Positions 1 to 43,652 of a DNA stretch of 43,652 bases are shown piece by piece (the first letter of the stretch is position 1; each line of letters opens with the position of its first letter). The position numbers and the translations under genes were made by a program. This stretch comes from Clostridia bacterium (GTDB taxonomy: Bacteria > Bacillota > Clostridia > Saccharofermentanales > UBA5734), in assembly GCA_009928985.1 (NCBI GenBank), contig SABL01000010.1, positions 1 through 43,652 on the forward strand. Reading direction: 5' to 3'. The notes below the pieces were generated by a model. The model did no database searches. It was not told the DNA's origin and saw only the letters and a program-made list of their open reading frames with translations.

Positions 1-633
1 CTCGATGACGCCGATCTTGTCGGAAACCTTGGCACCGCCGAGGATGGCCACGAAGGGACGTTTCGGATTGTCCAGGGCATTGCCCATGACGTCGAGTTCC
101 TTCTGGATCAGGTACCCACTGACAGCCGGCAGGTAGTTGGCCAGGCCAGCAGTCGAGGCGTGGGCGCGATGGGCGGTACCAAAGGCATCGTTAACGAAAA
201 CATCGGCCAGTGAAGCCAGTTCGCGGGCAAACGAAGGGACATTCTTGGTCTCTTCTTTATGAAAGCGGACATTTTCCAGCATGACCACTTCGCCATCCTT
301 CAGGGCGGCGACTTTGGCTTTGGCATCTTCGCCGATGACATCGGCAGCCAGGGCTACAGGCTGGCCTAAAAGTGCTGCCAGGCGGTCCACAGCCGGTTTC
401 ATCGAGAATTTGGCTTCCGGTCCGCTTTTCGGACGGCCCAGGTGGGAAACAAGAACGACCTTGGCACCCTGTTTGACCAGGTAGCTGATGGTCGGCAGTG
501 CCGCACGGATACGTTTGTCATCCGTGATTTCACCGGTTTTTTTGTCAAGTGGCACGTTAAAGTCGACGCGAACGATGACACGTTTGCCGGATACCTGGAT
601 GTCCTCGACAGATTTTTTCAGAACCATTGCCAT
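1..633 (-). CDS. pgk: Phosphoglycerate kinase, N-terminal half (cut by window edge)
   Basis: Glycolytic enzyme that transfers phosphate between 1,3-bisphosphoglycerate and ADP in the cytoplasm. The 211 visible codons match the family N-terminal domain in order: RVDFNVPLD near residue 23, the substrate-binding SHLGRPK near residue 64, ENVRFHKEE near 120, [14 protein letters not shown] near 150, and [16 protein letters not shown] at the edge. About 390-400 residues are usual, so roughly half the gene is present. The start at 633 is chosen because AGGAG lies 10 bases upstream; a second in-frame ATG two codons later is less well placed. A good promoter is at 679-707. It is transcribed away from the glycosyltransferase operon. 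Certain as a family. Confidence 0.97.
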
Positions 634-678
634 TTTAGTCACACTCCTGTTTATCTTATGCGCTGAACAGTACACCAT

Positions 679-707
679 ATCATAACGCCGCGGGCCATTC
701 TTTTCAA
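679..707 (-). promoter_or_regulatory. pgk promoter (-35 TTGAAA, 17 bp, -10 TATGAT)
   Basis: Read on the minus strand, TTGAAA (707-702) and TATGAT (684-679) are separated by exactly 17 bases, about 45 bases upstream of the pgk start. A CGGGCC/GGCCCG inverted repeat (691-696 and 715-720) straddles the -35 element and could be an operator. Confidence 0.65.
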
Positions 708-795
708 TCGAAAGGGCCCGAAAAGGGTTGAATTCGAATCTATTTCGTCGTTTCGACAGGATTTGCTGCTGATTTGGCCAGGTGGATTTCCCTGT

Positions 796-825
796 TTGAC
801 GCTCTCTTCCCAGCTGTGGCAAAAT
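796..825 (+). promoter_or_regulatory. Probable promoter of the glycosyltransferase operon
   Basis: TTGACG (796-801) and CAAAAT (820-825) are 18 bases apart. The predicted transcript starts near 832 and includes the AGGAGG ribosome site before the TTG start at 854. The -10 element is only a 4/6 match. Confidence 0.45.
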
Positions 826-853
826 GCAACTAATCACAGGAGGTCCAAACAGC

Positions 854-1792
854 TTGAAAATTTCACTCCTGATTCCTTTTTATAATGAAGAGCAGCAGAT
901 CCCGCTGACATTGGCGACCGTGGTTCCGATTCTTGAAGGCACCGGCCACGATTTTGAACTGGTTTTGGTGGACGATGGCTCACGTGACCAGACCTGGCAA
1001 TCGATCCTTCAGGCCAGTCAGGTGGACAGCCGGATCCATGGCATCCGTTTTTCCCGCAATTTCGGCAAAGAAGCCGCAATTTGCGCCGCTCTCGATGCTT
1101 CGACCGGTGATGCCGTAATCCTGATGGATGGTGATCTGCAGCATCCGCCCCAGCATATCCCGGATATGATCAAACTCTGGCAATCCGGTTACGAGGTGGT
1201 CGAGGGAATCAAAGTCACCCGGGGCAAGGAAAGCCTTGGCAGCCGATTGAATGCCCAGGTCTTTTATGGACTGTTCCACTGGTTTTCCGGCTATGACTTG
1301 CGCAACGCCTCGGATTTCAAACTCCTGGACCGCCGTGTTGTCCAGGAATGGCGCAAGCTTGGTGAGCATGATACTTTTTTCCGTGGTTTGTCGGCCTGGC
1401 TCGGTTTCAAGCGCACCACCTTCCCCTTTGAGGTAGCTTCCCGCCAGGTGGGTGGCAGCCGCTGGTCGATTTTCAAGCTAATGGGCCTGAGCATCAATGC
1501 CATCACCAGTTTCTCGGTCATGCCACTGCAATTTGTCTCTGTGCTCGGAGCCCTGATGTTGTTTGGTTCCGTCTTGCTGGCGGTCCAGACGCTGGTCAAC
1601 TGGTTTTCCGGTCATGCCGCCAGTGGATTCACCACCGTTATCCTGCTCCAGCTTTTGATCGGAGGCAGTCTGATGCTGAGCCTGGGACTCATTGGCATCT
1701 ACATCGCCCGGATTTTCACCGAGGTCAAAGGCCGGCCGCGCTACATCGTCGGTGCCACGACGCCTCCGGTTGCCCGTTCTTCTGACGACTGA
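854..1792 (+). CDS. Family 2 glycosyltransferase (GtrB/DPM1/ArnC type)
   Basis: Probably moves a sugar from a nucleotide donor to a polyprenyl phosphate carrier at the inner face of the membrane, as GtrB, ArnC and DPM1 relatives do. A GT-A fold begins at [16 protein letters not shown] lies near residue 40, the metal-binding MDGDLQHPP near 95, and QVGGSRWS near 198. Two C-terminal membrane helices follow (about 220-242 and 256-280). An upstream in-frame ATG (824) exists, but AGGAGG at 839-844 sits 10 bases before TTG 854, which also removes ten non-conserved residues and gives 312 aa. The next gene is a GT-C-like membrane protein 7 bases downstream, so the pair may make and use a lipid-linked sugar. 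The sugar and acceptor cannot be read from the sequence. Confidence 0.92.
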
Positions 1793-1799
1793 TTTTTGC

Positions 1800-3905
1800 A
1801 TGGCTGCCATTCTTTTTCTCATCTTGGCCTGGCTGTCCGGCACCTTGCTGCTGCAAAAGACAGTCGGGCCTTTTGAATGTCTGAACGTGCCGGAAAAAGC
1901 CCTCCGGCTGGCCGGTCTCTGGGCTGCAGGCTTGTGGACCGGACTGCTGCCGGTCACCCTTCTGACCTATTTCACAGCAACGTGGTCTGCCAAGGTTTTC
2001 CAGCATACCTACCCGTTGCAGCTGGCCAATATCCTCCTGATGTCCGAAATGGGACTGGTCCTGGTCTTTGCTGCCTGGCCACATGCAAGATCGATCTGGT
2101 CCCGCTCCGGCCGTCCTTTGAACCTGCGCCCGGTTCTCGCCCCGCGCAGCTGGCCGTCCGGGACAGGATGGACTGCTGGCCTGGTTTTTGCCAGCCTGGC
2201 CCTGGCCAGTTTCCTGATGTGGGATTCTTTTGTGATCGAGCAAGGACAGCTGGCAGCAGGATATTCGATTTTTGGCGATTTCGCCCCCCATACAGCCCTG
2301 GTTCGTTCGTTTGCGGTGGGTTGGAACTGGCCTACCGGTTATCCGCACTTTGCCGGGGATGGAATTCACTATCATTTCCTGTTTTATTTCCTCTGCGCCA
2401 ACCTCCACTACCTGGGGCTGCCGATGGACTGGTCGATCAATCTGCCGAGCATCCTGTCGTTCATGAGTGTGGTCATCTTGCTGGCGCTCCTGGCCCGGGC
2501 CGTGATGCACCGGGTCCTGGCTGCCATCCTGGCACCGGTCTTGTTTTTCTTGCGCAGTTCCTTCGCCTTGCCGTTGGAAATTGGCCAACAATGGCGCTTG
2601 GATGCCGAAACCGTAGCAGATGTGTCCGTTCTGTCCCGTCTTGGACGCGTGACGCGAACGCTCTGGGAAATGGACCATTTCATCGGAACGACACCTCACG
2701 ATGCCTGGGGCCTGTGGACCCTGAATGTCTACATCAACCAGCGCCATTTTCTGTCTGGTCTGGCGATCCTGATTCTTCTGATCCTGCTGATGCTCCCCGA
2801 TTTGTCAAAGCCGGCCGCACGCTGGCGCACACCCGTACTGGATTTCCCGGGCACGCCTGCTCTCTGGCTTTCGGAAGCCAAGGCCAGCCTCAAAGCCATG
2901 CATGCCCGGCAGATCGTCGCCAGTCTGGTCTGGATCTGCCTGCCTTTCTGGCATGGTTCAATCCTGGTGGCCAGCTTGCTGGTTCTACTGACCTGGTGGT
3001 TATTCCTGAACCGCCGCTTTGTCTGGTCATTGGCCGGTGGACTCGCACTGGCCTCGGCAGTGATCCAGATCCGGTTTTTTGCTGGATCTGGCACTGAGAG
3101 CTCAGCCGTGAATGTGCAGAGATTCTGGGGCTTCATTGCCGAAGACACGTCCTGGGCTGGGGTCTTGCTCTACTTGCTCGTGGTCACAGGTCTGGCCTTG
3201 CCGGTCGGATGGATCGCCGCATTGGAGCTTGGCCGTCTGGCGCGCCTGCTGATGGCCGCCAGTACGGTCCTGATCCTGTTCTTGTTTTCAGTCTCTCTCA
3301 CAGTCGATGTGACGGCCAATCACAAATACCTGATCATCGCGCTGTTGCTTGCCAGCGTGCCGTTGGCTGGTGTACTGGCAAGACTGCTGGCGCACCGTTC
3401 TGTTGCAGCAAAAATCCTGGCAATCGGTCTGATTGTCGTCCTGACTGGCACGGGGCTTCATGAAATCAGGCTGCTCACCAACATCAACCGCAACAAGTTG
3501 CCGCTTCCGCTCGAGTCTCCTGTGGTCAGCTGGATCATGGAGCAGACACCGCCACGTTCCATTTTCCTGACAGCCCCCTATCATTACCATGCCTTTTTTT
3601 ATTCCGGACGTCAGGCTTACTATGGACATGCCTACTATGCCTGGTCAGCCGGCCATGACACGGCAGAGCGGGAAACGCTGGTTAAAACGCTCTTGTCCAG
3701 CACGGAAGAGAACTGGCCTTTGGTCATCGAAGTGTTAAAAGACCAGAAGATCGATTACCTCCTGATTGATGATGACTTGCGCAACCACCCGGATTTTCGC
3801 GTCAACGAGGCCTTTTTCAATGCTCATTTCCAGCGAGTTGCCGAATTTCCAGAACAAGCAAATACCGTTATCTATGATTTGCGGAAATGGAGAGATCTCG
3901 CATGA
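1800..3905 (+). CDS. Polytopic membrane protein, GT-C glycosyltransferase-like
   Basis: About 701 aa with at least ten hydrophobic segments and an extracytoplasmic C-terminal domain (from about residue 570) that has the DYLLIDDDLR pattern common in large GT-C-like membrane proteins. The loop after the early helices contains GDFAPHTALVRSF and GDGIHYHFLFYF, with acidic residues placed where GT-C enzymes carry their catalytic aspartate. Inference: it transfers a sugar from a lipid carrier outside the membrane, using carrier made by the adjacent GT2 enzyme. The start is uncertain: ATG 1800 follows the upstream stop by 7 bases with no clear ribosome site, and a TTG at 1770 would overlap the upstream gene and lengthen the first helix. 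Its stop overlaps the next start as ATGA, so translation is probably coupled. Confidence 0.75.
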   Translation: MAAILFLILAWLSGTLLLQKTVGPFECLNVPEKALRLAGLWAAGLWTGLLPVTLLTYFTATWSAKVFQHTYPLQLANILLMSEMGLVLVFAAWPHARSIWSRSGRPLNLRPVLAPRSWPSGTGWTAGLVFASLALASFLMWDSFVIEQGQLAAGYSIFGDFAPHTALVRSFAVGWNWPTGYPHFAGDGIHYHFLFYFLCANLHYLGLPMDWSINLPSILSFMSVVILLALLARAVMHRVLAAILAPVLFFLRSSFALPLEIGQQWRLDAETVADVSVLSRLGRVTRTLWEMDHFIGTTPHDAWGLWTLNVYINQRHFLSGLAILILLILLMLPDLSKPAARWRTPVLDFPGTPALWLSEAKASLKAMHARQIVASLVWICLPFWHGSILVASLLVLLTWWLFLNRRFVWSLAGGLALASAVIQIRFFAGSGTESSAVNVQRFWGFIAEDTSWAGVLLYLLVVTGLALPVGWIAALELGRLARLLMAASTVLILFLFSVSLTVDVTANHKYLIIALLLASVPLAGVLARLLAHRSVAAKILAIGLIVVLTGTGLHEIRLLTNINRNKLPLPLESPVVSWIMEQTPPRSIFLTAPYHYHAFFYSGRQAYYGHAYYAWSAGHDTAERETLVKTLLSSTEENWPLVIEVLKDQKIDYLLIDDDLRNHPDFRVNEAFFNAHFQRVAEFPEQANTVIYDLRKWRDLA

Positions 3906-5623
3906 TCATTCCTGTCATCTGGCACAGCCAACAAGAATCGGATCTGGTCCCTGCCTGGGGTTCAAAGATTCCTCCTGCATTTCCGGCGCAAAGTCCGTTT
4001 GCAGCAAAGCTGCAGCAGGAGGTGCTGGATGCTTGGCGTGTGCTCTGCGAAAACGAAGCCCATTTGTTGCATCTGGACGCCATCGGTCCCGAATGCCTGC
4101 ATCTGCAGGATGAGTCCAGGATCCATCTGGTGCTGGCGGGACCTATGGAAATCAGGCAGATTTGGCCTTTGGTGCACGAGGTGCTGGTGCTTCCTCTGGA
4201 AGGAGGCCTGACAGAATCGTGGCTGCCAGTCGATTTGAATTGGACGGGATACGGCGAGGTGCGAACCAGCAGCAGGGGCACTTGGCTGCGCCGCTTGTCT
4301 GCCGCTGAAAAGATGGATCAGCTGGTACGGGCAGGTGGTTGCGATTTGCATCTGCATACAACGGCTTCCGACGGCACCGATACACCACAAGAATTGTTTG
4401 CGCGGATCAAGGCCAATCGACTGTCCAGCTTTGCTGTGACCGACCACGATCTGCTGGACAGTCTGGACACCATGATCGATCTGGTGCAAGCATCCTGCAG
4501 GAACAGCGACGACCCTTATTGTCCTGTTTTTGTACCCGGCGTGGAAATATCGGTTTCCGAAGGCCGCGAATTGCACATCCTGGGCTATTTCCCAAACGGG
4601 GGACATCACCAGCTCAATGACTTCCTGACACAGCAACGCCAGGCCCGCCACGAACGCAATACAGCGATGGTCTTGCAGCTGCAACGCCTGGGCTATGACA
4701 TCACCCTTCCCGATCTGATCGACAAGGGCCAGGGCGTCGTAGGCCGGATGCAGGCGGCGCTTTTGCTGACCGAGCGCGGCTACACGCGATCAACCCAGGA
4801 AGCATTCGAACACGTGCTGGGATTTGGCAAGCCTGGGTATATCGAAAGGCCCAGGCCAAACCTTGCCCAGGCAGTCTGGCAGATCCGGCAGGCTGGCGGC
4901 GTGCCTGTACTGGCGCATCCGGCGGTTTACCACTGGTGCGGTGAACGAGCAATTGTGGATGAAAAACTGGTCAAAAAGCTCAAGGACGCCAAAAGCAAAG
5001 GCCTCCTCGGTGTAGAGGCTTTTCATGGCGAAGCCAGCCGGGAAGCCTGTCTCGAAATCTCAGCAGCTGCCCGCTACCTCGGGCTCGTCCGGACCTGTGG
5101 CAGCGACGACCATGGCACCAACAAAAAGCACACCACCCTGTATCATAAGGATACCCATTTTCTGGCCGGCCGAGAAATTCTGGTGGTAGGAGCTTTGATC
5201 CGGAGAAATGAAAACCGGTGGCTGGTCTTGGAGGACTATCCGGGTCTAGCAGCGCCGCAGGATTCCAGCCACGCACATTTTTTACTCGCCCGGCGTGCAA
5301 CGACAGGTCATGGGCTGGGGAAATGGGAGTTGCCAGGTGGCAAAGTTGAGGTTGGCGAAAACCCCAGGGACGCTTTGCGCCGGGAAATCCGGGAAGAAAT
5401 GGGACTTGATACCGAAGTTGGTCCATTAGCTGAATTGCTGACACACGATTACGATGGATTCAGGATTATCCTGGCTTGCTTTGGTGTCAGGCTCCTGGAA
5501 GGACCTTTGCAGATGACAGCGCATGACCAGATGATATGGGCCACTGCTCATGAAGCCCTGCATCTGGACGTTCTCGCGGCAGACGTAGCCTTGTTTGAGG
5601 AACTGGCTAGACAGGATCGCTAG
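3902..5623 (+). CDS. PHP phosphoesterase - Nudix hydrolase fusion protein
   Basis: 573 aa in three parts. Residues 1-140 match nothing I recognise. A PHP metal-dependent phosphoesterase domain starts at CDLHLHTTASDG (about 147-158), continues with FAVTDHD and VPGVEIS, and contains the later PHP signatures VLAHPAVY and TCGSDDHG. A Nudix domain fills the C-terminus with a perfect Nudix box (about 479-501: GGKVEVGE, then REIREEMGL). PHP proteins hydrolyse phosphoesters such as 3',5'-nucleotides; Nudix proteins cleave nucleoside diphosphates linked to another moiety. A single chain could act on a substrate in two steps, but the substrate is unknown. Start: ATG 3902 overlaps the upstream stop and has GGAGAG seven bases before it. 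The final TAG shares the palindrome CTAG with the stop of the convergent gene. Confidence 0.88.
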   Translation: MIIPVIWHSQQESDLVPAWGSKIPPAFPAQSPFAAKLQQEVLDAWRVLCENEAHLLHLDAIGPECLHLQDESRIHLVLAGPMEIRQIWPLVHEVLVLPLEGGLTESWLPVDLNWTGYGEVRTSSRGTWLRRLSAAEKMDQLVRAGGCDLHLHTTASDGTDTPQELFARIKANRLSSFAVTDHDLLDSLDTMIDLVQASCRNSDDPYCPVFVPGVEISVSEGRELHILGYFPNGGHHQLNDFLTQQRQARHERNTAMVLQLQRLGYDITLPDLIDKGQGVVGRMQAALLLTERGYTRSTQEAFEHVLGFGKPGYIERPRPNLAQAVWQIRQAGGVPVLAHPAVYHWCGERAIVDEKLVKKLKDAKSKGLLGVEAFHGEASREACLEISAAARYLGLVRTCGSDDHGTNKKHTTLYHKDTHFLAGREILVVGALIRRNENRWLVLEDYPGLAAPQDSSHAHFLLARRATTGHGLGKWELPGGKVEVGENPRDALRREIREEMGLDTEVGPLAELLTHDYDGFRIILACFGVRLLEGPLQMTAHDQMIWATAHEALHLDVLAADVALFEELARQDR

Positions 5624-7176
5624 TCACTCAGTCCGGCCGCTGCGGAAGTCGCAGGTTGCGGTTGGGCGACTTTGACAGATGGACCCATTTCATAAATTCC
5701 CTGGATCGGCCGATAGTAGCTTTTGAATAAAACCTCTTCGCGGACCACTTGACCGTTCTGGGAATAGACTTTGTAAGCCGTTGCGCGCTGGCCGGTGCGC
5801 CCTGCCCGGATTTCAACCACCTGGCCAGGTGCCAGGCCAGGATTAGCTTTGTAAACTGGGGGCTCAACCGGAATCGTCGCATCTCGGGTGGAGCGCAGGC
5901 TGATCGTCAGGCCCTCATCCAGTTGACGGCCATAGATTTTGACCGTCAGTTTGGGTTTTTCATACGAAGCGACAATCCCGAGCGGGAAGTCGGTATTGTT
6001 CTGGAATTTGAAATCGGGGCCGAACCAATCGATGGTCGCATCCAGGCCCACAGCAGTATAGCTGCTGGGCCAGGAGTGGGGGGCTCGTTCCACCAGCTTG
6101 TAATCAGACATCATGGCGGCCTGCATGACGGTGGTTGTCACTTGGCAAACACCACCGCCCAAATCCTTGACCAGAGCTCCATTCAGGATGACACCAGCTT
6201 CCATGAAGCCTCGTTCAGCCGTTCTCCGGCCGACTACTTCATTAAACGAAAACGTATCACCTGGCTGGAGCAACGTGCCGTGGATGATATCGCTGGCCAG
6301 TTTCAAGTTGTTGTCCCGTGGCGGATCAGCCTTGTAAGCATACGTGGTCGCCGAGCCGAGTGGCCCAAGTGCAGCTTCTATTTCAGCTGCTGCAAGGCCC
6401 AGGATCTCTTTTTCTGATTCAATTGTCACCTGCGCCTGGTAGTGTCCCTGATGCAATTGCTCGAGAACTTTGGCCACCACCTCGACCGGATCGGTCTTGC
6501 GGCCGATGATCCGGTCACTGATTGTAAACGCACCTGTTTCGGGTTCAAAAGCTGTCGCAACAGCTGCCTGGGCAGTCACCTGCTGGGTCTCGACAAACGC
6601 AGTGATCGCATCGGCCGTGCGGGCTGAATCATAGGTCAGGGTTGTTTCCAGATGGAGGGGTGCGGTTTTCAATTGCTCGACCTGGTTAAAAAGGTCAAGA
6701 ACCCGGGCACGCTCATCTGTTTGTGCGCTGATGCGCCCGGCCTGGTAGGCTTGTTCCAGCACGGCAGCGGAATTGTCAGCAAATCCGATCGCTGCAGCAT
6801 CCAGAACGAGTTCCTGATCATCAATGCGGACCTTCAGGGCAACCGTCTTGGCTTTTTCGTCCCGGCTGGCCTGGAACTGTGCCCTGGCCTGAGCGAGCGT
6901 CTGTCCGGAAAGATCGATGCCATCGACAAATACACCCGGATAAAAAGCATCTGTATCCAACGCTGATCTTTTCTGCTGATAGTCTTCGTAGGCAACGGAC
7001 TCGGAGACACGGATGGCTTCACGCACTCCAGCCTGATACGTCAGGATAGCAACAATCGCCCCGCCGAGGAGGAGGACACCAAAAATCGAAAGGGATAGAG
7101 CAAACCAGAAGCGGCCAGAGGTGGGTTCAGGAGCGACCGAACTGTGGTGTGCGGGCTCCTGTTGGGTGAAAGACAT
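5620..7176 (-). CDS. VanW family membrane-anchored wall protein
   Basis: 518 aa with one N-terminal membrane helix (about 25-47) and the rest outside. A repeat resembling the peptidoglycan-binding type 4 domain covers about 60-270 (FYPGVFVDGIDLSGQTLAQA). The VanW domain runs about 285-410 with the family hallmarks LLQPGDTFSFNEVVG, DLGGGVCQVTTT and APHSWPSSYTAVGLDA. A G5-like beta segment (about 430-490) follows. VanW occurs in some vancomycin-resistance clusters but is widespread in Clostridia as a wall protein of unknown activity, so resistance should not be inferred. The start has AAAGGA nine bases upstream. It lies 48 bases after the NlpC/P60 gene and is probably cotranscribed with it. Confidence 0.9.
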   Translation of the reverse strand: MSFTQQEPAHHSSVAPEPTSGRFWFALSLSIFGVLLLGGAIVAILTYQAGVREAIRVSESVAYEDYQQKRSALDTDAFYPGVFVDGIDLSGQTLAQARAQFQASRDEKAKTVALKVRIDDQELVLDAAAIGFADNSAAVLEQAYQAGRISAQTDERARVLDLFNQVEQLKTAPLHLETTLTYDSARTADAITAFVETQQVTAQAAVATAFEPETGAFTISDRIIGRKTDPVEVVAKVLEQLHQGHYQAQVTIESEKEILGLAAAEIEAALGPLGSATTYAYKADPPRDNNLKLASDIIHGTLLQPGDTFSFNEVVGRRTAERGFMEAGVILNGALVKDLGGGVCQVTTTVMQAAMMSDYKLVERAPHSWPSSYTAVGLDATIDWFGPDFKFQNNTDFPLGIVASYEKPKLTVKIYGRQLDEGLTISLRSTRDATIPVEPPVYKANPGLAPGQVVEIRAGRTGQRATAYKVYSQNGQVVREEVLFKSYYRPIQGIYEMGPSVKVAQPQPATSAAAGLSD

Positions 7177-7224
7177 GGAGGGAATCCTTTCGTTGATAAC
7201 AAAGCCGTCAGGGGACGCTGGTTT

Positions 7225-8151
7225 TTACGGGATGATGCGCCGGATGGTTGTAATCGGATTGGAGCTGAAACTGGCCACCAATTCACAAACCTCACCCCGG
7301 GAGCGGGAGGCATTGACGTAATGGCCGCCACCAACATACAAGCCGACATGATCGACCGAGCCATTGTAATCCCAGTCAAAACACAAAATATCGCCGATCT
7401 TGATTTCGGATGACTTGACGGCTGTGCCAGTCCTTGCCTGATCGCTGGCTTTGTGCGGCAGGCTGATGCCGAAAATCTCATCGTAAATGTAGAGCGTGAA
7501 GCCGGAACAGTCCAGACCAGCTGATGTCGTACCACCCAGGACATAAGGCACGCCAATCAGGGTGCGGGACAGGTCCTTGAGGGCTGTTTCCTGATTCGAA
7601 CTCAACCCGCTGGAACTTTTCTCTGGCTCGGGTGTGGGAGTTGGCGTGGGAGTCGGGGCAGGGGTTGACGTAGCGGTAGGATCAGGTGTGGTCACAGCCA
7701 GGGCTGGTACCGGATCCTGGTCTGCCGGATCGGATTCAGCTGCAGGGGTCGTGTCATTTGGTTCAATGGCTTGGGCCGTGTCAACTTTTTCCTCGAGCAG
7801 AGCCTGGGCACTGAGTCCACGGCTCAAAGCCTCGGGGCCAGAAAAATCGGGAGCCTGTCCGGTGAGGATGAATGCTTCTTGTGGCTGTTCCTGCTGGCCT
7901 ATTTGAGTTTGGCTCGAATCGGTGCCCAAGACAGAACCGGCCGCAGGGGCAATTGCAGCTCCACTGCCAACCGTCCAGTGCAAGACCAGACTGGCCGTGA
8001 TGACAAGGACAGTCACAGATGGAAGGTGATGCTTGATCTTGTCTGCGAAGGATGACTTATTCAAAGGGAAAAAGTCGATTTTGGGACCAATATCATAGAA
8101 GCGGACAACAGGCGTTGCCGTGGAGTTACGGTGTAGTTGGTTTTTTTTCAT
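7225..8151 (-). CDS. NlpC/P60 peptidoglycan endopeptidase, membrane anchored
   Basis: 308 aa. A cytoplasmic tail of about 40 residues precedes one membrane helix (about 44-66), then a low-complexity external linker rich in Pro, Thr, Ala and Glu with a Thr-Pro repeat (about 155-175), then an NlpC/P60 domain (about 190-308). The catalytic cysteine is in LDCSGF (near 215) and the histidine in DHVGLYVGGGHYV (near 267). The family cleaves peptide stems of peptidoglycan, usually the D-Glu to diamino acid bond. The long linker would let the enzyme reach into the wall. First gene of a two-gene unit with the VanW protein. There is a long upstream leader of about 100 bases with TATAAT at 8256-8261. Confidence 0.92.
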   Translation of the reverse strand: MKKNQLHRNSTATPVVRFYDIGPKIDFFPLNKSSFADKIKHHLPSVTVLVITASLVLHWTVGSGAAIAPAAGSVLGTDSSQTQIGQQEQPQEAFILTGQAPDFSGPEALSRGLSAQALLEEKVDTAQAIEPNDTTPAAESDPADQDPVPALAVTTPDPTATSTPAPTPTPTPTPEPEKSSSGLSSNQETALKDLSRTLIGVPYVLGGTTSAGLDCSGFTLYIYDEIFGISLPHKASDQARTGTAVKSSEIKIGDILCFDWDYNGSVDHVGLYVGGGHYVNASRSRGEVCELVASFSSNPITTIRRIIP

Positions 8152-8255
8152 TGCTTCGATTCACGCTTTCTGGATCACGTTGTCTGGTCCCAAGGTGACA
8201 GTCCTGACCCGGGCAATCTCAAAAGGGCATGGTCATCGATGGTAAATCTGAGTCA

Positions 8256-8261
8256 ATTATA
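8256..8261 (-). promoter_or_regulatory. Perfect -10 hexamer upstream of the NlpC/P60 gene
   Basis: TATAAT on the minus strand, 105 bases before the start codon. I find no matching -35 element 16-18 bases upstream, so this is only a candidate promoter. Confidence 0.35.
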
Positions 8262-8304
8262 GCCGCGCAATGAGTTTTTGGCTACGGTTTCCCTGCTTTT
8301 ATCA

Positions 8305-8333
8305 TGAAACTGAAACAAATCCGGCTGGATTTG
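8305..8333 (-). terminator. Weak intrinsic terminator after rlmD
   Basis: On the minus strand CAAATCC and GGATTTG (8333-8316) form a 7-bp stem with a 4-base loop, followed by TTTCAGTTTC. It lies 8 bases after the rlmD stop. Confidence 0.5.
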
Positions 8334-8341
8334 CCGGCAGG

Positions 8342-9745
8342 TCAGATCCGGTCCAGCAAACAGACGCATTCAATGGAGTCTGTCCAGGGGAACATGTCGA
8401 CCGGCACCACTTGCCGGACCTGATAGTCAGGCGCCAGTATTTGAACATCCCGGGCCAGGGTGGCTGGATTGCAGGACACATAGACCAGCCGCTTCAGGGG
8501 CACGTGACGCAAAGCTTCCAGCAAAGACCGGTCACACCCGCGCCGGGGCGGGTCGATCACGGCGACAGTTGGCAGGACAGGCGATGTGGCAATAAAATCC
8601 CCCAGCCAGTCTTCTGCCTGGGCTACTTCGAACCGGACATTGGCGTAACCATTCCTGCTGGCATTGATCTTGGCATCAGCAATCGCTGGAGCAACAGATT
8701 CCACACCTATGACTGAACCCGCCTTTTGGGCCAGGGCCAAGGCGATGGTTCCTGTGCCACAGTATAAATCCAGTGCCAGGTCATCTGGATCCAGCTGGGC
8801 CAGTGCGATAGCCTGGTTATAGAGAACCTCCGCCTGGGCAGGGTTGACTTGAAAAAAGGAATGAGGCGAAATCTGGAAGCGCATTCCCAGCAGATCTTCT
8901 TCGATAAAGGATCCTCCAGCCAGAATTGTCTGGCCAGGCCCCATGATCACATTGGTTTTGGCCGGCTGATGATTCAAGACCAGACTGCCCAGGGTATACA
9001 GGCGCTTGTCGGCAGGAAGATCAGGGGAAAAATCGTCCGGTTGTGGCGGCAGTTTGGCCAGGGCATCGGACAACTGGCGGGCGAGTTCAGCTGTGGCAGG
9101 CAATTGCTTCGTCCGGCTGACCAGGACCACGAGGACCTGTCCGGTGCGGCGAGCCACTCGGACCACCACATGGCGCAGACTTCCCTGGTGGCGGTCTTCG
9201 TCATACGGTCTGACCCTGTACTGCTGGATATAGTCGCGGACACAGGACCGAACCAGGTCACCAACAGGATGGCCCACATCACACGTGCTGCCATCGACAA
9301 CCGCATGGCTGCGGCGGGCGAAGAAGCCGATTTGGGGATTATCAAATGTACCGCGAACTGGGAACTGGATTTTGCAGCGGTAATGATATGGATGATCCAT
9401 GCCGAGCGTGGCTGTAACCTTGCTTTCGGCATCTGGCACCCGTCCGATCCGGGCCAGCAACTGAACAACCTGCTGCCGTTTGTGCTCGAGCTGAGCTCCG
9501 TAGCGCATCGGTTGCAAAGCACATCCACCACATCGGTCAGCCAGGGGGCAAAAGGGCGAAATCCTGTCCGGGGAAGGTTCCAGGATCTGGTCAAGCTGGC
9601 CGATGGCATAGGTGCCACGGGCAACCAACTGCTGGAGCCTGACTTGGTCGCCTGGAATAGCCCCGTCGACAAAGACCACCTGGCCGTCGATGCGGCCCAG
9701 GCCCTGGCCCTGCTGGTTCAGATCGGTTATCTTGATATCAATCAT
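8342..9745 (-). CDS. rlmD: 23S rRNA (uracil-5-)-methyltransferase, RlmD/RumA family
   Basis: S-adenosylmethionine-dependent enzyme that adds a methyl group to C5 of a uridine in 23S rRNA (RlmD or dual RlmCD type). About 467 aa. An N-terminal TRAM RNA-binding domain (about 1-55) is followed by the iron-sulfur cysteines in CPLADRCGGC (near 66, 72 and 75), with a fourth in STCDVG. The Rossmann domain carries LDLYCGTGTIALALA, and the catalytic cysteine is in VSCNPATLARD. The annotated start is 9745, because AAGG lies 10 bases upstream; an ATG at 9754 is in frame but only one base from that site. Single gene on this strand, between cell-wall genes. The exact target base cannot be assigned by eye. 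Confidence 0.9.
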   Translation of the reverse strand: MIDIKITDLNQQGQGLGRIDGQVVFVDGAIPGDQVRLQQLVARGTYAIGQLDQILEPSPDRISPFCPLADRCGGCALQPMRYGAQLEHKRQQVVQLLARIGRVPDAESKVTATLGMDHPYHYRCKIQFPVRGTFDNPQIGFFARRSHAVVDGSTCDVGHPVGDLVRSCVRDYIQQYRVRPYDEDRHQGSLRHVVVRVARRTGQVLVVLVSRTKQLPATAELARQLSDALAKLPPQPDDFSPDLPADKRLYTLGSLVLNHQPAKTNVIMGPGQTILAGGSFIEEDLLGMRFQISPHSFFQVNPAQAEVLYNQAIALAQLDPDDLALDLYCGTGTIALALAQKAGSVIGVESVAPAIADAKINASRNGYANVRFEVAQAEDWLGDFIATSPVLPTVAVIDPPRRGCDRSLLEALRHVPLKRLVYVSCNPATLARDVQILAPDYQVRQVVPVDMFPWTDSIECVCLLDRI

Positions 9746-9803
9746 TGCATTCATGCCTTCATCATACTGTCATGCCGGTCATTCGCCCAGACATTTTGTG
9801 CAA

Positions 9804-9832
9804 ATTGAGCAATATTCGCCAAGCGCGGTCAA
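9804..9832 (-). promoter_or_regulatory. Possible rlmD promoter
   Basis: On the minus strand TTGACC (9832-9827) and CTCAAT (9809-9804) are 17 bases apart. The -35 is good but the -10 is poor. Confidence 0.35.
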
Positions 9833-9848
9833 AATCAGATGATGTTTG

Positions 9849-9877
9849 TTGCGTTTTTGGGTTCTTCCGGATATAAT
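9849..9877 (+). promoter_or_regulatory. Promoter of the M23-PBP-ArsC operon
   Basis: TTGCGT (9849-9854), a 17-base spacer and a perfect TATAAT (9872-9877). It precedes the M23 gene by 57 bases. No terminator is seen before the hairpin at 13651, so three genes probably share this promoter. Confidence 0.75.
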
Positions 9878-9933
9878 AAGGGTCGATTTGCAAAACTCCC
9901 TCCAATTTCACACGATTTTCGAAAGGAAACCGC

Positions 9934-10872
9934 ATGAAGAAAACCCATCTGGACGACAAACTTCATACGATTCGTGTGATTCCTCATCATCAAGTCTGGA
10001 TCGCCACCCATCGTTCCTCTTTCTGGCCGATTGTAGCCAGCTTCCTTGTCATTCTTGGGCTCCTGGCTGGCTATCTGGCTGGTCACAAAGATCTGGACCA
10101 GGCTTATGCGCTCAGCGAGGCTGCCGGGCTGGCCCAGATGCAGATCAGCCGGGCTGCCGACGAAGACCGGATCCAGACGGTTGAGCAAATCAACCTGAAA
10201 GAAGAATTGGACACGGAAAAAGATCGTAATGATGAACTAGCCATTGCACTGGATGAGCAGCAGCAGGAAATAGACGGCATGCAGGACTCCATTCTGAATG
10301 CCCTGATGTCCAATTTGACCGATAAAATGGTCTCCCGTTCCAGTGCTTCTGTCTCCAGTTATACGGCTGAGGCTAAGAACCTGATCGAGCTCAACAAAAA
10401 ACTGCTGTCATTTAAAAAGAGTGATCTCGCCGAAAAAATCGACCTGACAGAATATGAGAGCCTTTTGACTGATCGCCTCGCTCATTTGCCTACACTCAAG
10501 CCTGTCCCAGGCTCCCTCTCCGGTTATGGCTACCGCTATCACCCTGTTTACCGGTACTACCATTTCCACCCTGCCGTTGACATGTCCAATCCATCCGGCA
10601 CAACCATCAAAGCTGCCGGCGCCGGTAAAGTGACCGAGGCGTCCTATGGCCGGACCCAGGGCTACTATGTCACCATCAACCATGGCAATGGTTTCACCAC
10701 CACCTACATGCATTGCAAAAAGCTCAGTGTTTCCGTCGGGGATGTGGTTGAGAAGGGTGACAAGATCGCAACCGTTGGCAACACCGGCACTTCGACCGGA
10801 TCCCATCTCCATTTCGAAGTTCGCCTCTATGGTGAACCGCTCAACCCGAAGAACATGGTCCTTGAATCCTGA
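9934..10872 (+). CDS. M23 (LytM-type) metallopeptidase with coiled coil
   Basis: 312 aa. One membrane helix (about 31-50), then a Glu/Asp/Gln-rich coiled coil (about 75-120), then a LytM domain (about 185-312). Zinc ligands are visible: HPAVD at 212-216 and HLHFE at 290-294, with TYMHCKKL between them. Members cut peptidoglycan cross-bridges; the coiled-coil layout resembles EnvC-like and MepM-like proteins that take part in division or elongation. The start has GAAAGGA eight bases upstream. It is followed 53 bases later by a class A penicillin-binding protein on the same transcript, which couples wall cutting with wall synthesis. Confidence 0.93.
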   Translation: MKKTHLDDKLHTIRVIPHHQVWIATHRSSFWPIVASFLVILGLLAGYLAGHKDLDQAYALSEAAGLAQMQISRAADEDRIQTVEQINLKEELDTEKDRNDELAIALDEQQQEIDGMQDSILNALMSNLTDKMVSRSSASVSSYTAEAKNLIELNKKLLSFKKSDLAEKIDLTEYESLLTDRLAHLPTLKPVPGSLSGYGYRYHPVYRYYHFHPAVDMSNPSGTTIKAAGAGKVTEASYGRTQGYYVTINHGNGFTTTYMHCKKLSVSVGDVVEKGDKIATVGNTGTSTGSHLHFEVRLYGEPLNPKNMVLES

Positions 10873-10925
10873 ACCGGTCTCGATCCTTGCATCCATTTTG
10901 CCGCTGACTTTAGGAGGCCTTGCCC

Positions 10926-13250
10926 TTGCCTAGCCGCAAATACAGCCCATCCCATTCCCGTCCCTCGGCCCACAAATCTCGTCCTGTCCATGACCCTGTC
11001 CGCCTGGAATTATTCCGGAGGGTCCGCGGCAAGCCGTCGCATGCCGGTGGCATGATGAGCATTCCCCGAACCTTTGGTGTGGCGCTGGGCCGGGTCATCG
11101 AACTTGGCTTGATCAGCCTGATCATCATGGGTTTCCTGCTGGCTGGTATCGGCGGCGGCATGCTGGTCGGCTACATCACGACAGCCGAGCCGATTTCCGC
11201 CGGCATGCTGAGCAACACAACCGAGACGACTCATATCAAGGACAGCGAAAGCAACGACATCGCGATCCTGACCGGCAGCCAGAACATCAACCGGGAGTAT
11301 GTCTCGTTTTCAGCGATCAAGAAGACGTACATCGACGAGGCCTTCAAGGCGATCGAAGACGAACGCTATGATGAGCACATCGGCATCGATCCTCGCCGCA
11401 TTGGCAGCGCGATTGTCAGTGCCCTGGCCAATAGCGGTACGGCGACCCATGGTGGTTCGACGATCACCCAGCAGACCGTCAAGATGATTTCCGGAGCCGA
11501 CCAGCGTTCGGCCCAGCGTAAAATCCAGGAATGGTACAACGCCATCCAGCTGGAACAACAGCGCAGCAAAGACGAAATCATGGAGCTCTATCTCAACCTG
11601 GTTCCGATGGGCAACAGCTATGTCGGTGTCCAGTCAGCTGCCAAGGCCTATTTTGACAAAGATGCCAAGGATCTGTCCCTGATCGAATGCGCTTTCCTGG
11701 CTGGCATTCCCAATTTGCCTGCCGTCTACAACCCACTGACCGAGACAGGCCGCCGCAACGCTCTGCGACGCATGCGCATTGTCCTTTCGAAAATGCATGA
11801 CTTGGGCTGGATTACAACGCAAGAGTATGACGATGCCCTGAACCAGGAGCTCGTCTTCCGTGAAACACCCATGGCTGTGTCCTCCAACCAGGTCAACTCC
11901 TATTTTGTCGATTATGTGATCGAACAAGTCATCGCCGACCTGGTTTCAGAGCGCGGCTACAGCCGCGAGGTCGCTTCAGTCGCGGTCTACAACCACGGCC
12001 TGACCATCGAAACCACCGTCGACAGTTCTGTCCAGGCCAAGGCTGAAAAAGTCTTCAACACCCAGTCGCTTTTCATGCAGGACCCATCCATCCTGGATCG
12101 ACTGCCGGAATCACCCCAGGCCAGCACCGTCGTGATTGAAAACTATCCCAATCCTGGCCAGATCAAGGCCATCGTGGGCGGATATGGTGAAAAAACCGGT
12201 AACTTCATCCTCAACCGAGCCGTTTCTTCCCAACGTCAGCCTGGTTCGAGCATCAAGCCCCTCGCGGTTTATGGTCCGGCCATCGACACCGGTAAAATCA
12301 CAGCCGCCTCGATCATTGCCGACATCCCGGTCTACCTCAATCCGGACGAACCGGACAAACTCTATCCCAAGAACAGCTACAGCGGCTACCGTGGCAATCT
12401 CACGGTGCGCGAGGCGATCAAGATCTCCTGCAACACCGTCGCAGCCCAGATCTGGCAGTACATGCTCAAAGGCGAAACATCACTCAAATACCTGGCTGCC
12501 GTCGGCATTGACCGCAGTACGGAAAATTACGTAGCGATCGCCCTTGGCGCTTTCAATCAAGGCATGACGGCCCTGGAAATGGCTGGCGGCTATGCCACAT
12601 TGGCCAATGAGGGCCTCTACACCGAGCCGTACGCCTATACCCGGGTGCTGGATGCCAATGGCAATGTCCTCTTGGAACATCGGCCGGAATTCACTCAGGT
12701 CTACAAGCCCGAGACCGCTTTTGTCATGACTGACCTGATGCAGGGTGTTTTCCAGCCGGGCGGCACAGCAGCCGGGCGCGGCCCGACCAATACCCTGGCA
12801 GCCGGCAAAACGGGCACGACCGATGACAACCGCGACAAATGGTTTTGCGGATTTACACCTTACTACACTGCAGCGGTCTGGTATGGCTATGACAACCAGC
12901 TCGGCGGGACAACCATTCCCCAGCAAGACCGGAGCAACGCCATCCTGATCTGGCAGGCCATGATGCAGTCCCTGCACCAGACTTTGCCGGCCCGCGATTT
13001 CCCGGCCCAGAAGAATGTCTTGGCCCTGACAGTCTGTCCGGAATCAGGCCAGCTGGCCACAGTTGCCTGCCCGGCACCTTACACGGAATATTTTGTCCCT
13101 GGCATGGCCTTGAATCCATCCCAGCCCTGCCCGGTCCACACAGGCGGCGCGCCGGTAATGGATCCGGCCAATCCGGAGACACCCGCCATCCCTGGCGAAA
13201 CAATTGCACCTGAGGCCATACAGCCAATAGAAACCACCCCGGCACCCTGA
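10926..13250 (+). CDS. Class A penicillin-binding protein (transglycosylase/transpeptidase)
   Basis: About 774 aa. A basic cytoplasmic tail leads to one membrane helix (about 55-82). The GT51 glycosyltransferase domain has EDERYDEH with the catalytic Glu, GGSTITQQ, and SKDEIMELYLNLVPMG. The transpeptidase domain has the active-site serine in SSIKP (near 441), SCN (near 502) and KTGTT (near 628). It polymerises lipid II and cross-links the stems. The C-terminus is a Pro/Thr/Glu-rich tail without extra domains. The start is TTG 10926, because AGGAGG at 10912-10917 is eight bases upstream; TTG 10920 is too close. Cotranscribed with the M23 gene. Confidence 0.95.
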   Translation: MPSRKYSPSHSRPSAHKSRPVHDPVRLELFRRVRGKPSHAGGMMSIPRTFGVALGRVIELGLISLIIMGFLLAGIGGGMLVGYITTAEPISAGMLSNTTETTHIKDSESNDIAILTGSQNINREYVSFSAIKKTYIDEAFKAIEDERYDEHIGIDPRRIGSAIVSALANSGTATHGGSTITQQTVKMISGADQRSAQRKIQEWYNAIQLEQQRSKDEIMELYLNLVPMGNSYVGVQSAAKAYFDKDAKDLSLIECAFLAGIPNLPAVYNPLTETGRRNALRRMRIVLSKMHDLGWITTQEYDDALNQELVFRETPMAVSSNQVNSYFVDYVIEQVIADLVSERGYSREVASVAVYNHGLTIETTVDSSVQAKAEKVFNTQSLFMQDPSILDRLPESPQASTVVIENYPNPGQIKAIVGGYGEKTGNFILNRAVSSQRQPGSSIKPLAVYGPAIDTGKITAASIIADIPVYLNPDEPDKLYPKNSYSGYRGNLTVREAIKISCNTVAAQIWQYMLKGETSLKYLAAVGIDRSTENYVAIALGAFNQGMTALEMAGGYATLANEGLYTEPYAYTRVLDANGNVLLEHRPEFTQVYKPETAFVMTDLMQGVFQPGGTAAGRGPTNTLAAGKTGTTDDNRDKWFCGFTPYYTAAVWYGYDNQLGGTTIPQQDRSNAILIWQAMMQSLHQTLPARDFPAQKNVLALTVCPESGQLATVACPAPYTEYFVPGMALNPSQPCPVHTGGAPVMDPANPETPAIPGETIAPEAIQPIETTPAP

Positions 13251-13276
13251 ACGACGTCCGAGGTATCTTTCATTTC

Positions 13277-13615
13277 ATGAACATCCAGATCTATGCCGGC
13301 AAGAAGAATTTCGACACGCAAAAAGCTGAGCGCTATTTTAAAGAGCGCAAAATCCCCTACCAGCTGGTGGATCTGCAAAAGAAAAACCTCAGCCGGGGCG
13401 AACTGCAGTCGATCTCCAAAGCAGTCGGGCTCGAAGCCTTGATCAACACATCCGCACCGGAATACAAGTCATTGAATATGGCCTACCATGGCACCTCGCC
13501 CATGGCAGAGGAATTGTTGTTAGCCCATGCCGGGCTGCTGCGGACACCGATTGTCCGCAACGGCCGGCAGGCTACCATTGGTTTTCAGCCGGAAGTCTGG
13601 CAAAGCTGGACATAA
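13277..13615 (+). CDS. ArsC/Spx/YffB-family thioredoxin-fold protein lacking the usual cysteine
   Basis: 112 aa, the usual length for the ArsC/Spx family. The N-terminus runs IQIYAGKKNFDTQKAERYF, which aligns with the family pattern where a catalytic cysteine is followed by x-x-x-KA. Here that cysteine is Asn and the whole protein contains no cysteine. Later family features remain: LVDLQKKNLSRGEL, VGLEALINTSAPEYK and RTPIVRNGRQATIGF. Arsenate reduction by the cysteine mechanism is therefore unlikely; the role is unknown. There are only 26 bases between the PBP stop and this start, so it is probably the last gene of that operon, closed by a terminator at 13651. Confidence 0.8.
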   Translation: MNIQIYAGKKNFDTQKAERYFKERKIPYQLVDLQKKNLSRGELQSISKAVGLEALINTSAPEYKSLNMAYHGTSPMAEELLLAHAGLLRTPIVRNGRQATIGFQPEVWQSWT

Positions 13616-13650
13616 ATCACGTTTTCGGGCGATGAACCTATGGACCGTGG

Positions 13651-13682
13651 AAAGTCGATTGGCCTCAATCGACTTTTTTCAT
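13651..13682 (+). terminator. Intrinsic terminator after the ArsC-like gene
   Basis: AAAGTCGATTG and CAATCGACTTT form an 11-bp stem with loop GCCT, followed by a run of T. The descending arm contains the last codons and stop of the convergent glgB, so the coding end and the terminator overlap. Confidence 0.85.
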
Positions 13683-15698
13683 GACCAGGGCTGTGCGGCA
13701 GGGCAGGTAGATCAAGAGTCCGAGGTAATCCCGGTTCATCGGCAGGGGATGGGTGCGATAGACCGGGTCATGATAGATCCGGCCCTGGCCGCCAAAGCGC
13801 CACTCGTCCGTGTCCATGACAACCTGGAAACTGGCACTTTCGTGGATGGGCAGCTCGAAGGTCGGATAGGACTCGGTCGGATGGAAATTGAAGATGAAGA
13901 TGTAATCCCCATGGCGATAGGCGATCACCTTGCGATCCTGGTCGATCCAGAGCAGGTTCGGGGGCTGGCCATGACCCATCAGGTGGTTCTGGTCCATGAA
14001 CTGAACCATCGCCTGGTCAAAATCTCCAAGGTCTTTGTAACGCAGGTCAGGATTGTCGACGAGGCTCCACTGGCGGCGGCAGTGATGGTAGCTCCAGCCA
14101 TTGCCCCAGCGCGGGAAATCGATCCACTCGGGGTGGCCGAATTCGTTGCCCATGAAGGTGAGGTACCCTTCTGACCCGAGGGAAATTGTGATCCAGCGAA
14201 TCATTTTGTGCAAGGCAACCGCCCGTTCGATCACAAGGTTCTGGCTGCTCTTGTTCATATGCCAGTACATTTCCTTGTCTGCCATTCGGAATATCAGGGT
14301 CTTGTCGCCAACCAGGGCCTGGTCATGGGACTCGGCATAGCCGATCCGCTTCTCTTGCGGCCTGCTCGTCGACAGTTCATGCCAGAGCTCGTTCATGTTC
14401 CAGTCTTCATCGCTTTTCTTGAGCATCCGGATCCAGAAATCCGGCATGCCCATGGCCAGACGGTAATCGAAGCCGATCCCTCCGGCAGTAACCGGCAGGC
14501 ACATGCCCGGCATGCCGCTCATGTCCTCAGAGATGGTGATCGCATCCGGCCGGATCTCCCGGATCAGGTCATTGGCAAACTGCAAGTAGGTCAGGGCATC
14601 AATGTCCGTATTGAGACTGAAATATTTGCCATAGTTATCAAAAGCCGTGCCCAAGCCATGGTCCTGGTAGATCATCGAGGTGACGCCATCGAACCGGAAT
14701 CCGTCAAAGTGGAATTCCTCGAGCCAGTATTTGATCGAGGAGAGCAGGAAATGGATCACCTCGTGACGGCTGTAGTCAAAGCATTTCGAATCCCAGGCGC
14801 TGTGGTTGCCCCGCTCTCCCGAATGGAAGAACTGGTAATCGGTGCCGTCGAATTCATTGATCCCTTCAGCCAGGTTTTTGACAGCATGGGACTGCACGAT
14901 GTCCATCAGGACCGCAAGGCCGAGGCTGTGGGCCTTGTTGATCAGGTATTTCAAATCGTCCGGGGTGCCAAACCAGGATGATGCGGCAAAATAATTGGAG
15001 ACATGGTAGCCAAATGATGCATAGTACGGGTGCTCCATGATCGCCATGATCTGAACCGTATTGTAACCAAGCGCTTTGATACGCGGCAGGATGTTGTCAG
15101 CAAACTCGACATATGTGCCGATGCCATATTTTTCCTGGGCCATGCCGACATGGGTCTCGTAAATCAGCGGAGCCCTGGAATGGTCGACTCTGTATGCCTG
15201 GTCTGTCCAGGTGAAATTCTCCGGTGGAGCCCAGATCTGGCCGGAGAAATCGTTGGTATTGGGATCCTGGACGACTTTCCGGATGTAAAGCGGAATGCGG
15301 TCGCGTTCAATGCCAAAACTACGGACCCGGACTTTGACCCGGGAGAGGTGTTGCAGGGCATCGGCCCCAGGCAATTCGATCACCCAGTAACCTTCGCGCC
15401 GATCCAGCGGATGGGAGGTCCTGTCCCAGCCATTGAAATCGCCCGTCAGATACAAGGCCTCGGCTGCCGGGGCCCATTCGCGGTAGATCCAGCCGTTTTC
15501 TGTGCGGTGGAAACCGAAAAACTGGTGGCCGCTGGCGAATTCTCGAAAGGATCCATCCGGGCCGATCAGTTGCTGGCGGATGCCTTTGTAGCGGTCCATC
15601 CTCAGCTCGATGTCACCCTGGAATGGCTGGAGCCAGGGATCGATGTCGAAAATGGCGTAGTGAGTCTGCTTGGCTTGTGTATCATTTTCCTGTGGCAT
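13665..15698 (-). CDS. glgB: 1,4-alpha-glucan branching enzyme, eukaryote-like GH13_8 type
   Basis: 677 aa. It cuts an alpha-1,4-glucan chain and reattaches it through alpha-1,6 bonds during glycogen synthesis. An N-terminal CBM48 domain (REWAPAAEALYLTGDFNGW near 75) precedes the GH13 barrel. The nucleophile Asp is in DGFRFDGVTSM (near 337) and the acid/base Glu in ISEDMSGMP (near 390). YAESHDQALVGDKT and GNEFGHPEWIDFPR are signatures of the eukaryotic and Bacteroides-like subfamily 8, not the common bacterial subfamily 9. AAGGAG is six bases before ATG 15698. It follows rpiB by 10 bases. No other glycogen gene lies in the window. Confidence 0.94.
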   Translation of the reverse strand: MPQENDTQAKQTHYAIFDIDPWLQPFQGDIELRMDRYKGIRQQLIGPDGSFREFASGHQFFGFHRTENGWIYREWAPAAEALYLTGDFNGWDRTSHPLDRREGYWVIELPGADALQHLSRVKVRVRSFGIERDRIPLYIRKVVQDPNTNDFSGQIWAPPENFTWTDQAYRVDHSRAPLIYETHVGMAQEKYGIGTYVEFADNILPRIKALGYNTVQIMAIMEHPYYASFGYHVSNYFAASSWFGTPDDLKYLINKAHSLGLAVLMDIVQSHAVKNLAEGINEFDGTDYQFFHSGERGNHSAWDSKCFDYSRHEVIHFLLSSIKYWLEEFHFDGFRFDGVTSMIYQDHGLGTAFDNYGKYFSLNTDIDALTYLQFANDLIREIRPDAITISEDMSGMPGMCLPVTAGGIGFDYRLAMGMPDFWIRMLKKSDEDWNMNELWHELSTSRPQEKRIGYAESHDQALVGDKTLIFRMADKEMYWHMNKSSQNLVIERAVALHKMIRWITISLGSEGYLTFMGNEFGHPEWIDFPRWGNGWSYHHCRRQWSLVDNPDLRYKDLGDFDQAMVQFMDQNHLMGHGQPPNLLWIDQDRKVIAYRHGDYIFIFNFHPTESYPTFELPIHESASFQVVMDTDEWRFGGQGRIYHDPVYRTHPLPMNRDYLGLLIYLPCRTALVMKKVD

Positions 15699-15708
15699 AG
15701 GGTGCTCC

Positions 15709-16176
15709 TTAGATATCTTCTAGTGGTTTCAGGTGACGGCAGGCAATGTCGTCGACCTTGCCGACACGGCGCTGGTACTTCTCATCGGTCAGGAAACCGG
15801 TGCTCATCCAGACCCGGATCGTCTCGATTGCGATCGCCGAGCCGATGATCTTGGCGCCCAGGCAGAGGACATTGGTATTGGAATGAGCCCGGGCCAGCAT
15901 GGCACAGAAAGGGTCTTGGCAGACGGCAGCAGAAAGGCCGAGGATCCGGTTGGCAATCATTGCACTGCCGTAACCGACGCCGTCGATGAAGATTCCACGC
16001 TCTGCCTCGTGGCGGGCGACAGCCAGGGCTGCCGGGTAAACGGTGTCTGGCAAGTCACAGGCCTCTGTACTTGTGGTGCCGAAGTCGATGATCTCGTGGC
16101 CCTGTTGGCTGAGCAGTGCTTTTACTTCTTCCTTGAGGTCGAATCCAGCGTGGTCGCAGGCCATGGCAATTTTCAT
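15709..16176 (-). CDS. rpiB: RpiB/LacAB-family sugar-phosphate isomerase
   Basis: 155 aa. The family interconverts ribose 5-phosphate and ribulose 5-phosphate, or related aldose and ketose phosphates. ACDHAGFDLKEEV at the N-terminus and ARAHSNTNVLCLGAKIIG are typical. In the phosphate/active-site loop, E. coli RpiB has CGTGIG, whereas here it reads DGVGYGSAMIANR, with Asp replacing the catalytic cysteine. Such changes are known in some RpiB relatives, so the substrate is uncertain. ATG 16176 is chosen because AGGAGGT lies nine bases upstream; an upstream in-frame ATG at 16227 would add 17 unrelated residues. It has a strong promoter and is cotranscribed with glgB. Confidence 0.88.
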   Translation of the reverse strand: MKIAMACDHAGFDLKEEVKALLSQQGHEIIDFGTTSTEACDLPDTVYPAALAVARHEAERGIFIDGVGYGSAMIANRILGLSAAVCQDPFCAMLARAHSNTNVLCLGAKIIGSAIAIETIRVWMSTGFLTDEKYQRRVGKVDDIACRHLKPLEDI

Positions 16177-16247
16177 CGGGACTACCTCCTCTAATGCTTG
16201 CGCGGCTCGTTGGTGAACAGCTGTCATTCGTTTTCGCTCTCTATTAG

Positions 16248-16276
16248 ACTATAAGCGGTTGAGCCTGAGGATTCAA
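16248..16276 (-). promoter_or_regulatory. rpiB-glgB promoter
   Basis: On the minus strand TTGAAT (16276-16271), a 17-base spacer and TATAGT (16253-16248), about 72 bases before the rpiB start. Confidence 0.7.
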
Positions 16277-16297
16277 CGTTTAGCTGTCAGGGTTTGC

Positions 16298-16314
16298 GGA
16301 TTTGCGGCAAATCC
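16298..16314. other. Short inverted repeat between dinB and rpiB
   Basis: GGATTTG and CAAATCC form a 7-bp stem with a 3-base loop, 29 bases downstream of the dinB stop. No T-run follows on either strand, so terminator function is doubtful. Confidence 0.3.
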
Positions 16315-16342
16315 CGGCCCCATGGGAACCATCCGCTTCCAA

Positions 16343-17626
16343 TCACGTAGCCGGTGGCAGGGGCTCGGAAACCGGGCCGTCCTTGAAAAACCCGACCGGA
16401 TGGATCACGTGGTCGTCCTTGGGGTTGATCCGTCCCAGCGTGGTGTCGCACAGAGTCACGGCGCGCCGGACACTGCCCGTGCCAAAGCGCAGCCGGATCC
16501 CGTCGATCGCCGTCTCCAGCAGCTGCAGGCGCAACTGCAGGGGCTCGTTTTCAAACAAACTCAGCTGGATACCGGTGGCGGCATCGACCAGGTCGCAGCC
16601 CCGGACCCCAATGCTGCGCAAGGGGCGCCTCCAGTCCCAGGACTGTGCAAACAGAGCCATGGCCAGGCGGGCGATGTCTGAGGACAGGTTGCTCGGGCGA
16701 CCGAGGTGCGCCTGACGCTCGAAACTGTCCAGCTCGACATCACGGACATAGATCTGGACGGTCTGGCATTTGAACTGGTGCTGGCGCAGCCGGCTGGCCA
16801 CGCTTTCACTGAGGACAAAAAAGATCAGGGAAACGTCCTCATTCGTCTCCAAGTCACGTGGCGTCGTTGTGCTGTTGCCGATGCTCTTGACCACTGACTG
16901 GTAGCCTGAAACAGTGACTGGCGAGCTGTCCTGGCCATTGGCAAAGCTGGACAGGACGTCGCCCCATTTGCCCAGATAATCGTGCAGGAAAGAGGGCTCG
17001 AGCTGGGCCAGCTGGCCAATCGTCCGCACACCGAGGCGACTGAGTTTGCGTTTCGTCGCGGGGCCGACGTAGAGCAGATCGGATGCAGGGAGGGGCCAGA
17101 CCCGCTCGCGGTAATTGGCGCGGCTGATCACCGTCGTTGCGTCCGGCTTTTTGAGGTCGCTGCCCAGCTTGGCAAAGACTTTGTTGAAACTCACACCGAC
17201 AGAAGCGGTCAGGCCAAGCTCCTCCCGGATGCGACGGCGGATCTCACTGGCGATCCGTTCCCCCGTCAGGCCATGGTGGCAAGACCCGCTGACATCCAGC
17301 CAAGCCTCATCCAGTCCAAAGGGTTCGATCTGGTCGGTGTAGTCACCATAGATGGCTCGTACCTGATGGGCAAAATGAAGGTAGAGCTGGAAATTGGGCT
17401 TGGCCACCAGCAGGTCGGGGCATTTCTGCTTCGCCTGCCATAAGGCCTCGCCGGTCACGATCCCGCAAGCCTTGGCCGGGTCATTTTTAGCCAGGACAAT
17501 GCCATGGCGCAGTTGGGGATCGCCACCCACAACCAGGGGAATGCGGCGCAGGGCCGGGTTGTAGAGGCACTCAACCGAGGCGTAGAAGTTATTAAGATCG
17601 GAATGCAAAATGACCCGGTCAGCCAC
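16343..17626 (-). CDS. dinB: DNA polymerase IV (Y-family translesion polymerase)
   Basis: 427 aa. Low-fidelity polymerase that copies past DNA damage. ILHSDLNNFYASVE holds the first catalytic Asp, and GLDEAWLDVSG holds the Asp-Glu pair. ASVGVSFNKVFAKLGSDLKKPDATTV is the conserved palm segment, and VGPATKRKLSRLGVRTIGQL is the helix-hairpin-helix thumb. The C-terminal little-finger domain is complete, and no clear clamp-binding motif is obvious at the end. GTG start at 17626 with AGGGGG eight bases upstream. A LexA-like palindrome at 17645-17658 suggests SOS control. Single-gene unit. Confidence 0.94.
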   Translation of the reverse strand: MADRVILHSDLNNFYASVECLYNPALRRIPLVVGGDPQLRHGIVLAKNDPAKACGIVTGEALWQAKQKCPDLLVAKPNFQLYLHFAHQVRAIYGDYTDQIEPFGLDEAWLDVSGSCHHGLTGERIASEIRRRIREELGLTASVGVSFNKVFAKLGSDLKKPDATTVISRANYRERVWPLPASDLLYVGPATKRKLSRLGVRTIGQLAQLEPSFLHDYLGKWGDVLSSFANGQDSSPVTVSGYQSVVKSIGNSTTTPRDLETNEDVSLIFFVLSESVASRLRQHQFKCQTVQIYVRDVELDSFERQAHLGRPSNLSSDIARLAMALFAQSWDWRRPLRSIGVRGCDLVDAATGIQLSLFENEPLQLRLQLLETAIDGIRLRFGTGSVRRAVTLCDTTLGRINPKDDHVIHPVGFFKDGPVSEPLPPAT

Positions 17627-17644
17627 GATCAGTGCCCCCTAAAG

Positions 17645-17658
17645 CAAACAAATGTTTG
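17645..17658 (-). promoter_or_regulatory. Candidate LexA (SOS) box upstream of dinB
   Basis: The minus strand reads CAAACATTTGTTTG, a palindrome apart from the two central bases. It matches 12 of 14 positions of the Bacillus-type LexA consensus CGAACRNRYGTTYG and lies 19 bases before the dinB start. Confidence 0.55.
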
Positions 17659-17738
17659 TTTTTATTTTAACAGGGCCGCTTTGTCTGTGCAAGGCTGGTT
17701 TGGATGCCCTGGCAACATCCATGCACGCTTCTGCTTTA

Positions 17739-17747
17739 TGGTAGAAT
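17739..17747 (+). promoter_or_regulatory. Extended -10 promoter of the Nudix gene
   Basis: TG-G-TAGAAT, ending 37 bases before the ATG at 17785. No -35 element is apparent. Confidence 0.45.
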
Positions 17748-17784
17748 CAACATGAAAATGACCTTGAAACAGGAGTCACTCGCC

Positions 17785-18408
17785 ATGTTCGAACACGACA
17801 AACTGGTCCAGTGGGCCATCGAGTTGCAGACCCTGGCCCAGATCGGGCTGACCTACACCACCAATGTTTATGACCGCGAGCGGTTTGAGCGGATCCGGGA
17901 GATCGCTGCTGAAATCATGAGTGCAAAAACCGGTCTGGATCTTTCTCAGGTAAATGATGTGTTCTGCAGTGAAACCGGTTTCCAGACACCCAAGCTGGAT
18001 ACCCGGGCCGCCATTTTCAAGGACGGCAAGATCCTGCTGGTCAAGGAACGCATCGGTGGCACCTGGTCGATGCCCGGCGGCTGGGTGGATGTCGACCAGT
18101 CGATCGCTGAAAATACAGTCAAGGAAGTCTGGGAAGAAGCTGGACTGGAGGTCACGGCCGAACGCCTGGTGGCCCTTCTTGATCGCAACCGCCACAACAC
18201 GCCACCCTATGCCCATGGCATCATCAAGGCATTCGTTCTGTGCACAGTCCAGGGCGGATCGTTCCAGCCCAATGCCGAAACCGAAGCCAGTGACTATTTC
18301 GATCTCGACCAGTTGCCGGAATTATCACTGGGGAAAAATACAGAAGCCCAGATCCGTCTCTGTGTCGCAGCAGCCCAGGATGACCATTGGCAAACCATCT
18401 TTGACTAA
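17785..18408 (+). CDS. Nudix hydrolase with N-terminal Nudix_N helical domain
   Basis: 207 aa. The N-terminal 60 residues (KLVQWAIELQTLAQIGLTYT, then RFERIREIAAEIM) are the helical domain found in ADP-ribose and related nucleotide-sugar Nudix hydrolases of Gram-positive bacteria. The Nudix domain follows, with PGGWVDVDQSIAENTVKEVW and EEAGLEV. The box has Gln where the first Glu is usual and Lys for Arg, a variant I believe is normal in this subfamily. Substrate unknown. In-frame ATGs at 17752 and 17758 exist, but AGGAG at 17771-17775 sits nine bases before ATG 17785, so that start is chosen. Confidence 0.88.
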   Translation: MFEHDKLVQWAIELQTLAQIGLTYTTNVYDRERFERIREIAAEIMSAKTGLDLSQVNDVFCSETGFQTPKLDTRAAIFKDGKILLVKERIGGTWSMPGGWVDVDQSIAENTVKEVWEEAGLEVTAERLVALLDRNRHNTPPYAHGIIKAFVLCTVQGGSFQPNAETEASDYFDLDQLPELSLGKNTEAQIRLCVAAAQDDHWQTIFD

Positions 18409-18429
18409 ACCTGGAAGGCGAGCTAAAAT
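18401..18429 (+). promoter_or_regulatory. Promoter directly abutting the small membrane protein gene
   Basis: TTGACT (18401-18406), a 17-base spacer and TAAAAT (18424-18429). The -35 lies over the last codons of the Nudix gene. Transcription would begin at about 18436, the A of the next ATG, predicting a leaderless mRNA. Confidence 0.6.
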
Positions 18430-18435
18430 CGGCCT

Positions 18436-18669
18436 ATGAAACACGATCGTCACACCATCATCAAATGGATCAGCAACACCCTGCTTGCGCTGGGCGCTTT
18501 CCTTGGCGCCGTCACCCTGATCGGCACCTACCGTCTGGCTCGCGAGTTGCCGGCCGGAGCCTGCCCGTATACATCCCAGAGCCGCTCCCTGCTTTATCTG
18601 GCGATCATCCTGTGCGTCGCAGCCCTGGTCCTGTCATTTTTCGAAGGGCACGACCAAAAAAAGAAGTGA
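18436..18669 (+). CDS. Small two-helix membrane protein, unknown function
   Basis: 77 aa with two hydrophobic helices (about 10-31 and 50-66), separated by a short loop containing one Cys, Pro and Tyr (RELPAGACPYTSQSR), and a basic C-terminal tail (DQKKK). I do not recognise a family. Coding potential is supported by the hydrophobic pattern, the G+C-rich codon choice like its neighbours, and the promoter 7 bases upstream. GGAAGG lies 17 bases upstream, too far for a normal ribosome site. Confidence 0.6.
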   Translation: MKHDRHTIIKWISNTLLALGAFLGAVTLIGTYRLARELPAGACPYTSQSRSLLYLAIILCVAALVLSFFEGHDQKKK

Positions 18670-18673
18670 CCGG

Positions 18674-18835
18674 TTAATCGCCGATAATTTTGACCAGAAC
18701 CTGCTTGGTTCGTTTCCCGTCAAATTCACCGTAGAAAATCTGTTCCATCGTTTATGAACACGCTTGCGGTGATGTTCATGGCATTGACCAGGACAAGACC
18801 TTTGAAATCGGGCCCACTATTTTCCAGCATACCGC
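18674..18835 (-). pseudogene. Remnant of a YjbQ (UPF0047) family gene
   Basis: Two pieces of one family in different frames. The upstream piece (18835-18747) reads GLVLVNAMNITASVFIND, matching the family core GLVLVNAMHITASVFIND with the conserved His changed to Asn. The downstream piece (18748-18674) reads EQIFYGEFDGKRTKQVLVKI plus IGD and a stop, which is the family C-terminus. They meet at about 18747-18750, so about 55-60 middle codons are missing, and the join shifts the frame to an early stop. The sequence before 18835 matches nothing I recognise. Intact members are about 138 aa and are linked to thiamin phosphate-related activity. Non-functional. Confidence 0.7.
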
Positions 18836-18930
18836 AGAGCCGGCAAGGCCGGTAAAAAAGATTATCCCGTATTGTTCGCAGAAATCTCGGAATTTGATCA
18901 CAAACACCACATTTTTTGTTCATATTTCAT

Positions 18931-18939
18931 TGTTATGCT
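18931..18939 (+). promoter_or_regulatory. Extended -10 element of the candidate small RNA
   Basis: TG-T-TATGCT in an AT-rich stretch. Predicted transcription start near 18946. No -35 at the usual distance. Confidence 0.4.
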
Positions 18940-18945
18940 TAGGTC

Positions 18946-19055
18946 ATAGCAGTTAGACACACTGCTGGACGAGAGCAAACGAACCTCTTCATGATCTCCT
19001 CCTTTTCTCCTCCTTCGAACAAAGACCCCGGGAGTGGTGACCCGGGGTTTTGTTT
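18946..19055 (+). ncRNA. Candidate small RNA with two anti-Shine-Dalgarno motifs
   Basis: No open frame is supported here. The predicted transcript has a 5' hairpin (AGCAGT/ACTGCT, 18948-18966, 7-base loop), then an unstructured pyrimidine tract carrying two copies of CTCCTCCTT (18996-19004 and 19007-19015, spaced 11 bases), then an intrinsic terminator (19025-19048 plus T-rich tail). CTCCTCCTT is complementary to AAGGAGGAG, the ribosome-binding sequence. This layout resembles C-rich regulatory RNAs of Firmicutes such as FsrA, CsfG and RsaE, which bind ribosome sites of target mRNAs. Inference only; I do not recognise a known RNA family. Confidence 0.45.
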
Positions 19056-19170
19056 ATGAGTACGCCGCCCGGGGTCTTTTACCCCGGGAGTGGTGACCCG
19101 GGGTTTTGTTTATGAGTTCGCCGACCGGGGTCTTTTACCCCGGGAGTGGTGACCCGGGGTTTTGTTTTTG
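19025..19170 (+). repeat. Three tandem copies of an intrinsic terminator, 56-bp period
   Basis: The unit starts at 19025, 19081 and 19137. Each copy has ACCCCGGG, the loop AGTGGTGA, CCCGGGGT, then TTTTGTTT, which is a perfect 8-bp stem with a T-rich tail on the plus strand. Between copies, CCCGGGGT (for example 19068-19075) can pair instead with the next ACCCCGGG across CTTTT, giving a register-shifted set of hairpins. Copies one and two differ by single bases in the spacer (TACGCCGCC against TTCGCCGAC). It probably isolates gdhA from upstream transcription. Confidence 0.85.
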
Positions 19171-19265
19171 TTTCTTTTTCGGGCTCTATAATCCCTGGGA
19201 GCGGAAAGCTGCTGGTTTTTCGGTGTTTTTATTATCAAAACTTGACTGTGCCAGCGAACTTTTTG

Positions 19266-19294
19266 TTGTCAATTCCAGGGGCTAGTGATACGAT
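19266..19294 (+). promoter_or_regulatory. gdhA promoter
   Basis: TTGTCA (19266-19271), a 17-base spacer and TACGAT (19289-19294) with an extended TG at 19286-19287. Start of transcription near 19301, giving a leader of about 176 bases. Confidence 0.7.
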
Positions 19295-19296
19295 AA

Positions 19297-20823
<1,527 letters not shown>

Positions 20824-20856
20824 TCCCTGCCAGACCAAAGAACTGCAATCATAGAG

Positions 20857-20882
20857 AGGCCGCCGCAAGGCGGCCTTTTTTT
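20857..20882 (+). terminator. gdhA terminator
   Basis: AGGCCGCC-GCAA-GGCGGCCT, an 8-bp stem with a GNRA tetraloop, followed by a run of seven or more T, 33 bases after the gdhA stop. Confidence 0.95.
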
Positions 20883-20958
20883 GTTGAATGAAGAACGCGT
20901 TGCAAAGCTTTGTGAAAAGAGCCACATCCAAGTGATGATATCTCGATCGATCTGTCGG

Positions 20959-20967
20959 TGCTAGAAT
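20959..20967 (+). promoter_or_regulatory. Extended -10 promoter of the AIM24-family gene
   Basis: TG-C-TAGAAT, 32 bases before the start codon at 21000. No clear -35. Confidence 0.45.
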
Positions 20968-20999
20968 AATCATGAATACTTTGACCGGAGGAAAAAGAC

Positions 21000-21800
21000 A
21001 TGAGACGTGCACATGAAGTGGAATTCCAGGTTTTGGGTGATGACTTGCAATTTGTCGAGATCATGCTCGATCCGCGCGAAACGATGCTGGCGGAAGCTGG
21101 CGTCATGATGTACATGGACAGTGCCATCACCATGGACACGATTTTTGGTGATGGTTCATCCGGCGGCGGAGATTTCATGGGCAAGCTTTTTTCGGCCGGC
21201 AAGCGCCTGCTGACGGGGGAAAGCTTGTTCATGACGACCTTCACCAACCAGGGGGCCACGAAAAAGTGTGTCGCTTTTGCAGCCCCCTATCCTGGGAAAG
21301 TGATCCCGTTTGACCTGTCCGAACACGGCGGCGTGCTAATCTGCCAGAAGGACTCCTTCCTGTGTGCGGCCATGGGCATTTCGGTTGGTATTGCTTTCCA
21401 GAAAAAGATCGGTGTCGGCCTGTTTGGTGGTGAAGGATTCATCATGGAACGCCTTGAGGGCGATGGTCTGGCCTTCCTCCATGCCGGGGGGACCATCATC
21501 CGCAAGGATCTCCAGCCAGGCGAGCAACTCAAGCTCGATACTGGCTGTCTGGTCGCTTTGACGCCATCGGTCCATTATGATGTGCAATTCATCGGTAACA
21601 TCAAAAGTGCCCTTTTCGGCGGTGAGGGCCTGATGCTGGCTTCACTGACAGGACCTGGCACGGTCTGGCTGCAGTCCCTGCCATTCTCCCGTCTGGCGGA
21701 CCGTATCATCGCAGCCAGCCGGGTCGGTGGTCAGAAGAAAGGCGAAGGCAGCCTGCTGGGCAATATTGGCCTGGGCACCTTTTTTGGTGATAACAACTAG
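21000..21800 (+). CDS. AIM24 / TIGR00266 family protein
   Basis: 266 aa, usual length for the family. Glycine-rich beta-sandwich signatures are present: LAEAGVMMYMD near the N-terminus, SAGKRLLTGESLFMTTFTN, GKVIPFDL, GGEGFIMERLEGDGLAFLHA and GPGTVWLQSLP, ending in a Gly-rich tail. The bacterial role is poorly known; the yeast homologue AIM24 is mitochondrial. No signal peptide or membrane helix, so cytoplasmic. GGAGGAAAAAGAC places the ribosome site correctly for ATG 21000. Single gene between two terminators. Confidence 0.9.
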   Translation: MRRAHEVEFQVLGDDLQFVEIMLDPRETMLAEAGVMMYMDSAITMDTIFGDGSSGGGDFMGKLFSAGKRLLTGESLFMTTFTNQGATKKCVAFAAPYPGKVIPFDLSEHGGVLICQKDSFLCAAMGISVGIAFQKKIGVGLFGGEGFIMERLEGDGLAFLHAGGTIIRKDLQPGEQLKLDTGCLVALTPSVHYDVQFIGNIKSALFGGEGLMLASLTGPGTVWLQSLPFSRLADRIIAASRVGGQKKGEGSLLGNIGLGTFFGDNN

Positions 21801-21831
21801 GCTGTCTGATCAATCGGGTTACCGGCAATGC

Positions 21832-21870
21832 AAAGCCCCTTCCAGACGAGAGTCCAGAAGGGGCTTTTTA
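21832..21870 (+). terminator. Terminator after the AIM24-family gene
   Basis: AAAGCCCCTTC and GAAGGGGCTTT form an 11-bp stem around a 14-base loop, followed by TTTTTAAA. On the minus strand only TTT follows, so it acts mainly on plus. Confidence 0.85.
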
Positions 21871-21885
21871 AAGTGCTCGTTCAAT

Positions 21886-22326
21886 TTACGGAATCGTGAG
21901 CTTCTTATAAGCTTTTTCGCTGAGTTGCTTCAGACCGATCACTGTGAAAACGTCATTGAAAGCGGCCATGCTGTTAAATTTCAGCCGGGTTCCCGGAACC
22001 AGGCCGGTGTCCAGATCAACCTTCAAGTAGGGGAAAATGTCATCTCGGCCAATGTAGACCGGGTAGGTCTTGTTACCTTTTTTCGGGTAGCACAGATACA
22101 GCAAGCCATCCTCACTCAGCCAGTTCTCGCTGGCGGTTTGCTGGACACTTGCTGCCATCTCATCCAGTGAAAACACAAAGGTGAGAACTAGATCGTAGGG
22201 CAGCCGGTAGATTTGGCTGTCAAATGCGATCCCTTCCAGCTCCGGCAAAGGGCTTCGATTTTGCAGCAGCAGCCGGTGGGGATACTTTTCCAGTCGCAGT
22301 TTCTTGACCAATGCAGCATCAGCCAA
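21886..22326 (-). CDS. Conserved-looking protein of unknown function in the ABC operon
   Basis: 146 aa. I do not recognise it with confidence. LYLCYPKKGNKTYPVYIGRD in the middle, preceded by a hydrophobic LVLTFVFSLDEM, resembles the layout of the small DUF3052-like proteins, where a short acidic-aromatic domain has a YPK motif. TTG 22326 is chosen because AAGGAG lies nine bases upstream; the ATG at 22335 directly touches that site. It starts 21 bases after the permease stop on the same strand, so it is probably the last gene of the export operon. No signal peptide. Confidence 0.6.
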   Translation of the reverse strand: MADAALVKKLRLEKYPHRLLLQNRSPLPELEGIAFDSQIYRLPYDLVLTFVFSLDEMAASVQQTASENWLSEDGLLYLCYPKKGNKTYPVYIGRDDIFPYLKVDLDTGLVPGTRLKFNSMAAFNDVFTVIGLKQLSEKAYKKLTIP

Positions 22327-22347
22327 AACGATCATCTCCTTAGCAGA

Positions 22348-23625
22348 TTATTCGTAGCGCAAGGCCTCGATCGGGTCGAGCTTGGCAGCCTTGTTGGCCG
22401 GGTAATAGCCAAAGAAGATGCCAATGGCCATTGAAAATCCGACGGCCAGGGAAATGTTGCCGATCGAAGCTTTGGCCGGGGACTCCAGGAAATAGGCCCC
22501 AACTGATCCCAGGACAAGGCCGAGCACAATCCCGATCGCCCCGCCGATCAGGCAGATAATCATGGACTCGACGATAAACTGGATCCGGATTGAGCTATTA
22601 GGTGCACCCAGTGCTTTGCGGGTACCAATCTCGCGGGTGCGTTCGGTGATCGAAACCAGCATGATGTTCATGACCCCGATCCCACCCACGAGCAGAGAGA
22701 TGGCGGCGATCAGGGAAATGGCAATGGTGATCGTACCCAGGACATCATTGATGGTATTCGCCATGCTTTCCAAGCTGAAGGCCCGCACAGCATAATCAGG
22801 ATTCTTGTCATAATAGAATTTGAAAAAAGCTTCAACCGTGGGTGCAAACGCCACCGCATCCGTGGTGCTGGTCGTCACCAGGGTCAGACTCTGATAGCCA
22901 GTCGAACCGGTACGGTGCAGGGCGGTGTTTAAGGGAATGTAAACCGTGGTGTTCAAATCAGCGTCTGCTTCCATGCTGGGATTCAGAGATGTTTCCTCAT
23001 ATTCGTAAACACCGACGATGGTATAGCGGTCGGCAATACCTTCAATGACCACATCGATCGTCTGTCCCAGCGCGTTTTGCTTGCCAAACAGATTGTCTAC
23101 CAATTTGTCGGACACGACAGCAACTTTCTTGAATGACTGAGTCTCTTCGGCAGTCAGGAAATGGCCACCCAGGATGGTCAGTTCATTGGCGACCGTAAAT
23201 TCGGTATTGACACCCGTCAGCGTCAGGTTGGCATAGCGTTGGCCATCCCGGACTTCGCCGATTCCGACTGTTTCGGTCAGACTGATGGCTTCGATGCTGT
23301 CTGGAAAGGCTGCTTGGAGATTAGCAAGCATTGCGCTTGTGATCAGGTCTTTGTCTGCTGCAGCGTTGCCACCATTGCGCAGGGCCTGGACAAATACGGG
23401 AGCCCGGCTGAGGTCGCTCTCCCTGGCCTGGATGGTGACCGCCACATTGCGCGCCCCGAGAGACTGGATATCGTCACTGATACTACCGCTCAGGGAGTCG
23501 CCAACCGTCAGGATGCCGATGACGGAACCGATACCGATGATGATACCCAGCATGGTCAGGAGGGCACGCATTTTATTGGCCATCAAACTGCTGATCGCCA
23601 GGTGGATGTTTTCCCATAGATTCAT
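22348..23625 (-). CDS. MacB-type ABC transporter permease (FtsX family)
   Basis: 425 aa. One helix near the N-terminus (about 19-40), a large extracellular MacB core domain (about 45-280), then three helices (about 290-320, 345-370, 385-410). The conserved ERTREIGTRKALGA lies between the second and third helices. Such permeases move substrates through mechanotransmission with an adaptor protein; in Gram-positives, substrates are often peptides or lipids. Start ATG 23625 overlaps the ATPase stop as ATGA. Part of the operon adaptor, ATPase, permease, unknown protein. Substrate unknown. Confidence 0.92.
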   Translation of the reverse strand: MNLWENIHLAISSLMANKMRALLTMLGIIIGIGSVIGILTVGDSLSGSISDDIQSLGARNVAVTIQARESDLSRAPVFVQALRNGGNAAADKDLITSAMLANLQAAFPDSIEAISLTETVGIGEVRDGQRYANLTLTGVNTEFTVANELTILGGHFLTAEETQSFKKVAVVSDKLVDNLFGKQNALGQTIDVVIEGIADRYTIVGVYEYEETSLNPSMEADADLNTTVYIPLNTALHRTGSTGYQSLTLVTTSTTDAVAFAPTVEAFFKFYYDKNPDYAVRAFSLESMANTINDVLGTITIAISLIAAISLLVGGIGVMNIMLVSITERTREIGTRKALGAPNSSIRIQFIVESMIICLIGGAIGIVLGLVLGSVGAYFLESPAKASIGNISLAVGFSMAIGIFFGYYPANKAAKLDPIEALRYE

Positions 23626-24329
23626 GCGTGACCCGCCCCCTTTCTGTCTTCAATGATCTGGCCGTCACGCAATGTGACAACCCGGTCGGTTTCCTTTGCC
23701 AAGTCTGGGCTGTGGGTGATCAAGATAATCGTCTTGCCTTGCTCCTCGTGCAAGCGGTGGAAAATGTCCATGACCATCCGTTCTGTGACCGAGTCCAGAT
23801 TGCCTGTTGGTTCATCCGCCAGCAGGATTGCCGGGTCATTAGCCATCGAACGGGCAATGGCGACACGCTGCTTCTGGCCACCGGACAACTCGTTGGGCTG
23901 ATGGCGGGCCCGGTCGGTCATCTCGACCATGGCCATCAATTCCTTGGCCCGTTCACGGCGCTCATGGCGGGACATGCCAGCATACAGCATGGGTAATTCA
24001 ACATTGTGGATCGCTGTCGAACGGGCGATCAGATTGAAATTCTGGAAAATGAAACCGATCTTGTGGTTGCGGATGCGGGACAATTCGCGGTCATGCAGGG
24101 TCTCGATCGCGACGTTATCCAGCGAATAGGAACCGCTGGTCGGCCGGTCGAGCACGCCGATAATGTTCATGAGGGTTGATTTGCCGGACCCTGAGGCTCC
24201 GACAATGGCGACAAACTCGCCCCGCCGGATCTTCAGGTCGATCCCGTGCAAAACTTCGAACTCGTTGGGGTGGCCGATGAAATAGCTTTTGCGCACCTCA
24301 TTGAGTTCAATCATGTTGTCAGATGCCAT
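23622..24329 (-). CDS. ABC transporter ATPase (MacB/LolD family)
   Basis: 235 aa. Powers the adjacent permease. Walker A GASGSGKST near residue 45, Q-loop in GFIFQNFNLI, signature LSGGQKQRVAIARS near 145, Walker B ILLADEPTGNLD, and switch His in ILITHS. ATG 24329 is chosen: GGAGG lies five bases upstream, formed by the last codons of the adaptor gene, and the start overlaps that gene's end by 1 to 2 codons. A TTG at 24341 is possible but unsupported. The sequence class (ending in VVTLRDGQI) is that of macrolide/lipoprotein exporters. Confidence 0.95.
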   Translation of the reverse strand: MASDNMIELNEVRKSYFIGHPNEFEVLHGIDLKIRRGEFVAIVGASGSGKSTLMNIIGVLDRPTSGSYSLDNVAIETLHDRELSRIRNHKIGFIFQNFNLIARSTAIHNVELPMLYAGMSRHERRERAKELMAMVEMTDRARHQPNELSGGQKQRVAIARSMANDPAILLADEPTGNLDSVTERMVMDIFHRLHEEQGKTIILITHSPDLAKETDRVVTLRDGQIIEDRKGAGHA

Positions 24330-24330
24330 T

Positions 24331-26103
24331 TCAGCCTCCAAAGGGGCCGGCAGTCATGCTGGGATCGACGACGTTCTTGCCTTCAGGATCATTGAGGACA
24401 ACAAGGCCCGGCTGGACCTCCGGCCCGCTGATTTCGACAAAATAATCGGTTTCCATACCGACTGTCACCGGTACTTCATATCGCGTCACACCATCTTCAC
24501 GCAATGCCATCACAATGGTCTGGCCGGCTGCGTCAGTCGTGATGGCGTCATAGGGCACGGCAAAGGTGGCCGGACGGCTTTCCAGGACGATCGTCAGTTT
24601 GGCATTCATGCCAATCCGGAGGCGTTCATCGGGCTGGTCAATCCGGACCGTGACGGTGAAATCGCCATCGGTGTTGATCGCGGTCGGTGAAATGCGGTCA
24701 ACGGTGCCAGTGAGGATGTCGGATCCGGTCGCATCGGTCGTGAACTGGACAGCCTGGCCATCCTTGATCAGGGGAATATCATACTCAGCCACAGTGGTCG
24801 AAAGCTCAAGGGATTGGGTGTCCTGGATGACGAACAAGGCACCATTGGCCCTTACCCCTAAGGTGGCCAGAACTTCTGTGATCGTGCCACTGGCCGGGGC
24901 TGTGACCGTGGCATCTTCCAGGTTGTTCCTGGCTGTGGTCAGCTGGCTCTCGATCGATGTGGTACTGTCGGAAAGTTTCGTATTGGTCAGGGCATCGGCG
25001 CGGGACTGGATGGTCAGGTTGTTGCTGCGCTGGATGTTTTCCAGATTTTTGACCGCCTGGTCATACAGGTTGTATTTGGTATCGAATGCGGTGGCATAGG
25101 TGTCGTAGATGTCATCATAGGCTTCCTCGAATTCGTCTTCCCAGATGTCATCCTCGACGTCCTCATAGATGTCGTCATAGCTGTCCTCTGCCTGGTCGAG
25201 GGCTGATTCGAGGGCAACCAGTTCGGACTTGGCGCCAGAAAGTTTGGACTCAAGGGCGGTTTTCAAAGCAGCGAGATTAACGGAACTCAGCATATACTTC
25301 GAATTCAAGGCACTGAGCAACGCAGTGGCCTCTGCGTTAAGTGCTGCCATTTCAGTGTTCAATTGGTCCAACAATGCTGAAGGATCTTCTGCCACATCAA
25401 TCTCATCTTGCTTCGCTTCAATTTTTGCAACCATCGTTCCAACCAAAGCAATATCCTGCTCCAGCCCATTGATCGTTGCCTTCTTTGTGTTCACCGCCGA
25501 CTGCGCCGCAGTCACCACCGCTTTGGCATTGACCACCCGGGTGTTGGACGCCACAGCGGCATCGGCGGTCGGTCCGGCGCTGCCGCTGGCCTTGTCGTCG
25601 GCTTCGTGCTTGAGATCTTCAATCGCCTTGGCAGCCTCATCGATGGCGTCCTGGTAGGTTTTGGCATCGAGGCTCAGCTGGTCCTTGGCATTGGCCAGGT
25701 TGCGTTGGGCCTGGGTGACCTGGGCGCTCTGCAAGCTGGACGAGGTGCCCAGGGAATCTTCCAAATTGGCAATGCTCTGGGCGATGTCGCGAGTATCCAA
25801 CTGGGCCAGGAAATCGCCGGCAGCGACCTGGTCGCCGACCTCGACGGCAATTTCATTGACTTTGTAGGCGAGCTGGGTGTAGACGGTGTGTGTGTCGGTG
25901 CTCTGGACCACACCCTTAGTGGTGATCACACGATCGAGGTCCTGCTGCTTGAGGACTGTGACATTGGTGACCGGCTGGGCTGCTTTTCCTGCGCCCTGAC
26001 GGGTCAGGAAAACGGCACTGCCGATGCCGGCAACTAGAGCTACCACGACCAAGATAACCAAACCTTTGCGGTGTCTGCCCAGAAAAAGTGAAAATCTGCT
26101 CAC
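24331..26103 (-). CDS. HlyD/MacA-type membrane fusion adaptor with long coiled coil
   Basis: 590 aa, long for the family. One membrane helix (about 14-35), then a split lipoyl-like domain (VYTQLAYKVNEIAVEVGDQVAAGD and ATVTAPASGTITEV), between which lies a coiled coil of about 290 residues. Near residue 300 the coil is interrupted by an acidic and tyrosine-rich stretch (EDSYDDIYEDVEDDIWEDEF, then EEAYDDIYDTY). Beta-barrel and C-terminal domains follow. GTG 26103 is chosen because GGAGGAG is six bases upstream; a TTG at 26118 sits on the ribosome site itself. First gene of the export operon and divergent from the two-component system. Confidence 0.92.
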   Translation of the reverse strand: MSRFSLFLGRHRKGLVILVVVALVAGIGSAVFLTRQGAGKAAQPVTNVTVLKQQDLDRVITTKGVVQSTDTHTVYTQLAYKVNEIAVEVGDQVAAGDFLAQLDTRDIAQSIANLEDSLGTSSSLQSAQVTQAQRNLANAKDQLSLDAKTYQDAIDEAAKAIEDLKHEADDKASGSAGPTADAAVASNTRVVNAKAVVTAAQSAVNTKKATINGLEQDIALVGTMVAKIEAKQDEIDVAEDPSALLDQLNTEMAALNAEATALLSALNSKYMLSSVNLAALKTALESKLSGAKSELVALESALDQAEDSYDDIYEDVEDDIWEDEFEEAYDDIYDTYATAFDTKYNLYDQAVKNLENIQRSNNLTIQSRADALTNTKLSDSTTSIESQLTTARNNLEDATVTAPASGTITEVLATLGVRANGALFVIQDTQSLELSTTVAEYDIPLIKDGQAVQFTTDATGSDILTGTVDRISPTAINTDGDFTVTVRIDQPDERLRIGMNAKLTIVLESRPATFAVPYDAITTDAAGQTIVMALREDGVTRYEVPVTVGMETDYFVEISGPEVQPGLVVLNDPEGKNVVDPSMTAGPFGG

Positions 26104-26230
26104 AATTGACTCCTCCAATTTACTGCTGTTGTCTTGTGGACCTTAAGCGTGCCAGACTTTGGTAAACTCGAGATAAACAGGTCGTTCGTTTCTGGTCCGA
26201 CCCATCACCCATTCAGTACAAATCGTACAA

Positions 26231-26248
26231 GTTGATCTTGAGTTGATC
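26231..26248 (+). promoter_or_regulatory. Direct repeat GTTGATC x2 (11-bp spacing), candidate regulator site
   Basis: GTTGATC at 26231-26237 and again at 26242-26248. Spacing of about one helical turn fits dimeric OmpR/PhoB-type response regulators. It overlaps the -35 of the response-regulator gene, so autoregulation or control of the divergent export operon is possible. Confidence 0.4.
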
Positions 26249-26272
26249 ATTCGGGCTTACGCTTTTGATTAT
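26243..26272 (+). promoter_or_regulatory. Probable promoter of the two-component operon
   Basis: TTGATC (26243-26248), an 18-base spacer and GATTAT (26267-26272), 62 bases before the response-regulator start. Confidence 0.45.
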
Positions 26273-26334
26273 ACAGTCTACAGCAATTACTGACATAAAT
26301 CAGAAACACTCGAAACAAGAAAGGGCCGGTGAAC

Positions 26335-27009
26335 ATGTTCAACATCCTCATTGCCGAAGATGACACCAATACCCGCAAATGGCTGGCAGCCGTTCTGCGG
26401 GCCAATGGCTTCAACCCGATCCTGGCCGAGGATGGCCAGGCTGCTTTAGATTTGCTGGACCATTACCCGGTTGACCTGCTGATCGCTGACATCATGATGC
26501 CCCGTGTGGACGGGCTGAACCTGACTCGCCAGCTGCGGGCCAGTGGTTCGACGTTGCCGGTCCTCATGCTGACCGCGCGCCAGATGCCGGAGGATAAACG
26601 GCAGGGTTTTCTCGTCGGTACGGATGACTACATGGTCAAGCCGGTCGATGACGAGGAGATGATCCTGCGGGTCCGTGCCTTGCTCCGCCGGGCCAGGATT
26701 GTCAGCGAGCGCCGCCTCACAATCGGGCCAGTGACCCTGGACTATGATGCCCTGTCAGTCAGCCGGGATGGCCAGAGCCAGACCTTGCCCCAGAAAGAAT
26801 TTTACTTGCTGTTCAAACTGCTTTCATACCCGGATGTCATCTTCACCCGGCTGCAACTGATGGATGAAATCTGGGGCATGGATTCAGAGACGGACGACCG
26901 GACTGTCAATGTCCACATCAACCGTTTGCGCGAGCGGTTTGGTGGCTGGCCGGAATTCGAAATCATCACCGTGCGCGGCTTGGGATACAAAGCCGTCAAA
27001 CACTTATGA
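26335..27009 (+). CDS. OmpR/PhoB-family response regulator
   Basis: 224 aa. Receiver domain (1-115) with acidic residues in IAEDD (8-10), phosphoacceptor Asp near 52 in LLIADIMMPRVDG, and Lys near 101 in DDYMVKPVDD. A winged-helix DNA-binding domain (about 130-224) contains LPQKEFYLLFKLLSYPDVIFTR, split here between helices, and RTVNVHINRLRERF. ATG 26335 has AAGGG nine bases upstream; GTG 26329 is too close. It probably controls the divergent MacB-type exporter, a common arrangement for sensing antibiotics or envelope stress. Its stop overlaps the kinase start as ATGA. Confidence 0.95.
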   Translation: MFNILIAEDDTNTRKWLAAVLRANGFNPILAEDGQAALDLLDHYPVDLLIADIMMPRVDGLNLTRQLRASGSTLPVLMLTARQMPEDKRQGFLVGTDDYMVKPVDDEEMILRVRALLRRARIVSERRLTIGPVTLDYDALSVSRDGQSQTLPQKEFYLLFKLLSYPDVIFTRLQLMDEIWGMDSETDDRTVNVHINRLRERFGGWPEFEIITVRGLGYKAVKHL

Positions 27010-28100
27010 GGAATGGGAAGAGACAACAGAAGAACCCCGGCATCAGCCGAGTGGCTTGGCGGAAAAAAGTCCCCTCCATGGTCCTGGCCCTGACCTTTTT
27101 TGTGTTTGGCATCCTGGTTGTGACAGTCCTGCTGATTGGACTTGTTGCGGGTGCCCTGATCCATTTCGACTTGGTTTCATTCCGTGGCGAAAGTCATGGC
27201 GGATTGCTGAGCGGCCTGATCATGCTGATGATCTTCAGCGTCGTCATCGGCACCTCACTGGTGGCCATCCTCGGCCACGTCCCCCTGCGGCCTATCCGCA
27301 AACTGAAAAAAGCCATGCGCGAGGTAGCCGACGGCAATTTTGCTGTCCGTGTCAGCCCTTGCCCTGTGCCCGAACTCAATGAACTGATCGAAGATTTCAA
27401 CACCATGACCGAAGAACTGGGCAGCGTCGAGGCCTTGCGCAAGGATTTCATCAACAATTTTTCCCACGAATTCCGCACCCCGATTGTCTCGATCAAAGGG
27501 TTTGCCAAGCTCCTGCGCACCGGCACACTCAGTCCGTCCGAACAGGCCGAATACCTCGACATCATCATCGACGAGTCCGACCGCCTGGTCCAGCTATCGA
27601 GCAATGTCCTGGCTCTGTCGCGCCTGGAAAACCAGTCAACGGTGACCGGACAGACAACCTTCCTCCTGGATGAGCAGATCCGCCGTTGCATCCTTTTATT
27701 GGAGCCGCAATGGCGGCACAAGCAGCTCCAGGTCGATGTCGAGCTGGAACCGGTTTTGTGCCACACCAACGACGAGCTCTTGCGCCAGGTCTGGCTCAAC
27801 CTGATTGGCAATGCCATTAAATTCACACCCTCTGGCGGACAGATCCAGATCTTCAATACCAGGGATGGCAAAGTCATCATTTCTGACTCAGGCATCGGCA
27901 TGGACGAGCAAACCCGGGCCAGGATTTTCGAAAAATTCTACCAGGGTGACACCGCGCACGCGATCAAGGGCAACGGTCTCGGTCTGGCCCTGGTCAAACG
28001 GATCCTCGACCTTTGCGGAGCTGAAATTGAAGTGAGCAGTGCACTTGGCAAAGGATCCGTTTTTACGGTCACTCTGCCGGAAAGCATGTTATCTTCCTGA
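27006..28100 (+). CDS. Membrane sensor histidine kinase
   Basis: 364 aa. Two membrane helices (about 25-50 and 68-90) enclose a short external loop of about 15 residues, so the input domain is minimal, as in intramembrane-sensing kinases. HAMP (about 92-142), then the phosphoacceptor His in NNFSHEFRTPIVSIKGF (near 154), N-box LIGNAIKFTPSGG, G1 ISDSGIGMD and G2 GNGLGLALVK. Partner of the response regulator by the 4-base overlap. With a small sensor and a neighbouring exporter, it fits cell-envelope stress systems; the signal is unknown. Its stop lies 2 bases from the convergent YitT stop. Confidence 0.95.
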   Translation: MRNGKRQQKNPGISRVAWRKKVPSMVLALTFFVFGILVVTVLLIGLVAGALIHFDLVSFRGESHGGLLSGLIMLMIFSVVIGTSLVAILGHVPLRPIRKLKKAMREVADGNFAVRVSPCPVPELNELIEDFNTMTEELGSVEALRKDFINNFSHEFRTPIVSIKGFAKLLRTGTLSPSEQAEYLDIIIDESDRLVQLSSNVLALSRLENQSTVTGQTTFLLDEQIRRCILLLEPQWRHKQLQVDVELEPVLCHTNDELLRQVWLNLIGNAIKFTPSGGQIQIFNTRDGKVIISDSGIGMDEQTRARIFEKFYQGDTAHAIKGNGLGLALVKRILDLCGAEIEVSSALGKGSVFTVTLPESMLSS

Positions 28101-28102
28101 AT

Positions 28103-29062
28103 TTATTCAATCTCGTGGCCGGCGCCAAATCCTTCGCCGACGACCTCCCTCGCTTCAAAGACGATCATGAAGGCAGATTCGTCGATCTCTTCGACGATGG
28201 TCTTGAGTTCTGGGACCTGCTTGCTGGATAGAACGCACATCAGGACATCCTTCTTGTGCCCGGTGTACATGCCCCGGCCGGCGAGGGATGTCACCCCGCG
28301 GCTGATTTCACTGAGGATCCGGTTGGAGATTTCTGCAGCTTTGTCGGATACGATCAGCGCGGTGCGTGTGTAGTCAAAACCTTCGAGCAAGATGTCCACC
28401 GATTTGGAGGTCAGGAACATGGCGATGAAGGAATACATGGCCAAGAGGATGCTGGGCTCGGCAGAATTGCGGTAGAACACAACTGACGCCAGGACAATCG
28501 TGGCGTCAAGGATCATCAGGAACTGGCCGGTGCTGAAGCCAGGGTGCTTGCGTTTGATCACAAAAGCCAGGATATCCGTACCACCGGTCGTGAAACCGGA
28601 ACGAAAGATCAGGCCGGCCCCAATGCCAAACAGCACACCACCAAAAACGCAATAAAGGAGCGGATCCGGGCGGCCGTTCAACAGTGGCCGGTTGATGTAG
28701 GCCTCAAACCAGGGCGCCATGGTCGGGGCAGTCAAGTCAATGACAACCGAATAGACGAGCGTGCCAATCAGGCTGCGCCAGGCAAAAGAACGGCTGATCT
28801 TGGTGATGCCCAAGGCAAAAATCGGCACATTGAGCAGAATGACCAATACGCCCAGTGGCAGCTGAACCCGGGGTAGAGCCAGCTGGTAGACGATCGTTGC
28901 AATACCGGTGACACCGCCCATGGTCAGACGGATCGGAACGTAGAACACATTCACCGCCATGGCAGAGATCAACGAGCCGAGAACCAGTTGGAACAAATCT
29001 TTGGCTGGCGGGACATATCCGGTACGCCGCAGTCGTTTTTTTCTTCTCTGGGTTGCTGTCAT
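28103..29062 (-). CDS. YitT family membrane protein with DUF2179 domain
   Basis: 319 aa. Five or six membrane helices (about 22-205) with the family core GGVTGIATIVYQL, GIGAGLIFRSGFTTGGTDILAFVI and ILLEGFDYTR. The cytoplasmic C-terminal DUF2179 domain follows (about 235-310: VTSLAGRGMYTGHKKDVLMC, VLSSKQVPELK). Function unknown; the DUF2179 domain is PII-like in fold. GGAGGAAAAACCC precedes ATG 29062. It is divergent from the SRP RNA gene, with which it shares the upstream region of about 50 bases before the -10. Confidence 0.92.
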   Translation of the reverse strand: MTATQRRKKRLRRTGYVPPAKDLFQLVLGSLISAMAVNVFYVPIRLTMGGVTGIATIVYQLALPRVQLPLGVLVILLNVPIFALGITKISRSFAWRSLIGTLVYSVVIDLTAPTMAPWFEAYINRPLLNGRPDPLLYCVFGGVLFGIGAGLIFRSGFTTGGTDILAFVIKRKHPGFSTGQFLMILDATIVLASVVFYRNSAEPSILLAMYSFIAMFLTSKSVDILLEGFDYTRTALIVSDKAAEISNRILSEISRGVTSLAGRGMYTGHKKDVLMCVLSSKQVPELKTIVEEIDESAFMIVFEAREVVGEGFGAGHEIE

Positions 29063-29110
29063 GGGTTTTTCCTCCTGCTCGGTTTATTGTAGCATCACAA
29101 CCGTCATCTA

Positions 29111-29119
29111 TGTTATAAT
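29111..29119 (+). promoter_or_regulatory. ffs promoter, extended -10 TG-T-TATAAT
   Basis: Consensus TATAAT (29114-29119) with extended TG; no -35 at the right spacing. Transcription near 29126, about 16 bases before the mature-like 5' helix. Confidence 0.75.
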
Positions 29120-29141
29120 CTCAGGGCATCAGCACGCGCCG

Positions 29142-29272
29142 TGTCTGATCTGCAGCCGATCGCTGGTCCTGTGCGATGTGGCCCGTGAACCCCGTCAGGT
29201 CCGGAAGGAAGCAGCGGTAAGCGGTCAACCGCATGTGTTACAGCAAAGCCTGCGACGGCTGCAGGTCAGACA
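29142..29272 (+). ncRNA. ffs: Signal recognition particle RNA, small bacterial type
   Basis: The conserved Ffh-binding apex is present at about 29200-29222 (GTCCGGAAGGAAGCAGC followed by GGTAAG), with the GGAA tetraloop and asymmetric loop. The ends form a 17-bp helix (29142-29158 with 29256-29272, one G-U pair). The length of about 131 bases indicates the small form without an Alu domain, not the large form of Bacillus. No terminator is seen between its end and dnaX, 30 bases downstream. Confidence 0.93.
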
Positions 29273-29302
29273 TGGCGAATTTATTTCCCCGGAGGTCCGC
29301 CC

Positions 29303-31117
29303 ATGTCCTATCTGGCCCTCTATCGTGAATGGCGCCCCCGCACCTTTGATGAGGTCGTCGAGCAAAAACATGCAGTTTTTGCCCTGCGCCAGGCGGTGAT
29401 CAGTCGCCAGATCGCCCATGCCTATCTGTTCAGCGGCACCCGTGGCACCGGCAAGACCACGCTGGCCAAGATCTTCTCGCGGGCCATCAATTGTCTGGAT
29501 CCCCAGGACGGCAACCCCTGCAACCAGTGCGAGATCTGCCGCGGCGTTCTCGATGGCTCCCTGCTCGATGTGGTCGAGATGGACGCAGCCTCCAACAACA
29601 GTGTCGACAATATCCGCCGGATTACGGACGAAGTCAACTTCATGCCGGCCAAAGCTCACTACAAGGTCTACATCATCGACGAAGTTCACATGCTCACCCC
29701 CGGGGCTTTCAATGCCCTGCTGAAAACACTCGAAGAGCCCCCCGCCCACGCCGTGTTTATCCTGGCGACCACCGAGCCGCACCGCATCCCAGCAACAATC
29801 CTCTCGCGCTGCCAGCGTTATGATTTCCGTCGCATCCCGGTGGAAAGCATCACGGCAAGGCTGAGAGAAATAGCTACAGCCGACGGAATCACCATCGACG
29901 CCAGCGGTCTGGAAACCATTGCCGCTTTTGCTGACGGAGCCTTGCGCGATGCGATCAGCCTTCTCGACCAGGCACGCATGAGCTGTCAGGGAACCATCGT
30001 CCGCGATGACATCCTGGCCCTGGCCGGACTGACCAAAGATGACGCTTTGCTGGAGCTGGCCGATGCCCTGATCCGTGGCGATGCGGCAGCAACTTTGGAC
30101 CTTGTTGACAAATTGGTGATGGCCGGTCGCGACATGGCCCGCCTGATACCCGATCTCGCCCAGCTGTTCAGAAATCTATTGGTCTGTCAGGTCTCGGATC
30201 GTCCGGACCGCCTGATCCAGACCACAGCCGACAGCCTGGCCCAGATGAAGCATCTGGCCCAGATTGCCACCCAGAGCCAGCTGATGGCCTGGATCAAGGG
30301 ACTCTCCAGCCTCTCCGGTGACCTGCGCTGGGCCGCTGATACCCGCACCATCCTGGAAGTTGGCCTGCTGCGCCTGGTCAGTGAAACGACGACCGGTGAC
30401 ACGAAACCACCATTGGCCAGGGATCTGAGACAGTCAAAACCAGAAAAAACCGCGCCAGTTGCAGTGGTCGCACCTGAGCTGCCGGAGGAACCGCCCTATC
30501 CAGACGAACCGCCCTTGATGGATGACGAGGTGCTCTTGCCAGAAGCACCTTCGTTCGGTACTGAACCACCGTTCCCAGAAGAGCCGCCGTTTCCAGATGA
30601 GCCGGTTGCGTCCAGTAAAACAGGCAGCAAAGCGGCAGCCGCACAGTTCAAGGCTCAGGAAACCGATGAATACCCGCCTTTCGGTGACGAAGCATCAGAA
30701 CAACCTGCCAGTCTGAAAACAGAGCCGGTTCCCGCGCAGACCTTGGATGCTGCCGTGCTTTGGCAGCAGATCCTGGGCAAACTGGGAGACAGTGGTCAGA
30801 TGACTCTGTTCCTGTTTGGCCGGGCTGCCAAGGTCCAGTTGCCAGCAGCAACGACCTTGCAACTGGAGTTTGCCAGAAAAGACCAGGTGCATTATGATGA
30901 ATTCCGTTCGGCAGCCTCTCTCAAGATCATGCGCGATATCCTGCAGGGCTTGACTGGACAGGTGTTTGAAATCGACGTGATCCTGGAAGGACAGTCCAGC
31001 CAGAAAAAAACAGGCCTGGCCGGTGGATCACCAGCTCGTGAGACCCAGCCGGAATGGATCAGCAAATTGCAACATTCTGCCGACACATTCGGCATTCCGA
31101 TGACAATGGAGGATTAA
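29303..31117 (+). CDS. dnaX: DNA polymerase III subunit gamma/tau
   Basis: 604 aa. Clamp-loader ATPase of the replisome. Walker A GTRGTGKTT (about 45-53), the zinc cluster CLDPQDGNPCNQCEIC (about 63-78), Walker B YIIDEVHML, and sensor 1 region IPATILSRCQRYDFRR. After the clamp-loader domains III (about 360), an acidic proline-rich linker holds repeats such as EEPPYPDEPP and EEPPFPDEP (about 395-435), followed by a C-terminal domain for the polymerase contact. GGAGG sits eight bases before ATG 29303. A run of seven A at 31005 near the end is unlikely to be a functional slippage site. First gene of dnaX-ybaB-recR. Confidence 0.96.
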   Translation: MSYLALYREWRPRTFDEVVEQKHAVFALRQAVISRQIAHAYLFSGTRGTGKTTLAKIFSRAINCLDPQDGNPCNQCEICRGVLDGSLLDVVEMDAASNNSVDNIRRITDEVNFMPAKAHYKVYIIDEVHMLTPGAFNALLKTLEEPPAHAVFILATTEPHRIPATILSRCQRYDFRRIPVESITARLREIATADGITIDASGLETIAAFADGALRDAISLLDQARMSCQGTIVRDDILALAGLTKDDALLELADALIRGDAAATLDLVDKLVMAGRDMARLIPDLAQLFRNLLVCQVSDRPDRLIQTTADSLAQMKHLAQIATQSQLMAWIKGLSSLSGDLRWAADTRTILEVGLLRLVSETTTGDTKPPLARDLRQSKPEKTAPVAVVAPELPEEPPYPDEPPLMDDEVLLPEAPSFGTEPPFPEEPPFPDEPVASSKTGSKAAAAQFKAQETDEYPPFGDEASEQPASLKTEPVPAQTLDAAVLWQQILGKLGDSGQMTLFLFGRAAKVQLPAATTLQLEFARKDQVHYDEFRSAASLKIMRDILQGLTGQVFEIDVILEGQSSQKKTGLAGGSPARETQPEWISKLQHSADTFGIPMTMED

Positions 31118-31122
31118 CGACT

Positions 31123-31476
31123 ATGGCAAAAGGACCTCGCGGCGGATTTCCCGGCGGCATGGGTGGCGGCATGGGCAACATGAACCAGCTGATGCAGCAG
31201 GCCCAGCGCATGCAGCGCGAAATGGAGAAAGCCCAGGAAGAAATCGCAGACTTGACTGCAGAGGCTACGGCAGGAGGCGGCGTCGTCAAGGTCACCGTCA
31301 ATGGCCAGAAACAATTGCAAAGCCTGGTGATCGACCCGGCAGCTGTCGACCCGGAAGATGTCGAGATGCTCCAGGACCTGGTGATTGTCGCTGTCAATGA
31401 AGCGCTGCGCAAAATGGACGAAATCTCTGAGCAACGGATGGCCAAAGTCACTGGCGGCACCCGTCTCCCTTTCTGA
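31123..31476 (+). CDS. ybaB: YbaB/EbfC nucleoid-associated protein
   Basis: 117 aa, slightly longer than the usual 105 because of a Gly/Met-rich N-terminus ([20 protein letters not shown]). The family core follows: [32 protein letters not shown] and [17 protein letters not shown]-binding dimer of the nucleoid, nearly always found between dnaX and recR as here. ATG 31123 is chosen over an in-frame ATG at 31054 inside dnaX, because GGAGG lies about 11 bases upstream and the family N-terminus starts here. Confidence 0.93.
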
Positions 31477-31483
31477 TCCATCG

Positions 31484-32086
31484 ATGGCCCGCTATTCACC
31501 CACGATTGCCAGACTGATCGCCGAACTCGGCAAATTGCCAGGCATTGGCAGCAAATCTGCCCAACGCCTGGCTTTCCATTTGCTGGCCCAGCCACAGGAT
31601 CGTGTGGAGGCCTTGGCTGAAGCGATCCTTGAGGCCAGGCGCACCACCCGTCTGTGTTCTGTTTGCTGCAACCTGACTGACCAGGATCCCTGCGACATCT
31701 GTGCCTCGTCCGGACGCGACCGCAGCGTCATCTGTGTCGTTGAAAATCCGCGCGATGTAGCTGCCATGGAGCGTATCCATGAATATAAAGGGCTTTATCA
31801 TGTCCTGCACGGGGTCATTTCTCCCCTGCAAAACATCGGGCCGGACCAGATTCGTCTGCGAGAACTACTGGCCCGGCTGCGTTCAGACGAGACCATCACG
31901 GAAGTGATCCTGGCCACCAATCCAACCGTCGAAGGCGAAGCTACTGCCCTCTACATTGCCCGTCTCTTGAAGCCAGCCAATATCCGCACCACGCGGATTG
32001 CCCATGGCATCCCGATGGGCGGCGACCTCGAGTATGCCGATGAAGTCACTCTCGCCCGGGCCATGGAAGGACGGCGCGAGATCTGA
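31484..32086 (+). CDS. recR: Recombination mediator RecR
   Basis: 200 aa, the usual length. Acts with RecF and RecO to load RecA at gaps. Helix-hairpin-helix [20 protein letters not shown], zinc finger [17 protein letters not shown] (four cysteines), Toprim [16 protein letters not shown], and the Walker-like [15 protein letters not shown] at the end. ATG 31484, 7 bases after ybaB, has no visible ribosome site; coupling to ybaB is likely. An in-frame ATG at 31385 lies inside ybaB and adds no conserved sequence. Confidence 0.95.
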
Positions 32087-32175
32087 ACATGTGCCCATCA
32101 CCATCTGCTCCGACTGAAAATCGTGTTATTTATGTCTAAAAAAGCTTGGGATGGTGCGTTTTCAATCAGTTTTTG

Positions 32176-32184
32176 TGTTATAAT
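32176..32184 (+). promoter_or_regulatory. opp operon promoter, extended -10 TG-T-TATAAT
   Basis: Consensus TATAAT (32179-32184) with TG at 32176-32177. Predicted start near 32191, 61 bases before oppB. Confidence 0.7.
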
Positions 32185-32196
32185 TTCACAAAACGC

Positions 32197-32222
32197 GGTC
32201 GTTGCAAGACGGCCCTTTTTTT
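32197..32222 (+). terminator. Intrinsic terminator in the opp leader (possible attenuator)
   Basis: GGTCGT and ACGGCC form a 6-bp stem (one G-U pair) with loop TGCAAG, followed by C and seven T. It begins about 6 bases after the predicted opp start of transcription. It may end recR transcription, attenuate opp transcription, or both. Confidence 0.6.
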
Positions 32223-32251
32223 GACATTTTTTCCAAAGGAGACGAAAGCCC

Positions 32252-33202
32252 ATGACGAGATACATTCTGCAGCGGGCGATCGCGATGATCCTGACACTCT
32301 TCGCGATTTCAACGATCACGTTTTTCCTGATGCATGCGATCCCCGGCGGTCCATTTACCCGTGAAAAGCCCTTGGAGCCAGCGATCATAGCAGCCCTGAA
32401 CGAGAAATACCATCTCGATGATCCCTTGTTCAAACAATACACCGATTACATGGGCGATCTGATGCGTGGTGATTTCGGACCCTCGTTCAAATTCCGCGGC
32501 CGCACCGTCAATGAATTGATCGGGGCTGGATTCCCGATCACGGCCAAGATCGGAATTCTGGCCGTGCTGATCACGGTGGTCCTGAGTGTCCCGATGGGGA
32601 TCATCTCGGCCCTCAAGCAAACCAAGTGGCAGGACTATTCCTTCATGTTCCTGGCCACGCTCGGTGTCACAGTGCCGGGATTCGTCCTGGCCTCCGTCCT
32701 GATCTATGTCTTCTGCGTGCGGCTCGGCTGGTTCCCGGTTATCTGGAGCACAACCGCCACTGGCTGGCTATCCATTTCCCAGTACATCCTGCCGATGATC
32801 GCCTTGTCTGGCTACTCCATGTCGTTCATCACGCGCCTGATGCGCTCGAGCATGCTCGATGTTATCGGCCAGGACTACATCCGCACCGCCCGGGCCAAAG
32901 GGTTGTCCGAAATGCGGGTCATCATGGAGCATGCCCTGAAAAATGCCATCCTGCCAGTTGTCACCTATCTGGGTCCGACAATCGCCGCCCTGGTGACCGG
33001 CAGCTTTGTCATCGAGAAAATGTTCACCATTCCGGGTATTGGCTACCAGTACGTCGACAGCATCGGCAACCGTGACTACACCATGATCATGGGTTCCACC
33101 ATTTTTTACGCTGCCATCCTGATCATCTTGAATTTCCTGGTCGACATCATTTATGGCTTTATCGACCCGCGGATCAAGATTGGCAACATCAAGGAGGCTT
33201 GA
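32252..33202 (+). CDS. oppB: Peptide ABC transporter permease OppB
   Basis: 316 aa. Six helices with the first at 9-30 and the conserved cytoplasmic EAA-type loop DYIRTARAKGLSEMRVIMEH (about 208-227). N-terminal RYILQRAIAMILTLFAIST is the OppB signature. Forms the channel with OppC. AAGGAG is 10 bases before ATG 32252. First gene of the oppBCDF operon; the binding-protein gene is not in the operon but at 39153-40832 on the other strand. Confidence 0.95.
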   Translation: MTRYILQRAIAMILTLFAISTITFFLMHAIPGGPFTREKPLEPAIIAALNEKYHLDDPLFKQYTDYMGDLMRGDFGPSFKFRGRTVNELIGAGFPITAKIGILAVLITVVLSVPMGIISALKQTKWQDYSFMFLATLGVTVPGFVLASVLIYVFCVRLGWFPVIWSTTATGWLSISQYILPMIALSGYSMSFITRLMRSSMLDVIGQDYIRTARAKGLSEMRVIMEHALKNAILPVVTYLGPTIAALVTGSFVIEKMFTIPGIGYQYVDSIGNRDYTMIMGSTIFYAAILIILNFLVDIIYGFIDPRIKIGNIKEA

Positions 33203-33206
33203 AGCG

Positions 33207-34178
33207 ATGGAACTCAACCAGGAACTTTTCACCCCTATCCAGGAAAGCGAACGGATCAGCAGTGGCATCGTCCGGCCCAGTGTCACCTACTGGCAGGATG
33301 CCTGGCGCCGTTTCCGCCGTCACAAACCAGCCCTGATTGCAGCAGCGGTCCTGCTGGTCATCATCCTGGGCGCTATCATCATCCCGTTCTTTTACCCATA
33401 CACCTATGACCAGCAGATCCGCACAGCCCGTAACCTGTCCCCCAATCTGCAGCATCTCTTCGGCACCGACAAGCTCGGGCGCGACCTCTTCATCCGCACC
33501 GTCTATGGTGCGCGCATCTCCCTGTCAATCGGCATTGTCGCCAGCATCATCAACCTGACGATCGGCGTCATTTACGGTGGCATTTCCGGCTACATCGGCG
33601 GCAAGGTCGACAACTTCATGATGCGCATCGTCGATGTTCTCTACAGCATTCCCTTGATCCTGTACGTCATCCTGCTCAAGGTTGTCTTCCAGGATTCGAT
33701 CAAAGCCGCCTTTGAGACCACCTTCCTGCGCCACCTCAAATACCTCGGCCCGGAGCTGATCCTGATCTATGTCGTGCTCGGTTCGGTCTACTGGGTCGGC
33801 ATGGCCCGCATGGTCCGCGGCCAGGTCCTCTCAATCAAAAACAACGAATACGTCCTGGCGGCACGCTCGATGGGTGCCTCGGGCTGGCGCATCATCATGC
33901 GCCACCTCGTGCCCAACACCGTCGGCCAGATCATCGTCACCGTGACGATGTCGATCCCGGGTGCCATTTTCACCGAATCCTTCCTCAGCTTCATCGGCAT
34001 CGGTGTCTCGGCCCCGATGGCCAGCTGGGGCTCCCTGGCCAGTGATGCCTACAAGGGTCTGGCCAGTTATCCTTATCTCCTGTTTTTCCCGGCCCTGGCC
34101 ATTTCGGTTACCGTCCTGGCCTTCAACATCATGGGTGACGGCTTGCGTGACGCGCTTGACCCGCGAATGAGAAAGTGA
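33207..34178 (+). CDS. oppC: Peptide ABC transporter permease OppC
   Basis: 323 aa. N-terminal cytoplasmic segment (TYWQDAWRRFRRHKPALIAA), then six helices. HLFGTDKLGRDLFIRTVYGARISL is the OppC hallmark, and the EAA-type loop is EYVLAARSMGASGWRIIMRH. Second channel subunit. ATG 33207 has AGGAGG ten bases upstream; an in-frame ATG at 33153 lies within oppB and adds no conserved residues. Confidence 0.95.
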   Translation: MELNQELFTPIQESERISSGIVRPSVTYWQDAWRRFRRHKPALIAAAVLLVIILGAIIIPFFYPYTYDQQIRTARNLSPNLQHLFGTDKLGRDLFIRTVYGARISLSIGIVASIINLTIGVIYGGISGYIGGKVDNFMMRIVDVLYSIPLILYVILLKVVFQDSIKAAFETTFLRHLKYLGPELILIYVVLGSVYWVGMARMVRGQVLSIKNNEYVLAARSMGASGWRIIMRHLVPNTVGQIIVTVTMSIPGAIFTESFLSFIGIGVSAPMASWGSLASDAYKGLASYPYLLFFPALAISVTVLAFNIMGDGLRDALDPRMRK

Positions 34179-34188
34179 GGCAGCGCAC

Positions 34189-35268
34189 GTGAACGGCAAA
34201 TCTTTCGATACAAACCAACCTGCTGCCGATATCCTCCTGGATATCCGCCAACTTGAAACAACTTTTTTCACCCATGTCGGGCCCGTTCAAGCGGTGCGCG
34301 GCATTGACCTGGTCGTCGAACGCGGCGAAGCAGTCGGTGTTGTCGGCGAGTCCGGTTGTGGCAAAAGCGTCATGTCGATGTCAATCATGGGCCTGGTCGC
34401 CAATCCTGGCAAAATCGTCGGCGGTGAAATTTTCTTCAATGGCCAAGACCTGGCCAAGATGTCCGATAAAGAGCTCCGGAAGATCCGCGGCAATAAGGTC
34501 GCGATGATTTTCCAGGATCCCATGACCTCGCTCAATCCGGTCAAGAAAATCGGCGGCCAGATCACAGAGGTGTTGCACCTGCACCAGAACATCTCACGTG
34601 AAGACGCCCGCACGCGTGCCATCGAACTCCTTAACCTGGTCGGCATCCCCAGCCCGGAGAGCCGCCTCGACCAGTATCCCTTCGAGTTTTCCGGCGGCAT
34701 GCGCCAGCGAGTCATGATCGCCATGTCCCTGGCCTGCGACCCGGACTTGCTGATTGCCGACGAACCCACCACCGCCCTTGACGTGACCATTCAGGCCCAG
34801 ATCCTCGAACTGATGCGTGACCTCAGGAACAAGATCAACAGCTCGATCATCTTGATCACCCATGACCTCGGGGTTGTGGCCAACCTGTGCGACAGCATCC
34901 GGGTCATGTATGCTGGAAAAATTGTCGAAGAAGGCAAGACCCGCGACATCTTCTACGAACCGCGCCACCCCTATACCTGGGGTCTTCTCAATTCGATCCC
35001 CAAGATCAATGTCGAGGAAAAAGAACGCCTGATCCCGATCGATGGCCAGCCACCGGATCTTCTCAAGCCACCGGCTGGCTGCGCATTCGCGGAGCGCTGT
35101 CCACACGCCATGACGATCTGCCAGCAACAGCAGCCGCCACTGATCAAGGCGGGAGAGGGGCATGAGCATCGCGCCGCCTGCTGGCTCAATCACGCCCAGG
35201 CAGAGGCAGTTGCCGCACCGCTTTTTGCCGCCCAGACGCAGCAGGATAAATTGGAGGGGCAGGCATGA
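34189..35268 (+). CDS. oppD: Peptide ABC transporter ATPase OppD
   Basis: 359 aa. Walker A GESGCGKS (about 51-58), Q-loop [12 protein letters not shown], signature [14 protein letters not shown], Walker [15 protein letters not shown], His switch ILITHDLG. The C-terminal oligopeptide domain includes [14 protein letters not shown], where the cysteines bind an iron-sulfur cluster in some members. GTG start with TGAGG eight bases upstream. Its last four bases are the first of oppF (ATGA). Confidence 0.95.
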
Positions 35269-36302
35269 ACCAGGGGGATAAACCAGCCATGAATGAACAA
35301 GCCACGTCTGGTGCGGGCGGCCGCGAGGTCCTGCTCGAAGTCCAGAATCTCAAGAAGTATTTCCACGTCAGCCGTGGCCTCGGCCGTACGGGCAAGCTCA
35401 AAGCCGTCGATGATGTCTCTTTCCAGATTTTCAAAGGCGAGACTTTCGGTCTGGTCGGCGAATCTGGCTGTGGCAAGACCACCATCGGCCGCACGATTGC
35501 CCGCCTTTACAAACCCACAGCCGGTCTGATCAAAATCAACGGTACGGACATCGCCCACCTCAGCCAAAAGCAACTTCGGCCCTTCCGCAGGAAGATGCAG
35601 GTCATTTTCCAAGATCCCTACGCTTCGCTCAACCCCCGCATGACCGTCGGCGACATCGTCAGCGAGCCGCTCGACATCCACAAGATCGCGGTCGGACCGG
35701 AACGGCAGAAGCGGATCTATGACCTCCTGGAAAGCGTCGGCCTGACCAAGGAACACGCCAACCGTTTCCCGCATGAATTTTCCGGCGGCCAACGCCAGCG
35801 CATCGGCATTGCCCGTGCCCTTGCTTTGGAGCCCGATCTGATCATCTGCGACGAGCCAATCTCAGCCCTCGACGTCTCGATTCAGGCGCAGGTCATCAAC
35901 CTGCTCGAGGACCTGCAGAAAGACAAGGGCCTGACCTATCTGTTCATCGCCCACGACTTGTCGATGGTCCAGCACATCTCGCACCGCATCGGAGTCATGT
36001 ACCTCGGTCATCTCGTCGAGCTGGCCGAAAGCCGCACCCTCTATGATGAACCGCTGCATCCGTATACGCAGGCGCTTTTATCTGCCATTCCGGTACCAGA
36101 TCCGGACGAGACCTCGCGGCGCAAACGGATCATCCTCGAAGGCGATGTCCCGACACCGATTGATCCCCCGGCCGGCTGCCCGTTTGTCACACGCTGTCCG
36201 AAAGCGATGCCAATCTGCAAAGAAAAGCGGCCGCCGATGATCGAAACCAAGCCAGGGCATTTTGTCGCCTGTTTTGCCGTCAATGGTGAGACTGACACGT
36301 AA
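35265..36302 (+). CDS. oppF: Peptide ABC transporter ATPase OppF
   Basis: 345 aa. Walker [10 protein letters not shown] (near 65), signature [14 protein letters not shown], Walker [15 protein letters not shown], His switch [11 protein letters not shown]-terminal [14 protein letters not shown]. Second motor subunit, paired with OppD. GGAGGGG lies upstream of ATG 35265; a later ATG (35289) is possible. Last gene of the operon, closed by the hairpin at 36355. Confidence 0.95.
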
Positions 36303-36354
36303 ATAGCAGCCCGGCACAGCCTCAGGGCAGACAGATTTCACAGTCATGAACCAA

Positions 36355-36392
36355 AGACACAGCGTGCTTTATCGTCACGCTGTGTCTCTTTC
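36355..36392. terminator. Bidirectional terminator between oppF and mtnA
   Basis: AGACACAGCGTG and CACGCTGTGTCT form a perfect 12-bp stem with a 9-base loop. T-rich sequence follows on plus (CTTTCTATT), and on minus the bases after the stem are TTGG. It lies between two convergent genes. Confidence 0.8.
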
Positions 36393-36399
36393 TATTGGG

Positions 36400-37464
36400 C
36401 TAATTCTTTTTGGGTCCTGACCAAGGCTCCCGGATCTTGGCCAGATTTTCTGCGAAAGGCGGCCGGACAATCCCACGCTCGGTCACAATCGCGCTGATAT
36501 GGGCTGCCGGAGTGACATCGAAGCTTGGATTGTAGGTTTTCACCCCGGCCGGGGCAATCCGCTCGCCGTTGATCATCGTGATTTCCTCACCACTGCGTTC
36601 CTCGATCGGGATGTCATGGCCGGACGGGCAATCCCAGTCGATGGTTGGCGTCGGGGCAGCGATGTAAAAAGGTATATTGAAATGCCTGGCCAGGATGGAG
36701 AGGCCGAACGTGCCGATTTTATTAGCCGTATCACCATTAGCAGCAATCCGGTCACAGCCGACGATGACAGCCTGGATTTTGGCCTGAGACATGACGACGG
36801 CAGCCATATTGTCACTGACCAGGGTGGCGTCGATGCCGGACTGCACCAGCTCAAATGCGGTCAGCCGGGCACCCTGCAGACGAGGCCGTGTTTCATCGAT
36901 AAAGGCTTTCAGCTCAATGCCCTGTTCCAGGGCAACAAAAAAGACTGACAGGGCGGTGCCATATCCTGCTGTGGCAAGAGCACCGGCATTGCAGTGGGTC
37001 AGGATCGTATCGCCTGGCTGGACCAGTGAGAGCAGGTTGGAACCGATCGCCCGGTTGATGGCAATATCCTCCTGATGGATGGCGATCGCTTCTTGTTCGA
37101 GTTCGGTCAGGATAAAATCGACTGGCAGCTCGCTGCAGGCGCGAGACTTGGCCAGCATGCGGTCGATCGCCCAGCTGAGATTGACCGCTGTCGGCCGGGA
37201 CAGGGCCAGCATGTGTCCGGCGCTGTCCAATGCAGCATAGAAGGCAGGGAAGCCGTCTGAGGGCGCTTGCCGGGCAGCCAGGGCCATGCCATAGGCTGCC
37301 GCCACTCCAATCGCCGGTGCCCCGCGGACAACCATGTCTCGGATGGCATCACGTACTTGCTCAACAGTGCCAAGCACCCGGTATGTGATTTGGCCGGGCA
37401 ACAAGGTCTGGTCCAGCAAGACCAGCACCCCATCCTGCCATTCCAAAGATGTAACAGAATCCAT
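36400..37464 (-). CDS. mtnA: S-methyl-5-thioribose-1-phosphate isomerase
   Basis: 354 aa. Converts methylthioribose 1-phosphate to methylthioribulose 1-phosphate in methionine salvage. RGAPAIGVAAAYG (near 50) and the catalytic cysteine in THCNAGALATAGYGTAL are family hallmarks; VGCDRIAANGDTANKIGT holds the catalytic Asp. ATG 37464 is chosen since AGGAGG is eight bases upstream, although the frame is open to 37614. No other methionine-salvage gene is near, so related 5-deoxyribose-1-phosphate isomerase activity cannot be excluded. Flanked by peptide-transport genes but on the other strand to oppBCDF. Confidence 0.9.
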   Translation of the reverse strand: MDSVTSLEWQDGVLVLLDQTLLPGQITYRVLGTVEQVRDAIRDMVVRGAPAIGVAAAYGMALAARQAPSDGFPAFYAALDSAGHMLALSRPTAVNLSWAIDRMLAKSRACSELPVDFILTELEQEAIAIHQEDIAINRAIGSNLLSLVQPGDTILTHCNAGALATAGYGTALSVFFVALEQGIELKAFIDETRPRLQGARLTAFELVQSGIDATLVSDNMAAVVMSQAKIQAVIVGCDRIAANGDTANKIGTFGLSILARHFNIPFYIAAPTPTIDWDCPSGHDIPIEERSGEEITMINGERIAPAGVKTYNPSFDVTPAAHISAIVTERGIVRPPFAENLAKIREPWSGPKKN

Positions 37465-37546
37465 GGTCTTGTCCTCCTGCTTCTCTCTCAATCGGAAAGG
37501 GAATGGCATGATTGTACCCTTTCGCCAAGAGAACCAAAAGGGGGAT

Positions 37547-38938
37547 TCAGGGTTGCTGAAGAACCTGCTTGATGAATATTTCAGCCAGTTCGGAGTCAAA
37601 CTGTCTTCCGGCATTGCGACGGATTTCGGCGATGGCCTGATCGACAGTCATTTTTTCCTGATCGTTGTTCCTTTGTGTCATTGCATCATAACACTCTGCC
37701 AGGGCAATGATTTTAGCGATTAAAGGAATATCTTGGTCGGAAATTCCTTTCGGGTAACCGGATCCATCGATATATTCGTGATGACTCAGAATTGCGTATC
37801 CGATATCATGCCATTCGTGGGTTTTTCCGATTATTTGGGAGCCGATCATCACATGTTTCTGGACTTCTCTGACCTCCTCCTCGGTTAATGCATCAGATTT
37901 CTCCAGGATTTGCGTGCTGATGGCAATTTTGCCAATGTCATGCAAAAATCCAGCCAAAGCGATTCGTTCAACCAGATCCTGATCAAAACCCAAGACCACT
38001 GCCATCTGTTTGCAGAGCTGTTGCACCCGTTTGGCATGTTGTGATTCAACCGCTGATTTCTCAAAAAGCATCCTTATGATCCAATCAATGAAATCTTTCC
38101 GGGACCTTTCACAAGTTGCCTTGGATCGATACATGTTTTTTTCAGCTTTCACGATAATCCCACTCAAATTATCACCAGGCAGAGATTTTGTTGCCAGACC
38201 AAATGCGATGCTCACTGGAATACCGTTGACCTGCTGCTTCTTTTTGCTCATGATAATCCGGCTGACTATTTTCCTGGCATCGATCTGACTGGTTTTGGGG
38301 AGCAGGATGACAAATTCGTCACCACCCCAACGTGCGATGATATCATCGGGACGACACTCTGTCCGGATGATATCTGATGCCATACGAATGTACTCATCGC
38401 CCTTTTCATGGCCAAAGATGTCATTCATCAATTTGAGGCGATTCATGTCACCCATGATGATCGAGATGGGCAAGTTTCTGGCCGTATCCATCCGTCTGAT
38501 TTCTTCTTCACAGAAGCGACGATTGTAAAGACCGGTTAAGGTATCGTGATAACTTAAATATTCAATTTTCTGTTGATAGGAGATCCGGTCCGAAACATCC
38601 CGGGCAACGCAGTAATAATGGTCGTGGTAAAGGCGGGTATTCCATTCCAGATAGCGGTAGGAACCGTCCTTATGCCGGAAGCGGTTGATGTATTGATTGA
38701 ATTCAGTGTGCAGCCCTTCATCCAGAATCTCGTGAAGGGTCTGATCCAGTTTGCCGGCATCATCTGGGTGAATATATTGCGTGGGATAGGTGCCTTCGAT
38801 TTCGGCAGGCTCATATCCAAGGATACTTTTACTGGCACGGTTGACTTTGAGAAGAAATCCATCCACCCGAGTGATGCAAATCATATCTGGCGCTGTATCG
38901 AAGAGTTGATTTAAAATATCGGGCCCGAGTGCTTCCAT
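37547..38938 (-). CDS. PAS - GGDEF - HD-GYP cyclic-di-GMP turnover protein
   Basis: 463 aa, cytoplasmic, no membrane helix. PAS sensor (about 6-125: FDTAPDMICITRVDGFLLKVN, then RFRHKDGSYRYLEWN). GGDEF diguanylate cyclase (about 130-285) with an intact RWGGDEF active site. HD-GYP phosphodiesterase (about 300-463) with HDIGK and HHEYIDGSGYP. So both synthesis and degradation sites are intact in one chain. Base composition is noticeably A+T-richer than its neighbours, and its upstream region is A+T rich, which hints at a different history. ATG 38938 is chosen; a TTG at 38959 is the alternative. mtnA starts 82 bases downstream on the same strand. Confidence 0.93.
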   Translation of the reverse strand: MEALGPDILNQLFDTAPDMICITRVDGFLLKVNRASKSILGYEPAEIEGTYPTQYIHPDDAGKLDQTLHEILDEGLHTEFNQYINRFRHKDGSYRYLEWNTRLYHDHYYCVARDVSDRISYQQKIEYLSYHDTLTGLYNRRFCEEEIRRMDTARNLPISIIMGDMNRLKLMNDIFGHEKGDEYIRMASDIIRTECRPDDIIARWGGDEFVILLPKTSQIDARKIVSRIIMSKKKQQVNGIPVSIAFGLATKSLPGDNLSGIIVKAEKNMYRSKATCERSRKDFIDWIIRMLFEKSAVESQHAKRVQQLCKQMAVVLGFDQDLVERIALAGFLHDIGKIAISTQILEKSDALTEEEVREVQKHVMIGSQIIGKTHEWHDIGYAILSHHEYIDGSGYPKGISDQDIPLIAKIIALAECYDAMTQRNNDQEKMTVDQAIAEIRRNAGRQFDSELAEIFIKQVLQQP

Positions 38939-38983
38939 AGTTTTATCTTTCTCTGCCAATTGTATTTGTTTTCTTATGACCCG

Positions 38984-39018
38984 ATTATATAATATTTGCC
39001 ATAATGATGCATTGTCTA
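38984..39018 (-). promoter_or_regulatory. Promoter of the GGDEF/HD-GYP gene
   Basis: On the minus strand TAGACA (39018-39013), an 18-base spacer and TATTAT (38994-38989); a perfect TATAAT overlaps at 38989-38984. A+T-rich region about 100 bases long. Confidence 0.5.
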
Positions 39019-39054
39019 TTTATTACATTTTAATTAGATGCATTTAAATAGATC

Positions 39055-39083
39055 AAAAAAAGACCGCCTCAATTGAGGCGGTC
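39055..39083 (-). terminator. oppA terminator
   Basis: On the minus strand GACCGCCTC-AATT-GAGGCGGTC (9-bp stem, 39083-39062) is followed by seven T. It lies about 70 bases after the oppA stop. Confidence 0.95.
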
Positions 39084-39152
39084 CCTGACTTGGTTTCTCT
39101 GAATCTAATTGAATTTTCTGGTGTGGATTCGCTTGACTGGATCTGGTCCAGT

Positions 39153-40832
39153 TTACGGAACCTTGTAGCCGATTTCGTTGATCAGGGCTTTGGCTTCTGC
39201 AACGTCAGCAGCATAGTCGCCACTGCCGAAGTAGTTGCCACCGTTTTCACGGAAGTCGCCGCCATCTGCATCAGCCATGCCGTTCGGGACGAACGCATAA
39301 GCCGGCAGGGCATTGTTCTGGGCGACTTCGATGACATAGTCGCGGTCGATGGCCAAGGCGAGTGCTTTTCTGAACTTCGGATCCTGGAGGATCTCGGGAT
39401 TGCCTTCACGCGGCTGGACTTCAACACTGAAGAAATAGGTGCCGATGATCGGCTCGACATTGTACTGTCCAGCTGCCTTCATGGCGTCGGTTTCCTCGGC
39501 CGGGAAGGATTCGGCGATATCGAGCTCACCCGTCTTGAAAGCAGACAAGGCGGATGCATCATCATCGGTCAGTTTGAAGATCAGCTTGGTGCCAGGCAGG
39601 TTGGCCGCATCAAAGTACTTGTCATTCTTTTCCATGACGATTTCGTTTTTGATTTCGAACTTGGTCAGCTTGTACGGACCGTTGGAAATCAGAGTCTTGG
39701 GATCGTTGGCCCAGGCATCCGGATTCTTGGCGACGACGTCTTCACGGACCGGGTAGAGGGTCGGGAAAGCGGTCAGCTGGGTGAAGTACGGGGTGGCAGC
39801 CTCGAGGGTGACTTCGAGGGTCTTGTCGTCGATGGCTTTGACACCGAGTTCTTCGACACCGAGCTCACCGGCATTGATCTTGGCTGCGTTCTTGACGTAG
39901 TAGACCTGATAGGCGTACTCAGAACCGGTGGCCGGGTCGAGAGCGCGTTTCCAGGCATAGATGAAGTCGTTGGCGGTGACGGGTTTGCCATCCGTCCAGA
40001 CTGCGTCATCACGCAGGTGGAAGGTCCAGGTCAGGCCGTCTTCGCTGATGTCCCATTTCTCGGCGACGCCGGGGACGATCTCGTTCTTTTCATTCTTCGT
40101 GGTCAGGCCAACAAAGAGGTGCTGGATCGTGACCGCGCCGTCAGTAGCGTTATTGAGTTGTGGGTCCAGGGTGGCCGGGGTGGCGCCGAGATGGTAGTTG
40201 ATCGGCTCGCCGCCGTCCTTGGTGGCCCAGGTGAACATCATGTGGCCGAGCAGGGCGTCATGAACGTAGTTCTTGACTTTGCCGTTGTCGAGCCAGACGT
40301 TGGTGTAATAGTAGACCGGAATGATCGGCAGTTCTTCCATCAGGATCTTTTCGGCGTCATGCATGGCCTGCATGCGGACAGCCGGATCATTGGAAGACTT
40401 GGCGGTGGCAATGAGGGCATCAAATTCGGGGTTTTTCCAGTCGGCGTCGTTCTGGCCGCTCTCAGATACCCACATGTCAAGGAAGGTCATCGGATCGGTG
40501 TAGTCACCGAGCCAGCCATGGCGGGCGATCTGGTAATCACCGTTGTTACGGGTTTCCTGGAAGACGGCCCATTCCGAGTTCTCCAGAGTGACATCGAGGC
40601 CGAGGGATTCTTTCCACATGGCCTGGACAGCTTCTGCGATGAGCTGGTGGCCCGTGCTGGTGTTGTAGATCAATTTGAGTGAGGGTAAATCCTTGAGTGG
40701 GGCAGTGGTTGCGGCAGTGGTCTCGCCAGCAGCTGCGGTTGTGGCAGCAGTGGTGGCCTGGCCTCCGCAGGCGGTGGCCATCAAGACCAGGGCAAGCAAC
40801 AGGCTCATGATCGTAATCAGACGTTTGTTCAT
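39153..40832 (-). CDS. oppA: Oligopeptide-binding lipoprotein OppA, circularly permuted
   Basis: 559 aa. Lipoprotein signal with Cys22 (LVLMATAC), then a Thr/Ala-rich tether to about residue 46. Residues 48-206 match the usual C-terminal part of family 5 binding proteins: LKLIYNTSTGHQLIAEAVQ, ARHGWLGDYTDPMTFLDMW, ELPIIPVYYYTNVWL. Residues 208-559 match the usual N-terminal part and centre: LGATPATLDPQLNNATDGA, GVAEKWDISEDGLTWTFHLR, VTANDFIYAWKRALDP, AIDRDYVIEVAQ, VPNGMADADGGDFREN, AKALINEIGYKVP. In ordinary OppA, GYxxx is followed directly by the LYNTS segment. Total length is normal. ATG 40832 has AGGAGG upstream. Likely peptide receptor for oppBCDF. Confidence 0.93.
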   Translation of the reverse strand: MNKRLITIMSLLLALVLMATACGGQATTAATTAAAGETTAATTAPLKDLPSLKLIYNTSTGHQLIAEAVQAMWKESLGLDVTLENSEWAVFQETRNNGDYQIARHGWLGDYTDPMTFLDMWVSESGQNDADWKNPEFDALIATAKSSNDPAVRMQAMHDAEKILMEELPIIPVYYYTNVWLDNGKVKNYVHDALLGHMMFTWATKDGGEPINYHLGATPATLDPQLNNATDGAVTIQHLFVGLTTKNEKNEIVPGVAEKWDISEDGLTWTFHLRDDAVWTDGKPVTANDFIYAWKRALDPATGSEYAYQVYYVKNAAKINAGELGVEELGVKAIDDKTLEVTLEAATPYFTQLTAFPTLYPVREDVVAKNPDAWANDPKTLISNGPYKLTKFEIKNEIVMEKNDKYFDAANLPGTKLIFKLTDDDASALSAFKTGELDIAESFPAEETDAMKAAGQYNVEPIIGTYFFSVEVQPREGNPEILQDPKFRKALALAIDRDYVIEVAQNNALPAYAFVPNGMADADGGDFRENGGNYFGSGDYAADVAEAKALINEIGYKVP

Positions 40833-40913
40833 GGTGCTTCCTCCTTGAGTTCTGTGACGATGATGGCGCGATGACAATTGTTTACCAAAAGCCCCCGCGC
40901 CACTCAATCTTGA

Positions 40914-40923
40914 TAACATGTTA
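40914..40923. promoter_or_regulatory. Palindrome TAACATGTTA over the oppA -10
   Basis: A perfect 10-base palindrome covering the predicted -10 of oppA; a candidate operator for a dimeric regulator. Confidence 0.35.
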
Positions 40924-40946
40924 ACACTCTGGACACACTCGTTCAA
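40918..40946 (-). promoter_or_regulatory. oppA promoter
   Basis: On the minus strand TTGAAC (40946-40941), a 17-base spacer and TAACAT (40923-40918), with an untranslated leader of about 80 bases. Confidence 0.55.
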
Positions 40947-40979
40947 GAAAAGATTCGGAAACATTCAGGAAAAGCCAAC

Positions 40980-41015
40980 AAAAAAGACAGTCACTGATCT
41001 TTCAATCAGTCACTG
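40980..41015 (-). terminator. divIC terminator
   Basis: On the minus strand CAGTGACTGA and TCAGTGACTG pair over 10 positions with one mismatch around an 8-base loop; GTC and six T follow. About 42 bases after the divIC stop. Confidence 0.7.
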
Positions 41016-41057
41016 CCTCATGTTTCTAATTCTATCCGATCTGTCCGGATGATCTTG

Positions 41058-41387
41058 TCAGGGTTCTTCGAACAAGATCTCATTGGGCCGGACCATGCCT
41101 AGCTTCTCCCGGGCGATCCGTTCGATGTAGGCGTCTGAATCGACTTGATTCTTCAAGGCCAGAAGGTCCTCATGGCGACGATCTGCAATCGCCTGGGCTT
41201 GTATCAGTTCAACTCGGCGGGCAGCAATGCGGGCAAATTGCTCTTCCTGCTGGAAATAGATGGCAACAGCAGAAGCTGCGGCAAGGACAAAAAGCAGGCC
41301 CAGAATGATGCGGACAACCAGCTGGTGGCCTGCGACGTGGGGCACATGGTGACGACGAGGATGTGGGTATCCCATGGCTCGAGCCAT
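41058..41387 (-). CDS. divIC: FtsB/DivIC-type septum formation initiator
   Basis: 109 aa. Basic and His-rich N-terminal tail (PHPRRHHVPHVAGHQ), one membrane helix (about 26-46), coiled coil (about 47-82) and the family end YIERIAREKLGMVRPNEILF. Bitopic divisome protein that pairs with FtsL/DivIB partners at the division site. ATG 41387 is chosen: AAAGGA lies eight bases upstream, while GTG 41393 is too close. Its own promoter is at 41422. The order mazG, rqcP, divIC matches Firmicutes. Confidence 0.92.
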   Translation of the reverse strand: MARAMGYPHPRRHHVPHVAGHQLVVRIILGLLFVLAAASAVAIYFQQEEQFARIAARRVELIQAQAIADRRHEDLLALKNQVDSDAYIERIAREKLGMVRPNEILFEEP

Positions 41388-41421
41388 TTGCACAGTCCTT
41401 TCCGCATAAATAACATAGTTT

Positions 41422-41451
41422 ATTGTACCTTTTAACGCACCATTCCGGCAA
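41422..41451 (-). promoter_or_regulatory. divIC promoter
   Basis: On the minus strand TTGCCG (41451-41446), an 18-base spacer and TACAAT (41427-41422), 35 bases before the divIC start. Confidence 0.6.
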
Positions 41452-41472
41452 CCAGGTTATTTTACGTTGTGG

Positions 41473-41736
41473 TTACTCTTTCAACGCATCACCAGCCTCG
41501 AGGATTTCAAACAGCTCGCTGGCTTCATTTTTGCGCACGGTTTCCTTGACCGCAAGAACACGGATCCGGCTGAGGCCAGAGCCAAAAGCGATTTCGATGA
41601 TATCGCCTGGCTTGATGTCCGTGCTGGGCTTGGCCGTTTTGCCATTGACACTGACACGCCCTGCGGCGCTGACTTCATTGGCGATGGTCCGGCGTTTGAT
41701 CACGCGGGCCACTTTGAGATATTTGTCCAGTCTCAT
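41473..41736 (-). CDS. rqcP: S4-domain RNA-binding protein, RqcP/YabO/HslR family
   Basis: 87 aa. MRLDKYLKVARVIKRRTIAN and GRVSVNGKTAKPSTDIKPGD are the S4 domain; the C-terminal ASELFEILEAG is short. In Bacillus, RqcP stabilises tRNA during ribosome-associated quality control with RqcH. ATG 41736 overlaps the mazG stop as TGATG, and GAGGAG lies eight bases upstream; GTG 41739 is an alternative. Cotranscribed with mazG. Confidence 0.9.
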   Translation of the reverse strand: MRLDKYLKVARVIKRRTIANEVSAAGRVSVNGKTAKPSTDIKPGDIIEIAFGSGLSRIRVLAVKETVRKNEASELFEILEAGDALKE

Positions 41737-42638
41737 CACACAGGCTCCTCATCACGGGTCTTTTCTCCGGCCTTGGCTGCTTCCCACAGGGCATCGAGTT
41801 CATTCAAGGTGAGTTCATCGAGGTCTTTGCCGTCTTCCTCGGCCAGAATTTCCATCTCCGTAAAGCGGCGGATAAATTTGTCAGAGGTCTTTGTCAGGGC
41901 GATTTCTGGCTGCACCTTGAGATGGCGGGCATAATTGACAACAGCAAACAGCAGGTCACCAACCTCTGCAGCAACCGCCCGGCCAGCCTGTTCAGCGGTG
42001 ATCTCCGCTCTGGCAATCTGCTCCCGGGTCTGATCGAGGATCTCCCGGATCTCTTCGAGTTCCTCGAGGATCTTTTCTTTCGGTCCCTCAGGATTGTCCC
42101 AGTCAAACCCGACCTGGGCCGCCTTCTGCTGGACTTTAAAGGCGCGCTGCAGGGCTGGCAGCGAGCGCGGCACATCGTCCAGAACCTGGGACTGGCTGGC
42201 AAAACCTTTTTCCTTGAGCTTGTTTTTCTCCCAATTGTCGAGCACGGCTTCCGGCGTGTCTGCCTGGTCCTGGCCAAATAGATGGGTATGGCGCGAAACC
42301 AGTTTGCGGCAGATATTGGACACCACCGTGTCGAAATCAAAGGCAGCCTGTTCACTGGCCATCTGGGTATGGAAAACGACCTGCATCAGGACATCGCCGA
42401 GCTCGTCGGCCATCAAGACGGGGTCGCCGCTTTCGATGGCATCGATCGCTTCATACGCTTCCTCGAGCAGGTTTTTCTTGATCGAATCATGGGTTTGGAC
42501 TTTGTCCCACGGGCAACCATTTTCACTGCGCAAAAAAGCCATGATCGTGCGCAGTTCCTCGATCGTATAGCGTTCCTTGACCGTGAATGTATCTGAAGTC
42601 AAGTCAAATAGCGGGGCTGATCCTGAATCTGTCACCAT
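41736..42638 (-). CDS. mazG: Nucleoside triphosphate pyrophosphohydrolase MazG
   Basis: 300 aa. Hydrolyses NTPs to NMP and pyrophosphate, a housecleaning or (p)ppGpp-related role. Two MazG domains: the first with CPWDKVQTHDSIKKNLLEEA, EAIDA and DELGDVLMQVVFH; the second with GFDWDNPEGPKEKILEELEE and EVGDLLFAVVNYAR. The N-terminal methyltransferase-like domain of Bacillus YabN is absent. ATG 42638 is chosen, with AGAGGA six bases upstream; ATG 42653 lacks a ribosome site. Confidence 0.94.
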   Translation of the reverse strand: MVTDSGSAPLFDLTSDTFTVKERYTIEELRTIMAFLRSENGCPWDKVQTHDSIKKNLLEEAYEAIDAIESGDPVLMADELGDVLMQVVFHTQMASEQAAFDFDTVVSNICRKLVSRHTHLFGQDQADTPEAVLDNWEKNKLKEKGFASQSQVLDDVPRSLPALQRAFKVQQKAAQVGFDWDNPEGPKEKILEELEEIREILDQTREQIARAEITAEQAGRAVAAEVGDLLFAVVNYARHLKVQPEIALTKTSDKFIRRFTEMEILAEEDGKDLDELTLNELDALWEAAKAGEKTRDEEPV

Positions 42639-42649
42639 GCTAGGTCCTC

Positions 42650-42928
42650 TCATTCAATCCAGCGGATCTGGAAACGGTCAAAGGCAATCGGTTCCGTGAA
42701 CTGGCCGTCAAAAAACAAGGTCTGGTGAAACCGGGCAAACTCGCGGGTGTTTTTCTCCAGCCAGAGCGGGATCGGCACTTCCAGGCCATGGCAGAGGTCC
42801 ACCAGGCATTTTTCCAGGTTCTTGGTAAACGTCAGGTTGGGATCGATAAATTCGACCTCTTGCGAGCGCAGCATCAGATTGCCGCGAAACAGCTTGCCTT
42901 CAAGTTTGATGGGTTTGACCTCCGCCAT
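42650..42928 (-). CDS. Unknown small protein upstream of mazG
   Basis: 92 aa. Soluble, no signal or helix anchor. It reads as a compact domain with alternating hydrophobics (GKLFRGNLMLRSQEVEFIDP, IPLWLEKNTREFARFHQTLF, FDRFQIRWIE). I do not recognise the family. It ends 11 bases before mazG, and codon choice is like its neighbours, so coding is likely. No ribosome site precedes ATG 42928; the promoter -10 lies only 12 bases upstream, predicting a near-leaderless transcript. Confidence 0.65.
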   Translation of the reverse strand: MAEVKPIKLEGKLFRGNLMLRSQEVEFIDPNLTFTKNLEKCLVDLCHGLEVPIPLWLEKNTREFARFHQTLFFDGQFTEPIAFDRFQIRWIE

Positions 42929-42940
42929 TTTGCTGGTAGC

Positions 42941-42949
42941 ATTATATCA
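42941..42949 (-). promoter_or_regulatory. Extended -10 promoter of the mazG operon
   Basis: On the minus strand TG-A-TATAAT (42949-42941). Transcription would start near 42934, about 6 bases before the ATG at 42928. Confidence 0.55.
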
Positions 42950-42977
42950 TACGAATCTTGCGGAGGATGACACACGC

Positions 42978-43652
42978 ATGCGCACCTTGATCGTCAAAAG
43001 CCATTCCCATGACCCTTACTTCAACCTCACCTTGGAAGACTATCTGTTGCAGCAAATGGCCAGCGCCCAGAAAGAGCCGCTGCAGGCGATCTTGTACCTA
43101 TGGCAGAACGAGAACACCGTCGTGATCGGTCGCAACCAGAATGCCTGGGCGGAATGCAAGACCGAACTGCTCGAGGCCGAAGGCGGCCGCCTGGCACGAC
43201 GGACAACCGGTGGCGGAGCCGTTTTCCACGACCTGGGCAACCTCAATTTTTCGCTTTTACTGCCTCAGGCTGATTTTGACATCGGCCGCAATTTCCAGAT
43301 GATCGTCGAAACGGTCCGCCGGGCAGGCATCCCGGCTGAACGCTCCGGGCGCAATGACATCCTTGCTGACGGTCTGAAATTTTCCGGCAATGCCTTCCGG
43401 ATCGACCATGGCGTTGGCCTGCATCATGGGACACTGCTGGTTTCATCGGCTTTTGAACGCGTCGGCCGCTACCTGACGGTTGCCCCGGCCAAGCTGCAAG
43501 CGCGCGGGATTGCATCGGTCCGTTCGCGGATTACCAACCTGAATGCGTTTCGACCTGACCTGGACATAGCCTTCTGGATGGACCAGCTGGAGACGGTTTT
43601 CCTGGAGACCTTCGGTCATTCTCAAGATAGCATCCCCGGTGCGGCGGAAATC
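42978..43652 (+). CDS. lplA: Lipoate-protein ligase A family, N-terminal part (cut by window edge)
   Basis: 225 codons before the edge. Attaches lipoate to acyl-carrier domains of dehydrogenases or the glycine cleavage H protein. FNLTLEDYLL, WQNENTVVIGRNQNAWAE, ARRTTGGGAVFHDLGNLNFS and the catalytic Lys in DGLKFSGNAF are all present, followed by HHGTLLVSSAF and SVRSRITNLN. Family members reach about 330 aa; the missing end is outside. ATG 42978 has CGGAGG about 11 bases upstream. Divergent from the mazG operon. Confidence 0.93.
   Translation, partial: MRTLIVKSHSHDPYFNLTLEDYLLQQMASAQKEPLQAILYLWQNENTVVIGRNQNAWAECKTELLEAEGGRLARRTTGGGAVFHDLGNLNFSLLLPQADFDIGRNFQMIVETVRRAGIPAERSGRNDILADGLKFSGNAFRIDHGVGLHHGTLLVSSAFERVGRYLTVAPAKLQARGIASVRSRITNLNAFRPDLDIAFWMDQLETVFLETFGHSQDSIPGAAEI

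Follow-up and report, generated by a model that had tools for sequence, protein, structure and literature searches.

We identified an OppA-type oligopeptide receptor, here called cpOppA, whose chain runs in circularly permuted order. The permutation is real and fixed in its lineage, and some ten separate permutations, at four cut sites, have very probably occurred in the wider OppA receptor family across Bacillota and Chloroflexota. The gene lies on a Clostridia bacterium contig (SABL01000010.1), of which a stretch of 43,652 nucleotides, hereafter the window, was analyzed (Table 1). An earlier note, made from the sequence alone, had proposed the permutation without naming a strand; the open reading frame is on the minus strand. 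The same note placed the motif GATPATLDPQ slightly off, at residue 208; it starts at residue 216. The lipobox is weak, with Ala at position -3, and relatives have LLATAC and FVMTAC. Residues 47-206 comprise part of lobe III and the last lobe I strand, and residues 211-559 comprise the start of lobe I, lobe II, the remaining lobe I and the first part of lobe III.

Table 1. Features of the cpOppA locus and the neighboring opp genes (window coordinates)
Feature	Coordinates	Strand	Details and basis
oppB permease	32252..33202	plus	
oppC permease	33153..34178	plus	
oppD ATPase	34189..35268	plus	
oppF ATPase	35265..36302	plus	
Intrinsic terminator-like hairpin after cpOppA	39059..39086	minus	12 pairs, then Ts
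cpOppA gene, OppA/SBP_bac_5 lipoprotein in circularly permuted order	39153..40832	minus	559 aa + stop; ATG start at 40832, stop at 39153
Second segment (residues 211-559), N-terminal in normal OppA	39156..40202	minus	aligns to 8are 18-345
GGEP link (residues 207-210), native C-terminus onto native N-terminus	40203..40214	minus	sequence
First segment (residues 47-206), C-terminal in normal OppA	40215..40694	minus	alignments to 8are 365-510 and 8ay0 364-520
Asp110 codon, in GWLGDYTDP	40503..40505	minus	alignment; taken as equivalent of Salmonella OppA Asp419
Ala/Thr-rich tether (residues 23-46), disordered	40695..40766	minus	pLDDT <50 over residues 1-42
Signal peptide and lipobox (residues 1-22, ...LMATAC)	40767..40832	minus	Cys22 by inspection
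Shine-Dalgarno-like AGGAGG for the cpOppA ATG	40840..40845	minus	read in sequence

Searches of cpOppA against solved OppA structures, with which the earlier note had suggested aligning the two segments, showed a crossed order. Residues 207-539 matched residues 18-345 of the B. subtilis OppA chain (8are; 215 bits) and residues 46-190 matched residues 365-510 of that chain (142 bits); DppE (8ay0) and Salmonella OppA (1b05) were crossed in the same way. The sole Pfam match was PF00496 (SBP_bac_5), in two stretches and at 288 bits against a gathering cut-off of 32.4, and both the N and the C part are homologous to SBP_bac_5/Cluster C receptors. The NCBIfam OppA equivalog NF011684 scored 330.9 bits, below its curated cut-off of 947. 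Identity to the normal-order sister protein L123 was 64% for residues 47-206 (L123 residues 407-562) and 55% for residues 208-559 (L123 residues 58-400). Alignment to a doubled L123 raised the score from 981 to 1522, the largest gain in 50 shuffles being 5, and this control ruled out chance similarity behind the crossed alignment.

The native C-terminus reads ATKE-stop in L123 (...LYATKE-stop) and ATKD in cpOppA, where it passes via GGEP directly into the native N-terminal strand. The mature part of L123 starts ...NKPITYNMGANPKTLDPQLNN, and cpOppA across the native join reads ...TWATKDGGEPINYHLGATPATLDPQLNN; therefore, the native ends have been fused with almost nothing lost. The new termini divide the GYxxGxxFP/LxLLYNTS loop (...NEIGYKVP-stop and ...LKDLPSLKLIYNTS). 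No segment was lost or duplicated, and the length is as in OppA. The protein thus fails the canonical OppA topology, in which lobe I strands stand at both chain ends, because its order is rotated. The claim of a circular permutation held on the crossed alignments, the doubled-sister score and the order in relatives.

The cpOppA order was also found in five further species-level assemblies (G001-G005), and the assemblies sharing it stem from several separate MAG projects. Four of the five (G001-G004), from the same genus as the window, were 86-98% identical to cpOppA with the same order and seams; the fifth (G005), from the sister genus, was 77% identical and had the same order, its contig beginning within the first segment. 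No assembly of the cpOppA lineage showed the normal OppA order. In this survey of homologues the permuted order was kept, and neither of the outcomes that the earlier note had named as refuting it, a misassembly at the seams or a normal order among close homologues, was met. The host assembly consists of 433 contigs with an estimated contamination of 7.7%, and the locus was found again in better assemblies. The dN/dS values of cpOppA against its lineage relatives were 0.026-0.164 over both core segments, indicating purifying selection on the gene.

We then considered the fold of the whole chain, which the earlier note had proposed to predict. AlphaFold2, given an alignment of permuted proteins together with separate N and C pieces from normal ones, returned a confident model (pLDDT 85.6, pTM 0.76) whose confidence dropped only over residues 1-42. 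Residues 205-559 of the model superposed on OppA/DppE chains with Z ~32, and on open DppE at 2.1 A over 343 residues. Foldseek and VIA-align placed only this part, since both aligners follow chain order and omit the moved segment. The placement of the moved segment in the three-lobe fold is thus a prediction of the model, resting on model confidence and sequence homology and not on structural superposition.

cpOppA is very likely a working receptor for the neighboring OppBCDF, with a normal fold, a retained ligand pocket and relocated termini, a reading made without data on binding, transport or expression. The oppBCDF genes of the window (32252-36302) lie ~3 kb away, are convergent with cpOppA and do not form one transcript with it. 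They are found near cpOppA throughout the window clade wherever the contig extends that far, and in G004 and G005 (L257, L258) the permuted gene adjoins oppF directly, again convergently. Nearly all permuted genes whose surroundings were read adjoin oppBCDF, upstream, downstream, divergently or convergently, which supports a receptor role for all cut types; at L283, oppBC passed the filter and no OppA match did. Other OppA matches in the host genome were weak, partial or distant, leaving cpOppA as the only close one. The GWxxDYxD/E motif with its Asp was kept in 54 of the 55 permuted ORF rows checked. In Salmonella OppA, Asp419 binds the peptide N-terminus, and we take Asp110 of cpOppA to be its equivalent by alignment. 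Normal peptide binding and delivery by cpOppA are inferred, without protein data.

Some features of the neighborhood were observed in passing. In the window clade, cpOppA is inverted relative to oppBCDF, and in the normal-order sister L261 both run in one direction; the inversion and the permutation map to the same branch (window, L256-L258, L261). Between oppBCDF and cpOppA in the window (36302-39153) lie mtnA and a GGDEF/HD gene. The latter encodes a PAS-GGDEF-HD protein (37547-38959, minus strand) between mtnA and cpOppA; no such gene was seen next to the permuted gene of G001 or of G004.

We surveyed other genomes for permuted OppA genes with a profile (A1) built from the contiguous C-to-N stretch of the permuted gene and read against whole genomes. 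Permuted genes matched from profile position 1-5, and normal ones mostly from 69-82. The cut position of each ORF was found by alignment to a doubled normal reference, and the sites were numbered on the mature form (513 aa) of the normal-order protein L040. The Bacillota samples showed three sites. Site A (~351/354) occurred in the window genus, its sister genus and families f40, f63, f135, f178 and f197; site B (~267/274), just past the hinge strand, in genus g3 of the window's family and in f50, f60, f83 and f127; and site C (~438) in f3, f4, f5 and f84. Profile A1 could reveal only cuts in the A/B/C region, and the survey was rerun with a profile centered on the native join (A5). In the class (291 genomes), A5 gave permuted genes 148-180 bits and half matches of normal genes no more than 85, and 398 genomes of the phylum yielded eleven permuted genes, including the window's. 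Profile A5 revealed no cut sites beyond A, B and C in the Bacillota samples.

A fourth site, D (~90-126), was found in Chloroflexota: seven or more of the sampled genomes have it, as does the cultured isolate Thermanaerothrix daxensis GNS-1; one Chloroflexota genome carried an independent site A. Both native ends of family 5 receptors lie in lobe I. By homology to the lobe limits of Salmonella OppA, we take sites A, B and C to be in lobe III and site D in lobe II, and a rule that all cuts fall in lobe III was dropped once site D had been found. In 96 Verrucomicrobiota genomes there was no full-junction match above threshold. Altogether, ~45 genomes in Bacillota and Chloroflexota carried a permuted OppA, some of them single-contig genomes.

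The number of origins was assessed on trees. Solely for the alignment, every sequence was first rotated in silico into normal order. A quick initial tree (94 rows) gave eight changes of order. The careful tree, with 64 rows and Chloroflexota added, gave ten, each forced by supported branches: four at site A, four at site B, one at C and one at D. The window's A clade was sister to the normal-order proteins L123 and L040 with full support. AU tests rejected a single clade of all A rows (p = 1e-70) and a single clade of all B rows (p = 7e-6). Change counts on the tree do not separate gain from reversal, and the normal order was the common state throughout. The tree groups were named after the order data were known and before the tree was known.

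The permuted receptors were compared with known systems. The Cluster C receptors OppA and DppE (8are, 8ay0, 1b05) resemble cpOppA in their homology over both segments, length, ligand Asp motif, position near oppBCDF and lipoprotein signal; cpOppA differs in its rotated chain order and in having both termini within the lobe III loop GYxxP/LYNTS. The 60 best PDB matches of the junction profile included no permuted chain. A permuted receptor itself has precedent in T. pallidum MglB-2 (Tp0684), a Cluster B glucose receptor with a solved structure and demonstrated glucose binding, for which its authors proposed a separate sub-class, 'Type Ic / Cluster Bc', and a tethering hypothesis (PMC4990184). 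Like cpOppA, MglB-2 is a natural permutant and a tethered ABC-importer receptor; it has the fold of its unpermuted relatives, as is predicted for cpOppA, and permuted receptors of its type also occur in Gram-positives (PMC4990184). Unlike cpOppA, it belongs to the Cluster B sugar class, has one described topology, and its permuted part matches poorly; in the permuted OppAs both segments match clearly, and the cuts fall at four sites and recur. cpOppA has no Cluster B sugar-receptor homology, PF00496 being its only Pfam match.

Natural circular permutations are also known in saposin/swaposin, DNA methyltransferases and transhydrogenases (PMC3320104). These share with cpOppA the kind of rearrangement and the same duplication-trim or fission-fusion models, whereas the permuted OppAs add recurrence at the same sites within one family and close unpermuted sisters. 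In the open-access literature searched, we found no report of a permuted OppA or any other permuted Cluster C receptor, and none of a receptor family permuted more than once. Within that literature, the earlier note's statement that no permuted OppA had been described held, with the permuted Cluster B receptor TpMglB-2 already known (PMC4990184). The recurrence of permutation within one receptor family is therefore probably new. Natural permutation has usually been shown through single old protein pairs; in the OppA family, permuted proteins have close unpermuted relatives, the events are many and apparently independent, and cut sites are reused, so that the origin of permutants and the preference for sites become directly testable. 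Because each half matches the family, permuted OppAs can escape annotation and domain-order pipelines.

As for the origin of cpOppA, we propose that oppA was duplicated in tandem, that the copies fused in frame and that both ends were then trimmed. In the permuted chain, a link of four residues joins the native ends, which both lie in lobe I, and the new opening falls within the lobe III loop GYxxP/LYNTS; the signal peptide, lipid anchor and tether therefore enter at lobe III. The duplication route is likely, though inferred, and no intermediate was found; it is favored because the leading signal peptide is kept, the native join is tight and tandem oppA copies are common. The earlier note had suggested that an anchor at lobe III could alter docking on OppBC, which remains an inference. 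In E. coli Dpp, a scoop motif of the B permease touches both receptor lobes during peptide release (PMC12136057). A moved tether could in principle affect this step, given that contact; the possibility rests on analogy, without data.

Several other explanations were weighed. A chimeric or circularly misjoined contig could have given cpOppA a false segment order, and the fragmentation of the host assembly (433 contigs, 7.7% contamination) speaks for this. However, five other species-level assemblies share the order, permuted genes from other clades stand in single-contig genomes (G512, G223, G748), and the ORF is intact, with signal peptide, Shine-Dalgarno sequence, stop and codons under purifying selection. 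Misassembly was rejected on the independent assemblies and retains practically no room. cpOppA might instead be a permuted relic that no longer serves as an Opp receptor, as some permuted genes elsewhere appear damaged. Against this stand its dN/dS of ~0.03-0.16 across both segments, its retained ligand Asp, the lack of another close OppA match in the host genome and the nearby oppBCDF genes, present throughout the clade on contigs that extend far enough, and we regard a relic as very improbable. Also remote is the view that every cut type had a single ancient origin followed by loss or by spread through transfer, which would make the recurrence over-counted. The patchy occurrence of permuted genes speaks for it, as does the ability of oppABCDF clusters to pass from one species to another. 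Transfer, however, would hold same-type genes together, whereas groups of types A and B branch within different sets of normal-order relatives and the AU test rejected a one-clade A (p = 1e-70) and a one-clade B (p = 7e-6). A single origin was thus rejected for cut type A and for cut type B.

The route and the cause of the permutation have rivals of their own. Two half genes might have split and re-fused in the other order; fission-fusion, like duplication-trim, is an accepted model of permutation (PMC3320104), and no fused-dimer intermediate was found in this survey. Yet the signal peptide is still in front, native end meets native end with few residues between, as duplication and trimming predict, relatives often carry normal-order oppA in tandem copies (L042, L051, L052, L053, L074), and no split OppA gene was recognized; we therefore consider fission and re-fusion unlikely and prefer duplication and trimming. 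The permutation might also be adaptive, selection having repeatedly moved the N-terminus, with its anchor and tether, off lobe I and so altered the way in which the receptor is held, or its presentation to the permease. In favor are the independent events repeated at A and B, in lobe III by homology to Salmonella OppA, and the tethering adaptation proposed by the TpMglB-2 authors (PMC4990184). Against it, the permuted proteins of f135 and f197 are not lipid-anchored (signal peptide, no lipobox Cys), so anchoring cannot be the whole reason; site D is in lobe II; and the recurrent sites may just mark end-tolerant loops, as normal OppAs with an insert at site C suggest. We thus doubt an adaptive cause. 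A bolder reading, that peptide receptors of ABC importers converge on permutation at a few fixed sites because a shift of the N-terminal anchor or the free ends into lobe III (or II) is repeatedly selected, also seems improbable; if true, chain topology would be an evolvable setting of receptor-permease coupling.

Individual proteins showed further variation. Three normal-order OppAs (L020, L022, L024) carry an insert of ~25 residues where type C proteins are cut, and this loop possibly tolerates both insertions and ends. The f135 and f197 proteins with a signal peptide and no lipobox Cys are L169-L175, and L250 has a twin-arginine-like motif instead. Some permuted genes appear damaged, with a frameshift in L012 (G006), an in-frame TGA in L177 (G923), a diverged C-terminal end in L107 (G081) and an internal deletion in L178 (G082). 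In one Chloroflexota genome (G1039; L251:2155-4488), a site-D receptor is fused, within one ORF, behind an apparent branched-chain amino-acid type receptor domain, and a similar long ORF (G1168:C170; 960 aa) has a full junction match.
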